This document shows, one piece after another, positions 1 through 38,041 of a stretch of DNA of 38,041 nt (the first letter of the stretch is position 1; each line of letters starts with the position of its first letter). This DNA is from a virus: positions 1-38,041 of IMG/VR virus record IMGVR_UViG_3300036806_000183; one strand, 5' to 3'. Made by a program: the position numbers and the translations under genes. The notes beneath the pieces are model-generated. The model was not told the origin of the DNA. It did no database searches and saw only the letters and a program-made list of their open reading frames with translations.

Positions 1-164
1 TCAAGCGTTCCCGGCAGAGGACCGCTTCCGGCTTCCCATCTGGCCCGTGCAATCGTGCGACTACTTCACGTTCGAGGACACCCTCGGCAACGTGAACCCG
101 CTGGTGGTGGGCGCCACGGGCGACGCCGGCGTGCAGGTCCTGACGCGCCTGAACCGGAAGCCCT
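1..164. repeat. Contig-end overlap, left copy
   Basis: Bases 1-164 repeat at 37878-38041, identical except positions 127-128 (CG here, TT at 38004-38005). The reading frame of the connector gene passes through the repeat unbroken, so this is the overlap of a circularly assembled genome and not a biological duplication. The two-base difference changes Gly to Cys in the connector protein and is most likely an assembly or end-of-contig error, or a strain variant. Confidence 0.93.
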
Positions 165-436
165 GCGAGCTGGTGCTTCCCTGGGCGCACGTCTGGCCTC
201 CGACGGTGCTGACGACGGCCGACCCGATCCGGATCGGTTTGACCGTCGGCTATATGACCGCGGGCCAGTCGCCACTCACGCTCCCGATCGACGTGAACAT
301 TCTGAACGCGATGTGCCTGCTCATCTCCTGGTGGTGGGACAACGGCGCCGCGGCGACGCTCGGGTCGCTGATGAAATCGGACGTCTCCGCGATCGGCGTC
401 GACCAGATGATGGCCAGCGTGAAGCTGTACTACTGA
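2..436 (+). CDS. Head-tail connector, gp6-like (C-terminal part)
   Basis: This is the 3' part of the gene that starts at 37657; joined across the circular junction it makes a protein of about 218 residues. The frame is open from base 2 and ends in TGA at 434-436. The family (phiE125 gp8 / HK97 gp6-like) forms the ring below the portal that adapts the head to the neck. The recognisable part is the N-terminal helical region encoded at the other end of the window; the part here is the more variable C-terminal domain. It sits 1 base before the head-closure gene, in the usual siphovirus order. Confidence 0.85.
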   Translation, partial: QAFPAEDRFRLPIWPVQSCDYFTFEDTLGNVNPLVVGATGDAGVQVLTRLNRKPCELVLPWAHVWPPTVLTTADPIRIGLTVGYMTAGQSPLTLPIDVNILNAMCLLISWWWDNGAAATLGSLMKSDVSAIGVDQMMASVKLYY

Positions 437-437
437 G

Positions 438-800
438 ATGCCGCGCTACTTTAAGAAGGGCGACGTCCGGTCGAATGCCGGCGGCTTCGATAAGCCCGCC
501 GACTTCTACACCGTGGTGCAGACCCAGAGTTCGACGGGCGCCAACGAGCGCACCAAGACCTTCGCCTGGTCCGGCTTCGTCAACGTGGCGCCGTATCAGG
601 GGATGGAGTTGCGCGATGCGCTGCGCGAGATCGGTGAAACCTGGTCGACCATCTCGATTCAGTACATGCCCTCGCGCCTCCCGGTCGAAGGGATGTGGCT
701 GAAGCTGAAGTGGACGGGCGACTGGTACGAGATCCGCGGGGTGAGCGGCGACGCCTCGGCCTATGGCAAGGTCGAGCTGACCTGCAGGAAGCTCCAATGA
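438..800 (+). CDS. Head closure / head-tail joining protein
   Basis: A 120-residue protein with the size, position and beta-rich pattern of SPP1 gp16-like head-tail joining proteins, which plug the connector after DNA packaging. Tryptophan-containing strands near residues 42-50 and the C-terminal stretch LKLKWTGDWYEIRGV are typical of the small barrel of this family. It follows the connector directly and precedes the gp10-like gene, as in HK97-type neck modules. The assignment rests on order and general sequence character, not on a diagnostic motif. Confidence 0.65.
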   Translation: MPRYFKKGDVRSNAGGFDKPADFYTVVQTQSSTGANERTKTFAWSGFVNVAPYQGMELRDALREIGETWSTISIQYMPSRLPVEGMWLKLKWTGDWYEIRGVSGDASAYGKVELTCRKLQ

Positions 801-955
801 GACTGGTGGCCTGGATTTCGCTATTTATCTTTCCCACCAGCTGGGCGTTCCACGTAACCGGCAAGTGCTACTGCAGAGACCGTTCGAGCTGCCCCCGCTC
901 AAAATACTGGCCAGCCGCGCGGCCTGATCTGGCAGCCAATCAGAGGTGGGAGTAA
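797..955 (+). CDS. Small hypothetical protein with hydrophobic N-terminus
   Basis: A 52-residue frame whose ATG overlaps the TGA of the head-closure gene (ATGA), with AGGAAG six bases upstream, so it is probably translationally coupled. Residues 3-18 are hydrophobic and signal-like, followed by a short Cys- and Arg-containing tail (Cys24, Cys26, Cys32). It fills the gap before the gp10-like gene. No family is recognised; it may be a minor membrane peptide or a fortuitous frame. Confidence 0.4.
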   Translation: MRLVAWISLFIFPTSWAFHVTGKCYCRDRSSCPRSKYWPAARPDLAANQRWE

Positions 956-958
956 AGC

Positions 959-1348
959 ATGGGATCGCTCAAGGGCTATAGCCTGGCGAAGGCCAACCTG
1001 CAGGCGCTCACCACGGCGCTGTCCTCGGACGACGCGCTGGCGGTCTTCCAGGGGGCGGCCGAGATGGTGGCCGAGCGCGCGCGCGAATTGGCGCCCGTCG
1101 ACGAGTTGCACCACGACGACAAGGAACCGCACCTGCGCGATACGATCGAGGTCCGAGCGTACATGAAGGGCCGCGCGCCGGCGGCGATCGTGGCGGTGCG
1201 CAGCGGCCACGCGTTCATCATCGAGTACGGTGGCCACCGCCAGGCGGCGCAGCCCTACATCCGGCCCGCCATCGATGAGTTGAAGGACGCGATCGCCAGC
1301 CAGGTTGCGGACGGCCTGAAAGCTGTGGTCGAAGGAGCGGTCAAATGA
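959..1348 (+). CDS. HK97 gp10-like tail completion protein
   Basis: A 129-residue protein matching the HK97 gp10 family, neck proteins that join the tail to the head connector. The pattern is characteristic: an N-terminal helix ending in ERARELAPVD, a middle strand ending in an EYGG-like turn (IIEYGGHRQ, residues 88-96), and a final AQPYIRPAIDE segment with a helix after it. The start ATG follows GGTGGGAG. The stop overlaps the next gene by four bases. Confidence 0.85.
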   Translation: MGSLKGYSLAKANLQALTTALSSDDALAVFQGAAEMVAERARELAPVDELHHDDKEPHLRDTIEVRAYMKGRAPAAIVAVRSGHAFIIEYGGHRQAAQPYIRPAIDELKDAIASQVADGLKAVVEGAVK

Positions 1349-1743
1349 GACGCAACGATGTTCAACTCATGCTCGCGCCAGAGCTCGCCATCAGAACCGC
1401 AATGCTGGCGGTCGAATCCATGCCGGCCGATCCCGCTTTGACGGACGCGGTGGTCCTGCTGGAGCAGGCGCAGGCGCGGGTCGCCGATTTTATCGATGCG
1501 AAGGTCAAGGAGCTATTTGGCCCGACCGCCGACGTGACGGTTTGCAAGTACGCCGGCTACAAGGAAATGGTCCGGAAGGCGGCCGGCTGCGCGGAGGTCG
1601 GCTACTCGAAAGAGGGCCTGCGTGGTAAGATCGACCTGCTCGAATATCTGGTCTCCATCGCGCAGCAGAACGAACCCGTTTGGCGCGCGTTCTTCACGGA
1701 GATGCGGGTCAACCTCATGCGCAAGTTCGACGAGGCCAAGTGA
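1345..1743 (+). CDS. Hypothetical protein in the neck module
   Basis: A 132-residue, mostly helical protein whose ATG overlaps the stop of the gp10-like gene, with GGAG upstream. It has hydrophobic helices near residues 8-25 and 30-50 and a basic C-terminal helix. I recognise no family. Its place between the gp10-like and DUF3168 proteins suggests a virion or assembly role, but that is inference from position only. Confidence 0.7.
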   Translation: MRRNDVQLMLAPELAIRTAMLAVESMPADPALTDAVVLLEQAQARVADFIDAKVKELFGPTADVTVCKYAGYKEMVRKAAGCAEVGYSKEGLRGKIDLLEYLVSIAQQNEPVWRAFFTEMRVNLMRKFDEAK

Positions 1744-2141
1744 CGCTCGAACAGCAGCTCTACGCGATCCTGACGACGTCGCCGCTGCCGATCCCAGCTA
1801 TCGGCCTCCGCTGGTTCCCTGTGACGGCCGAGCAGAATGTTGCTTACCCGTATGCGGTCTACAGCGAGGTGAGCGGCGTGCTGCTCGCGCCCACCCAAGA
1901 CCAGCCGGCGCTCGCCGCCGGCGACACACTGACGCACCGCTACCAGTTCAGTCTCTTCGGCCAGGACTACGATCAGCTGGACGCGGTGCGGGTCGCGCTG
2001 GTCGCGCTGCTGCAGGCGGTCCCGCGCGCTCAGCCTGGCATTCAGTCGATTCTGCTCCTGAACCTTCTGTGGGGGCCGTTCGACGATGCGGACCGCCTCT
2101 TTCACCGCATCGTCGAGTTCACGGTGATCGAGAATTGCTGA
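1740..2141 (+). CDS. Tail completion protein, DUF3168-like
   Basis: A 133-residue protein starting at a GTG that overlaps the previous stop (GTGA). I chose this start over upstream in-frame codons because it is coupled and begins the typical helix TLEQQLYAIL. The family is the gp17-like tail terminator that caps the head-proximal end of the tail. Typical features are the early P-x-x-x-L-R-W-F-P segment with Y-P-Y (residues 18-42), the THRYQFSLFG strand, and a helix followed by VEFTV at the end. Confidence 0.8.
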   Translation: MTLEQQLYAILTTSPLPIPAIGLRWFPVTAEQNVAYPYAVYSEVSGVLLAPTQDQPALAAGDTLTHRYQFSLFGQDYDQLDAVRVALVALLQAVPRAQPGIQSILLLNLLWGPFDDADRLFHRIVEFTVIENC

Positions 2142-2192
2142 TGCTCGCCAATCTTCTGCTCGCGATCGCCGGGTCGGGCGACTGATTGGGAA

Positions 2193-2198
2193 TACCAT
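2193..2198 (+). promoter_or_regulatory. Possible -10 box of a leaderless start (TACCAT)
   Basis: TACCAT lies seven bases before the ATG at 2206, and no Shine-Dalgarno precedes that ATG. The same layout is found before 3688, 21773 and 28327. No convincing -35 is seen. Confidence 0.35.
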
Positions 2199-2205
2199 AG
2201 TTCTC

Positions 2206-2934
2206 ATGCTTCCGATGATCTCGTGCGTCATGCCCACGGCGGACCGGCACCAGTTCCTGCCGCTTGCCTATCGCTGTTTCCAACAGCAGACCTACCCCAA
2301 CCGCGAGCTGGTGATTCTCGACAATGGCGTCGACCGCTGCGGCCGGATCGTGGCGGGCTGGGCCGATCCCCGGGTGCGCTACTACCAGTGCAGCTCCGAA
2401 CCGAGCATGGGCGCGCTGCGCAACATGGTGGTCGACCTGGCCAACGGACCGCTGATCGCGAACTGGGACGACGACGACTACAGCGCCCCGGAACGCCTGG
2501 CCTTCCAGGAGCTGCTGCTCAAGGGCCACGAGGTGTCGGGCTTTAACGAGATGTACTTCGTCGACCAGCGGCGGGCCAGCCCGGTGGTGTGGGCCTATCA
2601 CGCCGGCGACGATCACTACGCGGTGGGGACCAGTCTGATGTTCGCCAAGGACCTGTGGCGCGCGCGCGGCTTCGATGAGGTGAAGGGCGACCGCTTCCCG
2701 ATCAAGGAGCGGGGCGAGCCCGTCGACGTCGGCGAAGACAACGCCTTTATCGACGGCCGCGATGTGGCGACCGCCAGCACGCTCAAGACGCTGATCATGG
2801 TGGCGCGCATCCACCCGGGCGGCACCGCGCGCCAGATCAACGCTGGTCCGCAGTGGATCGTGCAGGAATCCCCGGCGCTGATCGCCAAGGTCAAGGCATG
2901 TTTGAGTTCACCTGTATCTGCGGCGCGGCGGTGA
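2206..2934 (+). CDS. Family 2 (GT-A) glycosyltransferase
   Basis: A 242-residue protein with a GT-A fold signature. The N-terminal strand SCVMPTADR is the nucleotide-binding start, ELVILDNG the second strand, MGALRNM the conserved helix, and NWDDDDY (residues 86-92) the metal-binding DXD-type motif. A GEDNAF segment near residue 190 fits the catalytic-base region. It would transfer a sugar from a nucleotide donor, probably to a virion protein or a host surface glycan; the acceptor cannot be read from sequence. It interrupts the neck/tail gene run between the DUF3168 protein and the tail tube, suggesting a moron-like insertion or a tail-modifying enzyme. Confidence 0.85.
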   Translation: MLPMISCVMPTADRHQFLPLAYRCFQQQTYPNRELVILDNGVDRCGRIVAGWADPRVRYYQCSSEPSMGALRNMVVDLANGPLIANWDDDDYSAPERLAFQELLLKGHEVSGFNEMYFVDQRRASPVVWAYHAGDDHYAVGTSLMFAKDLWRARGFDEVKGDRFPIKERGEPVDVGEDNAFIDGRDVATASTLKTLIMVARIHPGGTARQINAGPQWIVQESPALIAKVKACLSSPVSAARR

Positions 2935-3056
2935 GGACCGCGGTGGTGGTCGGCCGCTGCACCACCTGCGGGCGCCTGTTCGAGTTGCAGTGGCATCCCA
3001 AGGAGGGCGAGACCGCGCCTCCGGCCGCCGCATCGCCCGTGTTACGCTACGAATGA
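2898..3056 (+). CDS. Small zinc-ribbon protein
   Basis: A 52-residue frame overlapping the last 37 bases of the glycosyltransferase gene in another frame, with AAGG-type bases upstream of the ATG. Two cysteine pairs, CIC at residues 6-8 and CTTC at 21-24, form a likely zinc knuckle; the C-terminus is Pro/Ala-rich. The function is unknown. The cysteine spacing argues that it is a real gene. Confidence 0.6.
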   Translation: MFEFTCICGAAVRTAVVVGRCTTCGRLFELQWHPKEGETAPPAAASPVLRYE

Positions 3057-3058
3057 TC

Positions 3059-3076
3059 CGGTCGGCTCCCCGACCG
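3059..3076 (+). promoter_or_regulatory. Hairpin in the tail-tube leader
   Basis: CGGTCGG and CCGACCG form a perfect 7-bp stem around a CTCC loop, between the zinc-ribbon stop and the tail-tube start. No T tract follows, so it is more likely an mRNA-stabilising or processing hairpin than a terminator. Confidence 0.5.
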
Positions 3077-3080
3077 TTCG

Positions 3081-3097
3081 CCTCTCTGGAGAAACGG
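3081..3097 (+). promoter_or_regulatory. Recurrent CTCTCTGGAG leader, tail tube copy
   Basis: CCTCTCTGGAGAAACGG recurs almost unchanged at 4419 and 8551, and in shorter form at 34859 and 26584. GGAG is 19 bases from the tail-tube ATG (3111) but 8 bases from an out-of-frame GTG at 3100. Confidence 0.55.
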
Positions 3098-3110
3098 ACG
3101 TGCTGCAAGT

Positions 3111-3587
3111 ATGGCTGTCAAACAGAGTGCGATTACTACTGCACTGTGGATCGGGGATGGCGGATCGCCAGAAACCTTTTTCATGGTGCCCAGCGTGGGC
3201 GACGTCGCCGGCCCGAAGAAGAGCGTGACCACGATCGACGTCACCACTCAGGACTCGCCTGAAGGGTACGACGAGTTCATTTACTCCCTTAAAAGCGGCG
3301 GGACGGTGGCCTTTCCGCTCGAGTTCGACCCGAATGCGATCGAGCACAACGGCACGGCGACGGTCGCCGGCGTCAATGCCGGCGGTCTCGATTATCTGCT
3401 CGAAAACCGAGTCAAGCGCAATATGCGCGTGGCGCTGCCGACCAGCCCCGCGATGCGCTTCGGCTTTCTGGGACTGGTTACTGGATTGGACGGCGACTTC
3501 AAGGTAAAGGGGTCCGTCAAGGCGTCCGTCATGATCAAGATCTCCGGGCCGCCGACCCTCGAAGCTGGCGTCGGCGGCCCGTCGTAA
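3111..3587 (+). CDS. Major tail (tube) protein
   Basis: A 158-residue protein of the lambda gpV-like tail-tube class, the repeating subunit of the tail tube. The motifs are typical: a strand containing VGDVAGPKKSVTTIDVT, then EGYDEFIYSLKSGG as the exposed loop region, FPLEFDP, and a C-terminal FKVKGSVKASVMIKISG strand. The position upstream of the chaperone pair and tape measure is canonical. A strong terminator-like hairpin follows it, as expected for a highly expressed structural gene, and the recurrent CTCTCTGGAG leader precedes it. Confidence 0.9.
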   Translation: MAVKQSAITTALWIGDGGSPETFFMVPSVGDVAGPKKSVTTIDVTTQDSPEGYDEFIYSLKSGGTVAFPLEFDPNAIEHNGTATVAGVNAGGLDYLLENRVKRNMRVALPTSPAMRFGFLGLVTGLDGDFKVKGSVKASVMIKISGPPTLEAGVGGPS

Positions 3588-3610
3588 GCTAGGAAGTAAC
3601 ACGCAGTCGA

Positions 3611-3659
3611 GCGGAGGCGGGTTCTTAATCGCGTTCTGGCCCGTCTCCGCTTGTGCTTT
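3611..3659 (+). terminator. Terminator after the tail-tube gene
   Basis: GCGGAGGCGGG (3611-3621) pairs with CCCGTCTCCGC (3640-3650) in an 11-bp stem with a single G-U, then TTGTGCTTT follows. It lies between the abundant tail tube and the low-abundance chaperones, so it probably lowers downstream expression. Confidence 0.75.
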
Positions 3660-3680
3660 GGCACCGGCCTGGGATAGTCT
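3651..3680 (+). promoter_or_regulatory. Possible promoter of the chaperone / tape measure unit
   Basis: TTGTGC (3651-3656) and TAGTCT (3675-3680) are 18 bases apart. TAGTCT ends seven bases before the ATG at 3688, which lacks a Shine-Dalgarno, so transcription could begin at the start codon itself. Confidence 0.4.
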
Positions 3681-3687
3681 GGTGCTC

Positions 3688-4068
3688 ATGCCCGACAAAC
3701 GCCTCATCCCTCCTGGCCCCACTCCTCCTGTCGCGATCGACCTACTCGACGGCAAACCGCGCTTCCTGCGGTACAGCATCTCCACCCTGACCAGCCTGAA
3801 GGCCAAGATGGGCCGCAGCCTATTCGGGCGGGGCGGCGCGCTGCAGAGCGTCGACGAGGAAGTGCTCCCGCTGCTCATCCTGGCGGGCCTGCGCAACGAG
3901 GACATGACGCCGGCCGAGGACGTCACGGTCGCGCAGATCCAGGATCTGCCCGCTTCCTACTTCCCCTATCTGCTGAACGTCTTCGCGCTGGCGTTCAACG
4001 GATCGCTGCCCGAGCAGCAAAGCCCAAACCCGCTGACGGCGAGCTCGAACCTGGGACCGGCGAACTAG
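3688..4068 (+). CDS. Tail assembly chaperone, short form (gpG-like)
   Basis: A 126-residue protein between tail tube and tape measure, the fixed location of the lambda gpG analogue, which coats the tape measure during tail assembly. The ATG at 3688 is preferred over the TTG at 3658 because the latter falls in the terminator/promoter region. The sequence is helical in the middle (FLRYSISTLTSLKAKMGR) and ends in a low-complexity tail. A canonical -1 slippery heptamer lies 13 codons before its stop. Confidence 0.8.
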   Translation: MPDKRLIPPGPTPPVAIDLLDGKPRFLRYSISTLTSLKAKMGRSLFGRGGALQSVDEEVLPLLILAGLRNEDMTPAEDVTVAQIQDLPASYFPYLLNVFALAFNGSLPEQQSPNPLTASSNLGPAN

Positions 4069-4409
4069 ACCTCGACCGCCTATGGACCACCGCCCTCGTC
4101 GATCTGCGCCTCTCGCCGGAGGTGTTCTGGGAGCTGACGCTGCGCGAGCTCGATATGCTAATGCGCCGGCGCGTCGCGGTGGTCGAGCGCGAAGCCGACT
4201 TCCCCGCGAAGCTCGTCTGCTGGATGCTCGTCAACATCCATCGCAACCGCGAAGAGCACCCGCTGCCGCTGGCCTTCGAAGAGATCTTCCCCGCCGGCGA
4301 GCCAGAAGCCAAAACTGAAACGGTCGAAGAGGCCCAGGCGCGAATCCTGGAGCGGTACCGGGGGTTGACGAAGCTCTTCGGTGGCACCGACGATACCGGG
4401 TTAAGCTAG
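3688..4409 (+). CDS. Tail assembly chaperone, frameshift fusion (gpG-T-like)
   Basis: The heptamer CCCAAAC at 4023-4029 is in the correct phase (C CCA AAC) for -1 slippage. Residues 1-114 of the short chaperone then continue in the -1 frame from base 4029 to the TAA-free frame's TAG at 4407-4409, giving about 240 residues. The T part contains LDRLWTTALVDLRLSPE and FWELTLRELDMLM, patterns typical of tail chaperone C-terminal domains. This frame has no credible independent start: its first ATGs (from 4122 or 4158) are deep inside the conserved region. In lambda the fusion is made at a few percent and recruits tail-tube subunits to the tape measure. Confidence 0.85.
4023..4029 (+). other. -1 ribosomal frameshift site CCCAAAC
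   Basis: A canonical X-XXY-YYZ heptamer in phase with the short chaperone. The -1 frame is open both upstream and downstream of the site. A palindrome CGAGCTCG lies about 13 bases downstream (4040-4047), but no strong pseudoknot is obvious by eye. Confidence 0.85.
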
Positions 4410-4418
4410 GGCGAACGC

Positions 4419-4435
4419 CTCTCTGGAGAACGGAA
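4419..4435 (+). promoter_or_regulatory. Recurrent CTCTCTGGAG leader, tape measure copy
   Basis: CCTCTCTGGAGAACGGA matches the copies at 3081 and 8551. GGAG is 17 bases from the GTG at 4446 but 7 bases from an out-of-frame GTG at 4436. Confidence 0.55.
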
Positions 4436-4445
4436 GTGCGGCCCC

Positions 4446-7400
4446 GTGTCTCAACTGATCGGCGATCTCCTCCTTCGCATCGGACCGGATGACGAAGAGT
4501 ACGCAGCTGTAGATTCCTTCCTTCAGTCCACCACCCAGGGACTCGAGGGCCTGCAGGCCGCCGCCGAAGCAACCGACATCGGCCCCGTGAACCAGGCGGT
4601 GCAAGCGCTCGGGTCTGCGGTGCAGGACCTCTCGCCGCAGCTCGACCTGTTCAGCCAGGCGGCGGATACCGCCAGCGAGAGCATGCAGCAGCTTTCGCTG
4701 TTCGACCCCAACTCGCTCGAAGCCACCGACGAGCTTTTTGGATCCCTTTCGCAAACCGCCACCGAAGCGGGGGCCGCGGTCGGCTCCAGCGTAGAGCAGC
4801 TGTCCAGTATTTCCGACGCCGCAGCCCTGGCCGCGCTCGGGCTGGGCGAGGTCTCCGATAGCGAGGAGAAGGTCAAGGGGAGCGCAGAGGAAGCCGAGGG
4901 CGGCCTGGCGGGAATGGCCGAGCAGTTCACCGTCATTGCCGAATCGCTCGCTGTGACCGAGGGGCTGGCCGAGTTCGGCAAAGAAGCTCTGGGCGTCTAT
5001 GAGCAGGTCCAGAATCTGAGCGGCGCCCTGGTGTTCCTGGGAGAGAGCGAGGTGCAGGCCTCGGAAAGCATCGAGAAGCTGAAGGCTGCGGCCGTCTCGC
5101 TCAGCGAACCGATTGGGAGCGTCCTGAGCCTGGCGCAGCAGATCCCGCCGGCGCTCGGCGGGATCGACGCCGCGGTCCCGATTTTGACCGCTGCCGCGGA
5201 CGCGGCGCACGTGCTCGGCACCAGCTTCGAGGGCACGGTCGAGATGCTGGAGCGAATGGCCGTGTCGGGGGTGGCTTCCTCCCGCACGCTCGCGACGCTA
5301 AAGATCACGCTCACCGATCTGGGCACGGCGATGGGCGTGTCCGCAAGCGATGCGGCTGCGTTCTTCAAGGACCTGGATGCAACCGACAGGGTAGAGGTGC
5401 TCATCTCTGCGCTTGGCGAGTATTCGGGTGCCTCGGAAGCGCTCGCCGGGAACCTGACCGAGCAGTGGACTAATTTCAAGAACCAGTTCGATTCGGTGCT
5501 TGATGCGGTCGGCTCGGCCTTGGCGCCCGTCGTCTCTCAACTGATTTCTGCTGGGTCCGACATCCTGTCAGTGGTTAAGCGCATCGCCGATCAGTTCGCG
5601 TTGATCCCGCAGCCCGTTCAGGATGCGGTCGTCGCCTTCGGCCTGGCCGCCGCAGGGGCGGTTCCCCTCACCGGTGCGCTCGCGGCTGGGGCATTCTCGA
5701 TCAATGCGCTGGGGCAGGTTCTGCCAGGGATCAGTTCCCTGCTGCAGACGATGGGCTTCAGCTCCGAATCCGCGGCCAAGGCCTCGGTCAATCTTGCGAA
5801 TGAGGCGACGGATGCCACCTCCGCTTTGACGACCTTTGAAAGGGCGGGCAAGGATGCGGTCGTCGCCACCCAGGGGCTGGCCTCGGCCGGAACTCTGGCG
5901 GCCAATTCTGGCGGCGGCATGGCGTCCACGCTCGGCGGACTGGCGGCCGTTGCGCTCCCTGCTGTGATCGCCGGCGTGCTCGCCACCGAGAGCCAGATTA
6001 CCTCGCTCGACGAGAAGTACAAGGCGTTCTCCGACGACCTGATCAATAACGCCCTGGCCAACGGCAAGACGAAAGAGGACCTGGAGGAGTTGGGCGTCTC
6101 CGCGGGGAACGTGCAGGCGGCGATCGATTCGCTGAGCCTTTCCTTCCTGAACGCGAAGCCCAACGTGGACGGGTTCGACACCAGCCTGGTGGAGGTCGAC
6201 ACGCACCTGGTCGCGGTCGGAACTGGCGCGGCCACGGTGAACGCGGCGACCCAGAAGGTGCTGGACGGCTTTCTGCTCGCCACCCAGCGGGTGAGCGATC
6301 TCAAGGCCGGCCTCGATCTGGCCACGGCCGCCTTCGCTGCGCATGCAATCACGCAGCAGCAGCTCGCCGCGATCCAGAACGCCTACAATTCGGCGGTCGC
6401 TGCGATGAACGGCGCGCTCGGGAAAACGCCGGACGGAATCGCCGCCGTCGACGCCGCCGCCGCGAAGCTCACCACCACGCTCGTCAATGCGCAGGCTACA
6501 TTGACCGCGATCCAGGCGCTGTGGGACAAGGGGCTGGCCACCGACGCACAGCTGGGCGAGGCGCTGGGGAATCTGGCCAAGGCGCAGTCTGCCTACAACG
6601 ATGTCGTGGACAAATCCTTCGCCTCGAATCAGACCCAGGTCGACGCGCTCAAGGACCTCACAGACCAGCTGGCCTCCGGCAAGATTTCGGCCGACGAATA
6701 CACCGCCGCGATCAACGCGAGCGTGGGCCCGCAGGAGGAGTTCGTCCAATCGACCGGTGACATCGAAACCGGGGTGGTGACGGTCAACGGGAAGCTGCAG
6801 CAGTTCATTCCTGTGATGACCGATGTGCAGACCTCGGCCGAAGATTCCGGCGCCGTGATCCACAATCTCACCGGAGAGTTCGAAGCGGCGCAGATCGAAA
6901 CCGGCAGCGTAACGGATGCCATGGAAGTGCTGGTCACGAAAATGACCGACGTCCAGCAAGCCTCTGACAACGCCACCAAGGCGCTGATCTATTCGGACGG
7001 GGTCTACCAGACCACGGCCGGCTTGCTAAAGAATCTGGCAACGGCCTGGGACGCGGTGGCCACCGCCGCCGGCAACGCGGCGACCGCCACGGATGCAGCG
7101 ACATCAGCGACGAAGGCTGCCGGCGATGGTGTCCCTGGATCGGGCGGCAGTGTCCCTGGATCGGGCGGCAGTGTTCCTGGATCGGGCGGCCCAATGGATA
7201 CCCCCTTCGGGGGCGGTGGCGGTACCGGAGGGGGCGGTGGAAGAGGCGGCGGGACCTCGCTCACAGGGTGGATGCTCGACGCCATTCAGGGATCGTTGGT
7301 GGCCGGCGTCAGCCAGATTACCAACAGCGCCGAGCTGATCGCCGCCGGCCTGGTGCAAGTTGGTAACGCCGCCTTCGAGACGCTGTCGCAGTACAACGAT

Positions 7401-8543
7401 TCGATCAAGGCCACCGGCTTCCAGATGAACGCCCTGGGCCAGCTGGTCTACCAGGGCGCCGCCGCGACCTCAGCCAACACGACCGCCGTCTCTGCCAATA
7501 CCAGCGCTCTCACCACCGCCAAGGACGCGACAGCCGCGGCGAGCCAGGCGCTGCAGCTGCTCGGCCTGAGCGCCACCGAGTCCAACCAATACCTGGCGGC
7601 GCTCGAAGGGCTGGGCCTGACCGCGCAAGGCGCTGCGCAGGACCTGGCTTACATGATGCAGCAGGCGCAGGATACCGGCGTGAGCCTGGGCAGTCTGGTG
7701 AGCGCGGCCACCGCGACCACGCCCACCATGATTGCGCTGGGGGCGTCCACCACCCAACTGGGCCAGGCGAGCGATGCGGCGGTCAAGGCCCTCGCGGACT
7801 CCGGCACCGGATTCACTCAAGCGGTAACACAGGCCAGCAGCGCCGTAACCGAATCCACCGCGGCCACGGTCGAATCGCTGGGGCAGGCCCGGTCCTCCGT
7901 CGACCGGCTAACCAACAGCTCGGCCGACGCGTCGGGCGCGCTCGCTACGGTCACCACGGCCGCCGACACGACCAGCTCGGCGATCGTGGCCATGGGGAGC
8001 ACCGTCACGCGGACGGCCGCCGTCATCCAGGCCGCCTTCATTGCGATTCCGGCCGCCGCCCAGGAAATCTCGCAGGTGGGAGTCATCACCGGCCAGGTGG
8101 TCAACCAGCTGGCGGCGATCGCCCAGCCCGCGGGCGGCCCGGTCACGGGAACGCCCGAGCTCGGCCAGCAGCTGGGCCTCGGCACCGCGCCGGCGCCGTC
8201 CTTCGCTGTGCAGCCCGCGGCAGGCGCCCCGGTGGGTCCGCCTCCCGACGGCGCGAGCTGGGCCAGCTACAACGCGAGCCAGTTAAGCTGGGCCGCGATC
8301 CAGCAGCAGCTCCAACAGACCACCGATTCCCTGGCGCGCGCCACGGGCCAGCTCAGCGTCCCCTCCTCGACCGGGCTGCTCGCGCCTTCCGGCATCGGCA
8401 CTTCGCCTGGCTCTTTTACCGCCGCTCCACAGCCGAGTGTTAGTATTGTCGTGACTGGTAACAACATCAACGGGCAGCAAGCGGCCGACGACCTCGCGAA
8501 TACGATCGTCACCCGCCTGCGGCTGGCAGGTTTGAAGTTTTAA
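4446..8543 (+). CDS. Tape measure protein
   Basis: At 1365 residues this is the longest gene and sits directly after the tail chaperones. It sets tail length; at about 0.15 nm per residue a tail near 200 nm is expected. The first 200 residues are Ala/Ser/Glu-rich helices. Residues 220-400 have the conserved tape-measure region (LAQQIPPALGG, SASDAAAFFKDL, NLTEQWTNFKNQFDSVLDAV). Hydrophobic stretches near 395-425 and 495-515 could insert in the host membrane. A Gly/Ser/Pro linker with three tandem 7-residue repeats (895-935) splits the protein, followed by Ala/Thr-rich helices and a Pro-rich region. The start is a GTG with weak GGAAG upstream. Confidence 0.92.
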   Translation: MSQLIGDLLLRIGPDDEEYAAVDSFLQSTTQGLEGLQAAAEATDIGPVNQAVQALGSAVQDLSPQLDLFSQAADTASESMQQLSLFDPNSLEATDELFGSLSQTATEAGAAVGSSVEQLSSISDAAALAALGLGEVSDSEEKVKGSAEEAEGGLAGMAEQFTVIAESLAVTEGLAEFGKEALGVYEQVQNLSGALVFLGESEVQASESIEKLKAAAVSLSEPIGSVLSLAQQIPPALGGIDAAVPILTAAADAAHVLGTSFEGTVEMLERMAVSGVASSRTLATLKITLTDLGTAMGVSASDAAAFFKDLDATDRVEVLISALGEYSGASEALAGNLTEQWTNFKNQFDSVLDAVGSALAPVVSQLISAGSDILSVVKRIADQFALIPQPVQDAVVAFGLAAAGAVPLTGALAAGAFSINALGQVLPGISSLLQTMGFSSESAAKASVNLANEATDATSALTTFERAGKDAVVATQGLASAGTLAANSGGGMASTLGGLAAVALPAVIAGVLATESQITSLDEKYKAFSDDLINNALANGKTKEDLEELGVSAGNVQAAIDSLSLSFLNAKPNVDGFDTSLVEVDTHLVAVGTGAATVNAATQKVLDGFLLATQRVSDLKAGLDLATAAFAAHAITQQQLAAIQNAYNSAVAAMNGALGKTPDGIAAVDAAAAKLTTTLVNAQATLTAIQALWDKGLATDAQLGEALGNLAKAQSAYNDVVDKSFASNQTQVDALKDLTDQLASGKISADEYTAAINASVGPQEEFVQSTGDIETGVVTVNGKLQQFIPVMTDVQTSAEDSGAVIHNLTGEFEAAQIETGSVTDAMEVLVTKMTDVQQASDNATKALIYSDGVYQTTAGLLKNLATAWDAVATAAGNAATATDAATSATKAAGDGVPGSGGSVPGSGGSVPGSGGPMDTPFGGGGGTGGGGGRGGGTSLTGWMLDAIQGSLVAGVSQITNSAELIAAGLVQVGNAAFETLSQYNDSIKATGFQMNALGQLVYQGAAATSANTTAVSANTSALTTAKDATAAASQALQLLGLSATESNQYLAALEGLGLTAQGAAQDLAYMMQQAQDTGVSLGSLVSAATATTPTMIALGASTTQLGQASDAAVKALADSGTGFTQAVTQASSAVTESTAATVESLGQARSSVDRLTNSSADASGALATVTTAADTTSSAIVAMGSTVTRTAAVIQAAFIAIPAAAQEISQVGVITGQVVNQLAAIAQPAGGPVTGTPELGQQLGLGTAPAPSFAVQPAAGAPVGPPPDGASWASYNASQLSWAAIQQQLQQTTDSLARATGQLSVPSSTGLLAPSGIGTSPGSFTAAPQPSVSIVVTGNNINGQQAADDLANTIVTRLRLAGLKF
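7128..7190 (+). repeat. Three tandem 21-bp repeats in the tape measure gene
   Basis: Units at 7128-7148, 7149-7169 and 7170-7190 encode (G/S)VPGSGG three times and run into a poly-Gly segment. The units differ at one to three bases. They form a flexible linker, and copy-number change in steps of 21 bp would keep the frame. Confidence 0.9.
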
Positions 8544-8550
8544 GCAACGC

Positions 8551-8566
8551 TCTCTCTGGAGAAACG
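8551..8566 (+). promoter_or_regulatory. Recurrent CTCTCTGGAG leader, third copy
   Basis: TCTCTCTGGAGAAACG precedes gene 8578. GGAG is 9 bases from an out-of-frame ATG at 8571 and 16 bases from the ATG at 8578. Confidence 0.55.
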
Positions 8567-8577
8567 AGACATGGCTG

Positions 8578-8787
8578 ATGGACGGAACGACCCCCGCCTC
8601 GGAAATGAAAACCGAGGAACTACTCCCGGCCCACGTCGCGCTCGACCGGCAGATCGCCGAGATTCGCGCGCTCCAGGCCGAGCTTCACGAAGAGCTGACC
8701 ACCCGCGAAGAGGCGGCACGCCGGGCCGCCGTCGCTAACCGCCCCGCCAACTTCCCGCCCGCCCAGAACATCGGAGGCGTGAAGTAA
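8578..8787 (+). CDS. Small coiled-coil protein after the tape measure
   Basis: A 69-residue protein, mostly one charged helix (residues 10-52) with heptad-like spacing of Leu, Ile and Ala, then a Pro/Asn-rich tail. The ATG at 8578 is chosen because this frame gives the coherent helix; the ATG at 8571, better placed for the Shine-Dalgarno, opens an Arg/Pro-rich frame with no protein-like pattern. It ends just before the next tail gene. Function unknown; possibly a minor tail or assembly protein. Confidence 0.6.
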   Translation: MDGTTPASEMKTEELLPAHVALDRQIAEIRALQAELHEELTTREEAARRAAVANRPANFPPAQNIGGVK

Positions 8788-8788
8788 G

Positions 8789-9328
8789 ATGGCCAACCAG
8801 ATGTATGGCCTCGGCCGGCAGGCCTTTCTCGCCGGCTCGATCGCGATTCTGTCGGATAACATCAAAGTCTGCCTGGTCAGCACCGCGTCCTACACTCTCT
8901 CGATCAACACCGACCAGTTCCTGTCGGACATCCCCGGTGGCGCGATCGTGGCGACCAGCGGCAACCTGGCGTCCAAGTCGGATACGCTCGGCGTGTTCAA
9001 CGCCGCGACCGTGACCTTCACGGCCGTGACCGGAGCCGCGGCTGCGCTGGTGGTGCTGTACAAGGACACCGGCACTGGCTCGACCTCTCCGCTCATCGGC
9101 GCGATCGACACCGGCACCGGCCTTCCGGTCACGCCCAACGGCGGCGACATCACCCTGACCTGGGACACCGGCAGCAATAAGATCTTCAAGCTGCGGGAGG
9201 CCCTGAAAGAGCTGGGCCGCAAGGCTGGCGACTTCTTCCGGCCTCCGGACTCCGCGCTGTGGCGCCCCGCGCCTGCGCAGCGCATCATCGTTGCTGCGCC
9301 GCTCCTGCTGCCCGGGTTCGCGCGGTAA
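8789..9328 (+). CDS. Tail-associated structural protein
   Basis: A 179-residue protein. Residues 1-130 resemble a beta-rich phage protein common in metagenomic siphoviruses: YGLGRQAFLAGSI, then IKVCLVSTASYTLS, DQFLSDIP, an ATSGNLASK strand, VTFTAVTG, and a final TGLPVTPNGGDITLTWD. The usual version ends soon after the last motif, as I recall; here about 45 extra residues follow (REALKELGRKAGDFFRPP and a Pro-rich end). It is probably a minor tail or tail-tip component. Start ATG two bases after the previous stop. Confidence 0.7.
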   Translation: MANQMYGLGRQAFLAGSIAILSDNIKVCLVSTASYTLSINTDQFLSDIPGGAIVATSGNLASKSDTLGVFNAATVTFTAVTGAAAALVVLYKDTGTGSTSPLIGAIDTGTGLPVTPNGGDITLTWDTGSNKIFKLREALKELGRKAGDFFRPPDSALWRPAPAQRIIVAAPLLLPGFAR

Positions 9329-9346
9329 GGGACCAAGGGAGGGCCT

Positions 9347-10342
9347 GTGTCGCTCGTCACGCCGGAAGCTTATGTCGATCAGTGTTCGACCACGGTCGCC
9401 AGCGGCGGCTACACCGCCGGCTCGGGCGTGCTGAATGTCGCGAGCACCGGCTCTCCCTTTCCTGCCAGCAACCAGTTCCACTTCTACATCGCCGACGTCA
9501 CGACCAAAGCGGTAAAGGCGATTGGCAAGGCCACTGCCATCAACAGCGGAACGCAGTGGGCGGTCAGTATGACGCTCGACGCCAACGCCAACCAGAACGA
9601 TACGGTCGTGATCAGCCTGTGCGCCGGCGCGATGGATCAGATCCGCGCGGACCAAGGCCGGGTCATTACGGGCGCGCTTCCCTCAGGGCAGAAAGGGGAC
9701 GCCCTATCTGCGACGGACGACGTCGTGCGGTGGGTGCATAATGGAAGCAGTTTTATTCCCTTCGGCCCGTCGCTGCCTTTGACGAACCCGAATCTGACGA
9801 CCTTCGCCTGGCTGAACCAGGGGTCGGCGACCGTCACGGCGCGCGCCGGTTCGATGCTGCTTTCGACGCCGGCGGCTTCCGGCAACAACCTCAAGGGCCA
9901 GGAAATCACGGCGCCGTCGACGCCTTACTCGATCGTGGCGTGCGTGCAGCCGCTGGTTCCGATGGTGAACTTTACGGTTTGCGGAATGTACTTCCGCGAC
10001 CACACCTCGGGCAAGCTCGTGGTGATGAACCTGGCGGGGCAGGGCGGCGGCAGCTGCATGCCGCTGATCATCCAGAACTACACCTCGCCAACGGTCTTCA
10101 GCGCCAACGCGCAGGCGTACATTTTCGTTTCCACCGTCGGCACGTTCTTTCTGAAGCTGCGCGACGATGGGACCAACTTCTATTTCTCGGTGTCGCCCAA
10201 CGGTCTCGACTTCCTGCAGGTGTTCCAGGTCTCGCGGACCGCGTTCCTCAGTTCGCCCGACCGGGTCGGCTTCCACGTGGAGGCGAACAACTCCAGCTGG
10301 CCGAGCGCCATGGCCCTGTTGAGTTGGGCCCAGGGAAGCTAG
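9347..10342 (+). CDS. Tail tip / receptor-binding-like structural protein
   Basis: A 331-residue protein starting at GTG with AGGGAGGG upstream. It is rich in small residues and beta-strand patterns. Residues 1-95 look like a virion-attachment domain, a linker with GALPSGQKGDALSATDDVV follows, and residues 150-331 look like a carbohydrate-binding jelly roll (FYFSVSPNGLDFLQVFQVS, RVGFHVEAN). That makes adsorption or virion decoration likely. The jelly-roll reading is inference from pattern; no catalytic motif is seen. Confidence 0.6.
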   Translation: MSLVTPEAYVDQCSTTVASGGYTAGSGVLNVASTGSPFPASNQFHFYIADVTTKAVKAIGKATAINSGTQWAVSMTLDANANQNDTVVISLCAGAMDQIRADQGRVITGALPSGQKGDALSATDDVVRWVHNGSSFIPFGPSLPLTNPNLTTFAWLNQGSATVTARAGSMLLSTPAASGNNLKGQEITAPSTPYSIVACVQPLVPMVNFTVCGMYFRDHTSGKLVVMNLAGQGGGSCMPLIIQNYTSPTVFSANAQAYIFVSTVGTFFLKLRDDGTNFYFSVSPNGLDFLQVFQVSRTAFLSSPDRVGFHVEANNSSWPSAMALLSWAQGS

Positions 10343-10349
10343 GAGAGCG

Positions 10350-12986
10350 ATGGCTCTCGCGCCTCCTTCCTCCGAGTGGGGCCAGCAAGCCTGGGGCGGG
10401 ATGCCCTGGGGCGGCAACTACGCCGGATCGTTTCCGCAGACCGTCGACTTCAGCGGCGCCGGAATTGCCAGCGGCGAGGCCTTCGGATCGCTGACGATCC
10501 TGCTGGGCAATGAGATCCTGCCGGCGTCGATCGCCAGCGGCGAGGCTTGGGGCACGCCGACGCTGGCTGGCCCGATCCTGGCCACCAGCATTCCCTCCGG
10601 CGAGGCCTGGGGCACGGCCGCGCTCGGCCTGACTGTATTCCCGGCGGCGATCGCCAGCGCGGAGGCCTGGGGCACGCCCAAGCTGAGCCTCAAGATATTC
10701 CCGGCGTCGATCGCCAGCGGCGAGGCCTGGGGCAGCCTGACCGCCACCGAAACCGGCCCGGTGGTCCACGCCTCCTCGATCGCCAGCGCCGAGGCCTGGG
10801 GCGCGCCCACGCTGGCCGGTCCGCTCCTGGTCCAGGGAATCCCCTCCCTCCTGGCCTTCGGCCTGCCTGGGGCCGCGGGGCCGCTAACGGTGGTAGGTAT
10901 CGCGAGCGCCGAGGCCTGGGGCGCCCCCACGCTGAACGTGATCCAGAATGTGGACCTGGCCGGCCAGGGGATCGCGAGCGCCGAGGCCTGGGGCACGCCG
11001 CAGGTTCACCTGGTCATCAGCGTGAACCCCGATGGGATTCCCTCCAGTGAGGCGTGGGGCAGCCCGACGCTCGCGAGCGGCAAGCAGCGCATCTTCGCGG
11101 CGTCGATCCTCAGCGGGGAGGCCTGGGGCTATCCGGCGATCGCCGGCGGCTTCGCCTACCCCTCCGGCCTGGCCATGTTCATCGGGGGCTATGACCGCTC
11201 GGGCGACCTTCGCATGAAGATCAACGCGGCCAGCTCCCGCAGCCAGACCCTCGGGCGCGCCACACTCCAGTTCGACCTGGTCGACAAGACCGGCGCCCAC
11301 AGCTATACGCCGCAGATCGGGCAGACTTGCCTGGTGATGGACTTCGGGCGGCGCGTCTTCGCGGGCTGCCTGTCCGATGTGGTGGCCGAGCTGCAGCCGC
11401 AGTCCGCCGCCGTGATCTACCATTGCACGGCGCTCGACAAATCTTCGATCTGCGATCGCCGGGTGGTCTTCGCCACCTATCCGGCCGGCGCCGACGCCTA
11501 TGCCACGGTGCTGGAAATCGTCGGGGGATTCCTCAATGGCGAGGGCATCACCGTGAACGGGGTGGCTCCCGACCTCGGCACTCTGACCAGCGATCTGATT
11601 TGCAACGGCCAGACCGTGCGCCAGGTGTTCGATTCGCTGGCCACCGACGTCGGCGGCATCTGGTGGGTTACGATGGACAGCGACCTCGGTTTCACCGGCA
11701 ACCTGGTCTCGCCCCCTTGCCCCTTCGAGTTCTTCGACGGGTCGGCCAACTGGCGCAAGCTGACGGTGGAGCAAACGCTGCTGAATTATCGCAACAAGCA
11801 GTGGGCCGTCTCCGATCGCAACACCGTGCCGACCAGCGGCGGAACCGAGAACGTCGCGCTGACCGAGACGTATACGCTCCCGCAGCCCGCGGCGCAGGCC
11901 GCCGGCTTCCAGCTGGGCGCGCTCGTGCTGCAGATGAACTGGTCGCAAATCGTCTCGATCACGGTCAACGGGACGCCCGTCAACTTCGTGGATATGGGAA
12001 CCGGCGGTGCGCAGTACAACATCGGCGGCGTCTATTGGGGCTTCCCCGGGTCGCCCTACATCTATCCACCCAACGCCGCGAACAACGATCCGGACTTCCC
12101 CGACCCGCCTGGCGGGACGGACCCGGCCCCCAACCCGGGCGACGTCCTGGTGGTGAGCTACATCTCGACCGTACAGACGGCCGCCGTGACCGAGCAGGCC
12201 GCCCTCGCGCCTTCGGATCCAAATCTGGGGGGAGGCAACGGAACCTGCGGCAGCGGAGTCTATGAGGCGGTTGAGCAGGTGAAGGGCATCACGACGATCA
12301 GCGACTTAAATGCGATCGCCCAGGCGGTGCTCAACAAGCTGGGGGGAATCCCCACCATCCTCAAGGCCGAGACGGACCAGCCTGGCGCGGCGGTCGGGCA
12401 GACACTGCACGTCGACCTGCCCAGCTGCAACGCGCCCGACATGGATCTGATCATCACGGAGGTGGACTGGGTCCACAACCCCGTCGACCTCGGCAAGGGG
12501 TCCGCGCTGCGGTGGAGCATTACGGCGATGGCGCCCGCCGACATCGGCAACTGGGTGGGTTGGTTCGAGGACCTGGTCGGGCGCACTCAGAACGCGCCGC
12601 CGCTCGATCGCTTCGAGACCGCCAGCTTCGTCCTGGCGCCTGGCTCCAGCCTGGCGGCCGGCCTGGTGGCGACGAATCCCTACATCGTGAAGCACACCGG
12701 CAAGCCGGCGCAGGTGGTGATCGCGGCCACCACGCCTCCGGTCGGGCAGGACCTGGTGCTCGATATCACGGTCGGAATGGGAGGACCCAGCATCTTCAAC
12801 CCGGGACAGCAGCCCGTGCTCCCCGCGGGTTCGACGCAGGTGGTCATCGTCAACCCGGCCGCCTTCGCGCTCGCGTACCTCTACAAGAACCAGGTCCTGT
12901 TTCCGACGGCCGCCTATCGGGTTGTCTCCAGCGGATCGACGGCGCAGGCCTCGGGCGTGTCGATGGACGCGGAGTGGACGTACTGA
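10350..12986 (+). CDS. Tail hub / minor tail protein with N-terminal EAWG repeats
   Basis: An 878-residue protein with AGGAGAG before its ATG. Residues 38-265 hold 11 copies of a roughly 20-23-residue unit with core IASxEAWGxPxL. From about residue 268 a different domain begins (MFIGGYDRSGDLRMKINAAS, then LQFDLVD, QTCLVMDFGRRVFAGCL), which resembles the barrel domains of tail-hub and baseplate proteins. Residues 400-740 continue the hub-like region and include a Pro/Asp-rich loop near 555-605. The C-terminal 130 residues are beta-rich. It probably forms the central tip below the tape measure, with the repeats projecting. Confidence 0.72.
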   Translation: MALAPPSSEWGQQAWGGMPWGGNYAGSFPQTVDFSGAGIASGEAFGSLTILLGNEILPASIASGEAWGTPTLAGPILATSIPSGEAWGTAALGLTVFPAAIASAEAWGTPKLSLKIFPASIASGEAWGSLTATETGPVVHASSIASAEAWGAPTLAGPLLVQGIPSLLAFGLPGAAGPLTVVGIASAEAWGAPTLNVIQNVDLAGQGIASAEAWGTPQVHLVISVNPDGIPSSEAWGSPTLASGKQRIFAASILSGEAWGYPAIAGGFAYPSGLAMFIGGYDRSGDLRMKINAASSRSQTLGRATLQFDLVDKTGAHSYTPQIGQTCLVMDFGRRVFAGCLSDVVAELQPQSAAVIYHCTALDKSSICDRRVVFATYPAGADAYATVLEIVGGFLNGEGITVNGVAPDLGTLTSDLICNGQTVRQVFDSLATDVGGIWWVTMDSDLGFTGNLVSPPCPFEFFDGSANWRKLTVEQTLLNYRNKQWAVSDRNTVPTSGGTENVALTETYTLPQPAAQAAGFQLGALVLQMNWSQIVSITVNGTPVNFVDMGTGGAQYNIGGVYWGFPGSPYIYPPNAANNDPDFPDPPGGTDPAPNPGDVLVVSYISTVQTAAVTEQAALAPSDPNLGGGNGTCGSGVYEAVEQVKGITTISDLNAIAQAVLNKLGGIPTILKAETDQPGAAVGQTLHVDLPSCNAPDMDLIITEVDWVHNPVDLGKGSALRWSITAMAPADIGNWVGWFEDLVGRTQNAPPLDRFETASFVLAPGSSLAAGLVATNPYIVKHTGKPAQVVIAATTPPVGQDLVLDITVGMGGPSIFNPGQQPVLPAGSTQVVIVNPAAFALAYLYKNQVLFPTAAYRVVSSGSTAQASGVSMDAEWTY
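10461..11144 (+). repeat. Eleven EAWG coding repeats
   Basis: Repeat cores start at residues 38, 60, 80, 100, 120, 143, 163, 183, 207, 229 and 252 of the hub protein. The consensus core is G/S-I-A-S-G/A-E-A-W-G-T/S/A. Copies 7 (IPSLLAFGL) and 11 (ILSGEAWGY) are the most diverged. The DNA core GCGAGCGCCGAGGCCTGGGG is nearly identical in several copies, so unequal recombination could change the number. Confidence 0.93.
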
Positions 12987-13003
12987 AATAAAGACATAAA
13001 GAA

Positions 13004-14167
13004 ATGGCGCTGCGCAAGATCGACGGCTTCGATTGGTGGAACAACACCCAGATCAACGCGAACAGCCTGTCGAAGTACGATGCGGCGCGCGCCACGTTCT
13101 TCCAGGGCGCCACGGCCGCCGGCAGGTTCGGCGGGTCCGGCCTGCAGCTGGTCAATACCGGCTTCGGGTTCGCGGAGTTCCTGAACACGGTTGTAGGCAA
13201 CACGCTCTATATGCACATCGCCGCGAAGCTCCCCTCCGCGACCGTGGGCTATGACAACGCGGTGTGGCTGACGGCGCGGATCGGCGCCGCGGCCGTGGCG
13301 AGCGTCGCGGTCCGGTCCAACGGAGACCTCTCGGTCTACACCGGCGGCGCCGGAACCAACTCCAGCCGCGGGAGCGCGGTGGGCCGCATCACGCCGGCGC
13401 TTACGACCAGCTACGCGTCGGTGGAGCTAGTCATCTCCAACAGCGTCCTGCAGGTGTGGATCGAGGACGTCCTCCGCTTCGAGCTGCCGGGTGTCTATGC
13501 TTCGCCGAGCGTGGCCGGCTTTCGGTGGGAGGTGTTCGGCGGGGGGATGACCGTCGACGACTTCGTGCTGAGCGACGATACCGGAACCACGAACAACACG
13601 CGCCTGGGCCCGTGCCGTGTCCTGACGCAGTTCCCGGCTGGGGATGGCTCGCTCTTTGGCTGGGTGCCTTCGGTCGCGGGGCCGCACTTCAACTGCGTCA
13701 ACGGCGTGGTGGTTCAGCCCACGCAACCGTACCTGCAGGCCACCGATTCGGCGGGCGACTACTTCACCTTCGGCGTGCCGAGCTGCGGCGGACCTTCCGG
13801 ACTCGGCCGTATCCTCGGGATCGGCGTGAACGGGGTCGCGCGCGCGACAGCCGGCGTCGGATCGATGGGCCTGGCCTGCTGGCCGGTTCCCGGATCGCTC
13901 AGCCCGCAGGACCTGGCCAACGCCGCGGTGCTGGTCTCGCCAACCATCTGGAGCAACTACCAAGGCATCTCCGAAATCAACCTCCGCAGCGGGAGCTTCC
14001 CCTGGACCGCGGCCGACGTCGGCGCCGCGCTGTGGGGTCCGAACGTAAGCGCGCGCACGGTCCAGTGCGCCGAGTTCTACCTGGAGCTGCTCGCGACGCT
14101 GCGCTCGGGCGTTCCCGTCGACTGCCCTGGCAGCGGAAGCGCTCACAGTTATTCCTACGGCGGGTGA
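13004..14167 (+). CDS. Distal tail / fibre-like structural protein
   Basis: A 387-residue protein. Residues 1-200 have a lectin/glucanase-like jelly-roll pattern: RKIDGFDWW at the N-terminus, then RFGGSGLQL, and a closing MTVDDFVLSDDTGTTNN. That closing motif plus TRLGPCRV is common in phage fibre and tip proteins. A C-terminal domain (250-387) is Gly/Pro/Ser-rich and beta-like. It is the last gene of the tail module and is a candidate receptor-binding protein. The 17-base gap before it is unusually AT-rich and has only AAAGAA as a weak Shine-Dalgarno. Confidence 0.72.
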   Translation: MALRKIDGFDWWNNTQINANSLSKYDAARATFFQGATAAGRFGGSGLQLVNTGFGFAEFLNTVVGNTLYMHIAAKLPSATVGYDNAVWLTARIGAAAVASVAVRSNGDLSVYTGGAGTNSSRGSAVGRITPALTTSYASVELVISNSVLQVWIEDVLRFELPGVYASPSVAGFRWEVFGGGMTVDDFVLSDDTGTTNNTRLGPCRVLTQFPAGDGSLFGWVPSVAGPHFNCVNGVVVQPTQPYLQATDSAGDYFTFGVPSCGGPSGLGRILGIGVNGVARATAGVGSMGLACWPVPGSLSPQDLANAAVLVSPTIWSNYQGISEINLRSGSFPWTAADVGAALWGPNVSARTVQCAEFYLELLATLRSGVPVDCPGSGSAHSYSYGG

Positions 14168-14176
14168 TAGAGTAGG

Positions 14177-14479
14177 TTGATTGTGTTCGACGCCACCGCG
14201 AGCCCCGATGAGCAGACCATGGATCACCCCAGCACTTTCACGAACCAGGACCGCCGCACGCTGATCACCGTCGAGGTCGAGCTCGGCCAGCTCCAGAATG
14301 ATTTTAAGCGGCTGCGTGAGACCCTCGAGGAAGCGTCGCCTCCTTCCAAATCAGACTTCGTGAAACTGGAAGAGCGCATGCGCTCGCTCGAAAATTTCAA
14401 GTGGTGGATCATGGGCATTGCGGCCTTGAGCGGAAGCATCGCCCACCTTCTGCTCTCCGCGGCAACCGGCAAACCCTAG
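14177..14479 (+). CDS. Coiled-coil membrane protein, XhlA/holin-like
   Basis: Up to 100 residues from the TTG at 14177; a GTG at 14183 or the ATG at 14219 (86 residues) are alternatives, and none has a strong Shine-Dalgarno. Residues 32-73 form a charged coiled coil ending in KLEERMRSLENFKWW; residues 74-95 form one transmembrane helix. Coiled coil followed by one C-terminal membrane span is the layout of XhlA-type proteins, which act with holins in lysis. It lies directly after the tail genes, a usual place for lysis genes. No endolysin is adjacent; lysozyme-like genes are at 21301 and 24488. Confidence 0.6.
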   Translation: MIVFDATASPDEQTMDHPSTFTNQDRRTLITVEVELGQLQNDFKRLRETLEEASPPSKSDFVKLEERMRSLENFKWWIMGIAALSGSIAHLLLSAATGKP

Positions 14480-14484
14480 CCAAA

Positions 14485-14522
14485 AGGGATCCCTATTCAT
14501 TGAGGTTTGTGGCTCCCGAGCC
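14485..14522 (+). other. Palindromes after the XhlA-like gene
   Basis: AGGGATCCCT (14485-14494) is a perfect palindrome, and GGCT-CCCG-AGCC (14511-14522) forms a small hairpin. They separate the late tail/lysis genes from the accessory operon. No T tract follows, so termination is uncertain. Confidence 0.4.
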
Positions 14523-14525
14523 AAA

Positions 14526-14568
14526 GCCTCCTTGCGGACCGCACCTACCTTTGGTAGGCTACGGAGGC
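14526..14568 (+). promoter_or_regulatory. Folded leader that hides a Shine-Dalgarno (three-way junction)
   Basis: GCCTCC (14526-14531) pairs with GGAGGC (14563-14568), the Shine-Dalgarno of the next gene. Inside are two hairpins: TGCG-GAC-CGCA (33-43) and CCTACC-TTT-GGTAGG (44-58). Together they make a compact three-way junction ending one base before the ATG. The same DNA could serve as a promoter: TTGCGG (14532), 17 bases, then TGG-TAGGCT (14555-14560). Confidence 0.6.
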
Positions 14569-14569
14569 A

Positions 14570-14722
14570 ATGGACAACAAGACCCTGCACGTCGAGAACT
14601 TTCCTCCGCAGCTGATTCGCCAGGCCAAAGCAGCCGCGGCACTCGAGGGATGCACGCTGCGCGAGCTGATCATCCGGTTACTTCAAAACGTCGCCACGAA
14701 GAAAGGAGGTGATCGCAAATGA
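14570..14722 (+). CDS. Ribbon-helix-helix (Arc-like) DNA-binding protein
   Basis: A 50-residue protein with the ribbon-helix-helix layout: strand KTLHVENFP, helix 1 PQLIRQAKAAAALEG, then CTLRELIIRLLQN as helix 2, and a basic tail. Such proteins bind operators as dimers through the strand. GGAGG lies two bases before the ATG and is paired in the folded leader. It is the first gene of the accessory operon, so it could be an early or autoregulatory switch protein. The ATG of the next gene overlaps its stop. Confidence 0.75.
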   Translation: MDNKTLHVENFPPQLIRQAKAAAALEGCTLRELIIRLLQNVATKKGGDRK

Positions 14723-14943
14723 TGACGCCCCTGCAGGCGAAGCAGGTGGCTACGATGGCCCAGGCCCTGCAGCTGTCGGAAGGCCAGCTGGTTCGACTGG
14801 CCCGCCAGGTGAGCGGCGACGGTTGCATGCTGCGCGACCCGTTCCACCTGAACCCGGCGCAGGCCGAGCTGCTCATCGGGGAACTGCTGGCGATCGTCCA
14901 GTGTGAGTTCCTTCACGATGGCGAGGCCCTGCTATGCATGTAG
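14719..14943 (+). CDS. Hypothetical protein
   Basis: A 74-residue helical protein coupled to the ribbon-helix-helix gene by ATGA, with AGGAGG upstream at 14704-14709. No family is recognised. The segment LSEGQLVRLARQVSGDG followed by LNPAQAELLIGELLAIV suggests two helix pairs and possibly an HTH-like shape, but no clear DNA-binding motif is visible. Confidence 0.65.
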   Translation: MMTPLQAKQVATMAQALQLSEGQLVRLARQVSGDGCMLRDPFHLNPAQAELLIGELLAIVQCEFLHDGEALLCM

Positions 14944-15188
14944 AGCACGGCGACTTCCTGTCGGCCTGGGCCGCGCGGGTGGCCGCGCGCCAGGCCGCCG
15001 CCGTCCTGACGCTGATGGCCGACCAGCGGGTTCCGGTTGAGGACGTGCCCCGCCGCCTCAGCTTTCTGCTCGACCATATCCTGTGCGACGAAGGACAGGC
15101 TTTGATTCGTGGCGCGCGCCCCGCCAACCACGGCGCGCGCGGCAGGCTTCTGCAGCTGGAGAAGGGAGGCCAACCACCAACCGACTGA
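14934..15188 (+). CDS. Hypothetical protein
   Basis: An 84-residue protein overlapping the previous gene by 10 bases. It is Ala/Arg-rich and helical over residues 8-60. No family is recognised. An 82-base gap to the ParB-like gene follows, holding only a weak inverted repeat GGCTGG/CCAGCC (15198 and 15234). Confidence 0.55.
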   Translation: MHVEHGDFLSAWAARVAARQAAAVLTLMADQRVPVEDVPRRLSFLLDHILCDEGQALIRGARPANHGARGRLLQLEKGGQPPTD

Positions 15189-15270
15189 GCTGCGGGGGGC
15201 TGGCCCACGTTCTCTGGCGAGGACCAGCCTCGGGCAATTCAATCGCCCACTCTCTGAAAGGCAAATCAAA

Positions 15271-17007
15271 ATGAACACTGCGGTCCCCACGGCCGCCGCC
15301 ATCAGCTCGCTCGTTGAGAGCCCGCTGAATCCGCGGCGGCACTTTAACCAGGCGCGCCTGCTCGAAATGTCGCGCTCGATCAGAACGCTTAGAGAGGGCG
15401 GGCATCCGTTCGGCGTGATCGAACCACTGCTGGTCCGGCCCGTCAATCCGGCCAAGCGAATCCGCAGCGCCGGCGGCCAGCCCAGCTGGGAGATCATCGC
15501 CGGCGCGCGCCGCTTCCGCGCCGCCAAGATCGCCGGCGTCACAGAGCTCCCCATTACCGCCTCGGACGTCGACGACAAGACGGTCCTCGAAATGATGACC
15601 ATTGAGAATGAGCAGCGCGAGGACATCCACCCGCTGGAGCAGGCCGAGGGATACAACGCGCTGATCGCCTTCGGCTATACGGTCGAGGAACTGGCCGAGC
15701 GCATCGGCAAGGAGGCCGGCTACGTCTACCGGCGCCTCCAACTCCTGCACCTCATCGAACCGCTCAAGAAGGAGTTCATCGCCGAGCGCTTCCCGTATTC
15801 GCACGCGGTCCTGCTCGCCCGCCTGGCGGCGGCCGACCAGTCGCTGGCACACAAGGAGGCGCTGTACAACGATCGCGGCGAGTTCGACCACGCGAAAGGC
15901 ACGTGGGTCAAGCCCAAGGAACCGCCAGCCGTCAGCAAGGCCGATCTTGATTCCTGGATTCGGCACCACGTCTACCTGGAGCTGAAGGACGCCGCCTGGA
16001 AGCTGGACGATCCGGAGATCTGGCCGGAGGCGGGGTCTTGCACCGCTTGCCCCAAGCGCTCGGGCGCGAACCTGGCGCTGTTCGAGGACCTGAAGGGGAG
16101 CGAGGACCGTTGCTTGGACCGGCGCTGCTACGAACAGAAGCAGCGCAACTTCATCAAGATCCAGGCGGGCAAGGCGGCCCTCGCGGGCGAGGAGCTTCCG
16201 CTGGTCTCGCTGGGCTATGCCAGCAGCCAGGAGCGTTCGAATCTCCCGCAGCGCACGGTCTATGATCAAACCGAAATCGAGAAGCGCTGCGAGCACGCGG
16301 AGCGCGCGATCGTGGTCCACGCCGGCCGCCACTACAAGACCAAGGTGGGCGCGACCATTCTGATCTGCCGCAAGAAGGATTGCAACGTTCACGGCAGAGG
16401 GCGCTTCGGCGCCGGCGGCCCGTCGCAGGCCGACCTGTGGAAGCACCGCGCCAACGAAGCCCGCCAGAAGGCCGAGCTGCAGGGGCGCCAGCTGCTCCTG
16501 CAGACGGTGGTCGACCTTCCGCGCGTTAGCCTGGCGCTGCCAGAAGCGAAGTGGTGGGTCCTCGAAGCGCTGGTCGACGACGTCCACGATGAGGCCGAGC
16601 TGCTCGCGACGCTACGGATCGATCTGATGCCGGAAGAGGACGGCAAGAAGGTCGGATGCCTGGGCGCGATCCGATACGCCGCGGAGAAGGACCCCGCGGT
16701 GCTGGAGCGTGCGATCATCGCGGCGGCCCTGAACACCGGCGTCCACTTCTACGGTCATCGCGAGAAGGAGCACCCCAACCTGCTCAACCGCGCGGCGGCC
16801 GCGGTGAAGGTGGACGTCAAGAAGACGGTCGCCAAAGGGGTCGCGGCGGTGATGGCTGAGTTCGAGCGGCGCAAGCAGGCCAGCAAGAAGAAGGTGGCCG
16901 CCATGAAAAAGAAGGTCGCAGCGAAGGGCGCGCTCGCTGTGCCAACCCCGAAGCAGAGGAAAGAGGCGGCCAAGCGCCACGCCGCCGCGAAAAAGGGAGG
17001 GAAGTAG
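15271..17007 (+). CDS. ParB/Spo0J-like nuclease-domain protein
   Basis: A 578-residue protein. Residues 12-118 form a ParB N-terminal domain with LNPRRHF, GARRFRAA (78-85) and ENEQREDIHPLEQAEGY (112-128); residues 136-160 form the helix-turn-helix that follows in ParB. A middle region has a CTACPKRSG plus later CLDRRCYEQK cysteine set, likely zinc-binding, and a second cysteine cluster near 370. The last 60 residues are Lys/Ala-rich and probably bind DNA nonspecifically. In ParB-type proteins the GxxR motif binds CTP. No ParA partner is present, so a role in DNA replication, protection or gene control is likelier than plasmid-type partition. The ATG at 15271 is chosen over upstream in-frame starts because homology begins there. 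Confidence 0.82.
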   Translation: MNTAVPTAAAISSLVESPLNPRRHFNQARLLEMSRSIRTLREGGHPFGVIEPLLVRPVNPAKRIRSAGGQPSWEIIAGARRFRAAKIAGVTELPITASDVDDKTVLEMMTIENEQREDIHPLEQAEGYNALIAFGYTVEELAERIGKEAGYVYRRLQLLHLIEPLKKEFIAERFPYSHAVLLARLAAADQSLAHKEALYNDRGEFDHAKGTWVKPKEPPAVSKADLDSWIRHHVYLELKDAAWKLDDPEIWPEAGSCTACPKRSGANLALFEDLKGSEDRCLDRRCYEQKQRNFIKIQAGKAALAGEELPLVSLGYASSQERSNLPQRTVYDQTEIEKRCEHAERAIVVHAGRHYKTKVGATILICRKKDCNVHGRGRFGAGGPSQADLWKHRANEARQKAELQGRQLLLQTVVDLPRVSLALPEAKWWVLEALVDDVHDEAELLATLRIDLMPEEDGKKVGCLGAIRYAAEKDPAVLERAIIAAALNTGVHFYGHREKEHPNLLNRAAAAVKVDVKKTVAKGVAAVMAEFERRKQASKKKVAAMKKKVAAKGALAVPTPKQRKEAAKRHAAAKKGGK

Positions 17008-17166
17008 ATGGCTATGATCATTAACCGGCCGGGGGTCGGTTGGATACTGCTACGGCTGGGAGTGTGCCCGCGCACCTTCGGCCCGTTCGAACACGCGCAG
17101 GCGGCGCTGGACCAGCTGCTGGAGATCCACGCGATGGGCGGGTTCTTCCTGGAGGTGCGCCCGTGA
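17008..17166 (+). CDS. Small hypothetical protein
   Basis: A 52-residue frame with a strong GGGAGGG Shine-Dalgarno and start immediately after the ParB-like stop; its TGA overlaps the GTG of the next gene. Hydrophobic residues 9-19 (GVGWILLRLGV) and the helix HAQAALDQLLEIHAMGG look protein-like. Function unknown. Confidence 0.6.
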   Translation: MAMIINRPGVGWILLRLGVCPRTFGPFEHAQAALDQLLEIHAMGGFFLEVRP

Positions 17167-18023
17167 ACCTACTCAAGCCACTGGTTCTCGAAAGCGCCAA
17201 GATCGAGAACGTTGCGCTGGTCCCGACCAAGGCGTTCTTCAAACCCGTCCTGGTGGTGAGCGCACCCGCCACGGTCGAGGAGGCGAAGTTATTCTGCGCG
17301 GACTGGCTCTTCGACGACGGCGGCCTGCCGCGCTCGATCGACGGCGCCGTGAAGCTCCACGGCGCGCTCGCCGGCGCGATGGTCGAACTGATCGGGGCGC
17401 ACCAGACCCGCGAGGTCGGCAGCGAGGAGGTCGCGCACGTGGCCTTCTACCGCGAAGAGAAGAAGGCCATGCGCATCCGGCTTCGGATCCATTTTCCGGA
17501 GGACGCCCGCCTCGGCGACTTGCTCGAATTTTTGGCCGAGCTCAACAAGGCCGAGTTCCGCGTGACCGTTACCGACCGGCAGGGATCGCTCGTGCCGAGG
17601 CTGGCAGGCAGGGAGGTTGTTGTCTCCGAGCTTTCCGATATCGTCGCGACCGCCGACGCCGACGGCTTCTACGACGAGCGCTACGCCAGCGTGCGGCCGT
17701 TCAAGGAGGGCAAGATCGAGGCCGCGATTCTGGTGCTCGAAACCGCCGAAGGCTTCCGGTCGGGGTGGCGCCTGGTCTCGAAGCTGACTGGCGCCGATCC
17801 ACTGACGGCGGGGGAGGTGCTATCGACGGACCGCCTGGCGCTGCCATCCGAGCTCGACGCCCGTACCCTCGCCTGCCGCGAGATGTGGCTACGGCTGCCT
17901 ATCCTGAAGCCCAAGGGTCCGAAGGAGCAGAAGCAGGTAGCCGCGCTCGACGCCTGGCTTACCGACCTCGACCCGAAGCTGGCCACCGCCGAGCGCGAGC
18001 CAGCCAGCCAGGAGGTGCAATAG
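17163..18023 (+). CDS. Hypothetical protein in the DNA module
   Basis: A 286-residue protein starting at a GTG coupled to the previous stop; longer upstream frames run antiparallel to no conserved pattern and were discarded. It has alternating strands and helices with a soluble, acidic character (AKIENVALVPTKAFFKPVLVV, VAFYREEKKAMRIRLRIHF). A basic Lys-rich segment lies near residue 250. I recognise no family. Its position behind the ParB-like gene and ahead of RusA suggests a nucleic-acid role. Confidence 0.72.
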   Translation: MNLLKPLVLESAKIENVALVPTKAFFKPVLVVSAPATVEEAKLFCADWLFDDGGLPRSIDGAVKLHGALAGAMVELIGAHQTREVGSEEVAHVAFYREEKKAMRIRLRIHFPEDARLGDLLEFLAELNKAEFRVTVTDRQGSLVPRLAGREVVVSELSDIVATADADGFYDERYASVRPFKEGKIEAAILVLETAEGFRSGWRLVSKLTGADPLTAGEVLSTDRLALPSELDARTLACREMWLRLPILKPKGPKEQKQVAALDAWLTDLDPKLATAEREPASQEVQ

Positions 18024-18260
18024 ATGCCACAGTGGATCGTCCGCTTCCTGATCCGGCAGGGCTTGCGGGTGCCATGCCCCTGGTGCTTCCGCAACCCGAT
18101 CCGCGTCGACGCGATCAAGCGACACGCCGAAGCCTTCCACTTCCCGCAGCATTGCACCGTGTGCCTTCGCATCCAGAGCGCGCATCCCCAGAGCGGGACC
18201 TCGCCGAACTACTACATCCCCTGCGAAGGCGGTCAGTTCGTGACGGAGGTGTGGCAGTGA
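18024..18260 (+). CDS. Small zinc-binding protein
   Basis: A 78-residue protein with CPWC (residues 18-21), a His-containing helix, and CTVC (44-47), the two halves of a likely zinc finger. Basic residues lie between the pairs. GAGGTG precedes the start, which follows the previous stop without a gap. Function unknown; DNA or RNA binding is plausible. Confidence 0.65.
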   Translation: MPQWIVRFLIRQGLRVPCPWCFRNPIRVDAIKRHAEAFHFPQHCTVCLRIQSAHPQSGTSPNYYIPCEGGQFVTEVWQ

Positions 18261-18370
18261 AGCAGGACATCGCTCGATGCTTCGTGCTGCTCGGTTTGTT
18301 CGTAGTCGCCGGCGCGCTGTGGTTCGGCCTGGCGGTCGGGATCGCGAAGCTGTTTGGAGGTGCGAAATGA
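18257..18370 (+). CDS. Short membrane peptide
   Basis: A 37-residue frame starting at GTG, overlapping neighbours by four bases on both sides, with GGAGG upstream. Residues 8-32 form a single hydrophobic span (FVLLGLFVVAGALWFGLAVG). Possible small membrane protein; function unknown. Confidence 0.55.
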   Translation: MKQDIARCFVLLGLFVVAGALWFGLAVGIAKLFGGAK

Positions 18371-18528
18371 AGAGCTGGCTAATTGGCGGGATCTGTACTG
18401 CCGTCATCGTGGCCGGGTGCTTGCTGGCCTACCCGGGTGCTCCTGGGCGACACCTGGCGGGCCTGACGCTTATGACTGCCGGCGTGTCGGGCGTCGCTGA
18501 GCTGGTCAGGGGGAGGGCGAAGCCATGA
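18367..18528 (+). CDS. Small membrane protein
   Basis: A 53-residue protein coupled by ATGA to the preceding membrane peptide, with GGAGG upstream. It has an N-terminal hydrophobic segment (residues 4-22, containing Cys10 and Cys18) and a second weaker one at 30-45. Together with its neighbour it could form a two-component membrane pair, for example holin-like or exclusion proteins; this is inference from topology. Confidence 0.55.
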   Translation: MKSWLIGGICTAVIVAGCLLAYPGAPGRHLAGLTLMTAGVSGVAELVRGRAKP

Positions 18529-18716
18529 AGTGCCGTATCTGCGGCTGCACCGAGCGCGAGCCCTGCAACCCGCCCTGTAGCTGGGCCCGCGGCGAAGGCG
18601 ATCTCTGCTCGACCTGCGACGAGATGACCGATAGCCTGGTTGCATGGCACTTGGCTGCCTTCAAACCTACACTGACCCGGCTCGTGCGCGAGGTCCGAAT
18701 CCGGCTGGCCTCATGA
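18525..18716 (+). CDS. Small cysteine-rich zinc protein
   Basis: A 63-residue protein with the pattern CRICGCTEREPC, then PCSWARGEGDLCSTC. This pattern is common in short phage and prophage proteins and almost surely binds zinc. A C-terminal helix follows. The start overlaps the previous stop, with GGGAGG upstream. Exact function unknown. Confidence 0.75.
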   Translation: MKCRICGCTEREPCNPPCSWARGEGDLCSTCDEMTDSLVAWHLAAFKPTLTRLVREVRIRLAS

Positions 18717-18925
18717 GGTTCACTGCGCTCAGATTCGATAAGGACGCCGCGGAGACGGTCGAGATCCCCCCGGCGCGGCGCCTGGTGCGGCTGCTCTATC
18801 CCAACGGCGACTTCCTGCTGTTCACCGCGTTTATCCAGACTAGCGCCACGGGCGACGTGGCCTTTGAGTCCATCGATATCGTGGAGCGCGGCAACCTCGG
18901 GCGCTCTACGGAGGGAGCGGACTGA
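18713..18925 (+). CDS. Hypothetical protein
   Basis: A 70-residue beta-rich protein coupled by ATGA to the zinc protein. The segment VRLLYPNGDFLLFTAFI suggests a small barrel. No family recognised. Confidence 0.55.
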   Translation: MRFTALRFDKDAAETVEIPPARRLVRLLYPNGDFLLFTAFIQTSATGDVAFESIDIVERGNLGRSTEGAD

Positions 18926-18929
18926 GGCT

Positions 18930-19142
18930 ATGAGCGGCTGGAATGAGTGGGCGCGCGAACTGGATTCGCTCGGGCAGCGAGAACGCATCTTCGACGCTCC
19001 CGGCCAGAAATACGCATGCGGGGGTAACCGTCCGCGCCGCCCTTACCTGGGCGAGGGCGGGCTGTTCTTTCTGTTTTTCAATAGCGGCATGTCTCCCATG
19101 CAAGCTCTGGGTGAGGCACTGGTAGAACAGGACGGCGAGTGA
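18930..19142 (+). CDS. Hypothetical protein
   Basis: A 70-residue protein whose stop overlaps the RusA GTG start. It has an N-terminal helix (NEWARELDSLGQRER), a Gly/Pro/Arg-rich middle and a short hydrophobic stretch GLFFLFFNSG. No family recognised. Confidence 0.55.
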   Translation: MSGWNEWARELDSLGQRERIFDAPGQKYACGGNRPRRPYLGEGGLFFLFFNSGMSPMQALGEALVEQDGE

Positions 19143-19582
19143 GTACAGACCCGGTTCGCATCCATATCCCGGTTCTGATTCCCTCGAAGAAGAACATGCT
19201 CAAGCCGCGCGCGCCGGGTTCTCGCGGCCGGGCATATCACTACGACACGGAGACCAGCGCGCTGCTGGACGCCACGATCGCGTGGCTGCGGAAGGCCTGG
19301 GCGCCTCGCCTTCCGGTCGAGAGCCCGCTGGTCCAGGTTCACTACTTCGTTTTGCACCGCCGCCAGGACCGCGATGGGATCTGGACCACGGTGCTCGATT
19401 GCTGCAAGAAAGCGGGTGTCATCCACGACGACAACATTCGCTGGTTCAACGGCTATGTCATCCATCACCCCGCGGTGCTCGTGGGACACCAGCGCGACGC
19501 CGGGGTGGTGTTGGAGGTCAGAACAGGCGGCGCGTGGATAGTGGAAGCGCTGCAAGAAAAGGGAGCAACAAATGGAGACTGA
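19139..19582 (+). CDS. rusA: RusA-like Holliday junction resolvase
   Basis: A 147-residue protein with the RusA layout: N-terminal strand followed by IPSKKNML, a helix with DATIAWLRKA, a strand VHYFVLHRR, then the catalytic acidic region with Asp77, Asp79 and Asp87, and AGVIHDDN with Asp97-Asp98. The length fits the family. RusA dimers cut four-way junctions and in phages resolve branched replication or recombination DNA before packaging. It is one of the few recognisable DNA-metabolism enzymes here. Starts at GTG coupled to the upstream gene. Confidence 0.85.
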   Translation: MSTDPVRIHIPVLIPSKKNMLKPRAPGSRGRAYHYDTETSALLDATIAWLRKAWAPRLPVESPLVQVHYFVLHRRQDRDGIWTTVLDCCKKAGVIHDDNIRWFNGYVIHHPAVLVGHQRDAGVVLEVRTGGAWIVEALQEKGATNGD

Positions 19583-19676
19583 TGGGCCAGATCCCCGTGC
19601 AATGCATTCCGCCGCGGACCGGGTGAGTGACGCATTGCGCGACGCCTTAGCTGCGCAGAAAGGTGGTGGCTTATGA
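19572..19676 (+). CDS. Very small ORF
   Basis: A 34-residue frame with GGGAG six bases before its ATG, overlapping the end of rusA and coupled to the next gene by ATGA. The product is a single Asp/Ala-rich helix. The tight linkage supports translation, perhaps mainly to couple rusA to the next gene. Confidence 0.45.
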   Translation: METDGPDPRAMHSAADRVSDALRDALAAQKGGGL

Positions 19677-20056
19677 ACGGCAGCCTGAACAGCGGTGGCC
19701 GGCGCTCGGTCGGACTGCGCCTGCCAGGAGACCCGCCCCACGAGGAGATGAGGGAACCAGAAGCGCAGACGCCCCTTGAGGCCGCGCGCGAAACCCTGGA
19801 ACGGTCGGCGGGCGAAGGTCCCAAGGGCACGTTTGCGGAAGCGATCGCGAGGCGCCCGACCAGCAACCCGGTTATTCTGCTGGGGCAGATGCGCCTCGAC
19901 GCCGGCATCGTGGTCGCGACCCTGAGCGAGCTCCCTAAGGCGCACGCCCACTACGAAAGCCGGCTGCGGTCGATCATCGCGAGCTGCAGCAGCATCGCGC
20001 GGGCCTGCCGCGAGCTGATCGAGGACGAGACCCGAAGGCAGGAGGGCAGCGTATGA
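19673..20056 (+). CDS. Hypothetical protein
   Basis: A 127-residue protein with a disordered Pro/Glu-rich first 40 residues and a helical C-terminal region (60-125) with Cys105 and Cys112. GGTGG lies upstream and it overlaps both neighbours. No family recognised. Confidence 0.6.
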   Translation: MNGSLNSGGRRSVGLRLPGDPPHEEMREPEAQTPLEAARETLERSAGEGPKGTFAEAIARRPTSNPVILLGQMRLDAGIVVATLSELPKAHAHYESRLRSIIASCSSIARACRELIEDETRRQEGSV

Positions 20057-20304
20057 GCGGACCCGTCGACACAACCCTCGCGAGGTACTTCCGCGAGCAC
20101 CCCGGCGCCAGTCCTGGCCGCGACCAGGCATTCACCGATGGATTGACGGCGCTACTCGAAGGCCGCAGCGACGAGGTGGTGTTGCTGTGCTACCTGTCGC
20201 TGATCATCACGACCGCGCGGCGGCTGGGAATCTCGCGCCTCGAACTTCAGACGGAGCTGATGCGCGTCTGGCAGATGCGAGACGAGCGGGAGGCCTCCTC
20301 ATGA
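20053..20304 (+). CDS. Hypothetical protein
   Basis: An 83-residue helical protein, ATGA-coupled to its neighbours. Residues 40-56 (DEVVLLCYLSLIITTARR) are hydrophobic but interrupted by charges, so a soluble helical bundle is more likely than a membrane span. No family recognised. Confidence 0.6.
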   Translation: MSGPVDTTLARYFREHPGASPGRDQAFTDGLTALLEGRSDEVVLLCYLSLIITTARRLGISRLELQTELMRVWQMRDEREASS

Positions 20305-20552
20305 ACCGGGATGAACAGGTCGCGAAGCTGACCGCGGAGATGATGGAAATCACCGCGCGGCAGGTTGAATCCTTCGAACCACGGTGGGTAGCCAACTGCC
20401 AACTGCTCAGCGGTGTGGCTGGCCTGCTTGCCCTCTACGTACCGGAGGAAGAAATCAGGAGTATGGTCTCCGACGCTTTCGCTATGGTCAAGGCCGCCCG
20501 GCTCTCCCTGGGCCTACCTCTTCGCCCGAGCGGAAAAGGCGGTCTCCATTGA
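20301..20552 (+). CDS. Hypothetical protein
   Basis: An 83-residue helical protein starting at the ATG overlapping the previous TGA. It has an amphipathic N-terminal helix (EQVAKLTAEMMEITARQVES) and a hydrophobic helix (NCQLLSGVAGLLALYV). No family recognised. Confidence 0.6.
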   Translation: MNRDEQVAKLTAEMMEITARQVESFEPRWVANCQLLSGVAGLLALYVPEEEIRSMVSDAFAMVKAARLSLGLPLRPSGKGGLH

Positions 20553-20791
20553 GCGCGTCGCCGATCTGCGAACGGTGCAAGGCGCGCCACGCGCCCATGC
20601 TCGATTGCCTGGACGTCATCCTGACCGCGGTCGGCGGCCTGGTGCTCCGCGTCGGCCAGCCAGCGAGGTGCTCGAAATGCTCTTCGGAAATTTTCTTCCT
20701 CCGGCACGTCAACGGCAAGGCGGCGCCCTATGATCGCAACGGCGTCTCGCACTTCAGCACTTGCCCCCACGCCGAGGAGTTCCGGAGGTGA
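20549..20791 (+). CDS. Small zinc-binding phage protein
   Basis: An 80-residue protein from a TTG overlapping the previous stop. It has CERC and CSKC pairs plus the motif FLRHVNGKAAPYDRNG-SHFSTCP, a pattern found in many short phage proteins that carry a zinc-binding Cys/His set. It is the last gene before the terminator at 20822. Function unknown. Confidence 0.7.
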   Translation: MSASPICERCKARHAPMLDCLDVILTAVGGLVLRVGQPARCSKCSSEIFFLRHVNGKAAPYDRNGVSHFSTCPHAEEFRR

Positions 20792-20821
20792 CGCGGATTT
20801 ACACAGCTCCGTCCACAGGCC

Positions 20822-20855
20822 AAGCCCCTAGAACGTTGGGGGCTTCCGGCTTTTT
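20822..20855 (+). terminator. Terminator of the accessory operon
   Basis: AAGCCCC (20822-20828) pairs with GGGGCTT (20839-20845) around a 10-base loop, followed by CCGGCTTTTT. It ends the gene run 14570-20791. Confidence 0.65.
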
Positions 20856-20856
20856 G

Positions 20857-21071
20857 CACACACCCGGCTTTCACCGCCCAGTGCAACCCAGTGGAAAAAG
20901 GCGGCCGCAGCGTTTATTTCCACGGGCTTGCACTTGTTTTCCACCCAGTTTTACCCAGCCCGTTCACCCGGCAAACCCCGCAAGACACGACCACTTGGAG
21001 GAGTTATCCACTTTTGCACAGGCGCCTATGACTACGGTTCTAAGATACGCTTCTAGAAAGACCTCGTCATC
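20857..21071. other. Noncoding region, candidate replication origin
   Basis: A gene-free stretch, visibly richer in A and T than its surroundings. TTATCCACT (21004-21012) differs from the DnaA box TTATCCACA at one base. TTTTCCACC (20937-20945) and AGTGGAAAA (20890-20898, opposite strand) each differ at two. Further TCCAC cores occur at 20812 and 20919. A possible -10 TAAGAT (21041) lies 25 bases before the next ATG. No replication initiator gene is recognised in the genome, so host DnaA-dependent initiation is plausible. A Pro-rich frame crosses this region but looks noncoding. Confidence 0.4.
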
Positions 21072-21329
21072 ATGAACGGACTGCGAGGAGTCCCGCCGGA
21101 ACGCGAGCGCGTGGCGCTGGTCATGGATCTGATCGCGGCGCGCCACTTCCATGGCGTCTGGGTGCGCGGCCAGGCGCTGTTCGCCCGCAAGATGCTATGG
21201 GAGGACCCGTACCTGGTCCACTGGGAGGAGGTTCGCAGGATCGTGGAGGCCGCCAGAGAAGCCAAGAAAAAACCGCCTGCCAGCGCACAGGGCGCGCGAC
21301 GTGCGAATAGAGCGCGCAAGTCGGGGTAA
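21072..21329 (+). CDS. Hypothetical protein
   Basis: An 85-residue protein opening the next gene block. Residues 10-60 are helical (ERVALVMDLIAARHFHGVW, HWEEVRRIVEAAREAK) and the last 25 residues are Lys/Arg/Ala-rich and likely nucleic-acid binding. No strong Shine-Dalgarno is seen. Its 3' end overlaps the lysozyme-like gene by 29 bases. Confidence 0.6.
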   Translation: MNGLRGVPPERERVALVMDLIAARHFHGVWVRGQALFARKMLWEDPYLVHWEEVRRIVEAAREAKKKPPASAQGARRANRARKSG

Positions 21330-21759
21330 CCGGGCCAGCCGGGGGCTGACGGCCGCGCTGGGCGCGTTCCTCAGCATCCCGGCAGCCCCGGAACCGCACG
21401 TATACAATCCAGCGCCCGCGGCGCGCCGTACAGGTACGGTTTGCGCGATCGCGCTGGCCGAGGGCTGGCGTGATCCGCGATCGCTGACCAGGCGCCTCCA
21501 CAACCCGGGCGCCCTGGTCTATGCCGGCCAGCCGCGATCGCTCCCTCACTCGAGTGGCTACGCCCGCTTCGAGGACGACCAGGCCGGCTTTCGCGCTCTC
21601 GATGCACAAATCACCGCCTTGCGCGATCGTGTGACAGATCGTGTGACAGATCGTGTGACCGAGATCGCGGGGCTGGGGCGCCGGTGGGACGCCGAGAACG
21701 CCGCCGCCTGGTCGCGGCTGGTGGAGCAGCTCTCTGCGGACCCGCTTTGCCTGCCGTGA
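21301..21759 (+). CDS. Lysozyme/transglycosylase-like protein with export signal
   Basis: A 152-residue protein from the GTG at 21301. Basic residues then a hydrophobic segment GLTAALGAFLSIPAAP (15-30) make a signal-like N-terminus. The core carries CAIALAEGW with Glu54 as candidate catalytic acid, HNPGALVYAG and YARFEDDQAGFRAL. That series (Glu-Gly-Trp, Asn-Pro-Gly, aromatic-Phe, Ala-Gly-Phe) occurs in P5-like phage muramidases. It may act in lysis or, if virion-borne, in entry. Three tandem DRVT repeats follow. No family-level proof is possible by eye. Confidence 0.6.
   Translation: MRIERASRGNRASRGLTAALGAFLSIPAAPEPHVYNPAPAARRTGTVCAIALAEGWRDPRSLTRRLHNPGALVYAGQPRSLPHSSGYARFEDDQAGFRALDAQITALRDRVTDRVTDRVTEIAGLGRRWDAENAAAWSRLVEQLSADPLCLP
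21625..21660 (+). repeat. Three tandem 12-bp repeats
   Basis: GATCGTGTGACA occurs at 21625 and 21637, and GATCGTGTGACC at 21649. In the lysozyme-like gene they encode DRVT-DRVT-DRVT. Slippage changes would keep the frame. Confidence 0.92.
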
Positions 21760-21765
21760 TATGAT
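21757..21765 (+). promoter_or_regulatory. Extended -10 before a leaderless start (TGATATGAT)
   Basis: TGA-TATGAT is an extended -10 motif. TATGAT ends seven bases before the ATG at 21773, and no Shine-Dalgarno is present. No -35 is evident. Confidence 0.45.
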
Positions 21766-21772
21766 CGCGAGC

Positions 21773-22174
21773 ATGAAGTTCATCTCTCTGGTGTCTCGGC
21801 TCGGCAAGGAAGCGCAGACTATCGGCAAGGAAGCGCTGCAGGCCACCGGCCCGGTTGTGTCCGCGGCGGCCCTGATCGACCCGGCCCTCGCGCCGCTGGG
21901 AGCGCTGGTCTCCGGAATCTCCCGCAGCGTTCTCGCTGCTGCTCCTTCTGCCGCCTCAAATGAGGGGAAAAAATCGGCAGTACTCGAAGCGGTCGAGGCG
22001 ATGTCGCCCGCGCTCCTGGAACTGCTGGCCGACAAGCTGGGGCATGGCGTGGTCGATGAAGCCCGCTTCGCCGCCGGCGTCGACGGCGCGATCGAGGGGA
22101 TTCTCAACATAGCGAAATCGTTTGGCGCGGTACCGACGTCGACCGCGGCGCCGGCGGCCCCGCCGTCCAAGTAG
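21773..22174 (+). CDS. Hypothetical protein
   Basis: A 133-residue protein; the ATG at 21773 is preferred over 21761 because the latter lies inside the TATGAT box. It has a basic amphipathic N-terminus, a hydrophobic Ala/Pro-rich region (residues 25-55, ALIDPALAPLGALVSGISRS), and a helical C-terminus ending in a Pro/Ala tail. Its place beside a lysozyme-like gene would fit a lysis partner, but a true membrane span is not clear. No family recognised. Confidence 0.6.
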   Translation: MKFISLVSRLGKEAQTIGKEALQATGPVVSAAALIDPALAPLGALVSGISRSVLAAAPSAASNEGKKSAVLEAVEAMSPALLELLADKLGHGVVDEARFAAGVDGAIEGILNIAKSFGAVPTSTAAPAAPPSK

Positions 22175-22216
22175 TCCCACCAACCCCGCACGAAGCCACC
22201 AGGAGGCCTCTCTCTC

Positions 22217-22696
22217 ATGACAGCAACCGAAGGCGTAATCAAAGACACCGCGAAGGTCCGCCCGAATCCGTTCGTCGCCACCGACGCGGAAGCGACCGCC
22301 GTCGCCAATTCTCTTTTCACCCTGGGTCTGATCCCGGTCGGCGGAACCTGCCCCGCCTCGGCCGACCCGCACGTGATGAAGCCCGCTCTCTTCCAACTGC
22401 GCCGCGAAACCAACCGGGAGCTGTTCTTCCCGCTGGACACCCAGGCCGAGTTCGAAGCGGAGGGCTATGAGCCGATCGTGATCGACTTCATCGCGCCGGT
22501 GATCCAAGACGACAGCGGCCAGCCCACCTACTCTGGGGATCCCAGCGACGTTCCCGGCTCGATCTTCGCCGGCAAACGGATGCCGATGGGTTACACCTGG
22601 TATTCCGAGTTTGCCAGCCTCCTGGCCGACGAGCTCGCGCAGAAGCCCAGCGCCAAGTGGTACATGGAGGCCAGTGGCAGCGTCGATCGCCACTAG
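22217..22696 (+). CDS. Hypothetical protein
   Basis: A 159-residue protein with AGGAGG ten bases before its ATG, followed by CTCTCTC. It looks globular, acidic and soluble, with AVANSLFTLGLIPVGG and TWYSEFASLLADELAQ helices. I recognise no family. The strong ribosome-binding site suggests good expression, so a virion or abundant early protein is possible. Confidence 0.65.
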   Translation: MTATEGVIKDTAKVRPNPFVATDAEATAVANSLFTLGLIPVGGTCPASADPHVMKPALFQLRRETNRELFFPLDTQAEFEAEGYEPIVIDFIAPVIQDDSGQPTYSGDPSDVPGSIFAGKRMPMGYTWYSEFASLLADELAQKPSAKWYMEASGSVDRH

Positions 22697-22703
22697 GAGC
22701 GCC

Positions 22704-23324
22704 ATGACCCGCGAGAACAAGCAGCTCGCCTTCCTCTTCTTTGCGCTTATCGTGGGAGCGCTCTTCTGGCTGAATTGGGCGGACCAGCAGCTGGTCGTCC
22801 ACGCGCAGGCCTCCGGCGCCTGCATCTGGGAAACCGTCGATCCTCCCGTGACGATCCCTCCGCAGCTCCAGGTTCCTCCGACCTGTGTGCCTTTGCAGAC
22901 GATCGTAAACGCGGCGGCGACCGCGGCGGCGGCGCAGCTGAAGCCCTTTACTGGCGGCGCCTGCGCCCCGCCAGCGGGCGCCTCGAACGGGCTTGTGGCC
23001 CTGGTCCCTGGCGGAACCTGCCTTCCCGTGGTCGGGGTGAGCAGCTCGGGCTTCACGGCGGGCCTCGGCGATCCCACCTGCATTCCGCCACCTGGTGCGA
23101 GCGTCCAGGTGTGCGGCATGTACCAGGACAGCACCTTCTTTCGGATGGCCGTCGTGACGGTTCCCGGCACCAACGCCGGCGTGACCTTGCCAACGCTGTG
23201 CCCGTCTCCCCTCACGCTCGACACCTGCATCGGGATCTGGCACCAGGGGCCGCTCGACCGGGTGGCTTGGGTCCTCCGGCTGCCGACCAGCGTCGCTGGG
23301 TGGACGACCACCACCGGGCAATGA
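22704..23324 (+). CDS. Membrane-anchored or secreted cysteine-rich protein
   Basis: A 206-residue protein with AGGAG before its ATG. Residues 8-24 (AFLFFALIVGALFWLNW) form a single N-terminal membrane anchor or signal; the rest should lie outside the cytoplasm. It has eight cysteines, most in a recurring T/A-C-x-P context (PTCVP, GACAPP, GTCLP, PTCIPP), suggesting disulfide-bonded repeats. The C-terminus is beta-rich. No family is recognised. Topology fits an envelope protein, for example for superinfection exclusion or lysis control, but that is inference. Confidence 0.68.
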   Translation: MTRENKQLAFLFFALIVGALFWLNWADQQLVVHAQASGACIWETVDPPVTIPPQLQVPPTCVPLQTIVNAAATAAAAQLKPFTGGACAPPAGASNGLVALVPGGTCLPVVGVSSSGFTAGLGDPTCIPPPGASVQVCGMYQDSTFFRMAVVTVPGTNAGVTLPTLCPSPLTLDTCIGIWHQGPLDRVAWVLRLPTSVAGWTTTTGQ

Positions 23325-23348
23325 TTCGATCTACCTATCACCACGACA

Positions 23349-23444
23349 GGGGGCGCGGAGGGACAGGGGAATACCCCGAAAAGGGACCCAGGCGCCCCCG
23401 ACTTAAATCGAGTGAAGAGGGCCGCAGCGGTATCGCGGCCCTCT
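23349..23444 (+). ncRNA. Strongly folded intergenic RNA (candidate)
   Basis: GGGGGCGC (23349-23356) pairs with GCGCCCCC (23392-23399), enclosing GGGG-AATA-CCCC (23366-23377) and a GGGACCC palindrome. A second perfect 10-bp stem follows, AGAGGGCCGC/GCGGCCCTCT (23416-23425 with 23435-23444) with a 9-base loop. No T tract follows, so this is not a classical terminator. It fills a 133-base gap in an otherwise packed genome and ends 13 bases before the next ATG. Confidence 0.5.
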
Positions 23445-23457
23445 GCGCAGGCGCGGC

Positions 23458-23643
23458 ATGAGCGACGAGAAGGTAGTCCCGATCGCGCAGTTGCCGCTGT
23501 TCGCCGCCGGCAAACATGCCCAGCTGAACGGCGGCGGCCAGCACGACTTTCACTTCCACGCGGATTCCCGCCTGGTGGTCTGCGACAATTGCCACCAAGT
23601 GATGAATGACGGCGCCGCAGCGATCTGTCCGACGCCGAAATGA
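23458..23643 (+). CDS. Small Cys/His protein
   Basis: A 61-residue protein with HDFHFHAD, CDNCHQ and a final Cys, a likely zinc-binding set. It has no clear Shine-Dalgarno; the hairpin just upstream may control access. It overlaps the next gene by four bases (ATGA). Function unknown. Confidence 0.6.
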   Translation: MSDEKVVPIAQLPLFAAGKHAQLNGGGQHDFHFHADSRLVVCDNCHQVMNDGAAAICPTPK

Positions 23644-23972
23644 AAGCGCACTTCAAAAGCGGCAACGGCCGCCTGGTGGTCGAAGTCGAGGCCGAAGACG
23701 TCAGGAGCTTGTTCGAGAAGCTGGCGGCCGTCCAGGAGATTCTCGACGCCGATCCAGCCTGCGGCGCGTGCGCCTCTCCGGAGATTCGTTTCCGCGTGCG
23801 CAGGGTCGGCAAGTACACCTACTACGAGCAGGTCTGCCTGGCGTGCAACTCGGTACTCAGCTTCGGCCAGATGAAGGAAGGCGGCGCGCTCTTCCCACGC
23901 CGCAAGGCCTCCGATGGCTCGTCACTACCCAACCGCGGATGGGTGCGCTATCTTGGCAAAAAGGAGAGCTGA
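23640..23972 (+). CDS. Zinc-ribbon phage protein
   Basis: A 110-residue protein. It opens with MKAHFKSGNGRLVVEVE, then a helix SLFEKLAAVQEIL, then a zinc ribbon CGAC (residues 41-44) and CLAC (67-70), and ends with FGQMKEGGALFPRRK and GWVRYLG. This layout is common in early regions of siphoviruses and often lies near DNA-replication or recombination genes; single-strand DNA binding has been suggested for such proteins but I cannot show it. Confidence 0.72.
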   Translation: MKAHFKSGNGRLVVEVEAEDVRSLFEKLAAVQEILDADPACGACASPEIRFRVRRVGKYTYYEQVCLACNSVLSFGQMKEGGALFPRRKASDGSSLPNRGWVRYLGKKES

Positions 23973-24127
23973 TGCTGAAGATCGCAGTCGTCCTGTTGGG
24001 ACTGGCCTTCCAGGGCCCGTTCCCGCCGCCCGAGGAACCGCCGCCGTGCATGCCGAACTGCCGGCCGCCCATGCCGCCTTCACCGGCGCCGCGGCCTCCG
24101 GTCCCAGCGCCAAAACCCCGCGAATGA
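23972..24127 (+). CDS. Short secreted proline-rich protein, possibly Rz1-like
   Basis: A 51-residue frame with AAGGAGAG before its ATG, overlapping the previous stop by one base. Residues 1-14 (MLKIAVVLLGLAF) are a signal-like hydrophobic segment; the remainder is one-third proline with Cys26 and Cys30. Size, signal and proline content recall outer-membrane spanin (Rz1) proteins, but a lipobox with an early Cys is absent. Confidence in translation is good, in function low. Confidence 0.5.
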   Translation: MLKIAVVLLGLAFQGPFPPPEEPPPCMPNCRPPMPPSPAPRPPVPAPKPRE

Positions 24128-24315
24128 AAACAGCGAGCGCAGTCAAGACCCTGGCCGAAATGAGAGCCTCGCTGTGCAGCCACTTCTCGCGGCCCGTCGG
24201 CGTGCACTTTGACGGCAGAACCTTTGAGCGCTGGTGGGCACGGAAATGCACTGCGCGCAGGCGATATTACCGCATGTGCGATCGCCGCGGCCTGCACAAA
24301 TCGAGAGGAGCGTAA
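24124..24315 (+). CDS. Small basic protein
   Basis: A 63-residue protein coupled by ATGA to the proline-rich gene. It is Arg/His-rich with Cys18, Cys42 and Cys52 and aromatic residues (FERWWARK, RRRYYRMCDRRG). Nucleic-acid binding is plausible from charge. No family recognised. Confidence 0.5.
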   Translation: MKTASAVKTLAEMRASLCSHFSRPVGVHFDGRTFERWWARKCTARRRYYRMCDRRGLHKSRGA

Positions 24316-24482
24316 TGCCTGACAGGGAAGTGTGGGCGCTCATGATGCATGCGGCACTCGGCGCGGTCGAGAGAGGCGGAACCGAAAAGCACCAGGCGGA
24401 AAGAGCTGCGCGGCTGGCGGACGCCGCGCTCGAAGAGCTTCGTAAGCGGTGGCCTAAACGCGGGCCAGAAGACGAGGACTAG
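24315..24482 (+). CDS. Small helical protein
   Basis: A 55-residue frame with GAGAGGAG upstream; its ATG overlaps the previous TAA by one base. The product is a single charged helix (REVWALMMHAALGAVERG, AERAARLADAALEELRKRW). No family recognised. Confidence 0.55.
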   Translation: MPDREVWALMMHAALGAVERGGTEKHQAERAARLADAALEELRKRWPKRGPEDED

Positions 24483-24487
24483 TCCAC

Positions 24488-24955
24488 ATGGGCTTCGTAC
24501 AAGAGTTCGCGAAGTATTGCAACGTGGAAGAGGGTTGGCGGCGCGGCCTCCCCTCGTGGGTGAACAACAACCCGCTGAACCTCGACGCGCCGACGCCTCG
24601 ATCAGTAGGCAGAGATTCGCACGGCCGAGCAGTATTCAAATCGGTCGCGGATGGCTGGGCAGATGCGGAGTCCTACATCGCCTCGCACATCACGCACTAC
24701 AGCACGATTGCAGGCGGGCTTACACTGAACACGTTCTTTGCAGGCCAGCGCAGCGCAGACGGAAAGGTGATCGCAGGCGGTTACAGCGGATTCGCACCCG
24801 TAGCGGACGCACGCGGGAAGAACGAACCGAACGCTTATGCGGACGCCCTGGCGCATGGCCTCGGCATCGATCCGAGCGCACCGCTGCTGCCGTTCCTGGA
24901 CCCGGGCGGGTGGCCCCCGCGTCCGCCCCCGCCGCCGGCGCCCGCGGTAGCGTAG
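24488..24955 (+). CDS. Lysozyme-like (P5-type muramidase) protein
   Basis: A 155-residue protein with the P5-like muramidase series: FAKYCNVEEGW with Glu14/Glu15 as candidate catalytic acid, NNNPLNLD (26-33), GRAVFKSVADGWADAESYI (46-64), and FAPVADARGKNEPNAYADA. The C-terminal 30 residues are almost all Pro/Ala/Gly. No signal peptide, so it would need a holin or a virion to reach the wall. It is a better endolysin candidate than the exported lysozyme-like gene at 21301, and the two share the same motif order. Confidence 0.65.
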   Translation: MGFVQEFAKYCNVEEGWRRGLPSWVNNNPLNLDAPTPRSVGRDSHGRAVFKSVADGWADAESYIASHITHYSTIAGGLTLNTFFAGQRSADGKVIAGGYSGFAPVADARGKNEPNAYADALAHGLGIDPSAPLLPFLDPGGWPPRPPPPPAPAVA

Positions 24956-24963
24956 CGCGCGCC

Positions 24964-25341
24964 ATGGCGCGGACGTTCGCTACCCCGTGTACAGGCCAGG
25001 GCTGCAGAAACCTGGTCTGCGGAGGCGGACGGTGCCACGCCTGCCAGGTCCGCCGTAGCGAGGCCGCCCAGATGCCTGGCGGCGGCCGTATCTACGACAC
25101 CGCGCGCTGGACCGCCGTCCGTATCGCCGTCCTGCGCAACGAGCCCTACTGCCGCGCCTGTCGCGCGGCAGGGCGCAACGTGATCGCCTACGCCGTCGAT
25201 CACATAGTCGCGCTGGAGGAGGGCGGGGACCCCTGGTCGCGAACGAACCTCCAACCGCTCTGCAGGAGCTGCCACGGCGCCAAGACGCGCGCGGAGACGC
25301 TAGGCGAGGCGAAGCGAGCGCAGCCAGGCCGGGGGGGGTAA
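24964..25341 (+). CDS. HNH endonuclease
   Basis: A 125-residue protein with the HNH core VDHIVALEEGGDPWSRTNLQ-LCRSCHGAKT: the His of DHI, the Asn of RTNLQ and the His of CHGAKT, and zinc cysteines CRAC and CRSC. An extra CRNLVCGGGRCHAC cysteine cluster lies at the N-terminus. In HK97-like phages such HNH proteins are needed with the terminase for cos cleavage. Here it lies 6 kb upstream of the terminase genes, less close than usual but on the same strand. Start ATG chosen at the beginning of conserved sequence. Confidence 0.85.
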   Translation: MARTFATPCTGQGCRNLVCGGGRCHACQVRRSEAAQMPGGGRIYDTARWTAVRIAVLRNEPYCRACRAAGRNVIAYAVDHIVALEEGGDPWSRTNLQPLCRSCHGAKTRAETLGEAKRAQPGRGG

Positions 25342-25550
25342 AAAAGCCGGGGCCGCCAGGCCGGCCAGCGCCGCGCGCCTCAACGCAAACCGCCGCGAAA
25401 ATAGCCTTTTTTTCCCCAACCCTGGAAACCTTGGGCCCTAGAACCGCTCTAAGGCGTTTTTCTTCTTACGATTAGGGCCCGTCCGCGCTTGCAACACGAG
25501 CGCTTCGGAGTGATCAATGGTGTGCGGGCAACCCCCGCCAGGAGAACGCC
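25342..25550. other. Noncoding gap with a long hairpin
   Basis: A 209-base gap after the HNH gene. It has GC-rich palindromes (GGCCGGCC near 25370), a run of seven T (25407-25413) and a hairpin at 25433-25480. A second T-run follows CGC-TCTAAG-GCG (25445-25461), which may be a weak terminator. No start-like sequence other than that of the next gene. Confidence 0.5.
25433..25480 (+). other. Inverted repeat GGGCCCTA/TAGGGCCC
   Basis: Perfect 8-bp arms at 25433-25440 and 25473-25480 around a 32-base loop that contains TTTTTCTTCTTA. It could be a terminator-like RNA structure or a protein site (GGGCCC is itself palindromic in each arm). Confidence 0.5.
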
Positions 25551-25988
25551 ATGAAACAACGGACCTTAGACCCCTCGATCGCGGACGCGCCCAGCCAGGC
25601 GCAAGACGAAAGCCAACTGGCACCCAACTCGGGGGCAACTGGCACCCAACCGAGGCGCGCGCGCGCCGCCAAACCGGCCCCGGCCGCCAAGCGGGCGGCC
25701 AAGGCGCCTTCCGCCAAGAAGACCTCTGGGAAGAAGGCCACCCCCGCAAAGAAGGCCGCCAAACCCGCACACAAGCCCGCCAGCGCCCGCGAGTCCAAGC
25801 AGGACCAGGTGGTCGAGATGCTGCGGGCGACCGGGGGCGCGACCCTGGCCGCGATCATGAAGGCCACCGGCTGGCAGGCGCACAGCGTGCGCGGCTTCAT
25901 CGCCGGCGCGGTCAGCAAGAAGCTCGGGCTGAACGTGAGTAGCTTCAAAAACGACGCGGGCGAGCGGACCTACGCGGTGAAGGGCTGA
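25551..25988 (+). CDS. DUF3489 protein with histone-like basic N-terminus
   Basis: A 145-residue protein with AGGAGAA before its ATG. Residues 35-80 are Lys/Ala/Pro-rich like bacterial histone H1-type tails. Residues 82-143 match the DUF3489 domain: SKQDQVVEMLRATGGATLAAI, TGWQAHSVRGFIAG, KKLGLNV, RTYAV, a winged-helix-like fold. It should bind DNA. In this phage it may compact or mask DNA or regulate transcription. The N-terminal low-complexity DNA could vary in length. Confidence 0.82.
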   Translation: MKQRTLDPSIADAPSQAQDESQLAPNSGATGTQPRRARAAKPAPAAKRAAKAPSAKKTSGKKATPAKKAAKPAHKPASARESKQDQVVEMLRATGGATLAAIMKATGWQAHSVRGFIAGAVSKKLGLNVSSFKNDAGERTYAVKG

Positions 25989-25994
25989 ACCCCC

Positions 25995-26153
25995 ATGAAC
26001 CGCGACCTGGCCCTGATCGTATTGCGCGCGCGGCGCCGCCTCCTGGTGGCCCGCTTCGACACCTTCGACTGGTGCGGGGACGGACCCCGCGCCGCCGCCT
26101 ACGCCAGCACGCAGCGGCGGATCGCCGCCCTGCTGATCGGAGGCCGCCCGTGA
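25995..26153 (+). CDS. Small basic hypothetical protein
   Basis: A 52-residue frame six bases after the DUF3489 gene, overlapping the next GTG by four bases. It is an Arg/Ala-rich helix pair with FDTFDWCGDGPRAAAY in the middle. The Shine-Dalgarno is weak (AAGGG at 11 bases). No family recognised. Confidence 0.5.
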   Translation: MNRDLALIVLRARRRLLVARFDTFDWCGDGPRAAAYASTQRRIAALLIGGRP

Positions 26154-26422
26154 AACAAACGTATTCAGTTGTGGTCGAGAGCGGTTCTTGCTCGATGGAT
26201 TATCAGCGCTGGGAGGAGAGGGCCAACTGCGGGCACGCCCACAGAACGATCGAGACCGCAGAAGCCTGCATGGAGAAGCTCACGCGCTGGTATTGCAACC
26301 ACGGTAGGGTGCAGGGTACTCCGTGCGCCGCTTGTATGGGCCGAGCCCAGGGGCACTCGACTTCCGCTCGCTGGTATAACGCGCGGATACACAACCAGAA
26401 TGGCGAGCGGGTGGTGCAATGA
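26150..26422 (+). CDS. Cys/His-rich hypothetical protein
   Basis: A 90-residue protein from a GTG coupled to the previous stop, with GGAGG upstream. Cysteine and histidine residues are paired (CGHAH, EACMEK, YCNHG, CAAC), consistent with one or two zinc sites. It resembles the sort of short zinc proteins scattered through this genome. Function unknown. Confidence 0.6.
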   Translation: MKQTYSVVVESGSCSMDYQRWEERANCGHAHRTIETAEACMEKLTRWYCNHGRVQGTPCAACMGRAQGHSTSARWYNARIHNQNGERVVQ

Positions 26423-26508
26423 ACGCCTTTGCCGCCCTTGGCCACGTCGAGCAGCTGATCGGGCTGATGTTCCTGGTCGGGGTGTCCTTGTACGCCCGCA
26501 GCCGCTAA
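26419..26508 (+). CDS. Possible 29-residue membrane peptide
   Basis: A very short frame ATGA-coupled to the preceding gene. Residues 8-25 are hydrophobic (VEQLIGLMFLVGVSLYA). No clear Shine-Dalgarno. It may be a coupled membrane peptide or chance. Confidence 0.35.
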   Translation: MNAFAALGHVEQLIGLMFLVGVSLYARSR

Positions 26509-26513
26509 GCCCC

Positions 26514-26529
26514 GTCAAATTTATTTGAC
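26514..26529. promoter_or_regulatory. Palindromic operator
   Basis: GTCAAAT-TT-ATTTGAC is a perfect 7+7 palindrome with a two-base centre, standing out as AT-rich in GC-rich DNA. Its right arm overlaps the -35 of the promoter at 26525, so a bound repressor would block transcription. Candidate binders encoded here are the ribbon-helix-helix protein and the winged-helix protein just downstream. Confidence 0.65.
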
Positions 26530-26554
26530 CCCGCCGCCCCCCGCGCAGTATGCT
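26525..26554 (+). promoter_or_regulatory. Sigma-70-like promoter
   Basis: TTGACC (26525-26530) and TATGCT (26549-26554) are 18 bases apart, the best promoter match in the window. Transcription would begin near 26561 and read into the winged-helix/methylase pair. Confidence 0.62.
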
Positions 26555-26574
26555 CGGGGGGCTTTCCCGTTTTT
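26536..26574 (+). terminator. Terminator overlapping the promoter
   Basis: GCCCCCCG (26536-26543) pairs with CGGGGGGC (26555-26562), 8 bp, followed by TTTCCCGTTTTT. It would end transcripts from the small-gene run. The -10 box of the promoter lies in its loop. Confidence 0.65.
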
Positions 26575-26597
26575 GCCACACAATCTCTGGAGGTCCC

Positions 26598-27056
26598 ATG
26601 GCCAAGCGGCCTAACACCATCAAGTGCGAGATAGTAAAGGCGCCGGCAGGCCTCGTCTTCGCCGAGGGCTTCACCGGGCGCAAAAGCCTGTACCGCGACA
26701 AGCTCTTCCTGGCGCTGCAGCAGGACTCGGTCCTGCGGGTGGCGGCCGGCGATATATACCAGGTGAACCAGTTCCGCGCAGCCGCGAGGAAGGCCAGGCT
26801 GAAGGTGGTCATCGCTGCGGCCGGCGACTGGCTCTATATCAAACCGATCCAGCCGACCGAGGGCTGGAAGGCGCTGCTGCTCCTGCTGCGCGAACCGCGG
26901 ACGATGGAGGAGCTCCGCGCCAAGAAGATTCCGGACCTGGACCTGGGCACGGAGCTGGCCAAGATGCGCAGCGAGGGCCACGCGCACGTGATCAAGCAGC
27001 GCGGCCTCGAATGCTGGGTGCTGACCGAGAAGGGCCTCGACCTGGTGGCGGCGTGA
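26598..27056 (+). CDS. Winged-helix-like protein paired with a methylase
   Basis: A 152-residue protein with CTCTGGAGG five bases before its ATG. Residues 1-90 are alpha/beta (KCEIVKAPAGLVFAEGF, LYRDKLFLALQQ). Residues 94-150 have a winged-helix pattern: WKALLLLLREPRTMEELR, LGTELAKMRSEGHAH, and a wing ending in LECWVLTEKG. It could be the repressor for the palindrome 70 bases upstream and thereby control the methylase, with which it overlaps by four bases. The regulatory role is inference. Confidence 0.68.
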   Translation: MAKRPNTIKCEIVKAPAGLVFAEGFTGRKSLYRDKLFLALQQDSVLRVAAGDIYQVNQFRAAARKARLKVVIAAAGDWLYIKPIQPTEGWKALLLLLREPRTMEELRAKKIPDLDLGTELAKMRSEGHAHVIKQRGLECWVLTEKGLDLVAA

Positions 27057-28330
27057 CGATCGAGCTGTGGCCGCTGGACCGTATCAAGCCGTATCCAGGC
27101 AACCCGCGTAAGATTCCGGAGAGCGCGATCAAGAAGGTGATGGCCAGCCTCCTGGAGTTCGGCTGGCAGCAACCCATCGTCGTCGACAAGGACGGTGTGA
27201 TCATCGTCGGGCACACCAGGCGGGAGGCCGCCAGGCGCCTGGGCTGGTCCGAGGCGCCCGTCCACATCGCGGCGAACCTGACGCCCGAGCAGGCCCGCCA
27301 GTACCGCCTGGCGGACAACCGCACGAACGAGGAATCGGCCTGGGACCAGGGGCTGCTCGGCGCCGAGCTGCGCGACCTGATCGCCGCCGGCGCCGACACC
27401 GGGTTGACGGGCTTCGATCCCAACGAGCTGGAGCAGCTCTCGGCATCGGCCGCCACGCTGCCCGACGAAGCGGCCCCGGCGCCGCCTGTCGAACCCACCG
27501 CCAGGGCGGGCGATCTATGGTCGCTGGGCCCGCACCGCGTGCTGTGCGGCGACGCTACCAGTCGGGAGGCGGTCGAGGCGCTGCTGGCCGGCCATAGCCC
27601 GCGCCTAATGGTCACCGACCCCCCCTATGGAATCGAGCTGGACCAAAACTGGAGACACGAAGCCGGTCTGCACAGGCGCGGTGCTGGCGATCGAACCGCC
27701 GGCCATCAGAACACGCAGATAGAGGGCGACAGCCGCAGCGACTGGTCAGAAGCGTTCGGGCTGGTGGCATCGATCGAGGTGGCCTATGTTTGGCATGCCA
27801 GCCGCTTCACAGACGTGATCCTTCAAGGGCTGCTGCGGCTCGGGTTCCTTTATCCGCAGCAGATCATCTGGAGTAAGCACAGCACGATTCCGATGCGGAC
27901 CCATTACTGGTTTTCTCACGAACCATGCTGGTACGTGAGGAAGAAAAATGCAGCCTGGTACGGCAAGCCGGGTGCGGGTAACACGACGGTGTGGGAAGCG
28001 CCGTCGCCGAAGCGAAACTCCGCCAAAGAGAAAGCCTTCGATCATCCCAACCAGAAGCCGATCGAATTGGCACGCAAGCCGCTGCGCAACCACACCAAGA
28101 AGGGCGAGCTGCTCTATGACCCGTTCCTCGGGTCCGGCACCACGCTGATGGCGTGCGAGGAGCTGGGGCGCGTCTGCGCTGGAATGGAGATCGATCCGCG
28201 GTTCGTCGACGTCGTGATCCTGCGATGGCAGGAGCTCAGCGGGAAGGAAGCCACGCTCGCCGGCCGCTCCTTCGCGGCGGTCGCTAAAGAGCGCGCGGCG
28301 CACCGGGCCCGTGATAGTATGTCCGCATGA
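27053..28330 (+). CDS. DNA methyltransferase with N-terminal ParB-like domain
   Basis: A 425-residue protein from a GTG coupled to the previous gene. Residues 1-90 are a ParB/Srx-like domain (YPGNPRKI, SLLEFGWQQPIVVD, VGHTRREAARRLG, RLADNRTNE). Residues 155-405 are an N4-cytosine/N6-adenine methylase: TDPPYG (188-193), HPNQKPIEL, then DPFLGSGTT (about 356-364) as the SAM-binding loop and AGMEIDPRFVD. DPPY before FxGxG indicates the beta class. No cognate restriction enzyme is adjacent, so it is probably an orphan methylase that protects phage DNA or marks it for regulation. Confidence 0.9.
   Translation: MTIELWPLDRIKPYPGNPRKIPESAIKKVMASLLEFGWQQPIVVDKDGVIIVGHTRREAARRLGWSEAPVHIAANLTPEQARQYRLADNRTNEESAWDQGLLGAELRDLIAAGADTGLTGFDPNELEQLSASAATLPDEAAPAPPVEPTARAGDLWSLGPHRVLCGDATSREAVEALLAGHSPRLMVTDPPYGIELDQNWRHEAGLHRRGAGDRTAGHQNTQIEGDSRSDWSEAFGLVASIEVAYVWHASRFTDVILQGLLRLGFLYPQQIIWSKHSTIPMRTHYWFSHEPCWYVRKKNAAWYGKPGAGNTTVWEAPSPKRNSAKEKAFDHPNQKPIELARKPLRNHTKKGELLYDPFLGSGTTLMACEELGRVCAGMEIDPRFVDVVILRWQELSGKEATLAGRSFAAVAKERAAHRARDSMSA
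28312..28320 (+). promoter_or_regulatory. Extended -10 before a leaderless start (TGATAGTAT)
   Basis: TGA-TAGTAT is an extended -10; TAGTAT ends six bases before the ATG at 28327, and no Shine-Dalgarno precedes the start. No -35 seen. Confidence 0.45.
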
Positions 28331-28521
28331 CTCTCTGGCTGTTGGTTTCACAGATTCTCGCCCGCTTGGCGAACACCGAGCAGCAACTCTCCGATCGCAT
28401 CGCCGCCCTAGAACGTCAGCAGGCCGCGCAGACGCTCTTGCTGGTCGCGATCCTGGCTGCTGTCACGCCCGCCAAGGCGGTGAGCGTCTCCCTGAAGCTG
28501 GGCCAGCCGATTCCGCAGTAA
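28327..28521 (+). CDS. Small membrane or coiled-coil protein
   Basis: A 64-residue protein overlapping the methylase stop by four bases. Residues 12-34 form a charged coiled coil (ARLANTEQQLSDRIAALERQ), flanked by a hydrophobic N-terminus and a hydrophobic segment at 36-50 (TLLLVAILAAVTPAKAV). It may be membrane-attached. No family recognised. Confidence 0.55.
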   Translation: MTLWLLVSQILARLANTEQQLSDRIAALERQQAAQTLLLVAILAAVTPAKAVSVSLKLGQPIPQ

Positions 28522-28546
28522 GCAAAACCCCCAAAGGAGACCAACT

Positions 28547-28882
28547 ATGAATTTCCCGCTTGGCGACACCCAGAAAGTGCCGTACTCGCTCACTGAACTG
28601 GACGCGGATACCAACCCGACCGCGGGCGACCCGTCCGACACCGTAACGATCGTCAGTGCCGATACGGACTCGGCCACGATCGTTCCCGATGCAACCCCGG
28701 CCCCCGGCACCGTTGCTTCCGGCTTCATCGTCGGCGGCAAGAAGCTGCAAACCGGCGTCGCTATCACCGCGACCGTCACCCGCAAGGACGGAAGCGTGCT
28801 GACCGCGACGGACCTCATCGACATCGTTCCTGGCGCGGCCAGTTCGATTTCTCTCGGCCTGGGGGCGCCCGTCTCTCAGTAG
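28547..28882 (+). CDS. Ig-like protein, candidate virion decoration
   Basis: A 111-residue protein with AAAGGAGA before its ATG. It looks all-beta: LGDTQKVPYSLTELDADTN, DTVTIVSADTDSATIVP, GFIVGGKKLQTGVAITATVT, ATDLIDIVPG. The strand spacing resembles bacterial Ig-like (Big_2 type) domains, which decorate capsids and tails. The good ribosome-binding site and the strong hairpin after it suggest high expression. No diagnostic motif, so the role is tentative. Confidence 0.6.
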   Translation: MNFPLGDTQKVPYSLTELDADTNPTAGDPSDTVTIVSADTDSATIVPDATPAPGTVASGFIVGGKKLQTGVAITATVTRKDGSVLTATDLIDIVPGAASSISLGLGAPVSQ

Positions 28883-28907
28883 GGGCGGTCCACGTTCGCT
28901 GGCTATG

Positions 28908-28930
28908 GGGCGGCGCATCGGGCGCCGCCC
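28908..28930 (+). terminator. Terminator-like hairpin
   Basis: GGGCGGCGC (28908-28916) and GCGCCGCCC (28922-28930) form a perfect 9-bp stem with a 5-base loop, followed by TAACTATTTG. The T tract is poor, so termination may be partial. Confidence 0.5.
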
Positions 28931-29019
28931 TAACTATTTGTGGCTCGAAGCCACGGCGGGCGACGCCGCGCGACCCGCCGCGACACAGCACCACAGCGCG
29001 GCAGAAATGGACCAAACGG

Positions 29020-29631
29020 ATGCTCCCCGCCTCTCTGGAGTTCTTGAGTTCCGATCGCGACGTGACCGAGTGGATGCTCGCGGACGGAGGCGCCCTCGAC
29101 ATCGAGCGCTGCCCCGAATGCTGGGAAAAGCGCGCGCACATCGACCGCTACCTGTTCGCGTGTAAAGTGTTCCGCGACGCCAAGGTCGTGGATTATGGCT
29201 GCGGCCTCGGCTTCGGATCGTGGATGCTGACCCAAGCCGGCAACACGGTGGTTGGGATCGACACGTCGCTGGCCGCGCTGGAGATCGCGGTCGTTCGGCG
29301 CCCCAAGGAGATGCACCCTTTCCGGCTGCGCTTTGGGACCCCCGGCGAGTTCGAAATCGGCCCCGACTTCCTCGGCACCGTGGCCTTCGAGGTGATCGAG
29401 CACATGGACGATCCGGAGGGCTTCATTCAGAGCGTCTCCACCAAGCACCTGGTCGCTTCGGTTCCTGTGATCCCGACGGTCGGCACCAACCCGCACCACA
29501 AGCGCGATTATACGATTGACTCCTTCTTCGAACTGATGGAGAGGCGCTTCGACGTGGCGGAAACCTGGGCCCAGGTCCAACCGTTTCACGGCACCGCCAG
29601 CGTCATAGTGATGCACGGGGTGCGGCGATGA
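29020..29631 (+). CDS. SAM-dependent methyltransferase
   Basis: A 203-residue class I methyltransferase. Motif I is VVDYGCGLGFGSWML (56-70), with VVGIDTS (78-84) as the acidic strand end, and VAFEVIEHMDD (115-125) as the post-motif typical of sugar and small-molecule methyltransferases of the UbiE/Ubie-like kind. A CPEC pair lies near residue 31. It is coupled to the next two genes, ending in a glycosyltransferase, so it may methylate a glycan made by that enzyme. The ATG at 29020 is the only plausible start, and CTCTCTGGAG lies just inside the gene. Confidence 0.82.
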   Translation: MLPASLEFLSSDRDVTEWMLADGGALDIERCPECWEKRAHIDRYLFACKVFRDAKVVDYGCGLGFGSWMLTQAGNTVVGIDTSLAALEIAVVRRPKEMHPFRLRFGTPGEFEIGPDFLGTVAFEVIEHMDDPEGFIQSVSTKHLVASVPVIPTVGTNPHHKRDYTIDSFFELMERRFDVAETWAQVQPFHGTASVIVMHGVRR

Positions 29632-29858
29632 GCGACACCAGAAGGCCAGAACAGGCCATTCTCGAAGGGTGGTGGAACGAGGACCCCGAAATGCGCTACG
29701 CCGAGATTATGTGCGGGGAAAACCTGCGGGTGCGGGTGACGCTCTTTGAGATCCAGATCAAGGGGCACGATTCGGACGACGCGGTTAAGGTTGGGCAGGC
29801 TGAGGCCGGCAGCCTGCTCGAAGCGATCAAGAAAGCTGTTGCGGAGGCCACGCGATGA
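29628..29858 (+). CDS. Hypothetical protein
   Basis: A 76-residue protein overlapping both neighbours by four bases. It has a helix-strand pattern (RVRVTLFEIQIKGHD, AGSLLEAIKKAVAEA). The tight coupling implies function with the methyltransferase and glycosyltransferase. No family recognised. Confidence 0.6.
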   Translation: MSDTRRPEQAILEGWWNEDPEMRYAEIMCGENLRVRVTLFEIQIKGHDSDDAVKVGQAEAGSLLEAIKKAVAEATR

Positions 29859-31420
29859 AGCCCCTGGCCATTATTCCCGCTTACAATGAGGCCGACATTA
29901 TCGACTCTGTGGTGGAGCACCTTCTCTCCCAGGGGTGCGACGTCCACTTGATCGATAACTGGTCCACCGATGCCACCACGAACCGCGCGGTCGCCGCTGG
30001 GGCGCTCTTCGCGAGCGATGGCACGGTCGGGATCTCCGGCGAGCGCTGGCCCGCGGCTCGATCGGACTTCTACGATTGGACCGGGCTGCTACAGCGGGTC
30101 GAAGAGATCGCGGCGCGCTTCCCTGGCCGCTGGTGTATGCTCCACGATGCAGACGAGATTCGGAGGGCGCCGGAATGCATGGTCGACCATTCATTGGCGG
30201 CGGCCCTCGAGTTCGCCGGCGAGCGCGGCGCCAACGCGGTGAGCTTCCACGTGCAAACCTACGCGCCGGTGAACGACGACTGGGACCGCCTGCACTCCTT
30301 GCCGCCGCTAAGCCCCAACGGGCCGGAAGACGTCTTCCGGTATCTGTTACCCGAGCACGTCGACCACGGGCTGCCGCACGTGAAGGCGTGGCTGCAGCCG
30401 GACGGCGAGCGCGTCGACCTCCACACGAGCGGCGGGCACCACGTGGTCTTCAACAACGCGCGGGTGAAGCTCTTCCCGCTCCCGTTCCTGCTGAAGCACT
30501 ACCCGATCCGCAGCCAGGCCCACGGCGAGCGCAAGGTCCTGGTCGAGCGGCTGCCGCGCTACCTGCCCGCCGAGCGGAAGAAGAACTGGCACGTGCAGTA
30601 CGACTGGGCCTGGAGCTTTCGAGGCCAACCATCATTACCAGCGTTCACACGCCGCCCCGTCGAGCTTCTTCCGGACTCGAACACGGCGATCGTGACGCTG
30701 ACGCGCTTCCCCGATATCTTCGAGCGCTTCGCGGCCTCGGTCGAGCGCCACGAGCCAGTGCGCCGGCGCATCGTCGTCACAAGCGGAGGCTGCAAGATCG
30801 AGCGCCTGGGGTGGGAGGTGATTGAGGACCTCGAACCGGAGTTCAACTTCGCGCGCAACGCGAATATCGGGATCGCGCGCGCCGGCGGCGCGGACGTCGT
30901 GCTGGTGAACGACGACGTCGAGCTCGTGCAGCCCATAATCGACGAGCTGCAGTGGTCGGCACACAATTCCGGCGCCGACATTGTGACCCCGCAGATCATC
31001 GGAGACGGGATCAACAACCGGTGGGCCCAGGCGAGCTTGCCGCTGGTGGGACGCTGTATGGTCCTTCTCGCGCCGGAATACATTCCGTTCGTCTGCGTGC
31101 TGCTGCGGCGCGAGATGATCCGCGACGTCGGCCTGCTAGACGAGGGCTTCGCAGGCTATGGGGGAGAGGACGAAGAGTACTGCGATCGCGCGCGCAAGGT
31201 GGGCGCAGAGCTGGCGGTTTCCGCGGCCCAGGTGCGCCACGGCTTCGGCGGCCTGACCTATTCGTCCAGCTTCTTTCGGGTCATGACTCCGGCCGAGCGC
31301 GACGCCACGATGCGACAAAACCGATTGCGCGCTGCTACGCTGGCTGGAGATGAAAGGCCGCCCGAACAAGCCGACAGCGATCCGCGCGGCCGAGGGGAAC
31401 CCGGGGAAACGCAGACTTAA
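29855..31420 (+). CDS. Two-domain family 2 glycosyltransferase
   Basis: A 521-residue protein with two GT-A-like halves. The first has LAIIPAYNEADII, VHLIDNWSTDAT and a HDADE metal site (97-101). The second (275-490) has TAIVTLTRFPD, FNFARNANIGI, VLVNDDVEL (349-357), and GYGGEDEEYCDR near 425, a catalytic-base motif of bifunctional sugar transferases. It likely adds one or two sugars to a virion protein or host glycan. Its last 71 bases overlap the small terminase gene in another frame, so its Arg/Glu-rich C-terminus is under double coding. Confidence 0.85.
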   Translation: MKPLAIIPAYNEADIIDSVVEHLLSQGCDVHLIDNWSTDATTNRAVAAGALFASDGTVGISGERWPAARSDFYDWTGLLQRVEEIAARFPGRWCMLHDADEIRRAPECMVDHSLAAALEFAGERGANAVSFHVQTYAPVNDDWDRLHSLPPLSPNGPEDVFRYLLPEHVDHGLPHVKAWLQPDGERVDLHTSGGHHVVFNNARVKLFPLPFLLKHYPIRSQAHGERKVLVERLPRYLPAERKKNWHVQYDWAWSFRGQPSLPAFTRRPVELLPDSNTAIVTLTRFPDIFERFAASVERHEPVRRRIVVTSGGCKIERLGWEVIEDLEPEFNFARNANIGIARAGGADVVLVNDDVELVQPIIDELQWSAHNSGADIVTPQIIGDGINNRWAQASLPLVGRCMVLLAPEYIPFVCVLLRREMIRDVGLLDEGFAGYGGEDEEYCDRARKVGAELAVSAAQVRHGFGGLTYSSSFFRVMTPAERDATMRQNRLRAATLAGDERPPEQADSDPRGRGEPGETQT

Positions 31421-31868
31421 CCAGGGCGATCTTTCCGAACCGACGGTTCGGCCGAAGCGCCCCGCCTGGCTCGACAAAGTAGCCAAGGCCAAGTGGAACG
31501 AGCTGGTGGCGCTGCTCGAATCCCGCGGTATCCTGCGCACCGACGACCAGCCCCTGCTCGCGCAGTACTGCGCAGACTGGAGCGACATCGTTCTCGCGCG
31601 CCGCCAGATGTACGACCTCGGTGAGAAGCGGCTGCTGGTCAAAACCGAGACAGGCCACAAGGTGAACCCGCTGATGCGCCTGATCGACGTCAAGACCGAA
31701 AGCCTGGCCAAGATCTCCGCGCGCTTCGGCTTCTCGCCCGCCGATCGCGCGCGCCTGGCGTTCGACGACTTCCGGACCTCCACCCGCGGGACGCCGCTGG
31801 AGGAGCTGCTCGCGGGGCCGCCCGAGTCCGACCCTGACGACACGGCGATCGACACCGCGATCATGTAA
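31350..31868 (+). CDS. terS: Terminase small subunit, P27 family
   Basis: A 172-residue protein with the P27 family opening KGRPNKPTAIRAAEGNPGKR, PAWLDKVAKAKWNEL, and a helical core ending in AKISARFGFSPADRARL. It recognises the packaging site and recruits the large subunit. Its start lies inside the glycosyltransferase gene; GGAG abuts the ATG, and TGC-TACGCT eight bases upstream could instead provide a leaderless promoter. Its last base overlaps terL. Confidence 0.9.
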   Translation: MKGRPNKPTAIRAAEGNPGKRRLNQGDLSEPTVRPKRPAWLDKVAKAKWNELVALLESRGILRTDDQPLLAQYCADWSDIVLARRQMYDLGEKRLLVKTETGHKVNPLMRLIDVKTESLAKISARFGFSPADRARLAFDDFRTSTRGTPLEELLAGPPESDPDDTAIDTAIM

Positions 31869-33436
31869 TGTTCGATCGCGACCGAGCCACGCGCGCGGTG
31901 CGCTTCTTCGAGCGCGTCCTGCGGCATCCCAAGGAGGGCTACAAGCCCTTCCTCCTCCTGCCCTGGCAGCGCGCGCTCATCCGTCACGTATTCGGCAACG
32001 TCGACGAGGAGGGGATGCGGCTGATCCGGACCTGGTATCTGGAGGTGGCCAAGAAGAACGGCAAGAGCGAAATCGCCGCCGGAATCGCCCTGTACATGCT
32101 GACCTCCGACGGCGAGCCCGCGGCCGAGGTGTACGGCGCCGCCACGACCAAGGAGCAAGCCGGCCTGGTCTTCAAGGTGGCGGCGGCGATGGTCGAGGCC
32201 TCGCCCGAGCTGCGGCGCGACTACAAGGTGGTCCGGTCGACGAAGACGATTGTGAACCGCAATGACCCGATGAACTTCTACCGGGCGATATCGGCCGACG
32301 GCGGCGCGCAGGACGGCATCAACCCGCACTGCGTGATCGTCGACGAGCTCCACCGCTGGAAGACCGGCGCCGCCTTCGAGCTGCTGGACGTGCTACGGAA
32401 GGGCGGCATCGCGCGCCGGCAGCCGCTGACCTTCGAAATCACCACCGCCGGCTCGACGGAGGAAGAGAGCCCCCTGGCCTGGCGCGAGCACCAGTACACG
32501 CGCTCGATCGAGCGCGGTGACTTCCACGACCCGAGCTTCTTTGGACGGATCTTCGCCGCGGACCCGGCCGACGATTTCACCCTTCCCCAAACGTGGACAA
32601 AAGCGAATCCGTCAATGATCGTTGACGGCGTCGGCTTCCTGCGGCCCGATTCGCTGAAGGCCGAATGCGACAAGGCGGTGAACCAACCCGCCCGCCAATC
32701 GGCCTTCAAACGCTATCACCTGGGGCAATGGCTGGCCACCGAAACCGAGTGGATGCCGCCCCCGGTGTGGGACGCCTGCGCGGAGGAGACACGGTCGCTT
32801 GTGGATCGACCGTGTTATCTTGGGCTTGATCTTTCGAGCACGATCGACCTTTCCTCTCTGGTGGCGGTCTTCCCCGATGAAGCGGACGACAGCTACGACG
32901 TGCTTCCGTTTTTTTGGATGGCGCAGGACCGAATCAGGGAAAGGGAGCTGGCGGATCGCGTGCCGTATGGCGCCTGGAAACAGGCCGGCGCGCTGCTGAC
33001 CACAGAAGGCGACGTGATCGATTACCGCAGCGTCAAGAAGCAGATCGCGTGGTGCACCGAAGTGTTCCAGGTCCAGGAGCTGGCGTTCGACCCCTCGCAC
33101 GCCAACCAGCTGGCGATCGAGCTCGACGACGAGCTGGGGCTGAAGTGCATCCCCATCCCGCAGCGCTTCACCCACCTGTCCGAACCGTCCAAGAAGCTGA
33201 TGGAACTCGCGCTACAGAAGCGGCTGCGTCACGCGGGGCACGCGATCCTGACGTGGAACTGCCGCTGCCTGCGGATGAAGCAGGACGATAACGACAATAT
33301 CCGGCCGGTCAAGCCCAACCGAATGACCTCCGGCAAGCGCATCGACGGAATGGTCGCTCTGATCATGGCGCTGTCGCGCGCGGTGTTCTACGACGGCGGT
33401 TCCGTCTACGAGAAGCGAGGCCTCCTGGTCCTATGA
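31868..33436 (+). CDS. terL: Terminase large subunit
   Basis: A 522-residue ATPase-nuclease of the HK97/phage-terminase 1 type. LLPWQRALIRHVFG (30-43) is the adenine-binding start, EVAKKNGKSEIAA (59-71) the Walker A-like motif, and HCVIVDELHRW (154-164) the Walker B with the catalytic Glu. The nuclease domain contains LGLDLSSTIDLSSLV (about 318-332) and later acidic residues (AFDPSHANQ). It pumps DNA into the head and cuts it. Overlaps terS by one base and the portal by four. Confidence 0.95.
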   Translation: MFDRDRATRAVRFFERVLRHPKEGYKPFLLLPWQRALIRHVFGNVDEEGMRLIRTWYLEVAKKNGKSEIAAGIALYMLTSDGEPAAEVYGAATTKEQAGLVFKVAAAMVEASPELRRDYKVVRSTKTIVNRNDPMNFYRAISADGGAQDGINPHCVIVDELHRWKTGAAFELLDVLRKGGIARRQPLTFEITTAGSTEEESPLAWREHQYTRSIERGDFHDPSFFGRIFAADPADDFTLPQTWTKANPSMIVDGVGFLRPDSLKAECDKAVNQPARQSAFKRYHLGQWLATETEWMPPPVWDACAEETRSLVDRPCYLGLDLSSTIDLSSLVAVFPDEADDSYDVLPFFWMAQDRIRERELADRVPYGAWKQAGALLTTEGDVIDYRSVKKQIAWCTEVFQVQELAFDPSHANQLAIELDDELGLKCIPIPQRFTHLSEPSKKLMELALQKRLRHAGHAILTWNCRCLRMKQDDNDNIRPVKPNRMTSGKRIDGMVALIMALSRAVFYDGGSVYEKRGLLVL

Positions 33437-34881
33437 TCGAGACGCTTGGTAGCTTGTCGGGTGGCTTTCTGCCCCCGCCTCCATTCGCCCGCCGCACCGA
33501 TGAACCCAGCCAGGCGCCCGGGTCGAGCCTCGAAAACCCGCGCACCTCCTGGGACCGCATCTTCGAAACCCAGGAGGGCTACGCCGGCAAGAGCGTGAAC
33601 GAGATCACGGCGCTGCAGCTCATGGCGGTGTGGCGGTGTGTGAACCTGATCGCCGGCGCCCTGGCCAAGTGCCCGCTCAACGTTTACCGGCGCGTGCCCG
33701 ATATTGGTAAGACCAAGGCCACCAACCACTATTTGTGGCCGCTGCTCCACCGCGAAGCCAACGACGTCGTGAAGCTCTCTGCGTATCGCTTCCGGCGGCT
33801 GATGCAGACCTGGCTGCTGCTGTGGGGCAACGCCTATGCGCTCTTCGAGGAAAACGGGCGGGGCCAGATCCAGCGCTTCTGGCCGCTGCGCCCCGACCGC
33901 ATGCGGGTCACCGGCACCGCGGCCAGCCTGATCTACACCTACCAGCGGCCGGACGGCAGCAGCTACATCCTGCCAAGCGCCTACATGCTGCACCTGCGCG
34001 GCCTGGAGACGGACGGCATCATGGGCCTCTCGCCGATCAAGGCGGCGCGGCAGTCGCTGGGCCTGGGCCTGGCGGCCGAGGAATACGGCGCCCGCTATTT
34101 CGGCGCCGGCGGCAAGCCAGGCGGCTATCTGGAGGTGATGGGCAAGCTCACCCCCGTCTCGAAGCAAAACATCCGCGAGAGCTTCGAGGATATGCACAAG
34201 GGGCTGCACGGGGCGCACCGGGTCGGCATTTTCGAAGAGGGGATGAAGTACCACGAGGTGGGCGTCCCACCCGAGGACATGCAGTTCCTGCAGACGCGCC
34301 AGTTCCAGGGGATCGATGTAGCGCGGCTGTTCGGCGTCCCGCCGCACAAGATCGCGGAGCTGGCCCGCGCTACGTTCTCGAACATCGAGCACCAGTCGAT
34401 GGAGTTCCTCCAGGATTGTCTCGCCGATTGGATGACGAACTGGGAGCAGGAGCTCACCGTCAGTTGCCTGTCGGAATCCGAAAGCCAGACCATCTTCCTG
34501 GAGTTCAGCCGAGACTCGATCGCGCGCGGCGACAAGATTTCGCGGTACACCGCTTACAACATCGGGCGCAACGGCGGCTGGCTCTCGCAGAACATGATTC
34601 TCGATGAAGAGAATCTGAACCGGATCGAGGGCGGGGATACGTTCCTCACGCCGCTCAATATGCAGGTGACGAGCACCTCACCGGAGACCGATCCGAACGA
34701 CGACCCCGACGACCCCGGCGCCGTTGAGGACGATCCGAACGAGGGCAACGAGCCCGAACCGAATCCCGCGATCGCGCCGCCGGCGCCCAATCCCGCGGTC
34801 GATCCCGCCAAGGCCGCTGCTCTTAAGAAAGCGGCCCAGAAGAAGGCCCAAAAGAAACTCTCTGGAGGAAGCGATGCGTAA
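33433..34881 (+). CDS. Portal protein, HK97 family
   Basis: A 482-residue protein in canonical position after terL. It contains ALQLMAVWRCVNLIAGALAK, typical of HK97-type portals, then YRFRRLMQTWLLLWGNAYA, WPLRPDRMRV, MLHLRG, and the crown region FQGIDVARLFGVPPHKI. The dodecameric portal is the DNA channel and packaging vertex. The last 70 residues are disordered: Asp/Pro-rich and then Lys-rich, likely facing inside or exposed. Confidence 0.94.
   Translation: MIETLGSLSGGFLPPPPFARRTDEPSQAPGSSLENPRTSWDRIFETQEGYAGKSVNEITALQLMAVWRCVNLIAGALAKCPLNVYRRVPDIGKTKATNHYLWPLLHREANDVVKLSAYRFRRLMQTWLLLWGNAYALFEENGRGQIQRFWPLRPDRMRVTGTAASLIYTYQRPDGSSYILPSAYMLHLRGLETDGIMGLSPIKAARQSLGLGLAAEEYGARYFGAGGKPGGYLEVMGKLTPVSKQNIRESFEDMHKGLHGAHRVGIFEEGMKYHEVGVPPEDMQFLQTRQFQGIDVARLFGVPPHKIAELARATFSNIEHQSMEFLQDCLADWMTNWEQELTVSCLSESESQTIFLEFSRDSIARGDKISRYTAYNIGRNGGWLSQNMILDEENLNRIEGGDTFLTPLNMQVTSTSPETDPNDDPDDPGAVEDDPNEGNEPEPNPAIAPPAPNPAVDPAKAAALKKAAQKKAQKKLSGGSDA
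34859..34870 (+). promoter_or_regulatory. CTCTCTGGAGGA leader before the protease
   Basis: A fourth copy of the recurrent CTCTCTGGAG sequence. GGAG is 16 bases from the protease ATG (34884) but 6 from an out-of-frame ATG (34874) that opens a 25-codon frame. Confidence 0.5.
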
Positions 34882-34883
34882 GC

Positions 34884-35909
34884 ATGCCTGCAATCCCCTA
34901 CAAACACTCCGCGACGACGGACGTCGCTTGGGACGCTGGAGCGAATGAGAAACGGCTGAAGGCCAACGATAAGGCCGCCTATCGCGATATGTACGCGTGG
35001 GTGGATCCGAACGGCGACCCCGATACCAAGGGCGCCTATAAGTTCCCGCACCACATGGTGAGCGACGCCGGCGCGGTCGGCGCCGCCAACCTGCGGGCGT
35101 GCTCGGCGGGAATCGCCGCGCTCAACGGCGGGCGCGGCGGGGCGAAGATTCCCACCGGCGATCGCAAGGCGGTTTACGATGCGCTGGCTCACCACCTGAA
35201 AGACGCCGGCAAAGACGCGCCCGAGCTGAAGAGCGAGCGCGACTACCTGGCCTCGCTGGCCCTGGCCAATGCCGAGCTCAGCGGGCGCGAGCTGCGCGGG
35301 ACGCTCATGTGCGGAGAGCTGGAGCTGCGCGAAGGCGTGGATAGCCAGCCTCCCGTGCTCATTGGCCACGCGGCCGTCTTCAACCAGACCGCCGATCTCG
35401 GCTTCTACAAGGAACGGGTGGCGCCTGGCGCCTTCACCCGCGCGGTGAACGAAGACGACGTCCGCATGCTCTACAACCACAACGAGGACCACGTCCTTGG
35501 CCGGAAGCAGGGCAAGGCGAGCGACACGCTCGGGCTGCAGCAGGACGCGGTCGGATTGGCGTTCCGTTGTCCCATGCCCGACACCACCATCGCGACCGAT
35601 GTTCTCAAAAGCATCCGGCGGGGCGACGTGAGCCAGTGTAGCTTCGGCTTCCAGCGGCGTGGCCACGTGATCACGCAGGACGGAGACGGCAACATCACCC
35701 GCACGCTCACCGACGTGAAGCTGTTCGACGTTTCGCCGGTCACCTTCCCCGCATATACCGGCACCGATGTTTCGGTGCGCTCGGGCGCGGCGGTGCTGAG
35801 CGAGCTGCTAGAAGATTTCCGGCGCGGCCCGGAAGATCCGCACGAGCTGACCTGGGAGCAAGACCTGGAGATGCGCGCGCGGCAGTTGGATCTTGCCCGC
35901 AACTGGTAA
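34884..35909 (+). CDS. Prohead protease (S78) with N-terminal extension
   Basis: A 341-residue protein. Residues 140-310 are an HK97-type prohead protease: LIGHAAVFNQ, the catalytic-His motif LYNHNEDHVLGR (His199), LKSIRRGDVSQCSFGF with Ser253, and FDVSPVTFPAY. It cleaves the capsid scaffold domain. Residues 1-115 are an extra domain (IPYKHSATTDVAWDAGANEK, YAWVDPNGDPDTKGAYKFPHH, ALNGGRGGAKIP) that also occurs alone or fused in other prophage proteins. Ordinary HK97-type proteases are about 200-225 residues. Confidence 0.9.
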   Translation: MPAIPYKHSATTDVAWDAGANEKRLKANDKAAYRDMYAWVDPNGDPDTKGAYKFPHHMVSDAGAVGAANLRACSAGIAALNGGRGGAKIPTGDRKAVYDALAHHLKDAGKDAPELKSERDYLASLALANAELSGRELRGTLMCGELELREGVDSQPPVLIGHAAVFNQTADLGFYKERVAPGAFTRAVNEDDVRMLYNHNEDHVLGRKQGKASDTLGLQQDAVGLAFRCPMPDTTIATDVLKSIRRGDVSQCSFGFQRRGHVITQDGDGNITRTLTDVKLFDVSPVTFPAYTGTDVSVRSGAAVLSELLEDFRRGPEDPHELTWEQDLEMRARQLDLARNW

Positions 35910-35921
35910 GGAAGGAGCACT

Positions 35922-37328
35922 ATGAATCGAATCCTAGAACTGAAACAAAAACTCGGGGCCGCCGTCGACAAAGCTGCTGTAATCGTGACGAAGGCGCGCA
36001 CCGAGAAGCGGACCATGACGGGCGAGGAGACGACCTCCTACGATCTGATCATGGCCGAGGTCAACGAAACCCGCGAGACCATCAAGCGGGAAGAGAGCTT
36101 CGGCGAGCTGGAGACGGCGATCGCGGAGCGCCGCGGCGAGACGGCCGCCCACACCGGCGTCGACGTCGACGAGCAGCGGGACTTCTTCCGGCGCTTCCTG
36201 GTGAGCGCCCGCAGCGGCAACGGCAAGGCCCCCGCGCGGCCCCTGGCCGACCACGACTGGAAGACTCTGAGCGAGAAGGAAGCCCGCCGCTTTTCGGCGT
36301 TCGCCAACTTCCTGCGGTTCGGGCCTGGCCAGCTGAGCTCCGAAGAGCGCACCGCGCTCGGGAGCAGCGCGCTCGAAGTCGTTCGCCGCGACTTCAACGC
36401 CGGCGGCGATATCGAGCGCCGCGCGGCGCAGTCCGACGTGACCGGCAACCTCGGCGCCTACACCGTGCCGCAGGGCTTCCTTGCGGAGCTGCAGATCGCC
36501 ATGAAGTACTACGCCGGCATGCTCGACGTCGGCCCGCGCATCATCAACACCGATTCGGGGAACGATCTCCCCATGCCGACCACCGACGACACCGCCAACA
36601 AGGGGCGCCGCCTGACCGAGAACACCGTCATCACCAACACGGCGGTGCCTTTCGGCCAGAAGATTCTCAAGGCGTACAAGTACAGCTCGGACCTGATCCT
36701 GATGCCGCGCGAGCTGCTGCAGGATACCGGGATCGACCTCGAAGCCGAGCTGGTATCGCTGCTCGCGGTGCGCATCGGCCGCGCCTACAACCTGGACTTC
36801 ACGTCCAACAGCGACGGCGCGGGCCCGAGCGGAATCCTTGTCGATGCGACGCTGGGCGCAACCAGCACCGCCGGCAAGAGCGGCCTCCCGCAGTACAACG
36901 ACCTGGTGAACCTGAAGTACTCGGTGAACCGGGCCTATCGCATGGGCGCCAAGTGGATGATGAACGACGACACGCTCGCCGACATTCTGAAGCTGGTCGA
37001 CAATAACGGCCGCCCGCTCATTCTCGACTATCTGACCACCCTGCAAGAGGACGAGCCCGACAAGATCCTGGGGCAGCCGGTGGTCATCAACAACGATATG
37101 CCCGACCCGGGAACGAACGGCTCCCCGGCCGTCGGCAACCAGTGCGTGCTCTATGGCGCCTGGTCGAATTTCTGGGTCCGCATCGTGAAGGACTTCACGC
37201 TGCTGCGCCTCATCGAGCGGTACGCCGACTTCTTCCAGGTTGGCTATGTCGGCTTCAGCCGCGCGGACGCCCGCCTGGTGGACGCCGGCCAGCACCCGAT
37301 CAAGTACCTCCAGTCGAATGTCAGCTAG
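35922..37328 (+). CDS. Major capsid protein, HK97 fold
   Basis: A 468-residue precursor with AAGGAAGGAG before its ATG. Residues 1-90 are a coiled-coil delta (scaffold) domain, expected to be removed by the protease; the mature shell begins somewhere around 100-175 and has DVTGNLGAYTVPQGF (172-186), PMPTTDDTANKG, TFGQ-like VPFGQKILKAYKYSSD, ELLQDTGIDLEAEL, and GAKWMMNDDTLADIL, all typical of HK97 shells. It is followed by the terminator region 37416-37480. Confidence 0.95.
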   Translation: MNRILELKQKLGAAVDKAAVIVTKARTEKRTMTGEETTSYDLIMAEVNETRETIKREESFGELETAIAERRGETAAHTGVDVDEQRDFFRRFLVSARSGNGKAPARPLADHDWKTLSEKEARRFSAFANFLRFGPGQLSSEERTALGSSALEVVRRDFNAGGDIERRAAQSDVTGNLGAYTVPQGFLAELQIAMKYYAGMLDVGPRIINTDSGNDLPMPTTDDTANKGRRLTENTVITNTAVPFGQKILKAYKYSSDLILMPRELLQDTGIDLEAELVSLLAVRIGRAYNLDFTSNSDGAGPSGILVDATLGATSTAGKSGLPQYNDLVNLKYSVNRAYRMGAKWMMNDDTLADILKLVDNNGRPLILDYLTTLQEDEPDKILGQPVVINNDMPDPGTNGSPAVGNQCVLYGAWSNFWVRIVKDFTLLRLIERYADFFQVGYVGFSRADARLVDAGQHPIKYLQSNVS

Positions 37329-37509
37329 CCAGCCCAACCAGGCCGGCCAGCCAACTCGTAAGGAATCCTTACCAGTTGACGACGAGCGGGCCGTCGACCA
37401 GGGGGAGCGCGAGCTACCCCTGGAGACGGCCGTCGTCGGCGCCGATCGGGAACGCGCGGTAACCCGCTCCAGGGGTTTGTTGAGTTGTACGAGAAAATCG
37501 TACAGCTGA
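37318..37509 (+). CDS. Doubtful small ORF after the capsid
   Basis: A 63-residue frame whose ATG lies within the last codons of the capsid gene. It is Arg/Glu/Ser-rich and lacks hydrophobic pattern. It runs straight through several perfect inverted repeats, which argues that the DNA is regulatory; it has no clear Shine-Dalgarno. Probably not a gene. Confidence 0.2.
   Translation: MSASQPNQAGQPTRKESLPVDDERAVDQGERELPLETAVVGADRERAVTRSRGLLSCTRKSYS
37416..37480 (+). terminator. Terminator-like structure after the capsid gene
   Basis: ACCCCTGGAG (37416-37425) pairs perfectly with CTCCAGGGGT (37467-37476) around a 41-base structured loop; TTTGTTG follows. Placement after the most expressed gene mirrors the terminator after the tail tube. 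Confidence 0.6.
37483..37507 (+). other. Hairpin with GAAAA loop
   Basis: AGTTGTACGA pairs with TCGTACAGCT (10 bp with one G-U) around GAAAA. It may stabilise the capsid mRNA 3' end or bind a protein. Confidence 0.55.
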
Positions 37510-37540
37510 GGATGGAGTAAGCGGACCCGCTAGAGCGTCG

Positions 37541-37549
37541 TGTTATATT
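37541..37549 (+). promoter_or_regulatory. Extended -10 promoter TGTTATATT
   Basis: TGT-TATATT matches an extended -10. No -35 is obvious 17 bases upstream. It would give a leader of about 100 bases before the connector gene. Confidence 0.5.
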
Positions 37550-37656
37550 CCCTTTGAGGGTGGAAGCGGTGTCAACCAGAGAGGGCGCCGCGGATATCGT
37601 CGGGGGGCGGGGGGTCTGGTTCCCGGCCAGGCCCCTTCCCTTTTGTGAGGAGACCC

Positions 37657-38041
37657 ATGGGAACCCAGCAGATCAGTCGCGGCGACTTCTCGATCGGACT
37701 TCTGCAGGGTCCGGCCAGCGAACCGCTTACGCTCCAACAGGCCAAGGAGCACCTTCGGCTGCCCGTCGACATGACGGACTTCGATAACAAGCTGAACCTG
37801 TTCATTCCCGCCGCGCGCGCCTACCTGGAGAACGGCTGGGGCATCCGCTGCGTGACGCAGAAGGTCGAGGTGGCCTATCAAGCGTTCCCGGCAGAGGACC
37901 GCTTCCGGCTTCCCATCTGGCCCGTGCAATCGTGCGACTACTTCACGTTCGAGGACACCCTCGGCAACGTGAACCCGCTGGTGGTGGGCGCCACGGGCGA
38001 CGCTTGCGTGCAGGTCCTGACGCGCCTGAACCGGAAGCCCT
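37657..38041 (+). CDS. Head-tail connector, gp6-like (N-terminal part)
   Basis: Start ATG preceded by GTGAGGAG at five bases. The first 128 residues run to the window end and continue at position 165 after circular joining. PLTLQQAKEHLRLP followed by DFDNKLNLFIPAARAYLEN is the diagnostic helical core of gp6-like / phiE125 gp8 connector proteins, including the early LTLxxAKxHLR signature. It sits downstream of the capsid, as expected. Confidence 0.9.
   Translation, partial: MGTQQISRGDFSIGLLQGPASEPLTLQQAKEHLRLPVDMTDFDNKLNLFIPAARAYLENGWGIRCVTQKVEVAYQAFPAEDRFRLPIWPVQSCDYFTFEDTLGNVNPLVVGATGDACVQVLTRLNRKP
37878..38041. repeat. Contig-end overlap, right copy
   Basis: Identical to bases 1-164 except TT at 38004-38005 for CG at 127-128. 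See the left copy. Biological terminal redundancy is not indicated because the connector frame runs on without a break when the copies are merged. Confidence 0.93.

Follow-up and report, generated by a model that had tools for sequence, protein, structure and literature searches.

The 61 bases at positions 26514–26574 of a phage genome record (IMG/VR IMGVR_UViG_3300036806_000183; the window is the whole stretch analysed, 38 041 nt with 66% GC) are best explained as an insulating junction between two transcription units, at which a palindrome-bound dimer, likeliest that of the protein encoded at 26598, controls the promoter of the downstream unit; we give this reading a probability of about 0.5. 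The compact junction of promoter, operator and terminator is probably functional and, as far as can be seen, its arrangement is peculiar to this phage.

Signals sharing one intergenic gap

The junction and the genes around it contain the following features (window coordinates):

26420–26509, plus strand: predicted ORF of 29 aa, the last short ORF of the upstream cluster; its stop ends 4 bases before the palindrome
26514–26529, no strand: operator-like palindrome GTCAAAT-TT-ATTTGAC, centred at about −39.5 from the proposed start
26525–26530, plus strand: −35 hexamer TTGACC, 5/6 match, sharing bases with the palindrome's right arm
26536–26562, plus strand: terminator-like hairpin GCCCCCCG-C-GCA-GTA-TGC-T-CGGGGGGC, identified by folds and terminator score
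26549–26554, plus strand: −10 hexamer TATGCT, 4/6 match, spacer 18, in the hairpin loop
26556–26561, plus strand: G run, proposed transcription start, up to 7 bases past the −10, in the hairpin 3′ arm
26563–26574, plus strand: T-rich tail TTTCCCGTTTTT of the terminator, directly 3′ of the hairpin
26589–26594, plus strand: ribosome-binding site GGAGGT, just ahead of the ATG at 26598
26598–27056, plus strand: orphan protein of 152 aa, candidate regulator with a C-terminal winged helix of MarR/PadR type (predicted fold)
27053–28330, plus strand: DNA methylase, ParB_N and N6_N4_Mtase, phrog_498 (profile matches)

All of these signals, and their overlap, were read from the sequence. The palindrome has 7-base arms around an asymmetric central TT (7-2-7), and its right arm has TTGAC in common with the −35 hexamer; a perfect palindrome overlapping the −35, the starting point of the original prediction, is indeed present. 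When composition is ignored, perfect inverted repeats with 7-bp arms are common in the window (33 rows, nested ones included). An AT-rich repeat of the palindrome's size occurs just once in the whole window, while shuffled genomes contain 0.14 on average; the chance of an AT-rich 7-2-7 repeat within this 88-bp gap is ∼0.0002.

The two hexamers have sigma-70-type geometry (a spacer of 18 nt, with 16–18 nt accepted) and match at 9 of 12 positions; there is no extended TG at the −10. Genome-wide, 9/12 matches are not rare (4 found; the expectation is 1.6 for one half and 2.1 for the other), and an overlap of repeat and promoter appeared somewhere in 7 of 60 simulated genomes. As neither the match nor the overlap is remarkable at the scale of the genome, the weight rests on position directly before a start codon: all signals are ordered within one gap, ahead of a good ribosome-binding site.

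In the hairpin, GCCCCCCG (26536–26543) pairs with CGGGGGGC (26555–26562) around a loop of 11 nt, which contains a further GCA/TGC stem as well as the −10. The hairpin ending at 26562 scored 30.6 and ranked second among 609 candidates on both strands (d'Aubenton-type score); its RNA fold has −23.3 kcal/mol (z −2.9), and its DNA fold a z of −3.9. A stable GC-rich hairpin followed by the T-rich tract TTTCCCGTTTTT is what is expected of an intrinsic terminator; the tract is broken by CCCG, which makes the efficiency of termination uncertain. Among the other five best plus-strand hairpins, four (37640, 19064, 20850 and 28936) fall between likely genes, 8824 being the exception; hairpin punctuation between gene blocks appears to be a habit of this phage. 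No Rfam family was found in the window.

Intrinsic terminators and local promoters were mapped in the transcriptome of phage LUZ100 (PMC10134795). As with terminators between phage transcription units, a GC hairpin with a T-rich tail separates two gene clusters here, and a promoter is placed where they meet; the difference is that the −10 is inside the hairpin loop, and the signals share bases rather than adjoin. Our literature search returned nothing direct on overlapping promoter–terminator designs in phages.

A possible mechanism and its candidate regulator

The GC hairpin and its T-rich tail would work as an intrinsic terminator for transcripts of the upstream genes. Nested in it would be a sigma-70-type promoter with a start in the 3′ arm, at about 26556–26561; since a transcript started there would not have the 5′ arm, it could not form the terminator that stops upstream transcripts and would escape the same hairpin. 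A start in the 3′ arm would also explain the overlap of promoter and terminator with no need for cruciform extrusion. The earlier proposal of a −10 within the loop of a GC-rich hairpin following the upstream operon agrees with the positions found; extrusion of the hairpin, also raised there, is not needed for an open promoter complex, as RNA polymerase itself melts the −10. A single-stranded hairpin promoter of the N4 or F-plasmid type was also rejected, as double-stranded promoter geometry suffices, and no virion RNA polymerase was apparent among the proteins identified in this phage. We rejected as well control via slippage on the G run at the start or via a leader folded over the ribosome-binding site; the leader folds no better than shuffled sequences.

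A dimer on the palindrome, covering the −35, would govern access of RNA polymerase to the promoter. With its centre near −39.5, the site would suit either repression or activation, repression being the likelier. The likeliest binder would be the winged-helix protein of 26598, the first in its unit, and the unit of winged-helix and methylase genes would then be autoregulated, with control perhaps extending to packaging genes further downstream.

The first downstream gene had been described as winged-helix-like, and the predicted fold supports this. For the whole 26598 protein AlphaFold gave a pLDDT of 39, with no usable model for the N-terminal 80 residues. The C-terminal 72 residues (81–152) modelled alone form a winged helix, H-H-H-beta-wing-beta, with a pLDDT of 85 in the best of five models (48–66 in the other four). 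The best Foldseek match of this C-terminal model is ZitR (E 8.5e-4); MarR and PadR proteins align to it, Z reaching 11.1 for 71 of the 72 residues. At the sequence level, no usable match came from Pfam, PHROGs, NCBIfam or PDB sequences, and with no Pfam or NCBIfam match up to E 1, no MarR/PadR family model recognizes the protein; nor were usable relatives found in IMG/VR, GTDB genomes, phages, plasmids or 31 related phage records. The protein is thus similar to MarR/PadR regulators by predicted fold alone and is not assigned to the family.

Dimers of proteins with the MarR/PadR winged-helix fold commonly occupy short palindromes in or close to the promoter of their own gene. As in autoregulated MarR/PadR operons, a palindrome over the −35 directly precedes a gene of predicted winged-helix fold; unlike in MarR/PadR repressors, the winged helix makes the C-terminus of a longer orphan protein missed by sequence families. 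Autoregulation by the 26598 product is plausible, the one tie between protein and palindrome being their adjacency; as the collections searched yielded no relative of the protein and no homologous site, comparison cannot provide another. Counting against the model are the −10 with only 4/6 matches, the long spacer, the interrupted T tract and a palindrome conserved in no relative. One could speculate, tentatively, that a unit of methylase and packaging genes is governed by an orphan regulator, made up of a new N-terminal part and a MarR-like winged helix, through a promoter with its −10 in the loop of the upstream terminator, one hairpin both ending the old transcript and marking the start of the new one.

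If true, the model would show a way for a small phage genome to insulate a block of genes: a stop and the next start share bases while one operator sets the level. The new 26598 protein, together with a short, well-defined candidate operator, is a clean and cheap test case for autoregulation. General understanding of phage gene control would not change; this would be a compact but ordinary gene switch of a known kind.

Relatives and alternative readings

The gene order around the junction is HNH, DUF3489, small genes, winged-helix protein, methylase, methyltransferase, glycosyltransferase-like protein, TerS, TerL, portal, protease and capsid. A related locus, L004, resembles this neighbourhood, with HNH, methylase, TerS and TerL in succession, and the methylase family often sits upstream of terminase genes.

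Related phages were searched, as suggested originally, for the palindrome upstream of the winged-helix–methylase pair: no relative carries it, and the pairing is absent too. The palindrome is missing from the nearest methylase relatives (L002–L005, L040, L077, L078 and L081), and in 57 related loci the inverted repeats upstream of the methylase numbered 21 versus 14.5 expected, a count inflated by one poly-A/T tract and near chance. Unlike in the other phrog_498 loci examined, a recognizable winged-helix gene precedes the methylase here, as judged by a crude sequence-pattern test. The collections searched contained no site homologous to the palindrome region, and no close relative covers the site.

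The exact palindrome had 58 matches in viral contigs, nearly all in AT-richer genomes and most within open frames. Two unrelated viral contigs, L124 (1294–1353) and L134 (1712–1746), have GTCAAATTTATTTGAC twice in tandem in intergenic DNA; there it looks like a genuine operator, bound by some regulator, with no evident link to this phage. With its CCCC flank the palindrome had 18 genome and 3 viral matches, and among the matches looked at none was beside a related gene. Three unrelated MAGs of bacteria (L141, L147 and L157), of which two are Firmicutes, have a version extended by G/C runs (GGGGTCAAATNNATTTGACCCC) in intergenic DNA, where it is perhaps a terminator or operator.

The same junction could have its palindrome bound by another regulator of the phage or by a host regulator; we consider this a possible but lesser candidate, about half as probable as the main reading. 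The binder might be, for example, the ribbon-helix-helix-like 14570 product (a weak match), the DUF3489 protein encoded 0.5 kb upstream or a host factor; the site may even be that of a late-unit activator, as a centre near −39.5 fits a class II activator site and methylase and terminase genes follow downstream. However, the palindrome does not recur in this genome upstream of 14570 or of another gene, and the first downstream gene already supplies a candidate DNA-binding protein. With ribbon-helix-helix-like, ParB/KorB-like and DUF3489 proteins present, the earlier description of the phage as otherwise lacking a repressor cannot be established; about half of the scanned phage proteins match nothing.

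It is rather unlikely that the hairpin is a real terminator while promoter and palindrome are coincidental, i.e. weak hexamers next to a chance or unrelated repeat. The genome-wide frequency of such promoter matches, the overlaps in simulated genomes and the lack of conservation of the palindrome among relatives would agree with coincidence; the ∼0.0002 chance for the AT-rich repeat in this gap and the correct order of elements before a ribosome-binding site and ATG speak against it.

The second downstream gene was expected to encode a ParB-domain methylase, and this was confirmed; the enzyme is of the N6/N4 type and matches phrog_498 (E 2e-117 over residues 1–422) and Pfam N6_N4_Mtase (E 8e-22), with ParB_N at E 1e-4, below Pfam's own cut-off. 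It has the domain make-up of phage phrog_498 orphan methylases and, as in L004, is placed between HNH and terminase genes. Its position as second gene of the unit would suit the autoregulated methylation switch suggested originally, in which methylation of the promoter or palindrome by the enzyme would alter the enzyme's own expression. Such a switch is not supported, and we regard it as very improbable: GATC, GANTC and CCWGG, common motifs that may not be the target of this methylase, are absent from 26501–26600, the promoter included, and the family is widespread (903 phage records with a match), with no such promoter or partner in the loci examined. An ordinary anti-restriction explanation is available for this common phage type; in a survey of cryoconite phages, no other known genes were as frequent in variable islands as orphan methylases, which were interpreted as protection from host restriction (PMC7468147).

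Hardly any more credible is the idea that the palindrome serves the ParB/KorB-like protein of the phage (15109–17007) as a parS-like site: the protein has ParB_N and KorB-type HTH_ParB domains and the genome holds one 16-bp palindrome, but this is a single copy 9.5 kb from the ParB gene and overlaps a promoter, the scanned proteins included no evident ParA and, to our knowledge, the palindrome resembles no known parS or KorB site.

Other features of the genome

The ParB/KorB-like protein is extended at its C-terminus by a long stretch, and no ParA was seen beside its gene; it could point to a plasmid-like lifestyle.

The ends of the window, 1–164 and 37878–38041, form a 164-base direct repeat whose copies differ at two positions, and L082 derives from a near-identical contig that crosses the join of the two ends. 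Given the repeat and this contig, the record, listed with no completeness value, probably represents a whole phage genome that maps as a circle of ∼37 877 bases.

A gap of 328 bases after the capsid gene (37329–37656) contains two inverted repeats, GTAAGGAATCCTTAC at 37358–37372 and TGTACGA-GAAAA-TCGTACA at 37486–37504; the top-ranked terminator-like hairpin of the genome ends 17 bases before the ATG at 37657. Finally, ∼280 non-coding bases at 20780–21070 have a strong hairpin (20819–20850) and repeated words TTTTCCAC, TTATCCAC and TTTTGCACA; this region is a possible replication origin.
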